Origin: Haloterrigena salina JCM 13891
Lineage (GTDB): Archaea; Halobacteriota; Halobacteria; Halobacteriales; Natrialbaceae
Assembly: GCF_000337495.1 (NCBI RefSeq)
Contig: NZ_AOIS01000054.1
Coordinates: 129,532 to 181,298 of the forward strand
DNA length: 51,767 nt
Reading direction: 5' to 3'
Below, one piece after another: positions 1 through 51,767 of this stretch. Position 1 is the first letter of the stretch. The number at the start of each line of letters is the position of its first letter. Below the pieces are notes generated by a model, which saw only the letters and a list, made by a program, of their open reading frames with translations, had not been told where the DNA came from and did not search any database. The translations under genes and the position numbers were made by a program.

Positions 1-58
1 TTCACATATTCGCCGCTTATCGGCGGCCCGCCGCAGCTGTCACAATCGGCGGCGTCGA

Positions 59-442
59 CTACTTCGGCAGCGAACCGTTCGGGACCGGCCGCCGCGTGTC
101 GACGACGCGAGCGCCGCGGTCGTCGATTCGGAGCTCGACCCACGCGGGAAGGTCGTCGGTCGGCGTCAGCAACAGTAACGAGCCGCCGCTCGTTTCCACC
201 AGCCGTCGGTCCGGATCGCGCTGTCGCATGCATGGCGTCCAGCGGTTAGTTCGAAGCCGCCGCCTGAGCTGCCAGTGGGTGTAGTAGCGACCGTTCGATC
301 CCTCGTAGAGTCCCTCGACCGGTACGTCTGGCATCACGTCCGTGCACCCTCCCCCGAGCGGCGGCCGCTCGCCGCCGGAATACTCGTCGTTCCCATCGTA
401 GTCGGAGGGGATCGACGCGTTCGCATCGTCGCTCGGGTTCAT
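59..442 (-). CDS. Small haloarchaeal hypothetical protein (127 aa)
   Basis: A 127-residue soluble protein of unknown function. The N-terminus (MNPSDDANASIPSD) is acidic and probably disordered. The centre has a YYTHWQLRRRLRTNRW stretch followed by CMRQRDPDRRLVET, and the C-terminal half reads as beta-strands (GGSLLLLTPTDDLPAWVELRI). No known motif is recognised. The start at 442 is chosen because GAGGG lies 5 nt upstream; an in-frame ATG at 460 would add six residues, and the longer reading frame beyond that is Arg-rich and not protein-like. It stands alone, with about 300 bp separating it from the regulator upstream. Confidence 0.55.
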   Translation of the reverse strand: MNPSDDANASIPSDYDGNDEYSGGERPPLGGGCTDVMPDVPVEGLYEGSNGRYYTHWQLRRRLRTNRWTPCMRQRDPDRRLVETSGGSLLLLTPTDDLPAWVELRIDDRGARVVDTRRPVPNGSLPK

Positions 443-746
443 ATGGCCCTCTTTTAACATCTCGTGAGTATCGGCGTTCGTGACGTATTCGCGTCGACGT
501 TCGGCGGGAGTCGGAAGCAACGAGCGCGTCGACGGCCGAGCAGTGTCCCCAGTCGAGTGACGACCCGCTACGCCGTCTCTCCGCTCCGTCCCGACGGGCT
601 CTGATGGCGAGATCGGCTTTCGGTTCGACACACCGGGTTTCCGGTGAACGAACGGCGGCGATCGACCGACGATCGGCACCGCTGAGCGCTCGGGATCGGC
701 CCCGTCGCGTGCTTGCTAAGCGGTCCCGCCGGTCAACCGCCGCCGC
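443..746. other. Intergenic stretch without a recognised gene
   Basis: About 300 bp between the hypothetical gene and the end of the Bat-type regulator. It should hold the promoter of the former. Nothing else is recognised; the open frames here are GC-driven and Arg-rich. Confidence 0.5.
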
Positions 747-2864
747 TCAGGGCGGCTGTGGACCGCCGCTGGCTTCGAAGAACTCCTCGAGGACCGCCTT
801 CATCCCCTTCCGGAGGTGCTGGTGCATCGTCGGCGGCGAGACGTCCATCGCCTCGGCGATCTCCTCGCCGGTGCTCTCGCGGGGCCACTCGAAGAAGCCG
901 CTGTAGTAGGCGAGTCGCAGCGTCGTCAGCTGTCGATCGGTCAGTTGGTCGAAGATGTGATCCCGCCGCTGGGCGGCGGTTCGAACCGGGCGGTCGATCT
1001 CGCGGCGCGCGACGAGTTCGGTGTTCTCGTAGATCACCGTCAACGCCTTCGCGATCTCGCGGACGTCCGCATCTTGCGAGACCTCGATCAGACAGGTTCC
1101 GACGCCGTCTTCGACAGTGACCTCGCGGAACGTCGCGCCGTGGTTCGCGAGCGTCCGGACCCCCGACTTCGCGAGGCGAATCTCGACCGTGCAGTTCTCG
1201 CCGCCGTCGTGAATGAGCCGACAGTTCTCGATCGACGGATGTGCCTCGGCCTCCTCGAGGACGGTCTCGTCGCCGAGGCCGTCGATCGTGACGTACTGGA
1301 CGGTGCGGCCGTCCGCCGTCGTTCCGGCCCACTCGAGCGAGACGGTACAGCCGTACCGCTCGGAGAGATCGAACGAGAAGGTGTCGCCGCCGTCGATCCG
1401 GAACTCGAGTTCGACGACCGTATCGGCGAACAGCAGCTGGCGGTTCTTGACGGCCATGATCGTGAAGCCGATCGTTTCGCCGAGCAGGCCGAACCCGGCC
1501 CGCTCGCCCTCTCTGAAGGCGTCTTCGCGGTCCGCGAGGACCGTCAGGACGCCGTAGACCGAGTCGTTGTGGCTGATCGGAACGGCGATCGCGGACCGGA
1601 CGCCGTCCGTCCGGGCGGCCCTGCTGAGCGATTCGGGCATCGAATCGCTCGTCGGGATGCTCGTCTCCGTCTGGATCTCGCCGGTCTCGACGGCCTGCTG
1701 GACCAGACACGCGTGGCCCTCCTCGAGTTCCGTCGCGCGGTCGAGGTACGCGTCCACGTCGCCGGCGCCGGTTCGGAAGGCGAGGTTCCCCCTGCCCGTC
1801 CGCTCGGTGATCCAGGCCCCGCAGTACAGCTCCGACTCGACGAGCTGGTCGCAGACCTCCCGTTCGATGGCCTCCCTGGAGGGTGCCTCGACCAGCGTAT
1901 CGATCACCTGCCCGACGACCGCGCTGATCCTGTTGAGCGTCTCGAGTTCGTCCCGTCGCGATCGCAGCTCCCGTTCCCGCTGCATCCGCTCGGTAATGTC
2001 CCTGGCGAGCCAGACGACGGCGTTCCGGCCGTCGATCGGTTCGTCGATCGGGACGACCCGCCCCTCGTACCGTCGGCAGCCGTCGGTCGTTCTCGCCTCG
2101 TACTCGATCGATTGGACGTCGCCGGTCCGGAGCGTTCGATCGACACAGGCCTGCAACTTCGCGGCCCTGTCGTCGGGAAACACTTCCACGAGATTCTTCC
2201 CGGGCAGTTCGTCGGCCGTCGTCGTGTAGAGATCGGCGGCGTCGGGCCGGATCTTCGCCTCGAGGTAGGTGCCGTCGGCGGCGATGACGAAGGCCTCGTC
2301 GGGCAACTCGTTCGCCAGGATGCGGTGGTACTCGCCGGTCGATTCCGTCGACGGCTGACTCTCGACCGGGGCTGCGGAGACGCCGACCGCCGGGCCTGCA
2401 CCGTTCGCCGCCGTGGCGGACGTCGGTTCGCCGGCGGTCTCGCCGGCGTTGACTGCCCTGCCGAACGTACGGATCGCATCGACGATCCGCTGGACCGGGT
2501 CCCCGTCGCCGTCGAGGGGCGCGTACTCGTCGGCGCCGCCCCGAAGTGCCGCCGCCGCGAGCGTCTCACCGCCGGTCGGCGGGGCGACGATCGTCGGCGG
2601 GTTCGGCCACGCCTCGAACAGCCGTTTGAGGGCGGTCCGCACCCGTTCGGGACGCTCGAGTTCGAGAACGATCCCGGCGGGAACCGACGGCTCCGCGTCG
2701 GACTCGCTTTCCCCGTCGAAGACTGACTCAAGATTGTCCTCGAGGGCCGCTGGCGTGATCGATCGAACGCCGGCCGGAGATGCTTCGCAAAGCCGTCCCT
2801 GGAGCGACTCCGAGTGAGACGCCGAGATGTGTACGATCGGACCGGAACGGATCTCGGGGGACAT
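747..2864 (-). CDS. Bat-type (bacterio-opsin activator) regulator with PAS, GAF and HTH_10 domains
   Basis: A 705-residue transcription regulator of the haloarchaeal bacterio-opsin-activator type. Residues 1-135 look like a degenerate receiver domain without an obvious phospho-acceptor. A PAS domain spans about 178-295 and ends in WLARDITERMQRERELR. A GAF domain covers about 310-475 (AIAVPISHNDSVYGVLTVLA). The Bat-specific beta-rich domain follows (about 485-630), then a C-terminal HTH_10 (LTDRQLTTLRLAYYSGFFEW...TGEEIAEAMDVS). Family members sense light, oxygen or redox through PAS/GAF and activate target genes. The target here is unknown, because no rhodopsin gene is in the window. An A/T-rich TATA-like stretch lies 65-75 nt upstream. 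Function class is secure, ligand is not. Confidence 0.9.
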   Translation of the reverse strand: MSPEIRSGPIVHISASHSESLQGRLCEASPAGVRSITPAALEDNLESVFDGESESDAEPSVPAGIVLELERPERVRTALKRLFEAWPNPPTIVAPPTGGETLAAAALRGGADEYAPLDGDGDPVQRIVDAIRTFGRAVNAGETAGEPTSATAANGAGPAVGVSAAPVESQPSTESTGEYHRILANELPDEAFVIAADGTYLEAKIRPDAADLYTTTADELPGKNLVEVFPDDRAAKLQACVDRTLRTGDVQSIEYEARTTDGCRRYEGRVVPIDEPIDGRNAVVWLARDITERMQRERELRSRRDELETLNRISAVVGQVIDTLVEAPSREAIEREVCDQLVESELYCGAWITERTGRGNLAFRTGAGDVDAYLDRATELEEGHACLVQQAVETGEIQTETSIPTSDSMPESLSRAARTDGVRSAIAVPISHNDSVYGVLTVLADREDAFREGERAGFGLLGETIGFTIMAVKNRQLLFADTVVELEFRIDGGDTFSFDLSERYGCTVSLEWAGTTADGRTVQYVTIDGLGDETVLEEAEAHPSIENCRLIHDGGENCTVEIRLAKSGVRTLANHGATFREVTVEDGVGTCLIEVSQDADVREIAKALTVIYENTELVARREIDRPVRTAAQRRDHIFDQLTDRQLTTLRLAYYSGFFEWPRESTGEEIAEAMDVSPPTMHQHLRKGMKAVLEEFFEASGGPQPP

Positions 2865-3246
2865 TTGATGTTGGAACGCGGATTTCGTGACCGCCTGAAA
2901 GCGTCACTTCAGGAAAAGATTTGCGCGGAATAAAAGCGTACTGGTACTGGATATCCTGATCGGTTACGACGTCCGCACAGCAACCGCCGCGTTCGATGGC
3001 CGCCGCGATTGGTGTTTAGACGGAGTTGTTCTCCTCTCCGTCGCTCGACGATAGTTCGCTCCCGACGGGCCGCCTCGGACCGTTCACCCGTCCTCCCGTG
3101 ATGAAGTACCGCTGGCATGAACACCGTCTACACATTCTAAACATTGCACACATTCTAAACGGTGTAAACCGGAACTACACGTTTAGAACGCGTCTGCTGC
3201 GTAGATCCGCTGTCTTCCCGACTCAGCAAAAACCCCCTCGACCCGA
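2865..3246. promoter_or_regulatory. Intergenic regulatory region with direct repeats CACATTCTAAAC
   Basis: This stretch has no credible gene. It carries two exact copies of CACATTCTAAAC (3131-3142 and 3149-3160, 18 bp apart), an inverted pair ACACCGT (3121-3127) and ACGGTGT (3159-3165) bracketing them, and a GTTTAGAA box in opposite orientation at 3181. The arrangement resembles a tandem operator. The flanking genes (Bat-type regulator and membrane protein) both read leftwards; the repeats lie 260-300 bp upstream of the regulator start and just downstream of the membrane-protein stop. Whether the regulator binds here is unknown. Confidence 0.45.
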
Positions 3247-4077
3247 TTAGAGTCGGCGCATGAACTTCGGCAGGATCCCGCGCTCGCTCGAGTCGGACGC
3301 GGCGGCCGGTTCGGCGCCCGGGTGGTCGAACTCCGCCCCGTCTTCGGCGGACTCGGAATCGTCGAACACGTTGGCGCCCGTTCCCCCTTGGCCGGCCGTC
3401 TGCTGCCCGGTTGCGTTCTGTCCGGACGCCGACTGCCCGGCGGTGTTCGGTCCGGCGGGACTCGAGGCGGTTTCCGCGGCCGCTCCCGTTTCCGCTCCGC
3501 CGGCGGCTGCCTCGGGATCGGCGACGCCGCCACCAGCGGTTTCAGCACCGGGAGCGTTGTCGTCAGCCGGCGATCCCGCACCGATTTCGGTCTCGAGGAT
3601 GGCGTCGAACTCCTCCTGGGTTCGCGGACCGAAGTAGAAGGGCTGATCGGGCCGGAGGTACTCGCGGAACTGGAAGTTGGCGTACCCCGCCCCGGCCAGC
3701 GCGAGGACGACCAGCGGTTCGACGCCGATCAGGGTGGGGCCGGCGGTCAGGATGACGAGAAAGACCGACAGCGGCGAGTAGACGTAGTAGGCGAGCAGCC
3801 GAAACCAGGTGGCGACGTAGCCGTCGATGACGTAGGCGTACAGCCCGTAGGCGCCGACGGCCAGTCCCGCGTCGGCGTAGATGGAGACCAGCAGGCCGGC
3901 TTCGCCGGCGACGAAGATGTGGATGTGCGTCGCCAGCGCCCCCATCAGGATCGTCGTCCGGTTGACGTACGTCTCGTCTAACGCCATGCCGACGACGAGC
4001 ACCGCGATCTGGATCAACGGCGCCGCTAACCACCAGGGGAGGGAACTGAGGAGGAACCCGAGGGACACGTCGATCAC
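3247..4077 (-). CDS. Multi-pass membrane protein with disordered Gly/Gln/Ala-rich C-terminal tail
   Basis: About 276 residues from a GTG start. The N-terminal half has roughly five hydrophobic segments (for example SLPWWLAAPLIQIAVLVVGM, LAVGAYGLYAYVIDGYVATW, LSVFLVILTAGPTLIGVEPL). A cytoplasmic-looking PFYFGPRTQEEFDAIL segment follows, then about 110 residues rich in Ala, Gly, Gln and acidic residues (repeated GQ steps) ending in ILPKFMRRL. No family is recognised. The frame stays open to a TTG at 4197, but that would run through the promoter of the divergent regulator. GTTAAAGG lies about 30 nt upstream of the GTG, so a leaderless start at 4077 is preferred. It is divergent from the ribbon-helix-helix gene and may share its control region. 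Confidence 0.6.
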   Translation of the reverse strand: MIDVSLGFLLSSLPWWLAAPLIQIAVLVVGMALDETYVNRTTILMGALATHIHIFVAGEAGLLVSIYADAGLAVGAYGLYAYVIDGYVATWFRLLAYYVYSPLSVFLVILTAGPTLIGVEPLVVLALAGAGYANFQFREYLRPDQPFYFGPRTQEEFDAILETEIGAGSPADDNAPGAETAGGGVADPEAAAGGAETGAAAETASSPAGPNTAGQSASGQNATGQQTAGQGGTGANVFDDSESAEDGAEFDHPGAEPAAASDSSERGILPKFMRRL

Positions 4078-4227
4078 AGCTGTTCGTGTGGAGGGATCCG
4101 TCCCGCGTCCTTTAACGTTCGTTCCGTTTCGAGATTCGATACGAACGCCGAGTCCGTCGCCGATTCTTGTAACGGGCCGTACAATTCTTCGAAACAATCA
4201 TTAGCCCGCAGCGAACACCGTAACGGT

Positions 4228-4617
4228 ATGGCCAAAGATACCGTCAGGTACCCAGACGAGGTCGTCGAGACGATCGACGAACTGGTCGACGACGGTATGT
4301 TCGAGAGCAAATCCGAGTTCTACCGCTTCTCCGCGGAGTACGTCCTCACGCTGCTCAACAACGATCACGAGGTGAAGACGTTCAACTTCGATGAGATCAA
4401 GACCGAACTCGACATCTCCGAGGAGGATCACGCGAAGGCGCTGGGTGCCGACGGTGGAACCTTCTTTCTCGACGCCGTGATCACCGTTCGTAAACACGGG
4501 CTTCGAGGCGACTACGAGGCCGCCGAGCGGTTCATCGACACCCACTACGAGTCGACCGATCAGGAGTGTATCATCCTCGAGGAACTGCTCGGAACCTACC
4601 GTTCGGAGCCGACGTAA
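4228..4617 (+). CDS. Long ribbon-helix-helix regulator, CdrL-like
   Basis: A 129-residue protein with an N-terminal ribbon-helix-helix domain: strand DTVRYPDEVVETIDELVDDG, then helix FESKSEFYRFSAEYVLTLLN. This is followed by an acidic extension of about 75 residues ending in EECIILEEL-type sequence. Short RHH proteins of this kind include CdrS, a regulator of ftsZ2 in haloarchaea, and the longer paralogue CdrL has a similar tail. The match to CdrL is from memory of the family's shape, and no cell-division gene is adjacent here, so the specific name is tentative. The start ATG is followed by the canonical AKDTVRYP sequence. The gene is divergent from the membrane protein. Confidence 0.75.
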   Translation: MAKDTVRYPDEVVETIDELVDDGMFESKSEFYRFSAEYVLTLLNNDHEVKTFNFDEIKTELDISEEDHAKALGADGGTFFLDAVITVRKHGLRGDYEAAERFIDTHYESTDQECIILEELLGTYRSEPT

Positions 4618-4693
4618 CCCGACGCGAAGCCGTCGTTGTGCCGACTCCGTCCTGTCGCCCGTAGCGATTCGCTCGATCGCCCGCGACTCGAAC

Positions 4694-6310
4694 TCACGAA
4701 TCGAACGGCGGACCGAGCGCCTCGAGATCGACGTGTTCGCCGACCAGTTCCGCGGCGCGGTCGTACGGTGTCGATCCGGTCGTCTCACCGTTGCGACGCG
4801 GGCGATCCACTCCCGCCTCCGACGCGACGGCCTCGAGAAACGCCGTTCGGACTCCCTCGTTGTCGAACAGGCCGTGGAGGTACGTCCCGAGCACCCGTCC
4901 GTGGGCCGCGCTCGAGTCGCCGAGCGGTCGGACGATTTCTTGGGCTTTCTCCTCGAGCACACGCGTCCGTCCGGCGTGGATCTCGTAGCCCGACGCGGTG
5001 CCGTCGGCGCCGGAAAGCAGCGGCGACGCCGACCCGTCGACGGGGACCGTCGTCTGCTCGACGCGCTTGGTCCCCTCGAACCGCGTCTCGACCGGCAACA
5101 GCCCGAGTCCCTCGACGACGGCGTCGTCGCCGGTCCCCTCGAGATCCGCGTTCGTAATCCGTTCCCCGAGTAGCTGGTAGCCGCCGCAGACGCCGACGAT
5201 CGGCCCGTCGAACGCCGCGAGCGCGTCGGCGAAGCCGGCCTCGTGGAGCGCCAGCAGGTCGTCGACCGTGTTCTTGGTTCCCGGGAGGACGATCGCGTCG
5301 GCGTCGACGGCTGCGAGGGGATCAGTACTGGCTGTCGCCCGCTCTTCAGTCGCCAATTCCGCGTCGACCGGCACGAACGCGACCGAGACGCCCGGCGCCG
5401 CGGCCAGCGCCTCGAGGTCCGTCGCGTTCGAAATTCGGGGGAGTCGGGGGACGGCGACCGTGAGTCGGCGTTCGTCGGGAACGCCGTCGTCGTCGCCTAG
5501 CACGCCGCGCTCGCTCTTCGACGGGAGACCGACGCTGTCCTCCTCGGGCAGGCCGGGATCGTCGTACGGGAGGACGCCCAGAACCGGCACGCCGGTCTTC
5601 GACTCGATCTCCTCGATACCGGGCTCGAGCAGCGACCGGTCGCCGCGGAACTTGGTGATGACCGCGCCGACGACCCGCTCGCGCAGCGAGTCCGGCAGGA
5701 GCTCGATGGTGCCGTAGAGGCTGGCGAAGGCGCCGCCGCGCTCGATGTCGACCAGTAGGAGAATGTCGGCGTCGGCGAACTCCGCGGTCTCGACGTTCGC
5801 GAGGTCCCGGTCGTGGAGATTGATCTCGCCGATGCTGCCGGCGCCCTCCGCGACGATCACGTCGTGGTCGGCCGCGAGTCGCCGGTAGGTCTCCTCGGCG
5901 GCCTCGCGGGCCTCGTCCCAGAACTCCTCGTAGTACCGGCCGGCCGGGACGTGTTCGTGGGCCCGTCCCTGCAGGACCAGTTGGCTCTCCCCGTCGCCGC
6001 GGGGTTTGAGCAGGACGGGATTACAGTCGGTCGTGGGCGTGACTCGAGCAGCTCGAGCTTGGACGAACTGGGAGACGCCGATCTCGCCCCACTTGTCGAC
6101 GTCTGGTTCGTCGCTCTCGTCGGTGTCGCTTCGGTCGTCGCCGGCCGCTGCTTCGGGTCGAACGACCACTCGAGCGTTGTTGCTCATGTTCTGTCCCTTG
6201 AACGGGGCGACCGAAACGCCCCGATCGGCGAGCAGTCGACAGAGTCCGGCGGCGACCGTCGACTTGCCGACGTGGCTCGCGGTCCCGGCGACGAGCAGCG
6301 TTCTGGTCAT
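4694..6310 (-). CDS. cbiP: Cobyric acid synthase (CbiP/CobQ)
   Basis: A 538-residue amidotransferase. It amidates side chains b, d, e and g of adenosylcobyrinic acid a,c-diamide with glutamine and ATP to make adenosylcobyric acid. The N-terminal dethiobiotin-synthetase-like domain has a P-loop ([17 protein letters not shown]) and the CbiP motif [13 protein letters not shown]. The class I glutamine amidotransferase domain has the nucleophile loop [17 protein letters not shown] and the late histidine in [14 protein letters not shown]. An acidic insert ([15 protein letters not shown], about residues 57-71) is typical of haloarchaea. The adenosyltransferase acting earlier in the same pathway lies about 4.3 kb away at 10621-11307, beyond the origin and an ABC operon, so the two are not in one operon. 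Confidence 0.95.
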
Positions 6311-6483
6311 TCGCGTTGATCCCTACTCACGCTCGATGGTCTATCGTCCTATCGATTCGACGTATCCCGGTTCCGCGACCGACCGCGTGACGCTCGATCC
6401 CACAGGCAGATTCTTTCGGTAGCCGAGTGAGGAGTGCGGAAGTCATATCCTCGGATGTCCCGAGAGCTCTCGGTTTTGATTGG

Positions 6484-6515
6484 GGACGGAGACACACCAC
6501 CCATTCATTCGTTAT
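6484..6515 (+). repeat. ORB-like repeat, origin 1, left arm
   Basis: Core GACACACCACCCATTCATTC. It is the left member of a near-perfect inverted pair with 6761-6792 that flanks the A/T-rich region. Confidence 0.75.
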
Positions 6516-6549
6516 CACTCGAAAACCGGCCTAATCATCGAACCCCACC

Positions 6550-6567
6550 CACCACCAATTCAAACGT
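6550..6567 (+). repeat. ORB-like repeat, origin 1, internal copy 1
   Basis: CACCACCAATTCAAACGT. Same orientation as the left arm; shares ACCACC-ATTCAAACGT with the copies at 6642 and 8142. Confidence 0.7.
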
Positions 6568-6639
6568 AATACGGAAGAGCAGAGTGACTATCTGCCATTT
6601 TGCCCTCTTTTCTCCTCGATGGATAGCCTAGTCGAATAA

Positions 6640-6660
6640 CATACCACCAATTCAAACGTT
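6640..6660 (+). repeat. ORB-like repeat, origin 1, internal copy 2
   Basis: Core TACCACCAATTCAAACGTT. Same orientation as the copy at 6550 and 90 bp from it. Confidence 0.7.
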
Positions 6661-6760
6661 CTCAAAGAACTAGCACTACGGATTCTATTTTCCCCCAGAC
6701 TATATAAATATTTTCTATACTATGCGCTATATTATTTGAGGGACTGCTCTATCGCACTCT

Positions 6761-6792
6761 AACGATTGAATGGGTGGTGTGTCTCTGTCCTC
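6761..6792 (-). repeat. ORB-like repeat, origin 1, right arm
   Basis: Core ATTGAATGGGTGGTGTGTCT, the inverse of the element at 6484-6515. It lies immediately upstream of the orc promoter, so Orc1/Cdc6 binding here could also control its own gene. Confidence 0.75.
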
Positions 6793-6868
6793 AATCGACA
6801 GTAACGAATGAACCGTTTGCAACGTTCGAACCAATTGTTTTATTGGGCAGTAAAATAGCTAACATATA

Positions 6869-8107
6869 ATGACGCTCTTCGAGCGGTCCGAAGCTATTTT
6901 CGAGGATGAAAACGTCTTGCACGACGATTATCAGCCCGAATCGCTCGAGGAACGCGACGACGAAATCGAGCAATACACCGCGTACCTACAGCCTGTCATC
7001 AACGGTTCACAGCCTCGAAATATTTTCCTCTACGGGAAGACTGGTGTCGGCAAGACAGCGGCGACGAAATATCTTCTTCACCATCTCGAGGAGGACGCAA
7101 AACAGTACGATGACCTCTCAGTCACCACTGTCTATCTCAACTGCGAGGATCTGACTAGTAGCTATCGCGTGGCCGTTGCACTCGTCAATACCTTACGGGA
7201 TCCGTCTGATCAAATCAGTCGAACTGGGTATCCGTTGAACGCGGTCTACGAAAAGCTGTGGACGGAACTCGACCGAATCGGTGGGACGATTTTGATCGTT
7301 TTAGACGAAGTCGATTACATTGGCGACGACGATTCGATCCTCTATCAACTTCCGCGTGCTCGCAGTAACGAGAAAATAGAACGCGCTCGAATCGGGATTA
7401 TCGGGATCAGCAACGATTTCAAATATCGAGAGAAACTCGATCCGCGCGTCGAAGACACGCTGTGTGAACGCGAACTACACTTCCCGCCATATGACGCGAA
7501 CGAACTCCAGAACATTCTCGAACGACGTGCAACGTTAGCGTTCAAAGACGGCATTCTCGAGGAAGATGTTGTTCCGTTGTGTGCAGCGTTTGCCGCGCAA
7601 GATAAGGGAAGTGCCCGTCAAGGACTTGACCTCCTTCTCGAGGCGGGTGATCTAGCCCGTCGACGAAACGATTCTATCGTTACAGAAGATCACGTTCGCG
7701 AGGCGAAACAGTTGCTGGAAAAGCAGCGGATCGAAGAGAGCATGAAAGAGTTGACCTCTCACGGACATCTCACACTCTTGGCTGTAGTCGCATCGACGAT
7801 TGCGGAACCGTCTGAAGCGCCATTTCAAAAGCAACGACTTTACGAACAGTATACCGATCTCGCGGTCGCGACCGACCGTGATCCTCTCGGCGGCAGGGCG
7901 TTTCATAATCACTTAGCCGAACTCTCGATGCTCGGGATTCTCGATCGAACGAAGCGTAACGAAGGCAGGAGTGGTGGGATATACTACGAATATCAGGTCG
8001 ATGTTTCGATCGATGGTGCGCTTTCGACACTGGACAATTTGCATTTGAGCGGTAGTCTGAACCTCGACTCACTCTGGGAAACCGCGGAGGAACAGGGGCT
8101 CGTGTAA
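6869..8107 (+). CDS. orc: Orc1/Cdc6 replication initiator (origin 1)
   Basis: A 412-residue AAA+ initiator that binds ORB elements and opens the origin. The Walker A motif is LYGKTGVGKTAATKYLL (near residue 55), Walker B is ILIVLDEVDYIGDDDSIL, and sensor-type sequence GIIGISNDFKYREKLDPRV follows. The lid region has RQGLDLLLEAGDLARRR. The C-terminal winged-helix domain (about residues 290-400) includes FHNHLAELSMLGILDRTKRNEG. Its length is normal for the family. The ATG sits about 25 nt after TTTTATTG, so the transcript is probably leaderless. ORB copies flank it on both sides. It resembles the initiator at 34190-35407 in Walker B context and overall plan, but its repeats differ. Confidence 0.95.
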   Translation: MTLFERSEAIFEDENVLHDDYQPESLEERDDEIEQYTAYLQPVINGSQPRNIFLYGKTGVGKTAATKYLLHHLEEDAKQYDDLSVTTVYLNCEDLTSSYRVAVALVNTLRDPSDQISRTGYPLNAVYEKLWTELDRIGGTILIVLDEVDYIGDDDSILYQLPRARSNEKIERARIGIIGISNDFKYREKLDPRVEDTLCERELHFPPYDANELQNILERRATLAFKDGILEEDVVPLCAAFAAQDKGSARQGLDLLLEAGDLARRRNDSIVTEDHVREAKQLLEKQRIEESMKELTSHGHLTLLAVVASTIAEPSEAPFQKQRLYEQYTDLAVATDRDPLGGRAFHNHLAELSMLGILDRTKRNEGRSGGIYYEYQVDVSIDGALSTLDNLHLSGSLNLDSLWETAEEQGLV

Positions 8108-8133
8108 CCGTCGAAATAGTCGGAGTAGGATTC

Positions 8134-8160
8134 ACCACACACCACCCATTCAAACGTTTC
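8134..8160 (+). repeat. ORB-like repeat downstream of orc, origin 1
   Basis: Core CACACCACCCATTCAAACGT, 27 bp after the orc stop codon and in the same orientation as the left arm at 6484. An ORB just beyond the orc 3' end is also seen at origin 2. Confidence 0.75.
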
Positions 8161-8266
8161 CCACCTCGCGTTTGACATCTATTTTGGCGGCTCTAATGGT
8201 CTAAACTGCCGGTCTTCACGTGCAACGGTGGAGTGTCTTATCGACGAGTTCGAACCAATAATTCCG

Positions 8267-9726
8267 CTATTCGTTTCGAGACCGCTGCTCCCACCGCGGT
8301 CCGGCACGACTCGAGAGCACCATCCCAACAACACCGAACCCGATTCCGGCCACCCCCAGTGCCACCGCAACGCTCCCAGTGGGCGGCACCACGACGAACC
8401 CGGTCACCAGCGTTGGAACGAGCGCGACCCCCACCCCGAGCGTGAACAGCGAGAACCGCACGGCGTCGAAGAGGAACTCGTTGGGATCGAAGCCGGCGAT
8501 GTAGACGGTCAGCCCGTAGTAGTACAGCGCGTAGCCCGCCAGCAAGATTGCGCCGACGACCGCGTCGACGAGCGTCGCCTCGAACCAGAGCACGGCCGCG
8601 AGGTACGGCACCGCGACCGTCGGTGCGCCGACGAGGACGAACGCGACCCGTTTCGCCCGGAAGACGTCGTCGATCGAGACGGGGTAGGCGAGGTAGGCCT
8701 CGAGCGAGTCGAACTGGGTCAGCCAGTTGTACGTCGTAAACGCGGTCAGTCCCAGCACGCCGCCGAAGAAGACGCCCGGCGCCGGCGCGATCCCGGTGAT
8801 CGAGTCGACGACACCGACGAGCGCGGCCACCAGCGCCAACAGGATGGCCGCGGAGACGAACGGTTTCATGACGCCGCCGGACGAGCGGGCCAGATCGAGC
8901 AGCGTTTTCGAGACGAGCGCGCTGTCGGCGCCGATCGCCTCCACGGGAAGCGCGTCGCTGAGGCGGGCGAACCGATCGCTGGCGGTCCGCGACGGCCGGC
9001 CGTAGGTCGGATCGTACAGGGCGAGCGACGCCGCGCCGACGACTCCGGTTCCGACCGCCAGTCCGATCGAACCGGTCGGTCCGCCGTCGATCGGCACGAA
9101 CGCGTTCCAGACGGCCCCGCCGGTTCCCGTCAGCCACGCCGCGCCGGCGGCGACGACGATCGCGCCGGTGATCGCCCACGTCGGCACGCCGCGGGTCCGG
9201 ACCGCGATCAGCGCGACGGTCAGGGCCATCCCGGCGGCGAACGCCAACGACAGCGAGAGCCACAGCGCTCCCACCGCGGCCGGCACCGCCGCGAGACGGT
9301 CGGCCAGCACAGCGTTCGAGAGCGCCATCGGCAGGACGAACGCGACCGCGTAGAACAGCGCGTCCTTCAACAGGAAAACGCCCAGCAGGCGCCGCCGGGA
9401 CAGCGGAAGCGTCGTCGACGACGAGAGGATCAGCGAGAGTTCGCCGAACACGTTCTCGAGCATGTCGGAACCCGCAAACCCGGCGGTCCCGCTGTAGAGA
9501 CCGAAGCCGAGCGCGAGGACGTGAAGCCCCGTCAGAATCGTCCCGTCCGCGGTCCCCGTCTCCCGTAGGGCGACCGTCGCCCCCACCGCGAGGGCGGCGA
9601 TGACCCCCGGGAAGAGCGCGAACCGCCAGCCGCCGAACAGCTGGGTGTGCAGCCGCCACTCCTCGCGGAAGAGCACGCCCAGCAGCCGCCGCGTCGAGGG
9701 TCCCGATCGGTCGGTCGTCGCCCCGC

Positions 9727-9730
<4 letters not shown>
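8267..9730 (-). CDS. ABC transporter permease (about 12 membrane segments)
   Basis: A 487-residue integral membrane protein, probably the channel of an ABC exporter. From MSGATTDRSGPSTRRLLGVL it has a cytoplasmic N-terminus (FREEWRLHTQLFGGWRFALFPG) and then many hydrophobic segments, including VGVVDSITGIAPAPGVFFGG and ALVPTLVTGFVVVPPTG. The ATG overlaps the stop of the ATPase gene by four bases (ATGA), so the two are translationally coupled and form one transporter. The substrate is not evident. Family members of this two-gene type export lipids, peptides or drugs. The gene ends about 100 bp from the ORB repeat beyond orc, on the opposite strand. Confidence 0.85.
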
Positions 9731-10497
<767 letters not shown>

Positions 10498-10620
10498 TGA
10501 ACGTCGATACGTTCACAGGAATTGATAATAATTGTGTTGGTAGGAGAATAGTAACACCGTCCCCGAACCGACGGTTTCGCTCGAGCGACCGTCGCTTTCG
10601 CGCAGAATTGCCGCTGTCGA

Positions 10621-11307
10621 TCAGAACTCGGTTCCGCGCCGGGCCCGCTGGCCGTCGTCGATCGGATGTTTCACTTTGCGAACGTTCGTGACGAGATCGG
10701 CGCGGTCCTCGAGGTACGCCGGTTCCGCGTGGCTCCCCGAGAGCACCAGTTCGAGATCGTCGGGCTTCGCGTCGACGAGGCTATGGACGTCATCCTTCGA
10801 GAGCAGGCCGCGATCCGCGGCGTAGAGCACCTCGTCCAGAATCAGCATGTGCACCCCCTCCTCCGGCGGCGCGTCGAGGTCGATCGGCGCGCCGAGGTCG
10901 GCTTCCCCGGCCGCCTCGAGCAGTTCGTGAGCGCGCTCGAGGCCCGCCTGGGCCTGGGCCGCGTGGTCTTCCTCGTCGCTGCCGTCTTTCATCCCGTGCC
11001 AGCCGTAGTGGCCGAGGTTCTCGTAGCTGATCCCCGGCAGCGCCGCGATGGCGTTGTACTCGCCGCGGACGGCGTCGACGCTCGAGGCGCCGCCCTTCAT
11101 GAACTGGAGCATGTGCACGCGGTAGCCGTGGCCCGCGGCGCGCATCCCCATCCCCAGCGTCGCGGTGGTCTTCCCCTTGCCGTCGCCCCACCAGACCTGT
11201 ACGAGGCCGAACTCCTCGGGCGCCGCGGGTTCGATCCGTTCCGGTTCAGGCGTCCGGCCCTGCCCCGGCGTGTTCTCGACCGTCGACTCGGGTGTCTCGT
11301 CGCTCAT
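10621..11307 (-). CDS. cobO: Cob(I)yrinic acid a,c-diamide adenosyltransferase
   Basis: A 228-residue enzyme of the CobA/CobO/BtuR type. It transfers the 5'-deoxyadenosyl group of ATP to the cobalt of cob(I)yrinic acid a,c-diamide or cobalamin. The P-loop is VWWGDGKGKTTATLGMGM, the hallmark QFMKGGASS follows, and the Walker-B-like LILDEVLYAADRGLL and the late LVLSGSHAEPAYLEDRADL are as in the family. The first 40 residues are an acidic Pro-rich haloarchaeal extension. The start at 11307 (MSDETPES) is chosen over an upstream in-frame codon at 11334. It supplies the adenosylated substrate used by CbiP in this window. Confidence 0.93.
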   Translation of the reverse strand: MSDETPESTVENTPGQGRTPEPERIEPAAPEEFGLVQVWWGDGKGKTTATLGMGMRAAGHGYRVHMLQFMKGGASSVDAVRGEYNAIAALPGISYENLGHYGWHGMKDGSDEEDHAAQAQAGLERAHELLEAAGEADLGAPIDLDAPPEEGVHMLILDEVLYAADRGLLSKDDVHSLVDAKPDDLELVLSGSHAEPAYLEDRADLVTNVRKVKHPIDDGQRARRGTEF

Positions 11308-11430
11308 ACGCAGTCCGTCGGGCCGATCCCACATGTAGTTGGCTCACCCGTCGCGACTCGCGGCCGACGCGTCCGTCACTTTCGGGACCAAATGTGTCTT
11401 TAGGCTTCGCTCCTAACGTGGTCGCAGTCT

Positions 11431-11796
11431 ATGACACTCGAGTTCTCATCGTCCGACGACGCCGCCGATCTCGCGGGCGTCGTTGCCGTGCTGGACGATG
11501 CTGACTGTCGAGAGATCATCGCAATTCTCGAGGCGCCCAAGACCGTTCCCGAGATCGCCGAAGCGGTCGATCTCCCCCTCTCGACGACCTATCGAAAACT
11601 CGATCGGCTGACCGATGCCGGACTCGCCAGCGAGACCGTCGGCGTGCGGCAGGGTCGCCACCACAAGTCCCGGTACGTCGCGAACTTCGACCGGATCGGG
11701 ATCAGTCTCGACGAGGAGCGCGAGTTCCGCGTCGACGTCGACAGCTCGAACGATCAGTCGCTGGGGATCTGGTCGAACGTGAGCGAGGAGTTCTAA
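11431..11796 (+). CDS. Winged-helix transcription regulator (ArsR/HTH_20-like)
   Basis: A 121-residue regulator with one winged helix: DDADCREIIAILEAPKTVPE, recognition region AEAVDLPLSTTYRKLDRLTD, then the wing ETVGVRQGRHHKSRYVANF. A short C-terminal tail follows. Haloarchaeal proteins of this type are small ArsR-like factors of unknown effector. It has the same plan as the product at 49153-49485. It converges with the membrane protein at 11837, and its promoter lies in the 120 bp shared with the adenosyltransferase gene. Confidence 0.8.
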   Translation: MTLEFSSSDDAADLAGVVAVLDDADCREIIAILEAPKTVPEIAEAVDLPLSTTYRKLDRLTDAGLASETVGVRQGRHHKSRYVANFDRIGISLDEEREFRVDVDSSNDQSLGIWSNVSEEF

Positions 11797-11836
11797 CCCA
11801 TCTCAATTTATCAACCATGCTTGTCACGTAGTGGAA

Positions 11837-12508
11837 TTAGAACGAATTTAAATTATTGCGAAGAATTCTACGGAATGGGGAAATAATAGATTTGACAATC
11901 CACAACCCGAAGAGAACAACGGGAGTAACCATCCCCCACTTCGGGGGAATCGCTCGGTACTGATCGTTGATTTTCTCTATCTGATTCTTGCTTTCTAAGT
12001 AGTTGAGTGCAGCCTGAACGCGTGACTCTGTAAGATCCAACTCGGAGGCAAGCGTCGTAATTGACTGTGGTTCGGGGCTTTTCCGAAGGTGCTGATATAC
12101 CCTATTCAGTAATTGGAGGCGGAGCATCGCTTCTTCCCTCTCTGCTGTTGCTACATAGGAGTCTACTGCTGTGGATGTCCCATATTGATGAATTGTAATT
12201 CCATCTAGAAGAAACCAAAGACCAACAACTCCGAATATCCCTCCTATTAGACCTAAGTTGGATAATATAAAAATCATCATTACTGCTATAAGCGTTATAC
12301 CAAAAATCACTCTCTTAGTACCTCTAGAAATATCTGATATATATCCTACAAAATCTATAAGGATAACTCCGATAAGCACCGTAGCAATAGATAATATTTC
12401 AATAGTATTCATATAGGTAAAGTTACTTGTAAATAGAACCATCCCACTCAGGGCGATGATCCCTTGTAATACCTTATTTTTCCAGGCTTCCTCAAAGGGA
12501 TGGATCAT
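11837..12508 (-). CDS. Membrane protein with cytoplasmic winged-helix domain, partner of the halocin-like gene
   Basis: 223 residues. Four hydrophobic segments cover about residues 15-33, 36-56, 65-83 and 84-105. A soluble region follows with a winged helix: MLRLQLLNRVYQHLRKSPEP, then TTLASELDLTESRVQAALNY and EKINDQYRAIPP. A last hydrophobic segment is at about 193-212. It could be a membrane-bound regulator or the self-protection protein for the adjacent halocin-like product; neither is shown. The codon use is AT-rich like its neighbour. It lies 88 bp downstream of the halocin-like gene on the same strand, but AATTTTATTATTG about 29 nt before its ATG suggests its own leaderless promoter as well. 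Confidence 0.7.
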   Translation of the reverse strand: MIHPFEEAWKNKVLQGIIALSGMVLFTSNFTYMNTIEILSIATVLIGVILIDFVGYISDISRGTKRVIFGITLIAVMMIFILSNLGLIGGIFGVVGLWFLLDGITIHQYGTSTAVDSYVATAEREEAMLRLQLLNRVYQHLRKSPEPQSITTLASELDLTESRVQAALNYLESKNQIEKINDQYRAIPPKWGMVTPVVLFGLWIVKSIISPFRRILRNNLNSF

Positions 12509-12596
12509 AACTTGATATTCGCTACTTCCAATAATAAAATTTTCCCCTGCTACGCAACATAAATGGCCCAGAACTAAAACAAGTGGGCCAATATAT

Positions 12597-13571
12597 CTAA
12601 CAGTCGAATGCTAAGTCACAGACAACTCCAGAAGATGATACACATACCGTTACTCCGCCTACGGTTGTAACTTGCTCACAAAACACAGCACAAGCACCTG
12701 ATAGATAGGGGAAAGACGAAGCAAGTGGAACACATCTGCTTAGACAACCCCAGAATCCGAGCTGATTTGCGCCACCACAGATTGCGCTAAGTGCACTCGG
12801 ACAAAAGCTACAAACTAAGTCCCAGAATCCGTCACTTGCATCTGCAACTGTAACCCGCCTACCGTTGAAATCTCTATAGCTGTTGATTACTTCTTGATCA
12901 ACATCTAGCTTTTCTCGTGATACTGCTTTACTTATGCTTGGAGTTTGACTTTTTATACTCGGAAGCGCATTCTGGTTGACTTCTTTTCTTCCAAGTTCTG
13001 TTGGTTGTGGCTCATATTTTGGTGTTGTTTCTTGGTTTATCGAATCGTCATTTTCAAATCCGAATGCTGTTGCAGTAAGGGAATTAGATTCCGACCCGGA
13101 AGAACTGAATATTATACCAGCGGCAGTAATCGGTTTTCGCTCTCCTTCAATGGTCCCGGTCATTGCAATTATTGTCCCGGTTCCATCAAGGCCTGATTCA
13201 GATAATCCTCTTTTCGTTCCTATAGCAATCGGTGTAATTGCTAAATCATAGGGATCTAAATCTTCATCTCCAGTTTCAATTGAATAGGACAGTGGCATTT
13301 CAATAGTCACTGCCCCGCTTTCATTGTGGATGTAGGATTCCAGATCCTGAATAGCTTGGTCCTGTTTGACCGCCCTCATATCTATCTCAGCATCATAGGC
13401 GGTCTTCATACTGATATCGGGGGATGTGTTCTCTTCAACTGGAGCAGCTGCTACAGAACCACTACTTGCAAGACTGAGAGATGAAACCCCTGTGGCGCTA
13501 CCCAGTGTTGCAAGTACTTTGCGTCGGTTCACCTCTTCCGAACTGCGTGTGTTTCTTGCCACAATATACAC
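12597..13571 (-). CDS. Halocin C8-like precursor: Tat signal, long leader, 10-cysteine C-terminal peptide
   Basis: 324 residues with the architecture of the halocin C8 precursor. A Tat signal (NRRKVLATLG, Arg16-Arg17, hydrophobic SLSLASSGSVAAA) is followed by an acidic domain of about 200 residues. Residues 1-250 contain no cysteine. The last 79 residues contain ten: CSFC near 254-257, then singles ending in VCDLAFDC. Halocin C8 is likewise a stable ten-cysteine peptide released from a Tat-exported precursor whose N-terminal part gives immunity. The mature region is about 12600-12836. The start is GTG at 13571 or GTG at 13562. A/T-rich boxes lie 25-30 nt upstream. The region is much richer in A+T than its flanks, suggesting recent transfer. 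The cleavage site is not predicted. Confidence 0.8.
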   Translation of the reverse strand: MYIVARNTRSSEEVNRRKVLATLGSATGVSSLSLASSGSVAAAPVEENTSPDISMKTAYDAEIDMRAVKQDQAIQDLESYIHNESGAVTIEMPLSYSIETGDEDLDPYDLAITPIAIGTKRGLSESGLDGTGTIIAMTGTIEGERKPITAAGIIFSSSGSESNSLTATAFGFENDDSINQETTPKYEPQPTELGRKEVNQNALPSIKSQTPSISKAVSREKLDVDQEVINSYRDFNGRRVTVADASDGFWDLVCSFCPSALSAICGGANQLGFWGCLSRCVPLASSFPYLSGACAVFCEQVTTVGGVTVCVSSSGVVCDLAFDC

Positions 13572-14035
13572 TAACGAATAACAGTATGAAAATTTAACTA
13601 ATATATCTATATTTTAATTGGTCTTTATATTAAAAATGACGTGGGGCCGGCTACCCGACTGGACTCGTTTCGATGGCCCGACTGACAGCGAACAGGCTGT
13701 CGTACCGGCCCGTCGAACTGTCTTCGAGAGTTCCTAACAGCACTGATCGATCTTGCATCCTCAACGATCTAACGGTCCTCGTCTTGGGCGGCTACACCGA
13801 CCAGATCACCCGATTTCCGCTGCCGGAACGTACGCCGAGAAGTTCACCGGTACGACAACTTCACTCTTTTTGCCGTGTTTGAGCGGGCCCTCGACCTTGA
13901 TAGCTCGGTCGTCTGAATCATGGTTGATCGCGGAAGCATGGCAAGTCACGCGGCGACCGTTCGTCCGGTGATCGCCGCTGCCGATCCGACCGGTTGAACC
14001 TCACCATTAACTGAGATGGTAATGAGGTGACGAGC
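13572..14035. other. Intergenic region with one possible small gene
   Basis: About 460 bp between the halocin-like gene and the UspA gene. The left 70 bp is A/T-rich and holds the halocin-like promoter. The remainder returns to high G+C. Only one protein-like frame is seen (13806-13949, minus strand), listed separately with low confidence. Confidence 0.5.
13806..13949 (-). CDS. Possible 47-residue protein of unknown function
   Basis: A GTG-started frame of 47 residues containing INHDSDDRAIKVEGPLKHGK and VVVPVNFSAYVPAAEIG. The composition (acidic start, Lys-rich centre, alternating hydrophobics) is more protein-like than other frames here, but there is no clear ribosome-binding site and no recognised family. 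It could equally be a remnant of a longer gene or a chance frame. Codon use is mixed. Confidence 0.2.
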   Translation of the reverse strand: MTCHASAINHDSDDRAIKVEGPLKHGKKSEVVVPVNFSAYVPAAEIG

Positions 14036-14530
14036 ATGTCGTTCGTCGTCCCGTTCGACGGATCGGAGCTCTCGGAGGCCGCCCTCGTCCGGGCGGTCGA
14101 GTACGGAACCGCGCTCGAGGAGGACGTCGCCGCCGTGAGCCTCGTCTCGGAGCGCCGGCGCTACGCGGTGGAGAAGGGCTGGATCGAGGCGGGCGAGCCC
14201 TACGACGTCGACGCGGTCGTCGACCGGCTCCGCGACCGCGTGCTGACGCTGGCGCCCGACGCGACGTTCGAGTGCGAACGGATCCGCGAGTACCCGCCCG
14301 AAGCCGAACTCGCCGAGCACATCGAACGGCTGGTGCTCGAGCACGACCCCAGCGCGGTCTTCTTCGGCAGCGAGAACGTCGGTCGCGTCGTGACGCCGCT
14401 GACCAGCGTCGGGGCCCGCGTCGCCGCCGAGACGTCCTACGACGTCTTCATCGTCCGCGGTACGCAACCGCCGAAACTGGACGCGCTCGACCCTCACCCG
14501 GAGTTCTACGACGACTCGCGTGCGGACTGA
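14036..14530 (+). CDS. Universal stress protein (UspA family)
   Basis: A 164-residue UspA-domain protein. It begins MSFVVPFDGSELSEAALVRA, the typical first strand and loop. The nucleotide-site region is partly kept: the DPSAVFFGSENVGRVVTPLT segment replaces the usual GxxGxxxxxxxGS ATP motif, so ATP binding is uncertain. It ends with SYDVFIVRGTQPPKL. GAGGTG lies 6 nt before the ATG at 14036 and decides that start over the GTG at 14027. The gene precedes the FAD oxidoreductase by about 80 bp on the same strand, so co-transcription is possible. Confidence 0.88.
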   Translation: MSFVVPFDGSELSEAALVRAVEYGTALEEDVAAVSLVSERRRYAVEKGWIEAGEPYDVDAVVDRLRDRVLTLAPDATFECERIREYPPEAELAEHIERLVLEHDPSAVFFGSENVGRVVTPLTSVGARVAAETSYDVFIVRGTQPPKLDALDPHPEFYDDSRAD

Positions 14531-14612
14531 TCGACGATCGACGCGGGCCGATCGGTGCCGCCTTCGGTGTTAGGGACATCGGTTACGTCGGTCGCTCCCG
14601 CAGTGGACGTCG

Positions 14613-16307
14613 ATGACCGACGTAGCCGTACTCGGCGGCGGAATCGGCGGCCTCACCGCGGCCCACGAACTCGCCCGACGGGGCCTCGAGGTGACGGTCT
14701 TCGAGGCCAACGACCGCTTCGGCGGCAAGGCGCGATCGATGCCGATCGACGACGGCCCGGCGCCGCTGCACGGCGAACACGGGTTCCGGTTCTTCCCGGC
14801 CTTCTACCGCCACGTCACCGACACGATGGCCCGCATCCCCGACGGCGACGGCACGGTCGCGGACAACCTCGTCGAGACCGAGGCGACGCTGATCGCCAGC
14901 GAGCGGGGGCCGGGACGGATCGCCGAGACGCGCACGCCCGACACGGTGCGGGGCTGGCTCGAGGCGCTGCGCCCGGCGTTCGCCGAGGACCTGCCCGCCG
15001 CCGACGTCCGCTTTCTGCTCGAGCGACTGCTGTACTTCCTGACAGCCTGCGAACAGCGCCGCGAGAACGAACTGGACGACGTCTCGTGGTGGGAGTTCAT
15101 CGACGCCGACGACCGCTCGCCGGAGTTCCGCGAGCGACTCGCGTACGCGACGCAGGCGCTGGTCGCGTTGCGCCCGCAGGTCGGGAGCGCGCGGACGATC
15201 GGCGCCGTCTACCTCCAACTGCTGTTCGGTCAACTCGATCCGACTCGGCCGACCGAGCGCGTGTTGAACGCGCCGACCAGCGAGGCGTGGATCGACCCGT
15301 GGGTGCGCTACCTCGAGTCCCTCGGCGTCGAGTTCCGGCCGAACGCGCCGATCCGGCGACTCGAGTTCGACGGTCGACGCGTCACCGGCGCCGTCGTCGG
15401 CTCCGAGCGCGACGCAGACGGGCCGTCTCCCGAGCGGATCGAGGCCGACGACTACGTCCTCGCCGTCCCCGTCGACGTCGCGCCGCGGCTGCTCACCCCC
15501 GAACTGACGCGAACCGCGCCCGCGCTCGGTCGGATCGAGCGCCTCGACACCGCCTGGATGAACGGGATCCAGTTCTACCTGACCGAAGACGTCACGCTGT
15601 CGCGGGGCCACCAGGTCTACGCCGACGCCCCGTGGGCGCTGACGTCGATCTCGCAGCGCCAGTTCTGGTCGGGGTCGGACTACGACCTCGAGGACCGCGA
15701 CGACGAGGTCGCGGGCGTCCTCTCGGTGATCGTCTCAGACTGGGAGACGCCGGGAATCCTGCACGAGAAGCCGGCCAGACGGTGCAGCCGAGAGGAGATC
15801 GCTGCGGAGGTCTGGGAACAGCTGAAAATCCACCTGAACGGCGCCGACGAACGGCTGCGAGACGACATGCTCGTCGACTGGTTCCTCGATCCGGCGATCG
15901 TCGAGACCGGCGGTGCGCCGGAGACGCAAGGGGAAGACGGCGACGCCGTCGCCGGCGTCGAGAACCGCTCGCCGCTGTTGATCAACACCGTCGGCTCGTT
16001 GCGGAACCGGCCGCCCGCTGACGTCGGCGTTCCGAACCTCGCGCTGGCCGGCGACTACGTCCGAACGAACGCCGATCTGGCCTCCATGGAATCGGCCAAC
16101 GAGGCCGGCCGCCGCGCGGCCAACGCCGTCCTCGAGCGCCGCGGCGTCCGCGCGTCGCCGGCGCGGATCTGGGACCTCGAGGAACCCGTCGTGTTCGATC
16201 CGCTCAAACGGGAGGATCGGGTTCGATACCGGCTCGGACTTCCTCACCCCGCGGAACTGACGCAGTCGCTGCGGACGGTCACGCGCGGATTGGTCGGTGG
16301 TCGTTAA
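14613..16307 (+). CDS. FAD-dependent amine oxidase / phytoene-desaturase-like protein
   Basis: A 564-residue flavoprotein. The dinucleotide fold is at the N-terminus (VAVLGGGIGGLTAAHELARR, then VTVFEANDRFGGKARS). The C-terminal FAD motif is LALAGDYVRTNADLASMESA with AGRRAANAVL. The HGFRFFPAFYRHV stretch is typical of a group of desaturase-like oxidoreductases related to carotenoid desaturases and hydroxysqualene dehydroxylase. The substrate is unknown; a carotenoid or isoprenoid is plausible in a haloarchaeon. It is convergent with the glycerol-3-phosphate dehydrogenase-like gene, whose stop is only 20 bp away. Confidence 0.85.
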   Translation: MTDVAVLGGGIGGLTAAHELARRGLEVTVFEANDRFGGKARSMPIDDGPAPLHGEHGFRFFPAFYRHVTDTMARIPDGDGTVADNLVETEATLIASERGPGRIAETRTPDTVRGWLEALRPAFAEDLPAADVRFLLERLLYFLTACEQRRENELDDVSWWEFIDADDRSPEFRERLAYATQALVALRPQVGSARTIGAVYLQLLFGQLDPTRPTERVLNAPTSEAWIDPWVRYLESLGVEFRPNAPIRRLEFDGRRVTGAVVGSERDADGPSPERIEADDYVLAVPVDVAPRLLTPELTRTAPALGRIERLDTAWMNGIQFYLTEDVTLSRGHQVYADAPWALTSISQRQFWSGSDYDLEDRDDEVAGVLSVIVSDWETPGILHEKPARRCSREEIAAEVWEQLKIHLNGADERLRDDMLVDWFLDPAIVETGGAPETQGEDGDAVAGVENRSPLLINTVGSLRNRPPADVGVPNLALAGDYVRTNADLASMESANEAGRRAANAVLERRGVRASPARIWDLEEPVVFDPLKREDRVRYRLGLPHPAELTQSLRTVTRGLVGGR

Positions 16308-16326
16308 CGCTGTGTCCGTCTCTGCG

Positions 16327-17598
16327 TTAGCGGCTGTTACCGACGAGATCCGCGTCCGTCGGCCCCTGTCCGTCGAACTCGCGGACGTACTCGTCGAGGG
16401 TCGACGGCTCCGACGCGCCCGGGAGTTCGGTCGTCGCCGTGGCCGACTCGGCGTCGACGCCCAGCCGATCGCAGACGAGATCCGCGGTCGCCTCGGCCAT
16501 CCGGCGGTAGGTCGTTAGCTTCCCGCCGACGATGCTGGCGAAGTTCTCGACGCCGTCGGAACCCAGCGCCGATGAGGACGTCTGCTCGTTCCCGTCGGCG
16601 GCGTGATCGAGCAGGTGAAAGCCCCGCGAAATCCCGCGTCCGCCTCGAGCGGCCTCCTCGGGTTCGTACAGCGGCCGCACGCCCCACCACGTCCGGATCC
16701 GTTCCGCCTCGGTAACGGCCGGGAGGACCGTCGCGCACTCTTCGATCGTTCGCTCGACCTCCCAGTCGGCCCGCTCGTAGTCGTCCGGATCGTCGACCGG
16801 GACGCTCGTCGTCCCGAGCACGGCCTCGTCGTCGTGGGGGACGACGATGTCGCCGTCGGCCGGATCGCGACAGCGGTTGAGGACGGGCTCGAGGCCGTCG
16901 TAGTCGATCGAGACCATGACGCCCCGCGTCGGACGCATCGGAACGCTGACGCCGGCCATCGCCGCGATTCGGCCGGCGTGGGCGCCCGTGGCGTTCACAA
17001 CGTACGTCGGCTCGAGGGTCCGCCCGGCGTCGCCGAGCGAGACCGACGCGATGCGACCGTCGTCGACGGTCATGTCGGTGACGGGCGCGTGCGGTAGGAT
17101 GTCGGCGCCGTGTTCGCGAGCGGCCGCCGCGTTGGCCGCGACCAGCCGCGACGGGACGACGACCCCGTCGGGAACCCACATCGCGCGTTCGACCTCGTCG
17201 CTGAGGCCCGGAACCGCGTCTCGAGCCGTTTCGCCATCGATCACGTCGGTCGGAATCCCGACGTCCTCGCAGGCCGCGCGCTTCTCCTCGAAGTAGTCCG
17301 GGTCGTCCTCGGCCAACTGGACGAACAGCCCGCGGGTCTCGCGGACGGCGGCGCCGCCGATATCGCGGAGGATGCGGTTCTCTTCGAGACACTCGCGGGC
17401 GCCCTCGGGATCGCTCTCGGCGTACCGGGCGCCGCTGTGCAGCAGGCCGTGGGAGCGCCCGGAGGCGCCCGCCGAGAGCCCGTCGCGTTCGGCCAGCGTC
17501 ACGTCCACGCCCCGCAGCGCGAGGTCCCTGGCGAGTCCCGTGCCGGTCGCGCCGCCCCCGACGACGAGGACGTCCGGATGGGTCGGTCGACTGTTCAT
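16327..17598 (-). CDS. FAD-dependent glycerol-3-phosphate dehydrogenase-like protein, short form
   Basis: 423 residues with an N-terminal FAD fold (VLVVGGGATGTGLARDLALR), the DAO-type motif SGRSHGLLHSGARYAESDPE, and the late FASIVGGKLTTYRRMAEATA typical of GlpA/GlpD. It lacks the C-terminal [2Fe-2S]/BFD-like domain of full anaerobic GlpA (usually well over 500 residues), and no glpB or glpC gene follows. It is probably a second, short GlpA-type oxidase or a related alpha-hydroxy-acid oxidase. The ATG at 17598 begins MNSRPTHPDVLV. Confidence 0.8.
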   Translation of the reverse strand: MNSRPTHPDVLVVGGGATGTGLARDLALRGVDVTLAERDGLSAGASGRSHGLLHSGARYAESDPEGARECLEENRILRDIGGAAVRETRGLFVQLAEDDPDYFEEKRAACEDVGIPTDVIDGETARDAVPGLSDEVERAMWVPDGVVVPSRLVAANAAAAREHGADILPHAPVTDMTVDDGRIASVSLGDAGRTLEPTYVVNATGAHAGRIAAMAGVSVPMRPTRGVMVSIDYDGLEPVLNRCRDPADGDIVVPHDDEAVLGTTSVPVDDPDDYERADWEVERTIEECATVLPAVTEAERIRTWWGVRPLYEPEEAARGGRGISRGFHLLDHAADGNEQTSSSALGSDGVENFASIVGGKLTTYRRMAEATADLVCDRLGVDAESATATTELPGASEPSTLDEYVREFDGQGPTDADLVGNSR

Positions 17599-17690
17599 AG
17601 TCGGACCACGTGCTCGAGCGGGAGGTACCTTTCACTGTTTGGACGACAGACGGGGCGACGCGCGGTGTCGGGTCGGAAAAATGGGAGTCG

Positions 17691-18116
17691 CTACGGGCTG
17701 TAGTCGGGCGACTGGGCTTCGATCGTGTCAGCGACGTTGTCGAGTTCCTCGCCGATCGTCGCGATCAGGTCGTCCAGCGTCGCGATCCCGGCCAGTTCAC
17801 CGTCGTCGTCGACGATCGGGAACCGGCGCACGTTGTGCTCCGCGATCGCCTCCGAGATCGCCAGCGGATCGTCGTCCGCGTGAATCGTCGCCGGCTCCTC
17901 CGCCATGATCTCCTCGACCGAGAGCGAGCCGACGTCGTCGTGATCATGGATCGCGAGCGCGGCGTCGCGGTCGGTGAGCATCCCGACCGGCTCGTCGTCC
18001 TCGGTGACGACGAGCGCGCCGACGTTTTCGTCCTCCAGTGTCTGCGTGGCCTCCTCGAGGTCGCTGTCGGGGCTGGTCGTGACGACGTTCTCGGGACCGA
18101 GTTTGCCGATTGACAT
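17691..18116 (-). CDS. CBS-pair domain protein
   Basis: 141 residues consisting of two CBS motifs. The first has VGALVVTEDDEPVGMLTDRD (about residues 32-51) and the second VRRFPIVDDDGELAGIATLD (about 92-111). Such stand-alone pairs bind adenosyl nucleotides and signal energy state to partner proteins; no partner is identified here. The N-terminus MSIGKLGPENVVTTSPDSDL is the usual entry to the first motif. Confidence 0.9.
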   Translation of the reverse strand: MSIGKLGPENVVTTSPDSDLEEATQTLEDENVGALVVTEDDEPVGMLTDRDAALAIHDHDDVGSLSVEEIMAEEPATIHADDDPLAISEAIAEHNVRRFPIVDDDGELAGIATLDDLIATIGEELDNVADTIEAQSPDYSP

Positions 18117-18485
18117 GATCCGTTGGAACGGACGCCGAGAGGGGTATTCAATCTGAGCCCTTCAAGTGAATATAGACCGGGTCAGCCGCGCTGTGGTGGC
18201 GTCGGGTTGATGTGGCGGCTACGTTCGATGAGGCCGGTGGCGTGACCGTGGTCACGCACCGACCGGGGAGGGATCAGATTGTGCAGTTCCTGGCAGAGGA
18301 GGTGACGCCACCGATCCATGGTTCCGCGTGTACGCGGGCAGGAGTTGCAACTGCCGGTTGCGCTGAATCCTTAAGCGATAACGGGTGCTTGCGAGGACTG
18401 AGTTAGGATAGGGTATTATTTCGAAATAATTTATTAATAAATTCTCCGGGAACGAAGCCCGCGATCCGACGGGCCGGCGGATCGA
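18117..18485. other. Intergenic region with two abutting perfect palindromes
   Basis: This stretch lies between the CBS gene and the AztD-like gene, both on the minus strand. No credible gene is seen. The right part is very A/T-rich and holds two perfect 16-bp palindromes listed separately. The left part should contain the CBS-gene promoter. Confidence 0.5.
18415..18443. promoter_or_regulatory. Pair of overlapping 16-bp palindromes
   Basis: ATTATTTCGAAATAAT (18415-18430) and AATTTATTAATAAATT (18428-18443) are each perfectly self-complementary and overlap by three bases. They sit 43 bp downstream of the AztD-like stop codon. They could be a dimeric-repressor site or a transcription end signal. 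Confidence 0.5.
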
Positions 18486-19859
18486 TCAGTAGTCGTCGTG
18501 TCCGTGGTCGTCGTCTTCCTCGTGATCGTGGTCCTCGTCGTCATGATCGTGATCCTCGTCACCGTGCTCGTCGTCGTCCGAAGACACGCCCTCGACCGGG
18601 CGCCCATCGATCACGACAATCTCGTTGGGGTCGAAGTCGAACTCGCCGGTGGTGATCACATCGCCCTCGTTCAGATCCACCAGGTGGATCTCCTGGCTGT
18701 TCGGGTCAGTGACGTAAAGGAAATCCTCATTGGCGCGGATAGCCGGGCGGGGCTCCTGCCACTCCTCGGGCTCAGTCCACTCATCAATCACATCGATGTG
18801 CTCGAGGTCCTCGCCCGTCTCCTGGTCGATGATGTGGAGCTGACCGTCCTCGGTGAGCACGAGGGCCTCCCCGTCAGGTCCGCGCTGGAGGTTGCGGAAG
18901 TTGTAGGGAGAGCCCACGTCGGTTGTGGTGATCTCGCGGGTCTCAGCGTTGATCAGGGCCACCTCAGTCATCGGCTCCTCGCCCTCCTCGTCCGTGCGGT
19001 AGTCGCCCAGGAAGATGGGAGAGCCCTCGGAGGAGAAGAGGTTGCCGATGCGGGAGAACTCCTCACCGGTATCGTGCTTCTCGAAGCTGTCGCCGTCCCA
19101 AACCAGGACCCCGTCCTCACAGCCGAATGCAATGATGCCGTCCGGCCCTGCAGCTTCGCCGTGGACGCCGGGGCAGTCCTCGTTGCGGTCCACTTCCTCG
19201 CCGTCAGCGTCCAGGAAGCGAGCGCCGGAACGGTCCTCGAGCGTTTCCAATCGCGAACCGTCCTCGAGCACCACAGCGACGCCATGGTGGGCGCCCTCGC
19301 TTTCGAAGCTTTCGGTCTCGATGCTGTCAGCCTCGACGTCGAGGTCGGCAAGATCCAGGGAGTGGTACTCACCCGTACCGTCGAAGAACAGGGTGACAAT
19401 GCCGTCATGAGAGACCACGTGACCCGGAGTGTCCCCGTCAACCGTCACATCTGAGAGGTATGGGTCGGTGGTGTAGTAGTGGTTGTGGTCACCGTGGGGC
19501 TCTCCCCACGTGCCGACGTCCAGGAGGCGGAAGCTGCTGCCCTCCGTGAGGAAGGCGTGCCGGCCATCTCCGGCCTCATTGATGCGGACGAACCCTTTGG
19601 CGTCGAACTTATCGAGCACCTCCAGGCTGACGCCGTCAAGCACGGCGACACCGCCGTCATAGGTGACCGCTACGCGCGGCTCGGCTCCTCCGACTTCCTT
19701 CTGCTCCCGCTCAGAGGGGTCAATGTCGTCCTCACCCTCGTCCTCGGGTTCGTCCTCGTCGGCCTCCCCCTCCTCGTCGCCGTCGGTACAGCCGGCGACC
19801 GCCGCGGCGACCATCACTCCCCCACTCAGCTTCAACAGTTCTCGGCGTGTGCCTGCCAT
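18486..19859 (-). CDS. aztD: AztD-like zinc metallochaperone lipoprotein
   Basis: 457 residues from MAGTRRELLKLSGG. The Tat signal has RRELLKLSGG and ends in the lipobox VAGC, so it is probably a lipid-anchored extracellular protein. The body is a beta-propeller-like repeat protein (VAVTYDGGVAVLDGVSLEVL, GIIAFGCEDGVLVWDGDSFE, ALVLTEDGQLHIIDQETGED), the plan of bacterial AztD, which hands zinc to the AztABC importer. The C-terminal 32 residues are Asp/Glu/His-rich and likely bind metal. AGGAGG stands one base before the ATG, unusually close, so the start could be further upstream (a TTG nine codons earlier). No aztABC genes are adjacent. Similar proteins are mainly actinobacterial, so transfer is suspected. 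Confidence 0.75.
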   Translation of the reverse strand: MAGTRRELLKLSGGVMVAAAVAGCTDGDEEGEADEDEPEDEGEDDIDPSEREQKEVGGAEPRVAVTYDGGVAVLDGVSLEVLDKFDAKGFVRINEAGDGRHAFLTEGSSFRLLDVGTWGEPHGDHNHYYTTDPYLSDVTVDGDTPGHVVSHDGIVTLFFDGTGEYHSLDLADLDVEADSIETESFESEGAHHGVAVVLEDGSRLETLEDRSGARFLDADGEEVDRNEDCPGVHGEAAGPDGIIAFGCEDGVLVWDGDSFEKHDTGEEFSRIGNLFSSEGSPIFLGDYRTDEEGEEPMTEVALINAETREITTTDVGSPYNFRNLQRGPDGEALVLTEDGQLHIIDQETGEDLEHIDVIDEWTEPEEWQEPRPAIRANEDFLYVTDPNSQEIHLVDLNEGDVITTGEFDFDPNEIVVIDGRPVEGVSSDDDEHGDEDHDHDDEDHDHEEDDDHGHDDY

Positions 19860-19955
19860 ACCTCCTGCAAACGAGAACGGGAACAAAAGTGTTGCTATCT
19901 ATGGCACAATAATTAATAAAATGGCTTATCGTACTTGACGATGTTAATAATATTC

Positions 19956-19967
19956 GGGGGGGGGGGG
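19956..19967. repeat. Poly-G tract of 12
   Basis: Twelve consecutive G residues about 100 bp upstream of the AztD-like gene. Homopolymers of this length are rare in haloarchaeal DNA and can vary in length by slippage. Confidence 0.8.
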
Positions 19968-20058
19968 TCGGCGGCGACCGGGTGGTCCTCGGCGGTGACT
20001 CGGATACGAAGATCTCCACTTTCCCGCCAACCTCAACTGTCGGTCCCAGAGTAGCCTC

Positions 20059-20205
20059 GAGGTCGATATCCTTCGTCGCCCCTTTGAGGTCACGCAGTGA
20101 CATTGCGCCGCCACCGATCAGGTGAACCGTGAGCGGGTCAGACAGCCCACCTGAGATTCGCTGAAACTCGTTCTCGATGTATTTGCAGCCGAACGTTGGT
20201 CTCAT
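20059..20205 (-). pseudogene. Truncated DUF6036-type nucleotidyltransferase (toxin-like)
   Basis: The first 49 residues match the start of haloarchaeal DUF6036/nucleotidyltransferase proteins: MRPTFGCKYIENEFQRISGG, then LIGGGAMSLRDLKGATKDID, the glycine-rich nucleotide-binding entry. After DIDL the similarity stops and the frame continues into unrelated sequence, then the poly-G tract and stop. Full members have roughly 180-200 residues. They pair with an upstream helix-turn-helix gene, whose tail is also present here. The identification is by recalled family sequence. Confidence 0.6.
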
Positions 20206-20282
20206 TTGGGTAGTGGCACCTCGTAGTCAGCCGCCAGCCAATCAGCTTCCGTCTGATCCAAGATTGACCATCGGAGCCGAGA
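20202..20282 (-). pseudogene. 3' remnant of the HTH partner gene of the DUF6036 pair
   Basis: A 26-residue tail, including ILDQTEADWLAADYEVPLPK, ends in a TGA that overlaps the next ATG (ATGA). This is the expected C-terminus and coupling of the regulator that precedes DUF6036 genes. Upstream of it the frame is closed by a TAG, so the rest of the gene has been lost. Confidence 0.5.
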
Positions 20283-20664
20283 CTATCTCCCCCGACGAGG
20301 TGCTGAACATGAATTCGGAGAGAACTATCTTGTAAAGTGTCAAGAAAAGGAATGAACGGTAGGTGATTATTATAAAAAAAGTACTATACTAGAAAAACAT
20401 AGTTTAGATGTGATAATAAATGGGGTTCGATATCTTCGGTGGTTGTTTTCCAAATTGGACTCCGGGCGGCTTCTCTCGGGGCGATTCTATCGCAGTTGGC
20501 CTGCCGCGAGAACACAGTCGCTGGTGAGTGTGGGGTGAGTCAGGTTACGGACACGAAATGCGGACACAGCAATTGGCTTCGCAGTTGTCCGGAGAGATGG
20601 TCTTTTCCGACCGTCTAGTCACTTCGCAACTCGAGCACCGAGCGTTGGTTCGGCGTCGCGACTG

Positions 20665-21207
20665 TTACGCCGACGTCGGTTCGCCCTCGACGTTCTCGCC
20701 GAACTTCTCCCGAACTTTCTCGACTTTCGGGGCCGCGTGCATCGAACAGTAGGCGTCGTTGGGGTTCTTCTCGAAGTAGTCCTGATGGTGCTCCTCGGCC
20801 TCGTAGAACGTGTCCAGGGGCTCGATCTCGGTGACGATTCCGTCGTAGAGCCCCTCGTTCTCGAGTTCCTCGGCGAACGCCTCTGCCGTCTCGAGCTGGT
20901 CGTCGTCGTGAGCGTAGATCGCCGATCGGTACTGGCTGCCGACGTCCGGGCCCTCGCGGTCCTTCGTGGTCGGATCGTGGATCGTAAAGAGGACCTCGAG
21001 CAGGTCCGCGTAGGCGATCGCGTCGGGATCGTACTCGATCTGGACCACTTCCGCGTGTCCCGTCTTTCCGGAACAGACCGCCTTATACGTTGGATCCTCG
21101 GTGTGGCCGCCGGCGTAGCCGGAGGTGACCGACTGGACCCCCTCGAGTTCCTTGAACGCCGCTTCGACACACCAGAAACAGCCGCCGCCGAACGTAGCTC
21201 GTTCCAT
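20665..21207 (-). CDS. msrA: Peptide methionine sulfoxide reductase MsrA
   Basis: A 180-residue enzyme reducing methionine-S-sulfoxide in proteins and free methionine. The catalytic motif is MERATFGGGCFWCVEAAF with the nucleophile cysteine in GCFWC. YAGGHTEDPTYKAVCSGKTG and HAEVVQIEYDP are conserved family segments, and QYRSAIYAHDDDQ holds the substrate tyrosine region. The start at 21207 gives the standard N-terminus; the frame remains open upstream but is not MsrA sequence. It is divergent from the enoyl-CoA hydratase gene. Confidence 0.96.
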   Translation of the reverse strand: MERATFGGGCFWCVEAAFKELEGVQSVTSGYAGGHTEDPTYKAVCSGKTGHAEVVQIEYDPDAIAYADLLEVLFTIHDPTTKDREGPDVGSQYRSAIYAHDDDQLETAEAFAEELENEGLYDGIVTEIEPLDTFYEAEEHHQDYFEKNPNDAYCSMHAAPKVEKVREKFGENVEGEPTSA

Positions 21208-21360
21208 GGGCTCGAGTAGGGTCCGCTCGAGGAAAGATGTGACGGGTCCGGACTCGAGGGTCGCGTTCGGTCGTGCTCGCGGACCGGGTTTCGTTCGCGC
21301 CCGCAGACCGAGACTTCCGCGGTGCCAAGGGATTTCACCGGGGCCGATGAACCCCGGCGT

Positions 21361-22134
21361 ATGTCCTGGCAGACCGTCGAACTCGAGTGGGACGGAGACG
21401 TCGCAACGATAACCGTCGACCGGCCTGAGGCGCTCAACGCCCTGAACGTCGAGACCCTCGAGGCGATGGGCGAGGCGATCACCGAGGCCGTGGACGACGA
21501 CGCCCGCGCGCTCGTCCTGACCGGCGCCGGCGACGACGCGTTCATCGCCGGCGCGGACATCGGCTACATGCGGGATCTCTCGACCGCCGAAGCCCAGGAG
21601 TGGGGCGCCCTCGGGCACGACGTCGCCGACGCGCTGGCGGCGTTCCCGGCGCCGACGATCGCCGCGATCAACGGCTACGCGTTCGGCGGCGGCTGCGAGA
21701 TGGCCATCGCCTGCGACCTCCGCGTCGCCGGCGAATCGGCCGTCATCGGCAACACGGAGATCGACCTCGGCATCATCCCGGGCTGGGGTGCGACCCAGCG
21801 ACTGCCGGAACTCGTCGGCGACGAGACCGCCCGCCGCATGATCTTCCTCGGCGAGCGACTGGACGCCGAGTCGGCCGCCGAGGCCGGGCTCTTCGGCGAA
21901 GTGGTGGCCGACGACGCCCTCGAGGAGACCGTCGACGAACTGGCCTCGCGGCTCGCCGCGAAGCCGGCCGTCGCGATGCGCGCCGCGAAAGGGGCGCTCA
22001 ATCAGCGCCACGAAGGGTCGCAGACCAGCGGCCTCGAGTACGAGAAACGGGCCTTCGCCAGCCTGTTCGGGACGCCGGATCAGCGCGAGGGGATGGCGGC
22101 GTTCGTAGAGGATCGCGAACCGGAGTTCGAGTAG
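21361..22134 (+). CDS. Enoyl-CoA hydratase/isomerase family protein
   Basis: 257 residues of the crotonase family, acting on acyl-CoA thioesters. The N-terminus has TITVDRPEALNALNVETLEA. The oxyanion-hole segments are FIAGADIGYMRDL and INGYAFGGGCEMAIACDLRV. The catalytic Glu positions fit ECH: an AFGGGCEMA glutamate and the EIDLGIIPGWGATQRLPELV glutamate. This supports hydration of 2-enoyl-CoA, probably in fatty-acid or 3-hydroxybutyryl-CoA metabolism. The stop is one base from the end of the convergent gamma-glutamyltransferase gene. Confidence 0.93.
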   Translation: MSWQTVELEWDGDVATITVDRPEALNALNVETLEAMGEAITEAVDDDARALVLTGAGDDAFIAGADIGYMRDLSTAEAQEWGALGHDVADALAAFPAPTIAAINGYAFGGGCEMAIACDLRVAGESAVIGNTEIDLGIIPGWGATQRLPELVGDETARRMIFLGERLDAESAAEAGLFGEVVADDALEETVDELASRLAAKPAVAMRAAKGALNQRHEGSQTSGLEYEKRAFASLFGTPDQREGMAAFVEDREPEFE

Positions 22135-22135
22135 T

Positions 22136-24055
22136 TCAGTCAGTTCGGCCGCGCCCGTTCGCCGCTGACCCCCCGTGACCGCGCGTTTCGTTCTCGCCGT
22201 GACTGCGCTCGCAACCCCGGTCGAGGCCGACGGCCAGTCCGTCGCGCGTCGGATCGGCCGCGCCGATCAGCTCGTCCGCGCCGACCTCGATGACCTGTAC
22301 GTTGCCGAAGTCGTCGCTGGGGTCGTCTTCCCAGACCTGGCCGAACCGCTCGGTCGCCTCGCGGGCGCCGGCCGGCACCCCGTCTTCCCACATGATCGGC
22401 GGACAGTCAGTGGTGAAGACGGTCGGTTCGGAAAGCGCTGCGAGCGGCTCGAGGCCGTAGACATAGCGGTGGAGCAGCGTCTGGGCGACCGATGTGATGA
22501 TGGTCCAGCCGCCCGGCGAGCCCACGGTGAACGCGGGGACGCCGTCGTGGAACGCGATGATGGGGCTCATGCTGCTCAGCGGCCGCTTCCACGGCTCGAC
22601 CTGGTTCGGGCCGCCGGGTTCGGCGTCGAAGTCCGTCAACTCGTTGTTGAGCATGAAGCCGCGCCCGGGAACCATCATTCCCGAGCCCATGAGCTGTTCG
22701 ATGGTCGAGGTGTAGGAGACGGTGTTGCCGTCCGCGTCGACGACGGAGAAGTGGGTCGTCGACCCGTACCCTTCCTCGGCGGCCGCGACTCCCCGTGAGG
22801 CGTCGACGCCCGGCGGTACGCCGGGGTCGACGCACTCCTCGGCTCCGTAGTCCGCGAGCGTGTCGTCGACGCGCACCTGCGCGGCGCGCTCGGCGAGGTA
22901 GTCGTCGCTGAGCAGGCCGTCGACCGGCGCGTCGACGAACTCGGGGTCGCCCATGTACTCGTTCCGGTCGGCCCAGGCCAGACTCGTCGCCTCGGCGAAC
23001 AGGTGATACTTCTCCGGCGACCGGAGGTCGTACTGTTCAATCCCGAGTTGCTCGAGGACCCGCAGGATGTACGCGACGGTGGTCGGTCCCGAACTCGGCA
23101 GCGGCTGGCCCACGAGTTCGAGGTCGCGCCACGCCGCCCGGACCGGTTCGTCGAGCGTGACGTCGTAGGCGGCGAGGTCGTCGACGGTCATGCTGCCGCC
23201 GGCCCCCCGTACCGTTTCGGCGAGATCAGCAGCGATGGGACCCTCGTAGAAGGCCGCGGCGCCGCCGCGCTTGATCCGCTCGAGCGTATCCGCCAGATCG
23301 GGATTGACGTGTGTGTCGCCCGCCTCGAGCGGCCTCCCGGACGCATCGGAGTAGGCCTCCCGGGCCGCGTCGTTAAACTTCTCCCAGTTCTCCGCGATCT
23401 GTTCGGCGAAGACCGCGTCGATGGCGAACCCGTTGCGCGCGAGGTCGATCGCGGGACGGATCAGTCGCTGCCGCGGCCGCGAGCCGTGCAAATTCAGCGC
23501 CGTCTCCAGCCCCATCACGGTGCCGGGGACGCCCACGGCCGTCCCCAGTTGGATCCGCTCGTCGAACGGGATCGGCTCGCCGTTTTCGTCGAGGAACATG
23601 TCCGGGGTCGCGCCGCGGGGCGCCCGCTCGCGGCTGTCGACGACGGAGGCCTCGTCCGCGTCGTAGACGACCATGAACCCGCCGCCGCCGATGCCCGATG
23701 CGTGAGGCTGGGTCACGGTCAGCACGTACTGGAGTGCGACGGCGGCGTCGACGGCGTTGCCGCCCTCCCGCAGGACGTTCGCGGCGACGCCGGCGGCGAT
23801 CGGATCCACGCTCGAGACCATCCCGTCGGCCGCGGTCACCTGCCGGCCGCACGCGAACTGGGGCCGGTCGCAGTCGACTCCCGGAACGCCAGCCCCGCTT
23901 CGGTCGTCGCCCGTCGCACCCGCGATAGCGCTCCCGCCGAGGACGCCGGCGGTCGCCCCGAGCGCGCCGAGGAACGCTCGACGGTCGACGCGAGAAGGTT
24001 CGGTTCGCCGCGCTGCTCTCCGTCCGGTCGCGTTCGGATCGGTGTCTCGTGTCAT
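22136..24055 (-). CDS. ggt: Gamma-glutamyltransferase, Tat-exported
   Basis: A 639-residue GGT precursor that cleaves the gamma-glutamyl bond of glutathione-like or gamma-glutamylcysteine compounds. A Tat signal lies near the N-terminus (VDRRAFLGALGATAGVLGGS). The large subunit has NAVDAAVALQYVLTVTQPHASGIGGGGFM. The autoprocessing threonine is in GYGSTTHFSVVDADGNTVS (near residue 434), and the small subunit keeps MVPGRGFMLNNELTDF and SSMSPIIAFHDGVPAFTVGS. The start MTRDTDPN at 24055 gives the normal Tat spacing. Haloarchaea use gamma-glutamylcysteine as a thiol, a plausible substrate. Secretion suggests peptide or thiol scavenging. Confidence 0.93.
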   Translation of the reverse strand: MTRDTDPNATGRRAARRTEPSRVDRRAFLGALGATAGVLGGSAIAGATGDDRSGAGVPGVDCDRPQFACGRQVTAADGMVSSVDPIAAGVAANVLREGGNAVDAAVALQYVLTVTQPHASGIGGGGFMVVYDADEASVVDSRERAPRGATPDMFLDENGEPIPFDERIQLGTAVGVPGTVMGLETALNLHGSRPRQRLIRPAIDLARNGFAIDAVFAEQIAENWEKFNDAAREAYSDASGRPLEAGDTHVNPDLADTLERIKRGGAAAFYEGPIAADLAETVRGAGGSMTVDDLAAYDVTLDEPVRAAWRDLELVGQPLPSSGPTTVAYILRVLEQLGIEQYDLRSPEKYHLFAEATSLAWADRNEYMGDPEFVDAPVDGLLSDDYLAERAAQVRVDDTLADYGAEECVDPGVPPGVDASRGVAAAEEGYGSTTHFSVVDADGNTVSYTSTIEQLMGSGMMVPGRGFMLNNELTDFDAEPGGPNQVEPWKRPLSSMSPIIAFHDGVPAFTVGSPGGWTIITSVAQTLLHRYVYGLEPLAALSEPTVFTTDCPPIMWEDGVPAGAREATERFGQVWEDDPSDDFGNVQVIEVGADELIGAADPTRDGLAVGLDRGCERSHGENETRGHGGSAANGRGRTD

Positions 24056-24206
24056 CTGTCGAATCGTCGTCCGGGTACCCAACGTAGCCGCCGAAAATAT
24101 TTCCGGAAAACGTAATCGGATAATAAAATTGTCCGTATAATTGATCGCTCGATCAGTTCTCAAACGTCATCTAATACGCGAGACCCGACCGGACGAGTCC
24201 GCCGGC

Positions 24207-24872
24207 CTAGCGCCCCTCGACGCGCCAGCTCAGCAAGGCGCCGTCGTCGAGTCGTGCGACCTCTTCGAGACTGAGCGACGGAAACGCCTCGACGAACCCC
24301 TCGCCGTCGGCCAGCGTCGGGGCGTCGCGGCCGCCGATGACTGTCGGGCCGACGAACGTCCGTAACTCGTCGACCAATCCGGCCTCGAACAGCGAGAAGA
24401 TGAGTTCGCCGCCGCCCTCGACCATGATCCGCTCGAGGCCCGCCGACTCGAGCGCCGCGAACGCCCGCAGGAGGTCGACGCGCTCGTCGCCGGCGGTCAC
24501 GAGCTCCGCGCGGTCGGTCAGCTCCAGCCGCGTATCGACTGGGGCGGCCTCGCTGAGACAGACGTAGGTCGTCGCCGCGTCGTCCAGCACCGCGGCGTCG
24601 GTCGGGGTGCGCCCCCGCGAGTCGACGACGACGCGGGCCGGCTGTTTCGGTTCGCCCCGCTCGAGGCGCTCGTTGCACAGCGATTCGTCCTTCACTGTCA
24701 GGTGCGGATCGTCGGCGAGGACGGTGCCGACGCCGACGACGACGGCGTCGCTGTCGGCTCGGAGCCGATCGACGCGCTCGAAGTCCGCTTCGCCACTGAT
24801 CGCAATCTGCTCGCGGCGCCGCGAGGAGAGTTTGCCGTCCGCGCTCGCGGCGGCGTTGACGACGACGTGCAT
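24207..24872 (-). CDS. 2,5-diamino-6-(ribosylamino)pyrimidinone 5'-phosphate reductase (archaeal riboflavin pathway)
   Basis: A 221-residue RibD-reductase-domain protein. In archaea it reduces the ribosyl group to ribityl early in riboflavin and F420-precursor synthesis, using NAD(P)H. Characteristic segments are VVVNAAASADGKLSSRRREQ (N-terminus), DAVVVGVGTVLADDPHL, PARVVVDSRGRTPTDAAVL and IMVEGGGELIFSLFEAGLVD. The deaminase domain of bacterial RibD is absent, as expected. The ATG at 24872 starts MHVVVN. A partial, internally deleted copy of its 5' part lies at 26693-26832. Confidence 0.93.
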   Translation of the reverse strand: MHVVVNAAASADGKLSSRRREQIAISGEADFERVDRLRADSDAVVVGVGTVLADDPHLTVKDESLCNERLERGEPKQPARVVVDSRGRTPTDAAVLDDAATTYVCLSEAAPVDTRLELTDRAELVTAGDERVDLLRAFAALESAGLERIMVEGGGELIFSLFEAGLVDELRTFVGPTVIGGRDAPTLADGEGFVEAFPSLSLEEVARLDDGALLSWRVEGR

Positions 24873-24995
24873 GGGTCTTCTCCGTGGCCGTCCGTAAAGA
24901 AACACCGTGAACTGACCGCCGTAACCGCTCCTCTCGACCGTCGATGCTATCGGTCGCGATTCCCGCTGTCGGTCGCGACCGTCGCCGTCGACCGG

Positions 24996-25616
24996 TTACT
25001 GGACTTCGATGTCGCCGTTCATCGTCGCCTGATGGGGCTCGCAGATGTACTGGGCCATCTCGCTGGTGACCTCGTCGATCGAGAGCGTCTGGGTCTCCCC
25101 TTCCTCCGACATGATCTCGGTCTCGTAGTCGTCGACGACCTCGTCGTTGTCGTCGAGAATCTGGATGTTGTGGCCGGCGCCGTCCAGATTCTCCCACGTG
25201 ATCTCGTAGGCCTCCCCCTCTTGGAGGGTCAGCGTCGGATTCTCCTCACCGGCGATCTGTTCGGGTATGGCGCCCTGCCAGGCCTGCGTCTCGCCGCCGA
25301 GTCCGATCTCGCCGGGCTCCAGCACCCCGCTGCCACCGCCGCCTTCCGACTCGTTCGTTTCGTTACCGCCTTCCGATTCGTTCGTCTCGTTACCGCCTTC
25401 CGATTCGTTCGTCTCGTTACCGCCCTCTGTTTCGTTCGTCTCGTTGCTACCCGCCGACTCGTTCGTCCCCTCTTCGCCGTTACCCGACTGATTTTCCTCG
25501 TCGCCGTTTCCACCGGGACCACCACCGCCGCCACAGCCGGCGAGAAGGGCCGCTACGGCCGTGCTTCCCCCGAGTCGAAGCACCGACCGTCGTGACCACG
25601 GATTGTCTAGAGACAT
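24996..25616 (-). CDS. Blue-copper (halocyanin-like) lipoprotein with ETNESEGGN repeat linker
   Basis: 206 residues. A Tat signal (SRRSVLRLGG) ends in the lipobox LLAGC, predicting a lipid-anchored surface protein. A Gly/Asn/Glu-rich linker follows, with three or more tandem copies of a ten-residue ETNESEGGN-type unit. The C-terminal cupredoxin domain has the first copper ligand His in GAGHNIQIL and the Cys-His-Met cluster in YICEPHQATMNGDIEV. It is likely a type-1 copper electron carrier. The start at 25616 gives normal signal length; the upstream frame to 25640 is also possible. Confidence 0.9.
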   Translation of the reverse strand: MSLDNPWSRRSVLRLGGSTAVAALLAGCGGGGGPGGNGDEENQSGNGEEGTNESAGSNETNETEGGNETNESEGGNETNESEGGNETNESEGGGGSGVLEPGEIGLGGETQAWQGAIPEQIAGEENPTLTLQEGEAYEITWENLDGAGHNIQILDDNDEVVDDYETEIMSEEGETQTLSIDEVTSEMAQYICEPHQATMNGDIEVQ

Positions 25617-25683
25617 GAACTTGTTGGGGTATGTTGACAAGTAACATAATACGATTCCCGGAAGATGCCGGGTTTCGGCCAGT

Positions 25684-26550
25684 TCAGACGGCGAGTCCGA
25701 CGTCGACGACGACCATCACGACGAAGCCGATGACGAACGTCAGCGTGGCCTCGTCGGCGTAGCCGTGGCCGTGGCTCGCGGGGATCATCTCCCGGAAGAT
25801 AACCGCGAGCATCGTTCCGGCGGCGAAGCCGGCCGCCACCGGGAAGAGCCCGGTGACGACCGCGACGAGGGCGAAGCCGATCGCGGCCGCGATCGGTTCG
25901 GGACCCGCGCCGGAGAGCGTCGTGTAGAGGATCGTCTTCGGCTTCGAGAGACCGGTTTGACTCGCCGGGATCGCCATCGCGAAGCCGTCGGGAACGTTCT
26001 GGACGGCGATCGCGACCGCCAGTGCGATCCCGACGCCCTCGAGGCCGCCCGCGAAGGCGATGCCGATCGCCAGCCCCTCCGGGACGTTGTGGATGGTGAT
26101 CGCGCTGCCGACGAGAATCGCCTGTCGGAGGTCGTCGTCCGGCGCGGGGACGGTGTCCTTGTCGTTCGCACCGTCGTCGGACGTTCCTTCTGGGGAGGGC
26201 GACTTCGGCGCGGCCTCGAGTTCCACCTCCGACCCCGAGATCGGCGGATAGGTCCCGTCCGCCTCGCCCGTGATGAGCAGGTGAATGTGTGGGATGAGCC
26301 GGTTCGCGGCCAACAGGAAGACGCTGCCGAGGAGAACGCCGACGACGACCTCCCACAGCGAGCCGAACTCGAGGCCGGGGACGACCAGCGCGAAGACGGC
26401 CGCGCCGAACATGATCCCGGCCGCGAGGCCGAGCGCGGCGTCGTAGAAGCGGTGGCTGATCCGCTCGGTCACGTACACCGGCAGTGCGCCGAGCCCGGTC
26501 GCCGCGCCGGCCAACGCTGCGATCATCACGACCTCCCCGAGTGTGCTCAC
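25684..26550 (-). CDS. ZIP family metal transporter
   Basis: 288 residues with about eight membrane segments. The signature is ITIHNVPEGLAIGIAFAGGL (about residues 153-172), with the second metal-site helix AVQNVPDGFAMAIPA. Between the third and fourth segments is a long acidic loop (EVELEAAPKSPSPEGTSDDG). The C-terminal part has AAGTMLAVIFREMIPASHGH. ZIP proteins import zinc or other divalent ions. The gene is about 5.8 kb from the AztD-like zinc lipoprotein, so a shared zinc role is possible but not shown. ATG at 26550. Confidence 0.92.
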   Translation of the reverse strand: MSTLGEVVMIAALAGAATGLGALPVYVTERISHRFYDAALGLAAGIMFGAAVFALVVPGLEFGSLWEVVVGVLLGSVFLLAANRLIPHIHLLITGEADGTYPPISGSEVELEAAPKSPSPEGTSDDGANDKDTVPAPDDDLRQAILVGSAITIHNVPEGLAIGIAFAGGLEGVGIALAVAIAVQNVPDGFAMAIPASQTGLSKPKTILYTTLSGAGPEPIAAAIGFALVAVVTGLFPVAAGFAAGTMLAVIFREMIPASHGHGYADEATLTFVIGFVVMVVVDVGLAV

Positions 26551-27055
26551 GAGTACCTCGACATCGCGGTTGCTGGGGGAAAACGTTCACGATCGCTGAA
26601 ATCCGACGTCGTCCGCTCGACTATCGGCGCTCGATCACTCGAGGCGACGGGGATCGTCGCTCGAACCGAGCAGGCTCCGGATGACGATGAGTCCGCCGAC
26701 TCGAGCGCCGCGAACGCCCGCAGGAGGTCGACGCGCTCGAAGTCCGCTTCGCCGCTGATTGCGATCTGCTCGCGGCGCCGTGAGGAGAGGTTACCGTCCG
26801 CGCTCGCGGCGGCGTTGACGACGACGCGCATACCGTCTCTCCGGAGGGGATCCCCGAGAAGAGACGGTGTTTCGCCGCCGCCGGTGACGGCCACGACCGG
26901 ACGATTTGGCCGCGACGAGCGGCGAACCGATCGCGGGCGCGGTGAACTCGAACCTCGATTCACGTCGGACATCGTGGTAACAATCGCCATCGCGTTTGTT
27001 GTTTCCGGGGATGACTTTCGATAATATTATGGCCATTATGAATGAATAGTCATTC
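26551..27055. other. Intergenic region with a duplicated reductase fragment
   Basis: About 500 bp. The only recognisable coding remnant is the partial riboflavin-reductase copy described separately; the rest has no gene. The right end holds the promoter of the alkaline-phosphatase-like gene (ATAATATTATGG, about 30 nt before its ATG). Confidence 0.6.
26693..26832 (-). pseudogene. Internally deleted duplicate of the riboflavin-pathway reductase
   Basis: The minus strand encodes RVVVNAAASADGNLSSRRRE and EADFERVD, then jumps straight to LLRAFAALESA. In the intact gene these segments are about 100 residues apart. In the parent both edges of the missing stretch carry TCGACGCGCTCG (at about 24478 and 24771), and the copy has this sequence once. 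This indicates duplication, then deletion between short direct repeats. Both outer edges end abruptly. Not functional as read. Confidence 0.85.
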
Positions 27056-27061
27056 ATGGCC
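27031..27061. promoter_or_regulatory. Inverted repeat over the start codon of the AP-like gene
   Basis: ATGAATGA (27038-27045) and TCATTCAT (27050-27057) pair around a four-base loop, with outer GGCC (27031-27034 and 27058-27061) also complementary. The right arm contains the proposed ATG. It may act on DNA (repressor site) or in the mRNA (start occlusion). Confidence 0.5.
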
Positions 27062-28045
27062 CTACAGGAAAAACTGACTATGGCGAAGGGGACACTTACC
27101 ACTCCCTTTATGCGACGTCAACTCCTGCTGTCTTCCGTTCTCGGTCCGATCCAGAAGCGGATCCGGGGAAACGACGGCGAGTACGTCATGGATGCGGACT
27201 GGGATAACCTGATTATCCTCGACGGCTGTCGATACGACCTGTTCACGCAGATCTATGCCAAGCACTCGTTGGACGGAGAACTCTCTCGGTTTCAGTCCCG
27301 GGGCAGTTCGTCGCCGGAGTTCCTCTCCGAGAACTTCGAGGGGCGGTCCTACAACGATACCGTCTACGTCACCGCGAACCCCCACGAGAAACGAGTTCTC
27401 GACGACGCGTTTTACGATACGGACCGCGCCTGGATCGACGACTGGGACGACGAAGACGGGACCGTCCTCCCGGAGGTTCTTTCCGAACACGCTCGGGCCG
27501 CTCACGACGCCTATCCGAACAAGCGGCTGATCGCCCACTTCATGCAGCCTCACGTCCCGTTCATCGGCGAAACGCAACTCGATGTCGACAGCGAAATCAC
27601 GAGCGGACTTCGGGATATGATGCTCGACGGCTCGATGGACGACGCGCCCGGATTCGTCTGGGAAGAGTTGCAAAACGGCGCGATCGAAGAGGGCGTCTTC
27701 TGGGAAGCCTATCGCGATAACCTAATTCGGGTGCTCGAGGAGGCCGTTCCGCTCGCCGAGGATCTCCCGGGGAAGACGGTGATCACGGCCGATCACGGAA
27801 ACGCGCTCGGCGAGTGGGCGACGCCGTTCCCGGTCCCGGTTTACTTCCACCCGACGAACATCCGTATGCCGGAACTGAACACCGTCCCGTGGTTCGTTCC
27901 GCCCTATTCGGAGCGAAAACGGATCGTACGATCGGGCGGCGCTCCTGCGGAGACGATCGATGAGCCTGCCACAGCCGACGAGTCGGCCGAATCCGACGAG
28001 AGCGCTGTCGAAGACCGTCTCTCGGCGCTTGGCTACGTGGACTAA
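27056..28045 (+). CDS. Alkaline-phosphatase-superfamily / sulfatase-like protein
   Basis: 329 residues of an alkaline phosphatase/sulfatase superfamily type common in haloarchaeal polysaccharide and glycan regions. The metal and nucleophile region is NLIILDGCRYDLFTQIY, with IAHFMQPHVPFIGETQL in the middle and the late TVITADHGNALGEWATPFPV metal site. The C-terminal tail is acidic with ESDESAVEDRLSALGYVD. The substrate is unknown, possibly phosphate or sulfate ester on a surface polymer. A TATA-like ATAATATTAT is about 30 nt before the ATG at 27056, but that start falls in the right arm of a hairpin. ATG at 27080 (MAKGTL) is an alternative. Confidence 0.82.
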   Translation: MALQEKLTMAKGTLTTPFMRRQLLLSSVLGPIQKRIRGNDGEYVMDADWDNLIILDGCRYDLFTQIYAKHSLDGELSRFQSRGSSSPEFLSENFEGRSYNDTVYVTANPHEKRVLDDAFYDTDRAWIDDWDDEDGTVLPEVLSEHARAAHDAYPNKRLIAHFMQPHVPFIGETQLDVDSEITSGLRDMMLDGSMDDAPGFVWEELQNGAIEEGVFWEAYRDNLIRVLEEAVPLAEDLPGKTVITADHGNALGEWATPFPVPVYFHPTNIRMPELNTVPWFVPPYSERKRIVRSGGAPAETIDEPATADESAESDESAVEDRLSALGYVD

Positions 28046-28242
28046 TACTGCGGGACGGACCGACTTCGGAGTGACTGCCATCCGGGAGTTTATCGACTCC
28101 ACTGCACACCCACCTCCACTGCTTACCCGGCCGCACTCGCGGTCCGGTTGAGCGACTGCGACCGCCTGCCAAAATCCGTTCGAACCTTCACTTTCACCCC
28201 GTTGCGGGAACGCTTTTGAAGCCCCCGCACGAAAAGCAAGTG

Positions 28243-29526
28243 ATGGAACTCGACGATCATGCCGAGGATCTCGCCTCCGACCTCGGTGTCGACAAAGAGG
28301 AGGTCAAATCCGACCTGCAGAACTTGGTGGAGTACAGCGTTCCCGTCGACGAGGCCAAACAGAGCCTGCGACGGAAGTACGGCGACGGCTCGAGCGGCGG
28401 CGGTGCCCCCTCGAGCAAGGACATCGCCGAGATCACGCCCGAGGACGGCAACGTCACCGTGACTGGTGTGGTCCTGACGTCCGGCAAGCGCTCGATCCGC
28501 TACCAGGGCTCGGACCACGTTATCGTCGAAGGTCGACTGGCCGACGAGACCGGCGCGATCGACTACACCGCCTGGGAGGACTTCGGGCTCTCGGCCGGCG
28601 ACACGATCACCGCGGGCAACGCGGGCGTCCGCGAGTGGGACGGCGAACCCGAGCTCAATCTCGGCGAGAGCACCTCGCTGTCCTTCGAGGACGACTCGCT
28701 CGACATTCCCGCGGCCTACGCCGACGAGATCGGCGGCGACGCGCAGTTGGCCAATCTCCAGACCGGTGACCGCGCGGTGAACGTCGAGGTGGCCGTCGTC
28801 GAGTGCGAACGACGGACGATCGACGGCCGCGACGGCGAGACCGAAATCCTGAGCGGCGTCTTCGGCGACGAGAGCGGCCGCCTGCCGTTCACGAACTGGG
28901 ATCCCGCCCCCGAAATCGAGGACGGCGGTGCCGTCCGGATCGAGAACGCCTACGTACAGGAGTTCCGAGGCGTTCCGGAAGTGAACGTCTCGGAGTTCTC
29001 GACGGTCACCGCCCTCGACCGCGAGATCGAGGTCGGGGCAAATTCGACGACGATGGATGTCGGCGAGGCCGTCCGAACCGGCGGCATCTACGACGTCGAA
29101 CTCGTCGGCAACGCCATCGCGGTTCGCGACGGATCCGGACTGATCCAGCGCTGCCCCGAGTGTTACCGCGTCATTCAGAAGGGCCAGTGTCGCACCCACG
29201 GCGACGTCGACGGGATCGACGACCTCCGGGTGAAGGCGATCCTCGACGACGGCACCGGCGCCGTTACCGTCGTCCTGGACGACGAACTCACCGAGGACGT
29301 CTACGGCGGGACTCTGGATGACGCCCTCGAGCAGGCCCGCGAGGCGATGGACCAGGAAGTCGTCGCCGACACGATCCGCGAACACATTGTCGGGAAGGAG
29401 TACCGCGTGCGCGGCCACCTCTCGGTCGACGAGTACGGCGCGAACGTAGACGCCGAGAGCTTCGAGGAGAGCGCCGACGATCCTGAGGCGCGTGCCGCCG
29501 CCTTCCTCGAGGAGGTGAGCGCATGA
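28243..29526 (+). CDS. rpa1: Replication protein A (single-strand DNA-binding), RPA1
   Basis: 427 residues. Three OB-fold regions are visible: about 65-160 (VTGVVLTSGKRSIRYQGSDH), 170-270 (FTNWDPAPEIEDGGAVRIEN) and 275-400, the last with a zinc finger RCPECYRVIQKGQCRTHGDV (Cys-x2-Cys...Cys-x2-His). It binds single-stranded DNA in replication and repair. The start MELDDHAEDLASDLGV is the usual RPA N-terminus, and the upstream in-frame ATG at 28216 is not favoured. The stop overlaps the next ATG by four bases, making an operon with rpap1 and rpe as known in Haloferax. Confidence 0.93.
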   Translation: MELDDHAEDLASDLGVDKEEVKSDLQNLVEYSVPVDEAKQSLRRKYGDGSSGGGAPSSKDIAEITPEDGNVTVTGVVLTSGKRSIRYQGSDHVIVEGRLADETGAIDYTAWEDFGLSAGDTITAGNAGVREWDGEPELNLGESTSLSFEDDSLDIPAAYADEIGGDAQLANLQTGDRAVNVEVAVVECERRTIDGRDGETEILSGVFGDESGRLPFTNWDPAPEIEDGGAVRIENAYVQEFRGVPEVNVSEFSTVTALDREIEVGANSTTMDVGEAVRTGGIYDVELVGNAIAVRDGSGLIQRCPECYRVIQKGQCRTHGDVDGIDDLRVKAILDDGTGAVTVVLDDELTEDVYGGTLDDALEQAREAMDQEVVADTIREHIVGKEYRVRGHLSVDEYGANVDAESFEESADDPEARAAAFLEEVSA

Positions 29527-31424
29527 GCGCGAACGGGAACGGCGAGGACGACGAGGAGATTCCGGGACGCGAAGTCGCCTACCGACTGTTCGCCGCGGAG
29601 TACGACGACGCGTCGTTCTCCTACGCCGAGAGCGATGAGGAGCGGGCACCCAACTACGTCATCTCGCCGACCGGCGCGCGGCTCAACCGCGTCTTCGCCG
29701 TCGGGACCCTCACCGAGATCACCGCGGTCAACGACGAGATGGTCCGAGCCCGCGTCGTCGACCCGACCGGCGCGTTCGTCGTCTACGCCGGCCAGTACCA
29801 GCCCGACGAACTCGCGACGCTCGAGCGACTCGAGCCGCCCGAATTCGTCGCGGTGACAGGGAAGGCCCGCACCTTCCAGCCCGATGACTCGGATCAGGTC
29901 TACACCTCGCTCCGCCCGGAGAGCATCGCGACGGTCGACGCCGATACCCGCGATCGCTGGGTCGTCAGCGCGGCCGAACAGACCGTCGAGCGCGTCGGCA
30001 CCTACGCCGCGGCCGCCGAAAGCGGGGCAAGCGCGGAGCCACGCTCCGCGGACAGTCGAGCGGCGGAGTCGTTCGAGACGGCAGAGCCGTCTCGTGATGA
30101 CGGAAGCCGCGAAGCGGCTTCCGAACCACCGCGAGACGCCAGCGGCGAGGCGCTGTCCGACGCGCTCCTCGAGGCCGGCGTCGACAAGGGACTGTCGGCG
30201 GGAATTCCGCTCGCCCAGGACCACTACGGGACGACGCCGGATTACCTCGCGGCCCTGCGCGACTGCGCCCTCGAGGCCGTCGAGGTCGTCGCGGGCGAGC
30301 GCGATCAGGTCGAGGCGTTCTCGCTCGCGCCCGACGGCTCGAGTCCCGACGCCGACGCCTCGTTCGCGGCGCTTGCCGACCTCGTCGACCTCGATCTCGA
30401 GGGTCTCGAGTCGGCCGCTGCTCCCGAGGCTGAAGCCGAATCCGAGTCCGAACCCGAGCCGGAACCGGCCGCGGCGACGGCCGGTACCGGGTCCGCCGCG
30501 GGGACGGCGACGAGCACCGACCGCGAGGCTTCGACGACCGACGTCGATGTCGAATCCGACGACGCGGACGCCGTCGAGGCGGAATCAGAGACCGAGACGG
30601 AGCCGCCGACGGAATCGACCCCCGAGAGCGCCGAACCGGCCGCCGAAACGACCGAGGCGACGCCCACCGGAACGGGCGTGACCGACGCCGAGGCCGACGC
30701 GACGGCCGACGTCGCCGCCACTGACGAGCCGAGCACCACCGACTCCGAGCCGGCCGACGCGGACGCCGGACTCGACGAGACGGACCTCGACGAATCTGAG
30801 ACGACGGACGAAGCCATCGAGGCTGACGTTGACGCCGACGACGTCGGCGACGGCGGGATGTACGAGATGGACGAGGAAGAGCGCGAACAGCTCGAAGAGG
30901 AGTTCGGCGCCGAGTTCACGACCGGCGCGGAGGTCGAGGACCCCGGCGAGGCCGACATCGACGTGCCCGAACCCGACGACGAACCCGTCGACGAGTTCGA
31001 GACCGAAAGCGAGGCGGCTGCTGACGCCGCGGCGTCCGACGAACTCGACGCGTCTGCGTTAGACGAAGCCGAAACCGAGTCGACCGACGACCTCGGCGCG
31101 CCGCCGTCGTCGGGGCTCGAGGCCGACACGGAAGCGGAATCCGACGAAGACGACGCGACCGCCGAATCCGCCGCGACGGAGCCCGACGAGGACGCAGTCG
31201 ACGACTCCGAGGTGGAGCCCGCGGCGGACGTCGACCTCGAGGACTACGTCGTCGAAACGATGGAGGACATAGACGACGGCGACGGCGCCGACCGGACCGA
31301 ACTCGTCGAGCGAGTCGCCGACGAGACCGGCGCCGACGAGGGCGAGGTCGAGGACGCGATCCAGGACGCCCTGATGGGCGGCCAGTGTTACGAGCCCGAC
31401 GACGAGACGCTGAAGGCGATCTGA
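29523..31424 (+). CDS. rpap1: RPA-associated protein RPAP1, with long acidic linker
   Basis: 633 residues, translationally coupled to rpa1 (ATGA). The N-terminal OB-like domain (about residues 10-150) has EVAYRLFAAEYDDASFSYAE, TLTEITAVNDEMVRARVVDP and FVAVTGKARTFQPD. A conserved helical segment (about 215-265) follows, then about 250 residues rich in Glu, Asp, Ala, Ser and Thr, far longer than in many relatives. The C-terminal winged-helix-like domain has YVVETMEDIDDGDGADRTEL and ends QDALMGGQCYEPDDETLKAI. It acts with RPA1 in repair. A triple-hairpin stretch (30032-30123) is embedded in frame. Confidence 0.9.
   Translation: MSANGNGEDDEEIPGREVAYRLFAAEYDDASFSYAESDEERAPNYVISPTGARLNRVFAVGTLTEITAVNDEMVRARVVDPTGAFVVYAGQYQPDELATLERLEPPEFVAVTGKARTFQPDDSDQVYTSLRPESIATVDADTRDRWVVSAAEQTVERVGTYAAAAESGASAEPRSADSRAAESFETAEPSRDDGSREAASEPPRDASGEALSDALLEAGVDKGLSAGIPLAQDHYGTTPDYLAALRDCALEAVEVVAGERDQVEAFSLAPDGSSPDADASFAALADLVDLDLEGLESAAAPEAEAESESEPEPEPAAATAGTGSAAGTATSTDREASTTDVDVESDDADAVEAESETETEPPTESTPESAEPAAETTEATPTGTGVTDAEADATADVAATDEPSTTDSEPADADAGLDETDLDESETTDEAIEADVDADDVGDGGMYEMDEEEREQLEEEFGAEFTTGAEVEDPGEADIDVPEPDDEPVDEFETESEAAADAAASDELDASALDEAETESTDDLGAPPSSGLEADTEAESDEDDATAESAATEPDEDAVDDSEVEPAADVDLEDYVVETMEDIDDGDGADRTELVERVADETGADEGEVEDAIQDALMGGQCYEPDDETLKAI
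30032..30123. repeat. Three consecutive perfect hairpins embedded in rpap1
   Basis: CGCGGAGC-CAC-GCTCCGCG (30032-30050), CGAGACGGC-AGA-GCCGTCTCG (30074-30094) and CGGAAGCCGC-GAA-GCGGCTTCCG (30101-30123). The stems are 8, 9 and 10 bp, and every loop is three bases. The reading frame stays open through the block. Confidence 0.85.
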
Positions 31425-31434
31425 TCGACGACCG

Positions 31435-32295
31435 ATGTCCGACGCGCCCCGCGGTTCGGCGCCGCCCCGCGTCGAGCCCGTCCCCGGCGAACCGGCCGCG
31501 ACCGCGACCGTCGGGACCGAGCGCGTCCTGCTCGTCGCCGACTACCACGCCGGCTACGAGGCCGGACTGCGCTACGAACGCGGCGTCGACGTTCCCAGCC
31601 GCGCCCCCGACCGACGGGAGCGACTGCTGGGTTTGATCGAGCGCACCGACCCCGACCGCCTCGTCGTGCTCGGCGATCTGATGCACTCGATCGGCGACCC
31701 GGGCGGCGCCGAACGCGGGGAACTCGAGGTGCTCTTCGAGGCGTTCCCGCCCTCGCTGTCGGTGACGGTGGTGAAGGGCAACCACGACGGCGGCATCGAA
31801 GACTGGCTCACCCCCGAGAGCGAACGCGAGGTCGCCGCCCTCGAGTTCGATCCCGAAGCCGTGACGGTCACGCCCGGCGCCGGCGTCGCGCTCGGTGGTG
31901 GCGCTGTCGGCGTCTGCCACGGCCACACGTGGCCTGCCCCCGAGGTGCTCGAGTGCGACGTCGTCTGTCTGGGCCACGAACACCCCTGCGTCCGACTCGA
32001 GGACGAGGTCGGCGGCAGCCGCGTCGAACGGGCGTGGCTCCGCGGTCGTCTCGATCCCGACCCGTTCCGCGAGCGTCCCGAGTACGAGGGTGTCTCGTGG
32101 CTCGAGGAGGATGACGGGACGTCGTCCCAGTCCCCCCGGATCATCGTCATGCCGGCGTTCAACGACCTCGTCGGCGGCACGTGGGTGAACCTGGCGAACC
32201 AATCGTTTCTCTCGCCGTTTCTCCCCGCGGGACTGGCCGACGGCGAGGCCTATCTGGTAGACGGGACGCGGCTCGGGCCGTACGACGCGGTTTGA
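31435..32295 (+). CDS. rpe: Calcineurin-like phosphoesterase (Rpe), third gene of the RPA operon
   Basis: A 286-residue metallophosphoesterase. The family metal-site motifs are all present: DYHAG (DxH-type), VVLGDLMHSIGDPGG, KGNHDGGIEDWL, CHGHTWPAPE and CLGHEHPCVRL. It probably hydrolyses a phosphodiester or phosphomonoester; the true substrate is unknown. The gene starts ten bases after the rpap1 stop, completing the rpa1-rpap1-rpe operon described in Haloferax. The start ATG at 31435 gives MSDAPRGSAPPRVEPV. Confidence 0.9.
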   Translation: MSDAPRGSAPPRVEPVPGEPAATATVGTERVLLVADYHAGYEAGLRYERGVDVPSRAPDRRERLLGLIERTDPDRLVVLGDLMHSIGDPGGAERGELEVLFEAFPPSLSVTVVKGNHDGGIEDWLTPESEREVAALEFDPEAVTVTPGAGVALGGGAVGVCHGHTWPAPEVLECDVVCLGHEHPCVRLEDEVGGSRVERAWLRGRLDPDPFRERPEYEGVSWLEEDDGTSSQSPRIIVMPAFNDLVGGTWVNLANQSFLSPFLPAGLADGEAYLVDGTRLGPYDAV

Positions 32296-32378
32296 CCGCT
32301 CGAGCGTCCGTTCGTCGGTACCGACCCGCAAGCGCATGTAAGCCGAATCGCCAACACGGGACCGCGCGAACGGGACGT

Positions 32379-32681
32379 ATGCCCATGGAAACGTACCGGC
32401 TCGAGGTACGAGAGATCGAGACCGACGGGATCGACGTCGATGTTTACGGCGCCGACGACGTGATCGAGGAGTCGACTCGAGTCGCCTACGAGGACCACAA
32501 TCTCGAGCCGCCGGCCTCGCGGGACGAGGAGCCGTCCTACACGGAGGAGATCACGGCCGACGTGACGACGCTCGACCTGCAGTACGAGCGCGACGGCGGC
32601 GGTTTCGAGTTCCGACTGTTGGGCGACCGCGACGAACTGACGCGAGTCAGAATCGACGACGAGGAGTGGAACCTGAACTGA
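32379..32681 (+). CDS. Small acidic hypothetical protein (100 aa)
   Basis: 100 residues, about a third Asp+Glu, beginning MPMETYRLEVREIETDGIDV. The body alternates hydrophobic and charged residues (ITADVTTLDLQYERDGGGFE, FRLLGDRDELTRVRIDDEEW), suggesting a small beta-sheet protein. No family is recognised with certainty. The ATG at 32379 is preferred over the ATG two codons later. It lies just after the RPA operon on the same strand, but with about 80 bp between. Confidence 0.65.
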   Translation: MPMETYRLEVREIETDGIDVDVYGADDVIEESTRVAYEDHNLEPPASRDEEPSYTEEITADVTTLDLQYERDGGGFEFRLLGDRDELTRVRIDDEEWNLN

Positions 32682-32728
32682 GCGGTCGCGATCGCGATCG
32701 GCGCCGGGGCCGGCGATCGACCGTCGTC

Positions 32729-33088
32729 TCAGGCCTGTCCGGTGGCTTCCGGGAAATTGAGCTTTCGGGCGACGACCTCGGCCAGTCGCCCGGCCAGCGG
32801 ACTGCGGTCGATCGTCGCCGTCCGGTGGAACCGCGCCTGAACGAAACACGGGAGCGCGGCGGCGAGGCTCGCGAAACCGCTCACTGGCCAGAGCGTTCCG
32901 CCGCTCGCGAGCCACGCGACGCTTCCGACGCCGACGAGACAGCAGACCGCGCTGCTGGCGGCGTACGCTCGCCAGAGCCGCGGCGCTCGAGTCCGCTGCT
33001 CGTCGGTGTACGAGCGCGCCTCGGCGACGCCGAAGACGCCGCCGACCGTGAGGACGAGTGCGAGGAAGCCGAAGAACGCGGTGAGCAT
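32729..33088 (-). CDS. Small membrane protein (119 aa)
   Basis: 119 residues with three hydrophobic segments: LTAFFGFLALVLTVGGVFGV at the N-terminus, AYAASSAVCCLVGVGSVAWL, and LWPVSGFASLAAALPCFVQA. A charged tail follows (RFHRTATIDRSPLAGRLAEV). Function unknown. It is convergent with the small acidic protein gene. Confidence 0.6.
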   Translation of the reverse strand: MLTAFFGFLALVLTVGGVFGVAEARSYTDEQRTRAPRLWRAYAASSAVCCLVGVGSVAWLASGGTLWPVSGFASLAAALPCFVQARFHRTATIDRSPLAGRLAEVVARKLNFPEATGQA

Positions 33089-33185
33089 ATTCGGACGTTC
33101 TCTCCGGGCGCACATAATTGTTCCCCGACGAACACGTTCAGACGACGAAACCGGACGCCGTTTCGCGGGGCGGAGTATCGTCCTC

Positions 33186-33536
33186 TCACCAACTGCCGTT
33201 CTTTCGTTGGACCGTCTTCGACTCGATGCGGTCCCCGTCGCGCCACTGGAAGTAGTAGTAGGTCGTGCCGGCGATTTCCTTGACCGTAACCGACGCTCGG
33301 TCCGGGACGCCCTTGGGGTACTCGAGGTCGTCGTCGGGGTTGCTCGGAGTCGAACCCGTCGCTGCTCGTTCGTCCGACTCGTCCGTGGCCGATTCCGTCC
33401 ACGCCGCGAGCTCTTCGAGGTAGGCGGCGATAGCGCGGAGGTCGTCGGCGTCTCGATCCTCGAGTCGCGCCAGCGCCTCCCCGGCGTCGCTGTCGAGATC
33501 GGACGGCGGCGTCGGGCGGTCGCGATCGTTCGTCAT
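33186..33536 (-). CDS. Haloarchaeal hypothetical protein with YYYFQWRDGDRIESKTV motif
   Basis: 116 residues. The N-terminal 50 are acidic and probably helical (DADDLRAIAAYLEELAAWTE). The C-terminus KGVPDRASVTVKEIAGTTYY then YYFQWRDGDRIESKTVQRK is characteristic of a small haloarchaeal family that I recall as DUF6788-like. This segment resembles the strand-rich substrate-recognition or DNA-binding end found in integrase-associated proteins. The function is unknown and the DUF number is from memory. Confidence 0.65.
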   Translation of the reverse strand: MTNDRDRPTPPSDLDSDAGEALARLEDRDADDLRAIAAYLEELAAWTESATDESDERAATGSTPSNPDDDLEYPKGVPDRASVTVKEIAGTTYYYFQWRDGDRIESKTVQRKNGSW

Positions 33537-33719
33537 CGGGTCGTCTCGAAGGTGGGTCGACGCCCGTAAAACTCCCGTCGGTTCTGACCCGCCGCCCGAC
33601 CGATCGGACGCCGCTGCGCTACTCCGGGAGCGCCGCGGTCGTCAGGCATCATGGTTGCTATCACCACCCATATTTTCTGGCCGACGAAAGTGTATCGAAC
33701 CCTGTACTGTACTCCTTTA

Positions 33720-33765
33720 TCCGATATATACACAACCCACGTGTGGATTTATATACACGAACGGG
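33720..33765 (+). promoter_or_regulatory. Promoter with duplicated TATATACAC boxes
   Basis: TATATACAC occurs twice (near 33726 and 33751), and ACCCACGTGTGGAT lies between. The second box is at the right distance for the small winged-helix gene. Confidence 0.5.
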
Positions 33766-33781
33766 GACTCCACTGGTGACA

Positions 33782-34015
33782 ATGAGTTCACAGAAGCAGC
33801 GACCGGAGCCCCGGATCGAACCGATTCCCGAAGAGCTCGACTCCGCGCAGGCGAAACTCGTCCTCCTCTGTCTCGAGGCGACGGGCGGCGCCACGGTCGA
33901 CGATCTGGGCGACCTGCTGGCGATGAAGAAACTCTCGATTCTAAGTCTTCTGAACGAACTCTCGAGCGAGGACCTGATCGAACGGCGCGGCGAGGAGTAC
34001 GTGGTCGCGAACTGA
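33782..34015 (+). CDS. Small winged-helix regulator (TrmB/MarR-like, 77 aa)
   Basis: A 77-residue protein that is almost a bare winged helix: LDSAQAKLVLLCLEATGG, recognition part VDDLGDLLAMKKLSILSLLN, then LSSEDLIERRGEEYVVAN. It likely controls nearby or distant genes as a dimer. A TATA box TTTATATACAC lies about 30 nt before the ATG at 33782. A second copy of TATATACAC is at 33726, with CCACGTGTGG-like symmetry between, suggesting an operator over the promoter. Confidence 0.75.
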   Translation: MSSQKQRPEPRIEPIPEELDSAQAKLVLLCLEATGGATVDDLGDLLAMKKLSILSLLNELSSEDLIERRGEEYVVAN

Positions 34016-34155
34016 GCGGGACGGATGGCGATGGGGAACTAGATCCGAATCTGGTTGTATCGACCAGTGGCGATACTCACCCTGTAGGACTGAATCGCAT
34101 TTTCTCAGAGATTCGATTGAGAGACTCCCTTGAGGCTTATCAGTAGTAGTATCAG

Positions 34156-34187
34156 AGACCCCCTCCCCACCATGTCCAGTGTCTTAG
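34156..34187 (-). repeat. ORB-like repeat at the 3' end of orc, origin 2
   Basis: CCCCACCATGTCCAGTGTC on the plus strand, the inverse of the tandem units at 36121. It begins just beyond the stop codon of the Orc1/Cdc6 gene, mirroring the position of the ORB at 8134-8160 in origin 1. Confidence 0.75.
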
Positions 34188-34189
34188 CG

Positions 34190-35407
34190 TCATCCGGTTT
34201 GATCGATGCGTTTCTGGATCGCTTCCGTCACCCCTACCATATCAACCGTCTCCTCAAGCGCTTCAAGTAATAGATCGGAATTCGTATCGAGTGAATATTC
34301 ATAATATCGACCACCAGCTTCGCCTTTGTTTCGCTCGATTCGACTCGCGATTCCTAACATTGCGAGTTCACCGAGGTGGTCCCGCATTCGACGTGGGACC
34401 AGCGGATCAATCGCGGCACGATCACAGACGAGTTCGTACCGGTCTTGAATATCACGTGCTCTAATGGGAGTTTTTCGCTCCTCATGAAGCATTAAAAGCG
34501 CATATAGAACGAGATGCCCCTGTTGAGTGAGTCCAGTGACACCATCAACAATCCGGCTTCGTTCGAGTGCTTTCCGAGCCTCGTCAACGTGTACTTCGGT
34601 AACTCGCTCCGCATCTTGTTGGACGGCGATATCGCCTGCTTCCATAAGCAGATCAAGACTCTGACGGGCATCGCCAGCATCTTTCGCACCAAACGCAGCA
34701 CACTTCGCAATCACTTCTCGTGGAACGATACTATCGTAAAAGGCAATTTCAGCACGTTGTCGAAGAATAGCACGAAGCTCGTTTGCATTGTAAGCCGGAA
34801 ACTGCAGTTCTTTTTCGCAGAGGCTTGACTGAACCTTCGAACTCAATCCCTCTCGGTACTTGAAGTCGTTCGAAATACCGATGATACCGACTTTCGATTC
34901 CTCAAGGTTATCGTTTGCTCGAGCGCGAGGGATCTGATATAGGATAGAATCGTCTTCGATGTGATCGACTTCATCGAAAACGATAATTATCGTTCCACCC
35001 ACTCCATCGAGTTCGTCCCAGAGCCACTCGTTGACCTGCCATTGCGGATATCCGGTTGGTTTCAACTGCTCATCTTGAGAACGAAATTTGTTTATCAATT
35101 GAATTGCAACCTGATAGCTCGTATTTAAGTCCTCACAGTTCAGTTGGACAGTCGTAAGTTCGACATCGTATTCTGCCGCATCTGACTCGAGCTCACCTAA
35201 CAGATAGCGAGTACAGGCCGTTTTGCCAACGCCAGCTTTTCCGTAGAGAAATATGTTTGCGGGTTGATCGCCATTGATCACCGGCTGGAGTGCAGAAATA
35301 TACCGCTGTAGTTCCTCATCTCGCCCAACGATTTCCCTGGGTTGGTAATCCTCACGGAGGACATCTCGTTGGCGGAAAATCTCCGTATCTGGTTGGAATA
35401 TTCCCAT
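34190..35407 (-). CDS. orc: Orc1/Cdc6 replication initiator (origin 2)
   Basis: A 405-residue AAA+ initiator, starting MGIFQPDTEIFRQRDVLRED at 35407 with an A/T-rich ATTATTTGAAT box about 30 nt upstream, so probably leaderless. Walker A is LYGKAGVGKTACTRYLL (near residue 56), Walker B is GTIIIVFDEVDHIEDDSILY, and GIIGISNDFKYREGLSSKVQ contains sensor sequence. The lid has ARQSLDLLMEAGDIAVQQ. The C-terminal winged helix (MRDHLGELAMLGIASRIERN) is complete. ORB copies lie on both sides, two of them just upstream of its promoter, suggesting autoregulation. It and the origin-1 initiator share the same layout. Confidence 0.95.
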   Translation of the reverse strand: MGIFQPDTEIFRQRDVLREDYQPREIVGRDEELQRYISALQPVINGDQPANIFLYGKAGVGKTACTRYLLGELESDAAEYDVELTTVQLNCEDLNTSYQVAIQLINKFRSQDEQLKPTGYPQWQVNEWLWDELDGVGGTIIIVFDEVDHIEDDSILYQIPRARANDNLEESKVGIIGISNDFKYREGLSSKVQSSLCEKELQFPAYNANELRAILRQRAEIAFYDSIVPREVIAKCAAFGAKDAGDARQSLDLLMEAGDIAVQQDAERVTEVHVDEARKALERSRIVDGVTGLTQQGHLVLYALLMLHEERKTPIRARDIQDRYELVCDRAAIDPLVPRRMRDHLGELAMLGIASRIERNKGEAGGRYYEYSLDTNSDLLLEALEETVDMVGVTEAIQKRIDQTG

Positions 35408-35441
35408 TGATATTATTAGTGTACTTCTATTCAAATAATAC

Positions 35442-35470
35442 CATCGTGTCCAGTGAGTCCAGTGTCTGCT
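35442..35470 (-). repeat. ORB-like repeat, origin 2, promoter-proximal copy
   Basis: Contains GTCCAGTGAGTCCAGTGTCT, a doubled form of the GTCCAGTGTCT core. It overlaps the region just upstream of the TATA-like box of the orc gene. Confidence 0.65.
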
Positions 35471-35487
35471 ATAGAACACGGATCACC

Positions 35488-35513
35488 CACCCTACTATGT
35501 CCAGTGTCTTCGT
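35488..35513 (-). repeat. ORB-like repeat, origin 2, second upstream copy
   Basis: CACCCTACTATGTCCAGTGT, matching the inverse of the 29-bp tandem unit. Confidence 0.7.
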
Positions 35514-35617
35514 CTAGGAGTGGTACCTGTACCGATGTCTACAGTTCTATCGACTACTCAGCAACCTCTCGAGATTCTTGATAGCAGTAATATGAACTAC
35601 TAATTACGATCCAGACA

Positions 35618-35859
35618 CACCCCACCTTTCCGCTCTATAATCAGCAGAAAGTCCTCCTATTGCCATTGCTGGGGACAGCCACTGACTTGCAAAGAACAAC
35701 TCTTCCTAATACCGGAATATATCACCTACACCAATAAATATATTCTATAATGGTCGGTCCTTGTAGCGTCTTCGAAGCAAACAACGCTGTAAGTACCAGA
35801 TCGCTCTGTGTGCGTTCCTAAGCGTCCCTTGTGGCTCTATAGAGCGGAAAGGTGGGGTG
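35618..35859. repeat. 22-bp inverted repeat bracketing the A/T-rich core
   Basis: The left arm (35618-35639) contains CCCCACCTTTCCGCTCTATA and the right arm (35838-35859) contains TATAGAGCGGAAAGGTGGGG. The arms match over 22 bases, about 200 bp apart. It may be a second ORB class, a hairpin, or the ends of a small mobile element. Confidence 0.8.
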
Positions 35860-35988
35860 GGGGTGTTCCAATTCCTCTTTCGATGCTCTTGTGGCGTAGA
35901 TTGTTGGTAAATCACTTCGCAGGTTCGAGCATGGTTTTGAGCATTCTTCCTGTGTTCGGTGGCGGCTTTCGCTGCGGCTTGACACGCT

Positions 35989-36075
35989 GTAGATCGTCTT
36001 GTAGGAAACTTCGATTTCTACATCTAATTGCTTGAGGCTCGTGTTGAAGCGGATGTCAGTATAGATGACGAAAAA
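35989..36075 (-). pseudogene. Possible remnant of an IS1595-like transposase
   Basis: The minus strand encodes IRFNTSLKQLDVEIEVSYKT then IY, close to a segment I recall from haloarchaeal IS1595-type transposases (a helix-turn-helix followed by SYKTIYRRVERF). Directly after IY the frame shifts, and the rest is unrelated or lost. No terminal repeats are recognised. Confidence 0.35.
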
Positions 36076-36120
36076 CAACTTTCTAAGTACGACCAACGAA
36101 TGCTCACCCGTCTTTCGGAA

Positions 36121-36232
36121 GACACTGGACATGGTGGGGTGGGAGAGAAGACACTGGACATGGTGGGGTGGGAGAGAAGACACTGGACATGGTGGGGTGG
36201 GAGAGAAGACACTGGACATAGTGGGGTCTCTC
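36121..36232 (+). repeat. 29-bp tandem ORB array, origin 2
   Basis: Units start at 36121, 36150, 36179 and 36208. Each begins GACACTGGACAT, followed by GGTGGGGTGGGAGAGAA. The first three are identical over the core; the fourth is diverged after the first 15 bases (CATAGTGGGGTCTC). Exact periodicity of 29 bp places successive Orc sites at about 2.8 helical turns. Confidence 0.9.
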
Positions 36233-36278
36233 TATAATCTAAAGTTCCTGACACAAATCGGCGACCAAACCATCAAAA

Positions 36279-36305
36279 GACACTGGATACACTGGGGTGG
36301 GTCAG
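36279..36305 (+). repeat. ORB-like repeat, origin 2, outlying copy
   Basis: Core GACACTGGATACACTGGGG, followed by TGGGTC. A diverged copy of the tandem unit in the same orientation, 71 bp beyond the last unit. Confidence 0.7.
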
Positions 36306-36442
36306 GGATAATTGAGGCGATGCAGTCTCTGGTGCTGGAAAAATTGATTCTAATGATGAGCGGTGTTGGTCCGGTGACTGATAAATTTCTACAAAAACGA
36401 GTGAACAGGCGGAACGGAAACGGAGGTCGACTGTTGATATCG

Positions 36443-37798
36443 TCAGTACTGCTCGAGGTAGCGGTCGAGCTCCCACTGGGAGACGTCGACGAGGTATTCC
36501 TCGAACTCCTGACTCTTGGCCTCGATGAACTTCGGCGCGACGTGCTCGCCGAGCGCGTTGTAGATGACTTCGTCCTCCTCGAGGGCCCCGACGGCTTCGC
36601 CGAGGTTCGACGGGAGCGTCTCGATGCCGTACTCTTCGCGTTTCTCCTCGTCGAACTCGTAGATGTTCTCCCGAACCGGATCGGGACACTCGAGGTCCTG
36701 CTCGATGCCGTCGAGACCCGCGTGGATCATGACGGCGAAGGCGAGGTACGGGTTACAGGACGGATCCGGCGAGCGCAGCTCGATGCGCGAGGCCGCGGGG
36801 ACGCGGGCGGCCGGCTTGCGGACCAGCGCCGAGCGGTTACGATCCGACCAGGCGACGTAGACCGGCGCCTCGTAGCCCGGCACGAGGCGCTTGTAGCTGT
36901 TGACCGTCGGGTTCGCGACCGCCGTGATCGCCGGCGCGTGTTCGAGAACGCCCGCGAGGTAGGAGTGGGCGGTGTCGGAGAGGTTGAACTCGTCGTCCTC
37001 GTCGTGGAACGCGTTCTCGCCGTCCTCGGTCATCAGCGACATGTGCGTGTGCATCCCCGAGCCGTTGATCTTCGGGATCGGCTTGGGCATGAACGTCGCG
37101 TGCAGGTCGTGTTCAGCGGCGATGGCGCGAACGACGGTGCGGAAGGTAGCGACGTTGTCCGCGGTCGCGAGCGCGTCGTCGTACTCGAAGTTGATCTCGT
37201 ACTGGCCGCGAGCGACCTCGTGGTGGCTGGCCTCGATCTCGAAGCCCATGTCCTCGAGGCCGTAGATGATGTCCCGGCGGACGTCGCTCGCGAGGTCTTT
37301 CGGCGCGAGGTCGAAGTAGCCGCCGTAGTCGGCGGTGTCGGTCGTCGCGCGGCCCTCCTCGTCCTCCTCGAACATGAAGAACTCCGGCTCGGGCGCGAAG
37401 TTGACCTCGTACCCCATGTCGTTGGCGCGCTCGATGGCACCTTTGAGGACGTTGCGCGGGTCGCCCTCGAAGGGCTCGCCCGTCGAGGTGTTGTAGACGT
37501 CACAGATCATCCGGGCGGAGGCCCCGTCCTCGCGCTGTCTCCAGGGGAGGACGGCGAACGTGTCCGGATCGGGAACCAGACGCATGTCCGATTCCTGAAT
37601 GCGGACGAAGCCCTCGATCGAGGAGCCGTCGAAGTAGATGCCCTCGGTGAAGGCCTTCTCGGCCTGGCGGGCCGGCACGGAGACGTTCTTCACCGTCCCC
37701 AGAATGTCGGTAAACTGCAGTCGAAGGAAGTCGATATCCTGTTCTTCGATCTCGTCCAGTACCTCCTCTTCCGCGGACGTTAGATTTCCGCTTGTCAT
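36443..37798 (-). CDS. glnA: Glutamine synthetase type I
   Basis: A 451-residue enzyme joining glutamate and ammonia with ATP. Family motifs are present: [20 protein letters not shown], the metal and ATP segment [15 protein letters not shown], the histidine loop [13 protein letters not shown], and the nucleotide-binding [20 protein letters not shown]. The late [20 protein letters not shown] is standard. The N-terminus [20 protein letters not shown] is also typical. A usual adenylylation-site tyrosine segment is not obvious. It begins [20 protein letters not shown] at 37798. The transcript probably starts about 70 nt upstream, where ATTTATCC is seen. Confidence 0.97.
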
Positions 37799-38116
37799 CT
37801 TCTACTCGAGTAACCCATTGGATTCTACCACTAAAACTCTACTGTTGTTGGCGAACACTCCTATATTGGGATAAATTTGGACATGTGTTGTTTAGGAAAG
37901 GGTGTATGAGGGGCTGCAACTAACAACGACTGAAAAACGTCGGGGAAAACTGAATAGTCGTGTATCGGTTACTGATCGACCGCTACGAACGGCGCAGAGA
38001 CCGAACACTGATCGGGACGCCCATCAGTCACCATCGGGACGTTAGTTGCGACCGCACGCGACCAGCGGGGGCGACCGCGACTCGCGGCGAGAGCCGACCG
38101 AGTTCGGCCGGCGCCG
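37799..38116. other. Intergenic region upstream of glnA
   Basis: About 320 bp between the glnA start and the zinc-ribbon gene stop. It holds the glnA promoter (AAATTTATCCCAATATAGG near 37863-37880) and otherwise nothing recognised. Confidence 0.5.
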
Positions 38117-38452
38117 TCAGCGCCGCAGTCGGTCGCTCGCGGGAACCGATACGGCCGCGACGCCGGTCAGTCCGACGTCGATGGTCGCTCGCCAGACCTG
38201 GATCGTGGTTCGAATCGTTCGCTGCCACGTCGCGGTCGGCCGAGCGGTCGATCGATCGGTCGTCGCGTCGTCGGGGAGCGGTCGCTTCGTCAGCGTCGTC
38301 TCGCAGACGGGGCAGTCGTATTCGACGTATCGGTCCCGCGTCCGGCGAACCCAGTCGCCGTCGATCGGGTTCGCGTGGTCGCACTCCCAGCAAAACAGGG
38401 TCGATTTCCGGGGTACTGGCGAATTCTCGTCGGTAGTTGCGGGCCGAGTCAT
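38117..38452 (-). CDS. Zinc-ribbon protein (111 aa)
   Basis: 111 residues. A zinc ribbon is formed by LFCWECDHANP and VEYDCPVCETTLTKR, two Cys-x2-Cys knuckles. The remainder (TTIQVWRATIDVGLTGVAAV) looks like one hydrophobic segment with charged flanks, so it may be a membrane-attached small protein. Function unknown. The start at 38452 (MTRPATT) is preferred over longer upstream frames. Confidence 0.6.
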   Translation of the reverse strand: MTRPATTDENSPVPRKSTLFCWECDHANPIDGDWVRRTRDRYVEYDCPVCETTLTKRPLPDDATTDRSTARPTATWQRTIRTTIQVWRATIDVGLTGVAAVSVPASDRLRR

Positions 38453-38854
38453 CGACTGGACCGACGGGAGCGGCGCGTAAAGCCATCGGCTACGGTTCGG
38501 ATCGTCCACGCGAGTCGTCGTTCGTATACGAACGATTTCGTCCGAAACGGTGCGGTCTCCCGGTTCGAAAACCGGCCGCGTTGGCGGCGGCTGCGCAGCG
38601 GTTGCGAGGACCGCCGACGGTCGTCGAGGCGATCGACTCGAGGCCGCGCCCCGGTAACGCTTCAAACGAATTCATCCGAGTAGACCGTCGGCGAGTCCGT
38701 TCATCGCACGGGATCTCTCCGCCGACGGCGAGTCCGGTCGCCGTCGCGGACCGCTCCGCTTGCTCTCCGGGAGACTCGTTTCGGTTCGGCTCACGTGACC
38801 CCCACCAGCGTCCGCCGACGGTACCGATTTCAGCGCGAAGCCGATAGGGATAGT
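38453..38854. other. Intergenic region between divergent genes
   Basis: About 400 bp holding the divergent promoters of the zinc-ribbon and thioredoxin genes. A short hairpin CCGGTT-CGAA-AACCGG occurs at 38560-38575. No gene is recognised. Confidence 0.5.
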
Positions 38855-39205
38855 ATGGACGACCCGATCAAACCGACGCACCTCGAGACCGGCAACGAGC
38901 TCGACGCCTTCCTCGAGCGCCACGACGTCGCCCTCGTCGAGTTCTACACCAGCGGCTGTACCATGTGTCAGGCGATGGAACCGGTTCTGGGCAACGTCGC
39001 CCGAGCGACCGGCGTCCCGGTCGCGCTGGTCAACCCCGGGGACGATATCGGACTCGTCGAGCGGTTCGAGATCCGCTCGGTGCCGACGCTGATCCTGTTT
39101 TCCGACGGCGAGGAGATCGACCGTCGCGCCGAGGGGTTCGTCGGCGCCGACGACGTCGTCGCGATGCTCGAAGCCGACGTTCCCGAGGCCGTCGACGCGG
39201 CGTAG
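38855..39205 (+). CDS. Thioredoxin-like protein
   Basis: 116 residues of the thioredoxin fold. The active site is EFYTSGCTMCQAMEPVL, with CxxC as CTMC in place of the CGPC of classical thioredoxin. The cis-proline segment is IRSVPTLILFSDGEEIDRR. It likely reduces or transfers disulfides in the cytoplasm. The ATG at 38855 gives MDDPIKPTHLETGNELDAFL. Confidence 0.9.
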   Translation: MDDPIKPTHLETGNELDAFLERHDVALVEFYTSGCTMCQAMEPVLGNVARATGVPVALVNPGDDIGLVERFEIRSVPTLILFSDGEEIDRRAEGFVGADDVVAMLEADVPEAVDAA

Positions 39206-39267
39206 GCCCGGCTTCTGCGAGGGCGTCCGAGCGTCGCCGCGCCGTCGCGCCGGCCGTCGGCCGCGAG

Positions 39268-39642
39268 TCACTCGTCTTCGGGCTCGAGTTCTGTCGGATC
39301 GACCTCGCCTTCGAGGTACCGCTCCCCTAACTCCGTGATGTCGTACATTCCGATGGCCTGTTTCACCAGCAGGCCGCGCTTGCTGAGCTCTCGACAGCGG
39401 TACGCGGCGTGGGGCGCGCGACAGACGTCCTCCGTTTCGATGTGGTCGGGATCGAAAATGTAGCTCTCCCGCATCAACTCGAGGATCTCGTCGTCGACGG
39501 GGTCCATCCATTCGGCGGGGACGTCCGGTTCCGATTCCGCTTCACCTTCTGCTTCGGCTTCGGCTTCTTCTGCCCCGTCGCTCGCGTCCGGGGCGTTCTC
39601 GTCCGGTTCCTCGTCACCGTCGTTTGCGTGCGGATCGGTCAT
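39268..39642 (-). CDS. Winged-helix protein with acidic N-terminus
   Basis: 124 residues. The first 45 are almost all acidic and Ala (EEAEAEAEGEAESEPDVP). The rest is a winged helix of haloarchaeal type: DPVDDEILELMRESYIFD, RAPHAAYRCRELSKRGLLVK and MYDITELGERYLEGEVD. Similar proteins are phage-repressor-like or small MarR-like regulators in haloarchaea. The target is unknown. Confidence 0.75.
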   Translation of the reverse strand: MTDPHANDGDEEPDENAPDASDGAEEAEAEAEGEAESEPDVPAEWMDPVDDEILELMRESYIFDPDHIETEDVCRAPHAAYRCRELSKRGLLVKQAIGMYDITELGERYLEGEVDPTELEPEDE

Positions 39643-39746
39643 GTTGATTCTCCCCGTGAATACGGTCGCGTCGGCCGGAAGAACGCAGTCGGGCTACAAG
39701 ATACTGTTGCATCGCGCCGTCGCGCTCGGGAGCTGAGACCGCCGAG

Positions 39747-40166
39747 CTACGTCTGCGATTCGGGGGCGGCGTAGTCCACGTGGACGTTCGGGACGGCGGC
39801 CGGGGACAGGCCCGTGATCCGGCGGTCGACGAGCGTCACGTCCGCGAGGTCGCCGGTGAACCGGAACCGGAGCGTCCCGGATTCGATCGTCCCCTCGAGG
39901 GTCGATCCCGAGAGGATCGTCGCCGATTCGCTCTCGTCGTCGACCAGTTCGATCGTTCCGTCGACCGTAATCTCGAAACTCGAGGGGATGCCGTGCCCGA
40001 TGATCGTCAGCGTGTTCGCCGACGAGTCGGCGTCCCGCGTGGTCGCGGCGATCGTGGCGGTCGTCGATTCGGCCGTCGCCGCCGCGGGCGTTCGATCGGC
40101 GAGATCGACGGCGACCGATCGATCGTCGTCCGTCTGCGCATCGTGGGTCGCGTACTGCCGTTCCAT
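39747..40166 (-). CDS. Haloarchaeal beta-rich hypothetical protein
   Basis: 139 residues beginning MERQYATHDAQTDDDRSVAV. The centre and end are rich in Thr, Val and Gly with alternating pattern (NTLTIIGHGIPSSFEITVDG, TLRFRFTGDLADVTLVDRRI), suggesting a beta-sandwich. There is no signal peptide or metal motif. It matches a recurrent haloarchaeal domain of unknown function as far as I recall. Confidence 0.6.
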   Translation of the reverse strand: MERQYATHDAQTDDDRSVAVDLADRTPAAATAESTTATIAATTRDADSSANTLTIIGHGIPSSFEITVDGTIELVDDESESATILSGSTLEGTIESGTLRFRFTGDLADVTLVDRRITGLSPAAVPNVHVDYAAPESQT

Positions 40167-40358
40167 ATACCGGATGATGTCGAGTATACAAGCATAAACT
40201 TTCTCACCTAACTATCGATAGGATTTGGTGAAATATGGGTTTTCATTTCAGTTTTAATCTATATTTCTACCTCACGGTGATGGTCCCGGCGTTTGACTCG
40301 ACGACCAATCGCGAAACACTTATACCCGAATCGAAAGAAGCACCGGTACCCGAGTTCT

Positions 40359-40565
40359 ATGTCACTCTCTCGCCTGCTCTCCGGTCTCTTTACCGGATCG
40401 GAGCCCAACACCGAGTCACCAGCGACGACACAGCACAGTGGCGAGAGCGAGCCGTCGTCGACGGTCATCTACGAGTGTCGCACCTGCGGAACGACCGTCT
40501 CGGCGGACACGGTCAGGTGTCCGGCGTGTGAGGGCAACGATATCGTTCGTTACTCGATCGACTGA
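40359..40565 (+). CDS. Small rubredoxin/rubrerythrin-like zinc-ribbon protein (68 aa)
   Basis: A 68-residue protein. The N-terminal part is Ser/Thr-rich (LSRLLSGLFTGSEPNTESP), and the C-terminal zinc ribbon is YECRTCGTTVSADTVRCPAC, with two Cys-x2-Cys knuckles. Such small zinc-finger proteins are numerous and largely uncharacterised in haloarchaea. The last 16 bases overlap the end of the convergent glycosyltransferase gene. The start at 40359 follows a TATA-like stretch. Confidence 0.65.
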   Translation: MSLSRLLSGLFTGSEPNTESPATTQHSGESEPSSTVIYECRTCGTTVSADTVRCPACEGNDIVRYSID

Positions 40566-41608
40566 TCGGGCGTCTCGACCTCGGTCCTCGCACCGCTGTA
40601 GTCGTATCTAGTCGTCTCGAGCGATTCGTTTTCGTCGAAGTCGAGGTAGATCGCGAACCCGAGTGCGATCAGGCCGACCAGGACGGCCACGAACGAGCCG
40701 ATCGCACCGGTGTACCCGTCCTTTCCGCGGAGGGTTCGGACGATCGAGTTGCCGAGTCCGGCGCTGCCGCCGAGGAGTCCGGTGGCGCCGGCGCCGTAGA
40801 GGACGACGGCGGGATGGAACTTCTCGACCACGTAGCGGGTCTTCAGCCGCCAGATGAAACTCCGGAGCAACAGCAAAGAGACGAACCGCACGAACGGAAC
40901 GTAGCGGATGCTACTGTTTTCCTCGCCGTAGACGGCCGACATCGAGACGTCCGCGACGCGACACTCGTTGACGTTGAGATGCGTCAGCAGGTGGTTGAGG
41001 AAGCCGTACCGATCGGTGATCGCCTCGAGATCGAGCCGTTCGATCGTCTCTCGCGAAATGGCGGTGTAGCCGTTCTGCGGGTCTCCGATGGTCCAGTACC
41101 CCGAGGCGAACTTCGAGAGTCCGGTGAGCAGGGCGTTGCCGAAGAACCGGAACGTCGACATGCCCTCGCGGTCCTCGGGGTGGAGCAGCCGGTTGCCCTT
41201 CGCGTAGTCGGCCTCGCCCTCGACGACCGGATCGATGATCCGATCGAGGATCGCGGGGTCCATCTGGCCGTCCCCGTTCATCACGGCAACGACGTCCATC
41301 TCGTCGTTGGCGGCGTGTTTGTATCCCGTCTTGACCGCCGCTCCGTAGCCGCGGTTCTCCTCGTGGCGGATCGGCACGACCCGCCGGGAGTCGCCGCCGT
41401 CGGCCAGCGCGAGCGCCGGCTCGGGCTCGGCGTCCTCGTTGATCTGCGCGGCAACGTGCTGGATCTCCTGCCAACTGCCGTCCGGCGAGGCGTCGTCGAT
41501 GGCGTAGATCCGATCGACGAAGTCCGGAACCGTCTCGATGACGGTCCCGACGAACGACTCCTCGTCGTAGGCCGTGACGACGACGCCGATTCGTTTGCCC
41601 TTATACAT
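40550..41608 (-). CDS. Family 2 glycosyltransferase with two C-terminal membrane segments
   Basis: 352 residues. The GT-A nucleotide-binding fold has RIGVVVTAYDEESFVGTVIE and IYAIDDASPDGSW, with the metal motif VVAVMNGDGQMDPAILDRI. The acceptor part has GDPQNGYTAISRETIERLDL. Two hydrophobic segments near the C-terminus (GAIGSFVAVLVGLIALGFAI and the preceding VVLYGAGATGLLGGS) anchor it, as in dolichol-phosphate sugar transferases. It overlaps the dehydrogenase gene by 8 bases and is last in the operon, so it is a candidate for transferring the sugar made by the four upstream enzymes. Donor and acceptor are inferred. Confidence 0.88.
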   Translation of the reverse strand: MYKGKRIGVVVTAYDEESFVGTVIETVPDFVDRIYAIDDASPDGSWQEIQHVAAQINEDAEPEPALALADGGDSRRVVPIRHEENRGYGAAVKTGYKHAANDEMDVVAVMNGDGQMDPAILDRIIDPVVEGEADYAKGNRLLHPEDREGMSTFRFFGNALLTGLSKFASGYWTIGDPQNGYTAISRETIERLDLEAITDRYGFLNHLLTHLNVNECRVADVSMSAVYGEENSSIRYVPFVRFVSLLLLRSFIWRLKTRYVVEKFHPAVVLYGAGATGLLGGSAGLGNSIVRTLRGKDGYTGAIGSFVAVLVGLIALGFAIYLDFDENESLETTRYDYSGARTEVETPDQSIE

Positions 41609-43097
41609 CGTCTGTCCCGGCGTTCTCGAGGGTGCCGTCGGTCTCCGTCGATCGTTCGTCGGTGCCGCCGTCGGCGGTCAGCGAGCGTTCGGCCGCCGCG
41701 ATCGCGTCCGCTCCGCCGTCGCCACGCGGCGGCCGTCCGTCCGCCGTTCCGCCGAGGGTGTACCGCCGGTGTGGCGTTCCCGAAAGGTCGACCGCGTCCC
41801 GGCCGTCGACGACGATCATCGGCTCGAGGTCGGCCCACGGAATCGCCTCGAACTCGGCGTGGGGCGTCACGACGATCGCGGCGTCGAACGATTCGTTCGC
41901 GAGGTCGTCGATGTCGACCGCCCGAGCGCCGTAGTCGGCGGGATCGACCAGCGGATCGACCCCGGCGACGTCCGCGCCGGCCTCGGCCAGCGCGTCGATC
42001 ACGCCGATCGCCGGCGACGCGCGCGTCTCCTCGACGCCGGGCCGGTAGGTGATGCCCAGTACGACCACGGACGCATCGGCGAGGTCGGCGCCGGTCGCCT
42101 CGAGTTCCCGCTCGAGTCTGTCGACGGTGACTGCCGGCATCTCGTCGTTGAGCCGGCGGGCCGTCCGCGTCAGGTCCATCGGTTCCTCGGCCTGCGAGAG
42201 CAGGAAGTGCGGGTAGAAGGGGATGCAGTGGCCCCCGACGCCCGGGCCGGGATCGTGGAGCTGGCACATCGGCAGGTCGTTGGCCGTCTCGATCGCCTCG
42301 CGGACCGAGATGCCGAGTTCGTCTGCCAGCCGTCCCAGTTCGTTGGCCAGCCCGATGTTGACGTCCCGGTAGACGCCCTCGAACACCTTGACGGCCTCCG
42401 CGGTCGTCGCGTCCGAGACCGGGTGCACCTCGTTGCTCGAGAGCTCGTCGTAGACGACCGAGGCGGCCCGAGTGCTCTCCGAATCGATCCCGCCGACGAC
42501 CTTCGGATACGCGCCGCGGATGTCCTCCAGCGCGCGGCCGCTCGACGTCCGCTCCGGACAGAACGCTAGCCCGAACTCGTCGCCGTCGAGACCGCTCTCC
42601 TGTTCCAGATGCGGCTGGATGACGTCTCGACAGCTCGTCGGCGGCAGCGTCGACTCAGCGATGACCAGATCGCCCGGCGCTAGTCCGGCAGCGATATCGT
42701 CGACGACCGACTCGACGGTCGCCAGGTTCGGATCGTCGTCGTCGTCCAGCAGCGTCGGGACGATGATCACGTGGATCCGCGCGTTCGCGGCCGCCTCGGG
42801 GCCCTCGGTCGTCGCCTCGAGCCGACCGGCGTCGACCTGTTCGGCGACGAGCTCGTCCAATCCGGGCTCGCCGACGACGTGGTTCTCGCCGTCGTTGGTT
42901 CGGTCGACGACGTCGGGATCGATATCGACGCCCGTGACGGCGCCCGTCGTTTCGGCGTAGACGCCCGCCAGCGGCAGCCCCATCTTCCCGAGGCCGTAGA
43001 CGGCGACCGGTATTTCGCCGCCGGTGAGCAGGTCGCGTTGGCGTTCCGGGTCGACGGTCGAGTCGTAGAGCCCGACGTCGGTCTCGTCGGCGACCAT
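41601..43097 (-). CDS. UDP-sugar 6-dehydrogenase, WbpA/WecC family
   Basis: 498 residues of the UDP-glucose/GDP-mannose dehydrogenase family. It has the NAD fold VAVYGLGKMGLPLAGVYAET and VTGVDIDPDVVDRTN, the central FEGVYRDVNIGLANELGRLA, and the catalytic loop GPGVGGHCIPFYPHFL with its cysteine. It oxidises the 6-hydroxymethyl of a UDP-HexNAc to a carboxylate. An acidic C-terminal extension of about 55 residues is unusual. In this operon it is the first step (UDP-GlcNAc to the uronic acid), as in WbpA. It overlaps the neighbouring genes at both ends. Confidence 0.92.
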   Translation of the reverse strand: MVADETDVGLYDSTVDPERQRDLLTGGEIPVAVYGLGKMGLPLAGVYAETTGAVTGVDIDPDVVDRTNDGENHVVGEPGLDELVAEQVDAGRLEATTEGPEAAANARIHVIIVPTLLDDDDDPNLATVESVVDDIAAGLAPGDLVIAESTLPPTSCRDVIQPHLEQESGLDGDEFGLAFCPERTSSGRALEDIRGAYPKVVGGIDSESTRAASVVYDELSSNEVHPVSDATTAEAVKVFEGVYRDVNIGLANELGRLADELGISVREAIETANDLPMCQLHDPGPGVGGHCIPFYPHFLLSQAEEPMDLTRTARRLNDEMPAVTVDRLERELEATGADLADASVVVLGITYRPGVEETRASPAIGVIDALAEAGADVAGVDPLVDPADYGARAVDIDDLANESFDAAIVVTPHAEFEAIPWADLEPMIVVDGRDAVDLSGTPHRRYTLGGTADGRPPRGDGGADAIAAAERSLTADGGTDERSTETDGTLENAGTDDV

Positions 43098-44080
43098 CAG
43101 GCCTCCACCTCCCGTTTCTCGGTCTCCTCGGTAACCAGCGAGTCGATCGTCTGGACCATCTCGAGGGCCCGGATACCGTCTTCGGCGGTGACGACCGGCT
43201 CGGAGTCGTTCCGGGCGGCCTCGACGAACGACTCGAGTTCGTGCCGAAGCGGCTCGCCGTTATCGACGCGGGGCCGTTCGACGACGCTCTCGTGGCGGTA
43301 CCGGCGCTTGCCGTCGTCGGTGAGGTACTCCGGATAGGAGTCGCGGTGGATCAGCACCGACTGCTCCAGATAGTCGACCTCGACCAGACACTCGCGGGCG
43401 GTGACGGTCAGCGTCCGGACTTTCTTTTGCGTGACGCGACTGGCCGTCAGGGAGGCGACGACGTCGTCGAACTCGAGCGTCGCCGTCGCGTACTGGCCGC
43501 TCTCGGTTCCCGTCGCGGTCACCGAATCCGGCCGGTCCTCGAGCAGCGAGGCGACGATGTCGAGATCGTGGACCATCAGGTCGAAGACGACGTTGCCCAG
43601 CGCGGTCCGATCGAGCGGCGGGCCGAGTCGTTCGGCCTCGACGCTGATGACGTCGAGGTCCTCGAGCAGGTCCGTCACCGTCTGGACGGCCGGGTTGAAC
43701 CGCTCGATGTGGCCGACCTGCAAGACGAGACCACGTTCCTCGGCCAGTTCGGCCAGCGCGCGGCCCTGTTCGGTCGTCTCGGCGATCGGTTTTTCGACCA
43801 GGACGTGGACGTCGGCGTTCAGACAGTCCGAGACGACATCGTAGTGAGCCCGCGTCGGGACGGCGACCGTGACGACGTCACAGCGCTCGAGGACGGTCTC
43901 GAACGCGACGGCGTCGGTGGCGTACGCGTCGGCGACTCGCCGCGCGACCTCCTCGTCGTGGTCGGCCACGCAGGCGAGTTCGACGTCCTGTAGTTCGCTG
44001 TACACGCGCGCGTGGTTCTCGCCCATGGAGCCGACGCCGATGACGCCGGCCCGAATCGGTCGTGAAGGTGTTTCGTTCAT
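43097..44080 (-). CDS. Gfo/Idh/MocA-family oxidoreductase (WbpB-like)
   Basis: 327 residues. The NAD(P) fold is IRAGVIGVGSMGENHARVYS and VADHDEEVARRVADAY. The family EKPIAETTEQGRALAELAEE (catalytic Lys in EKP) and the NPAVQTVTDL segment are present. The C-terminal domain is the usual beta-sheet region. In WbpB-type pathways it oxidises C3 of the uronic acid to a ketone for transamination. Start and stop overlap adjacent genes by 4 and 1 bases, so the expression is tightly coupled. Confidence 0.9.
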   Translation of the reverse strand: MNETPSRPIRAGVIGVGSMGENHARVYSELQDVELACVADHDEEVARRVADAYATDAVAFETVLERCDVVTVAVPTRAHYDVVSDCLNADVHVLVEKPIAETTEQGRALAELAEERGLVLQVGHIERFNPAVQTVTDLLEDLDVISVEAERLGPPLDRTALGNVVFDLMVHDLDIVASLLEDRPDSVTATGTESGQYATATLEFDDVVASLTASRVTQKKVRTLTVTARECLVEVDYLEQSVLIHRDSYPEYLTDDGKRRYRHESVVERPRVDNGEPLRHELESFVEAARNDSEPVVTAEDGIRALEMVQTIDSLVTEETEKREVEA

Positions 44081-45315
44081 TGGGTGTGGAAGTGGTCGGT
44101 CACTGCTTCGACGACGGTTCGCCGATCGCGCTCCGAGAGGGTCGGATGCACCGGCAGCGAGAGCACGGTCTCGGCCGCCCGCTCGGCCTCGGGAAGCGAC
44201 GCCGCGGCCGTGCTCACCGTCTCGTAGGCCGGCTGGCGGTGGATCGGCGTCCCGTAGTAGACGCCGGTGTCGACGCCCCGCTCGTCGAGGGTCGCCGCCA
44301 GCTCGTCGCGCTCGTCGGTCTGGATCGTGTACTGGTGGTAGACGTGCCGGTAGCCGTCCGGCTCCGTCGGCGTCTCGACCGGCAGCTCGGCCAACTGCTC
44401 GTCGTAGTAGGCGGCGTTTTCCCGGCGCGCCCGGTTGAAATCGGGCAACCGCTCGAGTTGCTCGCGGCCGATGGCGGCGGCGAGGCTCGTCATGCGGTAG
44501 TTGTGGCCGAGGTCGACGTGCTCGTAGCTGCCGCCCTCGCCGACGTCCCGGCCGTGGTTGACGAAGCTCGCGGCTCGGTCGGCGAGGTCGTCGCGATCGG
44601 TCGCGATCATCCCGCCCTCGCCGGTCGTCATGTTCTTCGTCGGATAGAACGAGAAGCAGGCCGCGTCGCCGAACGAACCGACGCGCTCGCGGTCGATTTC
44701 CGCGCCGTGGGCCTGGCAGGCGTCCTCGAGGACGAACAGGTCGCGCTCGTCGGCGATCTCGCGGAGCCGTTTCATGTCGGCCGCGAGCCCGTAGAGGTGG
44801 ACCGGCAGCAGGCCGACGACGTCGTCGCGCTCCTCGAGGACCCGCTCGACGGCGTCTGGATCGAGCGTGTACGTCTCCGGATCGATGTCGGCGAAGACGG
44901 GCTTACCGCCGGCGAGTCTGATCGCGTTCGCGCTCGCGACGAAGGAAAACGGCGACGTGAGCACCGCGTCGCCCTCCTCGAGGCCCAGCGCCTCGAGGGC
45001 CGCGTGCAGGGCGGTCGTCCCGTTGGAGGTCGCGACGGCCCGATCGGTGCCGCAGTAGGCGGCGTACTCGTCCTCGAAGGCTCTGACTTCCGGTCCGTCG
45101 GCGAGCATGCCGCTCTCGAGGACCGATTCGACCCGCTCGACCGCGTCGTCGCTGAGCGTCGGGTTCGCGATCGAGACGGAGTCGCTGGTATCGGCGCCCT
45201 CGTCGCTCGGCTCCGGCGCATCGCTCTCGGCCTCGGCGACGCCGCCGTCGGCCTCGGCTACCGGCTCGGTGCCTGGCTCGCGTCCGGCGTCGGTGTCGGT
45301 ATCGGGATCAGTCAT
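44077..45315 (-). CDS. DegT/DnrJ/EryC1-family aminotransferase (WbpE-like)
   Basis: 412 residues of the sugar aminotransferase family. The PLP lysine is in FSFYPTKNMTTGEGGMIATD (Lys near 227), and VLEDACQAHGAEIDRERVGS holds the PLP-contacting Asp/His. VATSNGTTALHAALEALGLE binds phosphate. It transaminates a 3-keto-UDP-sugar with glutamate. The first about 47 residues are an acidic low-complexity extension (DTDTDAGREPGTEPVAEADG), so the original start may be internal. The ATG overlaps the upstream acyltransferase stop by four bases, which supports the annotated one. Confidence 0.92.
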   Translation of the reverse strand: MTDPDTDTDAGREPGTEPVAEADGGVAEAESDAPEPSDEGADTSDSVSIANPTLSDDAVERVESVLESGMLADGPEVRAFEDEYAAYCGTDRAVATSNGTTALHAALEALGLEEGDAVLTSPFSFVASANAIRLAGGKPVFADIDPETYTLDPDAVERVLEERDDVVGLLPVHLYGLAADMKRLREIADERDLFVLEDACQAHGAEIDRERVGSFGDAACFSFYPTKNMTTGEGGMIATDRDDLADRAASFVNHGRDVGEGGSYEHVDLGHNYRMTSLAAAIGREQLERLPDFNRARRENAAYYDEQLAELPVETPTEPDGYRHVYHQYTIQTDERDELAATLDERGVDTGVYYGTPIHRQPAYETVSTAAASLPEAERAAETVLSLPVHPTLSERDRRTVVEAVTDHFHTQ

Positions 45316-45890
45316 GCGATCTGGTTTGCTCCCTCGAGCGGTTCGGGCAACGCCTGAACCGTCGCCGGCGTGCCGACAGCGAGCGTGTCCGGCGGGACGT
45401 CTTCGGTGACGACCGACCCGGCGGCGACGAAGGCGTTCTCGCCGACGGTGACGCCGGGCAACAGCGTCGCGTTCGCGCCGATCGATGCGCCGTCCTCGAT
45501 CGTCGGTCCCTCGAGGCCGTTGTCCGTCCTGATCGGGTACTCGTCGTTCGTCAGGGCCGCGCTCGGCCCGATGAAGACGTTATCACCGATCGTCGTCTCG
45601 GTCGGAATGTAGACGTTCGTCTGGAGGCTGACGTGGGAGCCGATCGTCGTCTGGCCGTCGATGACCGTCTTGGTGCCGACGAGGACGTCGTCGCCCATCG
45701 TCGTCCCTTCCCGGACCAAGACGTCGTGGCCGGTCGTGAACTCGTCGCCGATCGTCACGTCGCCGTAGACGATCGAGCCGGCCCTGATCGTCGCGCCGTC
45801 ACCGACTCGCGTCGGGTCGTCGAACTCGCCGTATCCGACCGTCGCGTCGTCGTCGACCGTGCAATCCTCCCCGTGGACGAACTCGCTCAC
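45312..45890 (-). CDS. Left-handed beta-helix N-acyltransferase (WbpD-like)
   Basis: 192 residues made of hexapeptide repeats: DDATVGYGEFDDPTRVGDGA, DEFTTGHDVLVREGTTMGDD, TTIGSHVSLQTNVYIPTETT and IGDNVFIGPSAALTNDEYPI, with GPTIEDGASIGANATLLPGV near the end. It acetylates the 3-amino group made by the WbpE-like enzyme, giving a UDP-2,3-diacetamido-uronic acid. It is first in the operon. The start is GTG at 45890, decided by GGAGGTGA about 7 nt upstream; the nearby ATG at 45895 reads a stop at the third codon. Confidence 0.9.
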   Translation of the reverse strand: MSEFVHGEDCTVDDDATVGYGEFDDPTRVGDGATIRAGSIVYGDVTIGDEFTTGHDVLVREGTTMGDDVLVGTKTVIDGQTTIGSHVSLQTNVYIPTETTIGDNVFIGPSAALTNDEYPIRTDNGLEGPTIEDGASIGANATLLPGVTVGENAFVAAGSVVTEDVPPDTLAVGTPATVQALPEPLEGANQIA

Positions 45891-46307
45891 GGCATCTCAC
45901 CTCCGGAGCTGTTCCTCGAGACCGTGCCAGGAGTGCGGAACTGTCGTGTTGGCTGATACATGAGTACTCGATACCCGCGTGGGCAATCGTGCTGATACAG
46001 CCGGTAACACGGCTTTGTTATCCCCGCCCTGAGGCTGCCGTAGTCACGAACTATACACGCGAGGACTGACGACCTGGTGAAATTACCGCGATACAGGCGA
46101 TTCCGAGTACATTTAGCCGATCCGAACTGCTATTCCTCGAGAAATGTCGGATTGGACGTCAGTCACGGCCGGAAACTGGTATAAATCCCTTTCGTACGGG
46201 TAGCCGAGTGATAGTAAAGTGCCAATCCCTGGCATTCGGTGACGTGAGGTATCCGAATAGCCCCGGAGACCGGATTCAGAAACCGGTTTGGGAACGCGAG
46301 GACGCCT
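45891..46307. promoter_or_regulatory. Intergenic region between divergent genes of the surface region
   Basis: About 417 bp upstream of both the sugar operon (reading left) and the membrane winged-helix gene (reading right). The strong Shine-Dalgarno of the operon is at 45897-45905. A hairpin AGCCG-GTAACA-CGGCT lies at about 45999-46014. No gene is seen. Confidence 0.45.
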
Positions 46308-46841
46308 ATGTCTGAACACGAACTGACACAGGCCGAACTGTTCGACGTCTTCAGCAACGCTCGTCGGCGACGGACCGTCCAGTATCTCAAGCGGCAGGGC
46401 GGCGCCTGCGATCTCGCTCCGCTCGTCGAACAGGTCGCTGCCTGGGAAAACGACGTCGACCCGGACGAGGTAACGCGCACGCAGCGTCGGCGGGTGTACA
46501 TCTCCCTCTACCAGACTCACCTGCCGATGCTCGAAGAACACGGAATCGTCGACTGGGATCCCGACGATCACACCATCGATCTCCTCCCCCATGAGGACGT
46601 CTTCGACCCCTACCTCGATCACCGACTCGAGGATCAACGGGAGTGGCACCGGCCGTACGTGACGGTAACGGCGTTGGGCGTCCTCGGACTCGTACTCTCG
46701 TGGCTCTCGATCGGTCCCCTGACGGCGGCCGCCGCCCCGGTCGTCGCACTGACGCTTTGCCTGCTCGTTCTCGCCCTCGCAGTGGTCCAGCACGTCTCGC
46801 GGCGACCCGACCTCGAGTTGCCCCTCGGCTTGACGAGCTAG
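46308..46841 (+). CDS. Membrane winged-helix protein (DUF7344-like), copy 1
   Basis: 177 residues. The N-terminal winged helix spans about residues 8-95 (AELFDVFSNARRRRTVQYLK, RVYISLYQTHLPMLEEHGIV). Two C-terminal hydrophobic segments (about 120-136 and 140-162) follow: VTVTALGVLGLVLSWLSIG and AAAPVVALTLCLLVLALAVV. This plan, a cytoplasmic DNA-binding head with a two-helix anchor, matches a haloarchaeal family I recall as DUF7344. Its paralogue is at 50592. The signal sensed and the target genes are unknown. Confidence 0.8.
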   Translation: MSEHELTQAELFDVFSNARRRRTVQYLKRQGGACDLAPLVEQVAAWENDVDPDEVTRTQRRRVYISLYQTHLPMLEEHGIVDWDPDDHTIDLLPHEDVFDPYLDHRLEDQREWHRPYVTVTALGVLGLVLSWLSIGPLTAAAAPVVALTLCLLVLALAVVQHVSRRPDLELPLGLTS

Positions 46842-47426
46842 CGACCGTTCCCTACGCCGCCCGACCGGTTCTACGTGTCATTTGCTCCCGCTGAGACTCG
46901 CGTCTCCTCCACTGTTTAGTTCGTTCGCTGGCCCTCGGGTTCGCCGTTCGCGCGGCCCGCGGGACCGTCGGCCTTGCATCGGCGCAACCGACTCCGCTAC
47001 CAAGATTGTTTGCTCTCGTCACGGACGACACCGACTACTAATCCTGTATTACCAACTACCGATGTAAAAAACCTCATTTTTCTAATTGGCCGACTCTCAA
47101 TGTGGACTTCGACTCCCGCGGAAACGCTCTCGGGCCGAACGGCGACAGCACTCTCCGGACGAACGACGACTGGGGACGCCGAGCGCGCGGCGTCGATCGA
47201 CGACGCCTCTCACCTCGGCTGGCGGGTTCCGTCCGTTTTCCGGATGTTCCGGATCGGCTTCCCGGACGTTCCTGAAACAGCCGCGCTCCGGTCAAAACGG
47301 GATCCATACAGTGCGGCCAAGGAGCGGAGCGGTCGTCGAGCGCTCCGCCACAGCGGGGCCGTCGCCGTCGGCGCTCGAGTCCGGCGGGCGAATCGCGATC
47401 GTCGCGTCTCCGGCGCCGGAGACGCG
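46842..47426. other. Intergenic region without a recognised gene
   Basis: 585 bp between a plus-strand and a minus-strand gene that converge here. It includes an A/T-rich stretch (CTACTAATCCTGTATTACCA, near 47035). Frames here are Arg/Ser-rich and not convincing. Confidence 0.45.
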
Positions 47427-48413
47427 TCACTCCTCGACGGTGACCCAGAAGTAGGTGTCCTCTTCGGCGTTCTCGTTCGTCGGCTCGTCCGGCGGCTCTC
47501 CCTCGTATAGGAGGACGCTAATGCGGACGGTTTCGCCCTCCGACGCCGTCGGCGTGACGCTCAGTTCGCCGGTCCCCGTCGTTCCGTCGTCGAGGGTGGT
47601 CTCGAGGTCCTCGAGCCGCGTCCGTTCGACGACGCTGTCGTCTTCGATCACCTGCTCCTGGACGACGACCGTGTAGTCGGTCGCCTCGCCTTCCTGATTC
47701 GTGATCGAGACGGTCACCGGGACGGATTCGCCAGGCGCGACCTCGTCGGTGATGTTGCCGGCGACCAGCTCCTCGCCGCCGTTATCGCTGTACAGCGCCA
47801 GTTCGGTGTAGCCGCCGGTCGACGGCGGCACGAGAAAACCGAACAGGAGCGCGCCCGCCGCCGCCCCGATCGCGAGCACGACCAGTATCGAGGAGGCCGT
47901 CGCGACGGCGCTCTCGTCTCCCCGGAGTCGCGCGAGCGACGCGAGCGGGGAGACGGTAAACCGCTCCGATGCCGGCGTTCGGAACCGCCTGATGACGCCG
48001 AGCTGCGCGAGCACGACGGTGACGACACAGAGCGTCGCCGCCGTCGACATGGTCGTAAAGCCCCACTGGGTAAACGGCAGGGCGATCCCGACGATCGGAA
48101 CGACCGCCAGCGAGAGCGCGACCGCGAGCCCCAGTCGCTCGAGGACGTCGATACCGCGGGACTGTCGATCGATCGCCGTCGACGTCGCCTCTCGCCCGCT
48201 CTGATCGGCCGCCGGGAACAGAACCGAGACCAGCGCGTACCCTGGGAGGAAGAGCACCAGCGGGAAGGTGACGAGCAACCGCACCACGTTCCCGTCCGGC
48301 GTGGCCGTTGCGATTCCGTACGCCAGTATCGCGGCGATCGAGACGACGGCGAGATCGAACGGATACTGGCGGATGACACCGACCCCCGTCAGGCGACTCG
48401 TTCCGTGACTCAT
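47427..48413 (-). CDS. DUF1616 membrane protein
   Basis: 328 residues. Several hydrophobic segments (LAVVSIAAILAYGIATATPD, VTFPLVLFLPGYALVSVLFP, LGLAVALSLAVVPIVGIALP, ATLCVVTVVLAQLGVI, ILVVLAIGAAAGALLFGFLV) are followed by a C-terminal extracellular beta-domain with TELALYSDNGGEELVAGNIT and SVPVTVSITNQEGEATDYTV. This is the plan of DUF1616 proteins common in haloarchaeal surface-glycan and secretion regions. Function unknown. Confidence 0.88.
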   Translation of the reverse strand: MSHGTSRLTGVGVIRQYPFDLAVVSIAAILAYGIATATPDGNVVRLLVTFPLVLFLPGYALVSVLFPAADQSGREATSTAIDRQSRGIDVLERLGLAVALSLAVVPIVGIALPFTQWGFTTMSTAATLCVVTVVLAQLGVIRRFRTPASERFTVSPLASLARLRGDESAVATASSILVVLAIGAAAGALLFGFLVPPSTGGYTELALYSDNGGEELVAGNITDEVAPGESVPVTVSITNQEGEATDYTVVVQEQVIEDDSVVERTRLEDLETTLDDGTTGTGELSVTPTASEGETVRISVLLYEGEPPDEPTNENAEEDTYFWVTVEE

Positions 48414-48634
48414 CGGTTAGCCACCGGGAGTTGATCGGGGGGGCGTAATCCGTCTGAAGACGACACGTAGAGCATTCTCGCTTCGGTCTCTCTTCCGGGA
48501 ATCGCTTTGTTATGGTCGGGTTACCGCGCCGTCGGTCGAATCGATCGTCGACACCGGTCTCGTGCGTGATACGTTTTCGCCGGCTACCGCCGATAGACGC
48601 CGGTCGGCTTCCCACCGCGGCTCCCGGACTACCG

Positions 48635-48910
48635 CTAGAAATCGACGTACTGTTCTTCCCACTCGCGACGTTCCTGGATCCGCTCCTGGCCCGTCTCCGT
48701 GATCGCGTAGTAGTTCGTCCGTCTGTCGAGCTCTCCCTTCTCGACGAGTTCCTTGTTGACGAGCGTATCGAGGTTCGGATACAGTCGCCCGTGATTGATC
48801 TCGGAGCTGTAATACTTCTCGACTTCGTCCTTGACGGTCTGTCCTGACGGCTGATCTGCGCCTGCGATCACGTACAGGAGGTCCCGCTGGAAGCCGGTCA
48901 GATCGTGCAT
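48635..48910 (-). CDS. PadR-family transcription regulator
   Basis: 91 residues comprising one winged helix: FQRDLLYVIAGADQPSGQTV, VEKYYSSEINHGRLYPNLDT and LVEKGELDRRTNYYAITETG. It is a small PadR-type repressor, normally auto-regulating and responding to small molecules. The C-terminus EWEEQYVDF is short, without the coiled-coil of long PadR. Start MHDLTGFQRDL at 48910. Confidence 0.9.
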   Translation of the reverse strand: MHDLTGFQRDLLYVIAGADQPSGQTVKDEVEKYYSSEINHGRLYPNLDTLVNKELVEKGELDRRTNYYAITETGQERIQERREWEEQYVDF

Positions 48911-49152
48911 TGCTCAATCACAGTGACCATTCCCCTGAGTAGATATTTGTTATCCGTATCATACAGGGATGTTAGAACTCCTTTCAAGACATATCCGCGG
49001 AACTAAAGTGCACGTTCCGGCGATTCTCTCTCCAGCGAGACGATCCGCACCTGTCGCGTCGGGCGACATCTGTCGCTCACTTGCCTCTCGGCGCCCCCCG
49101 TTGATCCGCTCGGTCGGGTAGCCCCCAATGAGACCGATCGCGTCGGCCGCGC

Positions 49153-49485
49153 TCACCCGTCGGTGGACGGCATCGAAACGTCGATCCCGTCCGCACAGAT
49201 CTCTACCTCGAGCGTTTCGATCGTCGCTTCGTAGGCCGTCGTATGCGAGCCGTCGTCGTCGAAACGAACGCACTCGGAGAGGAGTCCGCTCTCGAGGAGA
49301 TTATTGATCCGTCGATACACCGTCGCCGACGAACTGTCCGTTCGCTTCGTCAGCTCCTTTGCCGTCTTCGGCCCGTCGCTCGTGGCGACGAGAATCATTC
49401 GTGCGCATTCGTCACCGAGAACGTCGAGCTGGGCGGACGGGTCGGGCGTGGATTCCGTTCGTGTATCGCTTGCTTGCATTGACAT
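49153..49485 (-). CDS. Winged-helix regulator (ArsR-like), copy 2
   Basis: About 110 residues. The winged helix has LGDECARMILVATSDGPKTA, KRTDSSSATVYRRINNLLES and GLLSECVRFDDDGSHTTAYE, close in plan to the product at 11431. The C-terminal stretch EATIETLEVEICADGIDVSM is shared by many haloarchaeal small regulators. The ATG at 49485 is favoured by GGTGA upstream; the frame also starts at 49497. Confidence 0.8.
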   Translation of the reverse strand: MSMQASDTRTESTPDPSAQLDVLGDECARMILVATSDGPKTAKELTKRTDSSSATVYRRINNLLESGLLSECVRFDDDGSHTTAYEATIETLEVEICADGIDVSMPSTDG

Positions 49486-50013
49486 CGTCGTATTCACCGA
49501 GTTCGTGGAGATCGACTTCGTTCGCTCTCGCGGGAGAGGGCTCGATACGGATCGACTGGGCGTGGTCCGTCCCGGTCGCGGATACCACCGTTACATTCCA
49601 GCACGACGATCGGTAAGCGATAGTGGTATTTTATAACGATGTACCTTATCCGTTGGAAACATCAGTATTCGGCGCCGAAACTCGACGTTTCTCGCTCGAA
49701 ATACCGTATTTCGAGCCGGCTCGAGACGCTCAATACGACCTTTGAACGCCGAATGCGGGCAAAGCCATCTGAATTCACTGTCCCAATCACTGGGACGAAA
49801 TCTCTCCAGGCAGTCCTTCGACGGCAGTACAGCACGCTACGGGGTCGGAAACTGCGTATTTCGCGGTTCTCGGAACCGCTCGAGAGGTGAACGGTCTCCG
49901 TCCTTTATTCATATCTGCCCCCCTCGGTAGGATGTCGTTCGGACGAGTGCGATAGTCTCGCGGTCGGATCCGCCGCCGTTCGTCACTGCTCGTCCGCGTA
50001 CCACCCCCCAACC
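49486..50013. other. Intergenic region with palindromes
   Basis: 528 bp between a minus- and a plus-strand gene. It carries an inverted repeat GCTCGAAATA-CCG-TATTTCGAGC at 49694-49716 and a second GTCCCA-ATCAC-TGGGAC at about 49780-49797. No gene is recognised. Confidence 0.5.
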
Positions 50014-50205
50014 ATGAAATCCACCCAACAAGACTGGAAGCCCATGGAATCGTCGACGGCAGGCGCTCGCTGTCGAAACTGCGGCACCCACGTCACACAG
50101 CAGTTCGCACGCGTTTTCGGCGATAACGGCGATATCGTCCACGGGTGTCCGGCCTGTACGACGTACCGCGAAATGCAGTCCGGCGGCCACCTCCCCGGTG
50201 AGTGA
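50014..50205 (+). CDS. Small zinc-ribbon protein (63 aa, DUF7563-like)
   Basis: 63 residues. The core is CRNCGTHVTQQFARVFGDNG then VHGCPACTTYREM, with two Cys-x2-Cys pairs, matching a small haloarchaeal zinc-finger family that I recall as DUF7563. Such proteins are often linked to stress and cell-surface regulation, without a known mechanism. The start is MKSTQQDWKPMESS at 50014. Confidence 0.75.
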   Translation: MKSTQQDWKPMESSTAGARCRNCGTHVTQQFARVFGDNGDIVHGCPACTTYREMQSGGHLPGE

Positions 50206-50591
50206 CGCGCCGGGCTCCAGCTGCGACGTTCCGTCTGCGGTCGACCGTTTTTCGCGATGGTCCGTAACTCGAGATCCCTAGTTCTATCGCTGGACGATAC
50301 GCCCCGTGCTCTGGACCCGATCGATTCCGCCGCCGGTCGCTCGGTGGCGCGAACCGACCGTCTCCGAGGAGGATGCGATCGTGTCACGAGGCAACTACAG
50401 GGACCCTCGAGTGCGGCGTCGCGGTCCCGGTGTACCCTCGCCTTACTCGCTAGCCCGCCTCGCCGCGCGTCCTCGAGGGCGAACAGCGACGTCCTAGCCT
50501 GCAAAAGTTAAAGTCGGTGGTCTGCGAAAGGCAAGCGTGCATGGTAGCTGGTGGTGGACTGTTCGTGGAGCACGCGTTCGCTTTCTGATCG
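50206..50591. other. Intergenic region without a recognised gene
   Basis: 386 bp between two plus-strand genes. It should contain the promoter of the membrane winged-helix gene; nothing else is recognised. Confidence 0.45.
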
Positions 50592-51095
50592 ATGTCTGTC
50601 CAGACGAACCGAACTGAGTCGCTCGAGGAAAGTGAAGTCTTTCACATCCTCGGGAACGACAGACGACGAGCGATCGTACAGTTGCTCGCCGAAGAGGCCG
50701 GGCAGGTCGACGTCTCGGATATCGCCTCGGAGATCGCCGCCAGCGAGACGGATACGACCCCCGTTCCGAACAACCTCTACAAGAGCGTCTACGTCTCCCT
50801 CCAGCAGACGCATCTCCCGCAGCTGCAGGAGGACGCCGTCATCGAGTACGACTCCGACTCGAAGACGATCACGCCGGGGCCGAACTTCGAGGACGTCTTG
50901 CAGTACATCGACGGCCACGGCGAACTGCAGGCCTCGGTTTTGCAACTCCACCTGGCCTTCTGTATCGTCGGCCTCGCGATCATCGCGTTCGCCGGTCTCG
51001 GCATCCCGCTCGTCTCGAGCATCGATCCGGTGCTCTCGAGCGTCCTCGTGTTCCTGATCGTCGCCGCGAGCAGTCTGTATCGCCTGCTCAGCTGA
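50592..51095 (+). CDS. Membrane winged-helix protein (DUF7344-like), copy 2
   Basis: 167 residues, the same plan as the product at 46308. The winged helix is SEVFHILGNDRRRAIVQLLA-type (ESEVFHILGNDRRRAIVQLL) with KSVYVSLQQTHLPQLQEDAV. The C-terminal anchor has two hydrophobic segments, VLQLHLAFCIVGLAIIAFAG and SIDPVLSSVLVFLIVAASSL. The two copies share YVSLQQTHLP/YISLYQTHLP, so they are paralogues. The target is unknown. Confidence 0.82.
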   Translation: MSVQTNRTESLEESEVFHILGNDRRRAIVQLLAEEAGQVDVSDIASEIAASETDTTPVPNNLYKSVYVSLQQTHLPQLQEDAVIEYDSDSKTITPGPNFEDVLQYIDGHGELQASVLQLHLAFCIVGLAIIAFAGLGIPLVSSIDPVLSSVLVFLIVAASSLYRLLS

Positions 51096-51182
51096 TCGTC
51101 TCGCTTTTCCGCGGGGACCCGTCGTCACTTTTCCCGCCGTCCGCTGGAAAAAAGTCCGCCCGCCTGCGTCGCGTCGTTCGGC

Positions 51183-51767
51183 TCAGTTCGCGGCGGTAAT
51201 GCTCGTCGTCGTGTTAGCACTCTCGTTGACGGTGACGTTGGTGTCTCCGTCGACAGCGGTGTCGTTCTCGATGTCTTCCTCGAGGTCGCTTTCGAGGTCG
51301 CCGTCACCGCTCGTCGCCGCGGTGATCTCGATCGTGCTGACTTCGCCGGAGAACTCGGTGAGGACCATGTGGACGTACTGCCCGGGCTCGAGGTCGCTCG
51401 TGTCGACCTCGAACTCGACGTCAGTGGTCTCGCCGGCCGCCAGCGTCGTCTCCTGTGCTTCGATCAGGTCACCGTCCAGACGGAACTGGACCGCTTCGGT
51501 TCGTTCCTCGTCCGTCGGGTTCGTGACCGTTGCCGTGACGGTGAGCGGCTCACCGGCTTCGGCGGTGTCGGGCGCCTGGAGGTTCTCTACCGTGAACGAG
51601 TCAGCGGCCTCAGGTTGCTCTTCGACCGGTTCTTCGGTTTCGTTCGGTTCTTCGACGACCGGTTCTTCAGTCTCGTTCGGTTCTTCGACGACCGGTTCTT
51701 CGGTCTCGTTCGGTTCTTCGACGACCGGTTCTTCGGTCTCGTTCGGCTCTTCGACGACCGGTTCTTC
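51183..51767 (-). CDS. Surface protein C-terminal part with EEPVVEEPNET repeats (runs off window)
   Basis: The 3' part (194 codons plus stop) of a longer gene; the 5' end is outside the window. It begins with at least four tandem 11-residue units (EEPVVEEPNET, 33 bp each), an extended charged stalk. A beta-sandwich domain follows: AGEPLTVTATVTNPTDEERT, FEVDTSDLEPGQYVHMVLTE, of the CARDB type seen in archaeal surface proteins. The end is acidic with DTNVTVNESANTTTSITAAN, containing N-glycosylation sequons. It is probably an exported S-layer or adhesin-like glycoprotein. The sugar operon nearby could supply its glycans. Confidence 0.75.
   Translation of the reverse strand, partial: EEPVVEEPNETEEPVVEEPNETEEPVVEEPNETEEPVVEEPNETEEPVEEQPEAADSFTVENLQAPDTAEAGEPLTVTATVTNPTDEERTEAVQFRLDGDLIEAQETTLAAGETTDVEFEVDTSDLEPGQYVHMVLTEFSGEVSTIEITAATSGDGDLESDLEEDIENDTAVDGDTNVTVNESANTTTSITAAN

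Follow-up and report, generated by a model that had tools for sequence, protein, structure and literature searches.

In this work we have analysed a window of 51,767 nucleotides from Haloterrigena salina, by which we mean the whole stretch of DNA under study, and we found in it a gene which, judged by its sequence relatives, is a divergent member of the halocin C8 family with a variant cysteine frame. We consider it likely that the gene's product is a secreted, hydrophobic and membrane-active antimicrobial peptide, stapled by disulphides and belonging to a second class of the halocin C8 superfamily, here called class B. With this class, the range of archaeal antimicrobial peptides worth searching for becomes wider. 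The membrane proteins conserved beside its precursors are immunity candidates in a family whose immunity has so far been known only from inside the precursor, and the pattern in which cysteines are lost together gives a concrete, measurable disulphide pairing for the whole halocin C8 family.

Anatomy of the precursor

The precursor gene lies on the minus strand at 12597-13571 and, according to the list of open reading frames and its translation, encodes 324 residues from a GTG start codon. The region upstream of it (13572-13640, minus strand) is very A+T-rich, contains the TATA-like stretches TTTAATATAAAG and TTAAATTTT, and is a putative promoter. The protein begins with a twin-arginine (Tat) signal region, NRRKVLA..AAA, at residues 1-43 (13443-13571, minus strand), with a presumed cleavage point; NRRK is invariant across a five-member alignment, and a Tat-target model matches the precursor weakly. 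Next comes an acidic, cysteine-free pro-domain at residues 44-174 (13050-13442, minus strand), recognised with AlphaFold, VIA-align and the class-B pro-region HMM, which is a candidate self-immunity or chaperone domain. Residues 175-246 (12834-13049, minus strand) form a linker with a pLDDT below 50 at model residues 132-203; it is probably disordered, and by analogy with ProC8 a processing site probably lies near its end, at about residue 246. The precursor closes with a ten-cysteine domain (12600-12833, minus strand), identified from the sequence and its relatives as a predicted mature peptide of about 77-79 residues with the spacing C2C7C10C3C13C3C11C7C5C. Residues 1-253 contain no cysteine, and the ten lie at positions 254, 257, 265, 276, 280, 294, 298, 310, 318 and 324; under random placement, the chance that every one of them falls within the final 71 of the 324 residues is about 1.5e-7. 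The cysteine-free stretch has 35 D/E against 17 K/R in 202 residues, and the predicted mature part (about 77 residues) is hydrophobic, as is halocin C8 (GRAVY 1.0 and 0.89, respectively). The window protein has the plan of the superfamily, namely a Tat signal, a cysteine-free pro-region and a C-terminal ten-cysteine domain. The initial annotation had already described a Tat signal, about 200 cysteine-free residues followed by ten cysteines in the last 79, and the spacings CSFC, FWGC, LSRC, FCEQ and VCDLAFDC; the signal and the spacings are present in the translation, and the count and positions of the cysteines agree. The interval it covered, 11837-13571, also contains a second minus-strand open reading frame, at 11837-12508, of which the annotation made no mention.

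Relatives and membership of the superfamily

The initial annotation had read the gene as a halocin C8-like precursor and proposed a profile search as a check. Searched directly, the window protein gave no match at E≤1 to TIGR04449, the curated halocin C8-like model of NCBIfam with a cut-off of 24 bits, whereas homology emerged by way of intermediates. Among 391 genomes of the host's class, 16 match the full precursor, a patchy distribution. Three contain full-length relatives with identical cysteine spacing (G375, G041 and G059; 27-33% identity, E 1e-25 to 1e-27), and all ten cysteines are kept in these nearest homologues, which bears out the cysteine conservation on which the initial reading depended. 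G193 has a near relative and G326 a farther one, and a remnant of 50 residues survives in G192. The profile of the window's clade (A3) also finds TIGR04449 members in G319 (8.8e-10), G132 (2.8e-9) and G272 (5.7e-7), as well as G309, G351, G361 and a second G375 locus, the weakest at E 3e-3. TIGR04449 itself matches 17 of 22 class-B proteins, and evidently the window protein, its three full-length sisters and G193 are those outside it. When 24 class-B domains were aligned with 42 class-A domains (the halocin C8 type), hhalign gave a probability of 90% and E 2e-7 with both ends in register; a smaller comparison of five class-B with twelve class-A domains had been weak and out of register, and it was the larger alignments that brought the value to 90%. 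On the strength of these profile matches and of the alignment between the classes, the window precursor is, as far as sequence comparison goes, a member of the halocin C8 superfamily by descent, connected through intermediates and lying outside the curated model; the original reading is thus supported. Its claim that the spacing is new holds in that the frame differs from that of halocin C8, but not beyond this, since the same frame recurs in other haloarchaea.

TIGR04449 matches occur in 47 of the 391 genomes, and the window's own genome has three other TIGR04449 precursors, while the window gene itself is missed by the model. These three (L054, L055 and L056) belong to class A, and the halocin C8 domain of one is 91% identical to the reference domain. 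Searches of the window protein against Pfam, PHROGs, PADLOC and plasmids gave no direct match of significance, and protein and profile pattern scans of genome contigs and viral contigs found no relatives.

Two classes of precursor

The ten-cysteine domains fall into class A, with the halocin C8 type of frame C2C7C3C7... (43 sequences), and class B, to which the window precursor belongs, with C2C7C10-12C3C10-13C3C11C7... (25 sequences). The domain profiles of the two classes are mutually blind, each leaving the other class unscored at E≤1e-3. Their pro-regions divide in the same way. A class-B pro-region profile built without the window recognised the window at E 6.3e-15 and found 23 of 23 class-B pro-regions; the class-A profile, used to ask whether the window has a HalI-type pro-region, scored it at E 1.7 and found no class-B pro-region. 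The class-B pro-region profile also scores four class-A sequences weakly, which suggests a remote kinship between the pro-regions of the two classes. Judged by these profiles, class B is a second class, partly missed by the current curated models. An enlarged halocin C8 family was reportedly described by Makarova et al. in 2019, and class B may already have been noted there. A class-B-like precursor in G208 (L095, 7947-8807) has a much shorter central loop (C3C4C3C) and was excluded from the class counts.

Disulphide pairing from cysteine co-loss

We compared the cysteine columns of 66 domains, 42 of class A and 24 of class B, a cysteine merely displaced by a few residues, as in four class-B domains, being counted as kept. 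One or more cysteines are missing from 16 of the 66, and the losses are mostly in partner pairs: {1,10} and {5,6} five times each, {3,8} twice, {3,4,7,8} and {3,4,6,7,8} once each, and cysteine 4 alone or cysteine 6 alone once each. The fully nested ladder 1-10, 2-9, 3-8, 4-7, 5-6 is the best of all 945 perfect pairings, closed in 13 of the 16 loss sets, with 12 of 16 for the next best; the loss sets are not 16 independent events because related sequences share losses, and with each pattern counted once the ladder is again the best, at 4 of 7. The pairing is broken by the loss of cysteine 4 in L060 and of cysteine 6 in L152 and L155. Pair 2-9 is assigned by elimination, and pairs 2-9 and 4-7 are backed by little or no loss data. 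In the window domain the two positions of each pair add up to 72, 69, 69, 68 and 68, as an antiparallel hairpin requires, and between the classes the two inner pairs shift by helical turns, C-x7-C twice in class A and C-x3-C twice in class B. The co-loss pattern suggests that the five disulphides form the nested ladder in full.

Predicted fold

To our knowledge, neither the fold nor the disulphide pairing of halocin C8 has been published. The AlphaFold model of class B, built with 22 sequences (mean pLDDT 68, the cysteine domain mostly 60-82), has a pro-domain of a strand, two helices and an antiparallel sheet, then a disordered linker, and helices in the cysteine domain at 204-222, 230-242, 246-262 and 271-279. 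The model of halocin C8 (27 sequences, pLDDT 84, pTM 0.81) has its elements in the same order. In VIA-align, rows 1-7 of the pro-domain search were all cystatins (Z 5.5-6.5), and the cysteine domain matched human saposin D best, though weakly (Z 5.1, 3.0 A, 71 of 78 residues), all these Z values lying in the range where chance arrangements occur. The model weakly suggests that the pro-domain is a cystatin-like helix-loop-helix on an antiparallel sheet.

Could the cysteine domain be related to saposins? Foldseek with the predicted structure gave no match at E≤0.001, and nothing was found in a viral structure library or by a profile search against PDB sequences. SapB_1 and SapB_2 did not match the window, and among 22 class-B members they hit a single one, at E 0.51. 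Against four saposins, hhalign returned a probability of 0.6% with a score of 10.3; in the control, none of 100 permutations with fixed cysteines reached 10.3, the maximum being 5.95. Homology to saposins by sequence is therefore not established by the PDB profile search, the SapB_1/SapB_2 search or hhalign. A saposin signal was likewise not seen for class A, where the halocin C8 structure search was filled by the pro-region and barely probed the cysteine domain. Saposins have nested disulphides with C-x2-C and C-x5-C ends, and the window domain has both spacings, at its start and its end. Because saposins share both ends and the nesting that co-loss suggests here, the saposin-like model is independently supported, and we regard it as a good working model of the predicted domain. 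In the literature searched, halocins were not joined with saposins, and both words occurred only in one general bacteriocin review. PMC7447066, which gives the features of the membrane-interacting saposin-like proteins (SAPLIP), mentions the saposin C residues Cys72 and Cys78.

Downstream membrane proteins

The second open reading frame (11837-12508, minus strand) starts 88 bp downstream of the precursor on the same strand and encodes a protein of 223 residues in which four predicted membrane segments are combined with a winged helix and a hydrophobic segment comes last; some members of its family adjoin class-B precursors, and it is a candidate immunity or regulatory partner. Is such a neighbour usual? 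Counting as a partner any small open reading frame with at least two membrane segments which starts at most 450 bp downstream on the same strand, we found one in 8 of 14 class-B loci and 10 of 22 class-A loci, compared with 23 of 266 control genes in those loci (p 1.7e-5 and 2.5e-5, respectively). Four more class-B loci with such a gene (G272, G361, G319 and the second G375 locus) were recognised by eye. Under a grouping made post hoc, the halocin C8 spacing group has it in 0 of 10 loci and the other class-A precursors in 10 of 12. The absence from the former fits the known single-gene immunity of halocin C8, as stated in the title of a 2005 paper by Sun et al. that PMC11509114 cites. The partner types track the precursor clades, and in G192, G398 and G000:C54:4.4-5.0 kb an intact membrane partner stands beside a precursor remnant, the pattern to be expected if immunity genes persist longer than the toxin. 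The small downstream membrane proteins are probably immunity proteins.

The last of these remnants (L081, 4400-4959) is the second class-B precursor of the window's own genome, decayed by frame breaks, and adjoins an apparently intact 59-residue membrane open reading frame of the 'GEDHW' type, which is also found in G193 and G398. Another partner type consists of a single two-helix unit (88 residues) or its tandem duplicate (157-162 residues), with PWxP after each unit; partners of this type are found at L092 5189-5662, L084 8057-8545 and L089 8364-8630.

The 223-residue protein is less simply placed. Of 125 genomes of the host's family, 51 carry relatives of it, mostly away from halocins, and we reject the idea that it is a dedicated halocin partner throughout, its homologues lying mostly elsewhere. 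Members of the family adjoin class-B precursors downstream in G361 (E 7e-11) and upstream in G309 (E 2e-9). The family profile ranks the three 4-TM partners of a sister clade first among 22 (E 4e-5 to 6e-4), a weak ranking given the few sequences and their biased composition; an earlier hhalign comparison of these 4-TM partners with the 223-residue protein was negative.

The island and its site

The initial annotation had called the locus far richer in A+T than its flanks, and this proved correct: G+C is 41.9% over the 1.85 kb at 11797-13650, against 66.4% in the left flank and 70.1% in the right. The whole inserted island extends over 11797-14568 and takes in both genes and a UspA-like gene of normal, high G+C (14027-14530). 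In four of five congeners (G192, G181, G197 and G255) only about 70-130 bp separate a wHTH gene from an oxidoreductase gene, whose counterparts in the window end at 11796 and start at 14613, so that about 2.7 kb, from 11797 to about 14568, is an insertion. The fifth congener, G296, carries another insert, about 1.8 kb long, at the corresponding site (G296:C2:77654-79433), which indicates that the wHTH/oxidoreductase junction may be an insertion hot spot. The G296 insert includes a stretch similar to 13757-13907 of the window.

Elsewhere in the window, two Orc1/Cdc6 initiator genes, at 6869-8107 and 34190-35479, lie at most 28 kb apart, both in A+T-rich patches (GC about 0.47-0.5); the former was assigned by TIGR02928 and the latter by sequence likeness only. 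One reading of these patches is that they are orphan replication origins or remains of elements. Near the second gene, 36118-36227 holds 3.8 tandem copies of the 29-bp unit GAAGACACTGGACATGGTGGGGTGGGAGA, possibly origin boxes.

Proposed mechanism and alternatives

ProC8 is exported by the Tat pathway and cleaved into HalI and a mature peptide of 76 residues (PMC11509114), and halocin C8 turns sensitive rods spherical and lyses them (PMC6759562). By analogy with halocin C8, we propose that Tat would export the window precursor, whose acidic pro-domain would keep the C-terminal domain harmless and perhaps, like HalI in the case of halocin C8, make the producer immune. A protease would cut the linker and free the peptide of about 77-79 residues, five nested disulphides would staple its helical hairpin into a saposin-like shape, and the peptide would insert into or permeabilise the membranes of related haloarchaea. 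The adjoining membrane protein would protect the producer; here this would be the 223-residue winged-helix protein, which may be a regulator as well.

Could the gene instead make a secreted signal or structural protein that has borrowed the halocin-like fold and serves at the surface, in biofilms or in mating without being an antagonist? Most family members are sequences only, which leaves room for this reading, but the patchiness (16 of 391 genomes), the inserted island, the intact membrane partners next to decayed precursors and the match of partner type to precursor clade are together typical of bacteriocin/immunity pairs, and we find it improbable. A question closer to the antimicrobial reading is where immunity resides. 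ProC8 holds both functions in one gene, as the titles cited in PMC11509114 state, the predicted element order of the window's pro-domain is that of HalI, helix-loop-helix included, and the neighbour carries a winged helix and has most of its family away from halocins; the whole pro-domain might therefore be a HalI-like immunity protein in a single-gene system, with the 223-residue protein no more than a co-located regulator. The distribution of downstream membrane genes, lacking in all ten loci of the halocin C8 subgroup and present in most other class-A and in 8 of 14 class-B loci, speaks against this, as do the class-B neighbours of the 223-residue family in G361 and G309 and the first rank that its profile gives to the sister clade's 4-TM partners, and we think it rather unlikely.

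It is similarly doubtful, in our opinion, that the peptide binds a specific surface or membrane protein and does not permeabilise lipid. There is a precedent in halocin H6/H7, which acts on the Na+/H+ antiporter (PMC6759562), and the strong differences of partner proteins between clades would fit specific targets; the predicted helical, hydrophobic, disulphide-laddered form nevertheless resembles the membrane-interacting saposin-like proteins (PMC7447066). If the membrane-active reading is taken further, the halocin C8 superfamily might be an archaeal branch, by descent or convergence, of the saposin-like membrane-lytic peptides, a tentative idea to which we give somewhat less than even confidence. 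Its members would be helical hairpins with a five-rung nested ladder whose inner rungs have shifted by turns of the helix from one class to the other; they would be released from a cystatin-like pro-domain and usually accompanied by a dedicated membrane immunity protein that changes fast. In the window a winged-helix membrane protein would have taken the place of this partner or been fused with it, possibly coupling immunity to regulation.

Comparison with known systems

The closest known system is halocin C8 itself (ProC8/HalI/HalC8, from Natrinema and allies), with which the window shares a Tat-type precursor, a cysteine-free pro-region, a C-terminal ten-cysteine peptide (about 76 residues in halocin C8) and a predicted order of helix-helix-sheet followed by four helices. 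The frames differ, C2C7C3C7C13C7C8C8C5C in halocin C8 and C2C7C10C3C13C3C11C7C5C in the window, and the window has a class-B pro-region, no direct TIGR04449 match and a downstream membrane-protein gene that halocin C8 lacks. Other class-B members of TIGR04449 (such as G027, G132, G445 and the second G375 locus) share the class-B pro-region and have the frame 2-7-10/11-3-12/13-3-11-7-5, or this minus one pair; they score in TIGR04449, whereas the window does not. From the saposin-like proteins (saposins, NK-lysin, amoebapores) the window domain differs in having five ladder rungs instead of three and no significant sequence similarity, but it resembles them in its length of about 78 residues, four predicted helices and C-x2-C/C-x5-C ends, and may also do so in nested pairing, to which co-loss points here, and in presumed action on membranes. 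The partner proteins, lastly, resemble the immunity membrane proteins of bacteriocins; the partner in the window differs by its additional winged helix, but, like those proteins, the partners are small, adjoin the toxin gene, are specific to clades and are kept after the toxin has decayed.

Follow-up and report, generated by a model that had tools for sequence, protein, structure and literature searches.

Candidate Orc operators fused to the TATA box, and ORBs beside the stop codon, at two haloarchaeal orc loci

The closest described system is the oriC2-cdc6E region of Haloarcula hispanica. In the excerpted text of Wu 2014 (PMC3936714), the region downstream of cdc6E (oriC2D) acts negatively on oriC2 and has no origin activity alone; when a plasmid carried two downstream ORBs, the level was intermediate. 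Titration was proposed, and downstream ORBs were noted at many other origins. The portion of Wu 2012 (PMC3528665) available to us lists genes with ORBs in both flanks, names Nmag_3611 among the genes with downstream ORBs, and reports ARS activity for the oriP-cdc6K origin of pHH400. At oriC4-cdc6G, as far as the available part of the source goes, loss of the cdc6 promoter accompanies loss of ARS activity. Among bacterial replicons, plasmids P1 and F have a layout similar to that of Vibrio cholerae chromosome 2. There, according to the accessible sections on RctB (PMC6090056), the initiator has binding sites in the promoter of its own gene and is titrated by further sites, with repression and handcuffing both tested.

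We analyzed a 51,767-nucleotide stretch of Haloterrigena salina JCM 13891 (the window; contig positions 129532-181298) from a genome assembled into 71 contigs totalling 4.84 Mb. The window contains two orc genes, orcA on the plus strand and orcB on the minus strand, both with AAA+ and winged-helix parts. Pfam domains were Cdc6_lid (3.1e-27) and Cdc6_C (1.7e-16) in OrcA, and Cdc6_lid (1.1e-22) and Cdc6_C (1.7e-21) in OrcB; solved structures of relatives are 2qby and 2v1u. OrcA is identical to a protein on the Haloterrigena salifodinae plasmid pHTS171. OrcA and OrcB share 52% identity, which makes their gene families related despite the differing ORB sequences; the initial annotation had called the two ORB families unrelated. 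A genome search placed four orc genes on the 181-kb contig and 17 orc matches in the whole genome; the orc located about 6 kb before the window (L004) has a stop codon within the matched stretch. Most of the window has a GC content of 0.6-0.7, apart from positions 12001-14000 (0.42 and 0.48). The features of the two loci are as follows.

6490..6512, minus strand: ORB-A upstream of orcA
6545..6567, minus strand: ORB-A upstream of orcA
6637..6659, minus strand: ORB-A upstream of orcA
6761..6782, plus strand: upstream ORB-A, its core ending 55 bp before the TATA-like box
6803..6837, plus strand: promoter array of ORB-A half-sites on a 9-bp register, with TGG reading TTG
6838..6844, plus strand: TATA-like box of orcA, 31 bp from the ATG
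6869..8107, plus strand: orcA, Orc1/Cdc6 initiator gene (412 aa; Pfam)
8135..8157, minus strand: putative 3' ORB-A, 27 bp past the orcA stop, in opposite orientation to the gene
34161..34185, minus strand: putative 3' ORB-B, 4 bp past the orcB stop, in the same direction as the gene
34190..35407, minus strand: orcB, Orc1/Cdc6 initiator gene (ATG at 35407, 405 aa; Pfam)
35432..35440, minus strand: TATA-like box of orcB, adjoining the TGG directly, 33 bp from the ATG
35441..35470, minus strand: promoter array of two ORB-B half-sites 9 bp apart, with TGG at the end
35485..35510, minus strand: upstream ORB-B near the promoter
36119..36301, plus strand: upstream ORB-B array, four tandem copies every 29 bp and a weaker fifth, inverted relative to the other ORB-B copies

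As in an oriC2/oriC2D-type module, orc is preceded at both loci by inverted ORBs having a G-rich end and followed by one ORB of the same type. The ORB-A pattern with up to three mismatches gave five matches in the 4.84-Mb assembly, all in locus A, and the reversed-pattern control gave none. The ORB-B pattern gave six matches with at most one mismatch, all six in locus B, and nine with up to three, seven of them in locus B; the reversed-pattern control gave two. These locus-specific matches bear out the claim that ORBs flank orc at both loci by more than chance, with the 3' copies lying, as described, within tens of bases of the stop codon. That the ORBs occupy the same positions in the two families was only roughly correct: the 3' copies differ in distance and orientation. 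The origin of orcB also contains a perfect 22-bp inverted repeat (35618-35639 and 35838-35859), whose G-rich core has no other copy in the genome at up to two mismatches. A G-rich inverted repeat enhances oriC1 in Haloarcula hispanica, and the repeat of the orcB origin recalls that element or, alternatively, an ORB of another Orc.

Like oriC2-cdc6E, both window loci combine an orc/cdc6 gene with ORBs in both flanks, the downstream ones just past the gene. They differ in having one 3' ORB each, compared to 11 ORBs in the 722 bp of oriC2D, and in carrying a promoter array, which the excerpted text of Wu 2014 (PMC3936714) does not mention for oriC2-cdc6E. The oriP-cdc6K origin resembles locus B in its Orc (62% identical to OrcB), its kind of ORB, its TATA-fused 9-bp half-sites and its downstream ORBs: in cdc6K of pHH400, three 9-bp half-sites abut TTTTAT, and a set of three ORBs begins directly after the stop. 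It differs in the number of downstream ORBs (three), in its more extensive upstream array and in half-sites of diverged sequence. In Sulfolobus islandicus, the Orc1 paralog Orc1-2 binds the promoter of its own gene, as we propose for the window Orcs; according to the accessible text, however, it is not an initiator but a regulator of the damage response, and its recognition motif is a hexanucleotide, not ORB-derived repeats (PMC9738581). The bacterial RctB system likewise has initiator sites in its own promoter together with titrating sites; its repression and handcuffing have been tested (PMC6090056, in part), whereas the window loci are known from their site pattern. That pattern includes the repeated half-sites in the initiator's own promoter that characterize iteron replicons. 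The Pfam matches of the window initiators include Cdc6/Orc and AAA families and no Rep family, and by analogy the window modules are best described as working like iteron replicons of the RctB, P1 and F type without being members of that group.

Alignment of the promoters revealed that the local ORB's half-sites recur in 9-bp steps; after the last of them come TGG and, immediately adjoining, the TATA box. The element reads GACACTGGACT CACTGGACACGATGG TATTATTTG at orcB of the window, AACGAATGA ACCGTTTGC AACGTTCGAACCAATTG TTTTATT at orcA, where TTG replaces TGG, and AACA GCGGACACT CCGGACACGGTGG TTTTATAAA in relatives of 60% identity. The spacing from half-site to TGG is the same as in the full ORB, both in B (GGAC, 4 bp, TGG) and in orcA relatives such as L070 (AACGATTG, 6 bp, TGG); the last unit therefore looks like an ORB whose G-string tail has turned into the TATA box. 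The initial annotation had placed ORBs over both promoters. In locus B, 35441-35470 abuts the TATA box. In locus A the placement was wrong: the core of the ORB at 6761-6792 ends 55 bp short of the TATA-like box, and the abutting element is a different array (6803-6837).

From this layout we propose, with a probability of roughly 0.6, that Orc represses its own promoter at the TATA-fused half-sites and that the extra ORBs titrate Orc. Each locus would be a self-contained replicator-initiator module made up of inverted upstream ORBs, orc and at least one ORB just downstream. Orc would bind the tandem 9-bp half-sites, the last being an ORB with the TATA box in place of the G-string tail, and promoter-bound Orc would block the basal factors TBP and TFB and so repress orc. 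The downstream ORBs and the extra upstream arrays would also bind Orc, leaving less free Orc for the origin. Autorepression had been suggested by the initial annotation and gains indirect support from the TATA-fused half-sites, an element absent from that annotation; for the 3' copy, the titration model already in print (Wu 2014, PMC3936714) is the better explanation.

The 9-bp register was assessed by self-matching of promoters, in loci that include those in which the pattern was first spotted; this applies both to the family values and to the subcluster test. The lag-9 self-match was 0.458 across 43 orcB-family loci and 0.524 across 17 orcA-family loci (the latter including L073 and two duplicate-protein rows); shuffled sequences gave about 0.25, and the upstream and coding controls 0.27-0.29. 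Since these loci are related, the test was repeated on 15 subclusters of an 88-gene clade. Lag 9 exceeded the mean of the other lags in 14 of the 15 (p=6e-5), ranking first in 11, second in one and lower in the others. It was also the top lag in 20 of 30 clade survey loci (1.8 expected by chance), a count made after the element had been seen, and in 5 of 85 orcs outside the clade. The survey loci came from the best-scoring matches listed, 110 being used (30 supplied and 80 hand-picked). Start codons of oriC1-type genes were unreliable in the survey, which affects part of the 85-gene comparison group, and the promoter values of these genes therefore say little.

The strict TGG-TATA fusion was present in 64 of 88 clade loci compared to 1 of the 85 other orcs. 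Among the window's 32 ORFs of 250 aa or more, one also has it, and this ORF may be orcB itself. Half-sites just upstream of a TATA box could also bring in Orc as an activator of its own gene, forming a positive loop, and archaeal activators can act from that position. In those 64 loci, however, the TATA box begins exactly where the ORB would have its G-string, and this gapless overlap favors exclusion over activation; the tested bacterial analogues also repress (PMC6090056, in part). We regard the positive loop as unlikely. An equally unlikely reading is that the promoter array and the 3' ORBs are mere parts of a spread-out origin that loads Orc and MCM, in keeping with the ORB motif common to all the sites and their location within 1.5 kb of the origin. 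In clade loci the TGG-TATA boundary lies anywhere between 30 and 46 bp from the ATG; the array is thus positioned relative to the TATA box, not to the ATG, and it is not locked to the origin either. The negative action of oriC2D and its lack of origin activity on its own, in the excerpts of Wu 2014 (PMC3936714), also argue against the spread-out origin.

Directly observed here are the sites, where they lie, how conserved they are and how closely they resemble the cognate ORB. The promoter half-sites matched the origin of their own locus best in 8 of 29 representatives, a count that speaks against the autorepression reading, but the mean excess over other origins was positive (p=1.3e-5). A conserved orc type represented by nine loci (L007, L143, L145, L146, L148, L150, L152, L192 and L193, 94-100% identical to L007) had no 9-bp array in its promoters on inspection; the L007-type orc is possibly not an origin initiator. 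In the parts of the open-access literature consulted, we found no account of ORB half-sites in a haloarchaeal orc promoter or of Orc autoregulation there. The word 'promoter' is absent from the main text of Wu 2012 (PMC3528665), and in Wu 2014 (PMC3936714) it occurs once, about dnaA. The 3' ORB is already known as a class, and the promoter element is one for which we found no published description.

We searched 125 genomes of the family with each Orc protein. At E<=1e-150, orcB had a match in 40 genomes, and orcA had a match in 16, the source genome included in both counts. The orcB family comprised 43 loci (the window gene, 41 others and one Haladaptatus plasmid), and 36 of these had an ORB core with at most one mismatch within 100 bp of the stop. 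Among the seven that did not (L033, L050, L075, L076, L078, L082 and L086), three had an ORB core farther downstream. In the orcA family an ORB lay 30-33 bp past the stop in 7 of 14 loci and was absent there from the other seven. The initial annotation took an absence of 3' ORBs beside orc in other genomes as its refutation; such ORBs do recur, on this scale. Cores with at most one mismatch also occurred inside the gene in 8 of the 43 loci. All eight have a core at offset 1163, close to the 3' end, and L037 has another. In the close orcB subcluster the downstream ORBs were often tandem, up to six, mostly 40-60 bp apart. Pairwise identity there was 74% in ORBs compared to 34% outside, and ORB identity exceeded flank identity in 111 of 120 pairs, which, with the recurrence of 3' ORBs, lends good support to the conserved function that had been suggested.

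A motif-free test looked for likeness between the 200 bp following the stop and the upstream region of the same gene. It was passed by 64 of 87 clade loci and failed by 23; with the window genome's other orcs added, 69 of 94 passed, compared to 6 of 93 in the far-downstream control. Outside the clade, 38 of 85 orcs passed, with 12 of 255 coding controls, and the L012-type orcs passed in 18 of 19 cases. These counts take in any repeat: L033 passes with its nearest ORB core at +303, and L068 passes without a downstream ORB-A. The downstream block was most like the gene's own origin in 12 of 17 representatives. Five duplicate-protein rows were dropped from the survey, and two interrupted orcA genes were excluded from later counts: L073, which has a stop codon inside the orcA relative, and L074, whose matching Natronorubrum bangense entry has an annotated IS5-family transposase at that place. 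In ~790 bp past the stop of the pNMAG02 orc, which may correspond to Nmag_3611, we saw no ORB-A. The convergent orcs L031 and L085 belong to different subclusters, and their shared intergenic region holds two ORB types, each lying next to the stop of the orc in whose family it is used. We also considered compensation, in which a larger upstream array would go with fewer 3' ORBs. The window orcB fits this idea, but the orcA family does not, L068 having three upstream ORBs and none downstream, and compensation was rejected.

Orc bound at sites on both ends of the gene could pair and, by looping, as the initial annotation had suggested, or by handcuffing, silence either orc or the origin; iteron replicons use handcuffing (PMC6090056, in part). 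Neither spacing nor orientation between the two ends is fixed, however, and some members keep the promoter array without 3' ORBs, which makes such pairing improbable. The variable presence of 3' ORBs in the orcA family might suggest functionless remnants or chance matches, a very improbable reading, as the whole-genome pattern counts rule out chance and the ORB-versus-flank identities rule out inheritance without selection for the orcB subcluster.

Against autorepression with titration stand the single 3' ORB of each window locus, which implies a small titration capacity, and the missing 3' ORBs (7 of 14 in the orcA family; 23 of 87 in the clade by the motif-free test). For the window loci themselves, we infer from the DNA sequence that Orc binds at the promoter, represses orc and is titrated. 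The chances seem to us about even that a large haloarchaeal Orc clade shares one operator, consisting of two to four ORB half-sites in a 9-bp register with the last fused to the TATA box, on which Orc would assemble as a head-to-tail multimer that senses its own concentration. Such a multimer would contrast with the single ORBs of the origin. Together with downstream titration, the operator would turn the module into a self-limiting replicon, an archaeal counterpart of the copy-number control exerted by iterons.

By analogy with some bacterial plasmid initiators, the results suggest an initiator that limits both its own production and its own availability. This bears on how haloarchaea balance many origins and megaplasmids. 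If the proposal is true, every such module would have built-in copy-number control through an operator made of its own ORB half-sites, and incompatibility between modules would be predictable from sequence.
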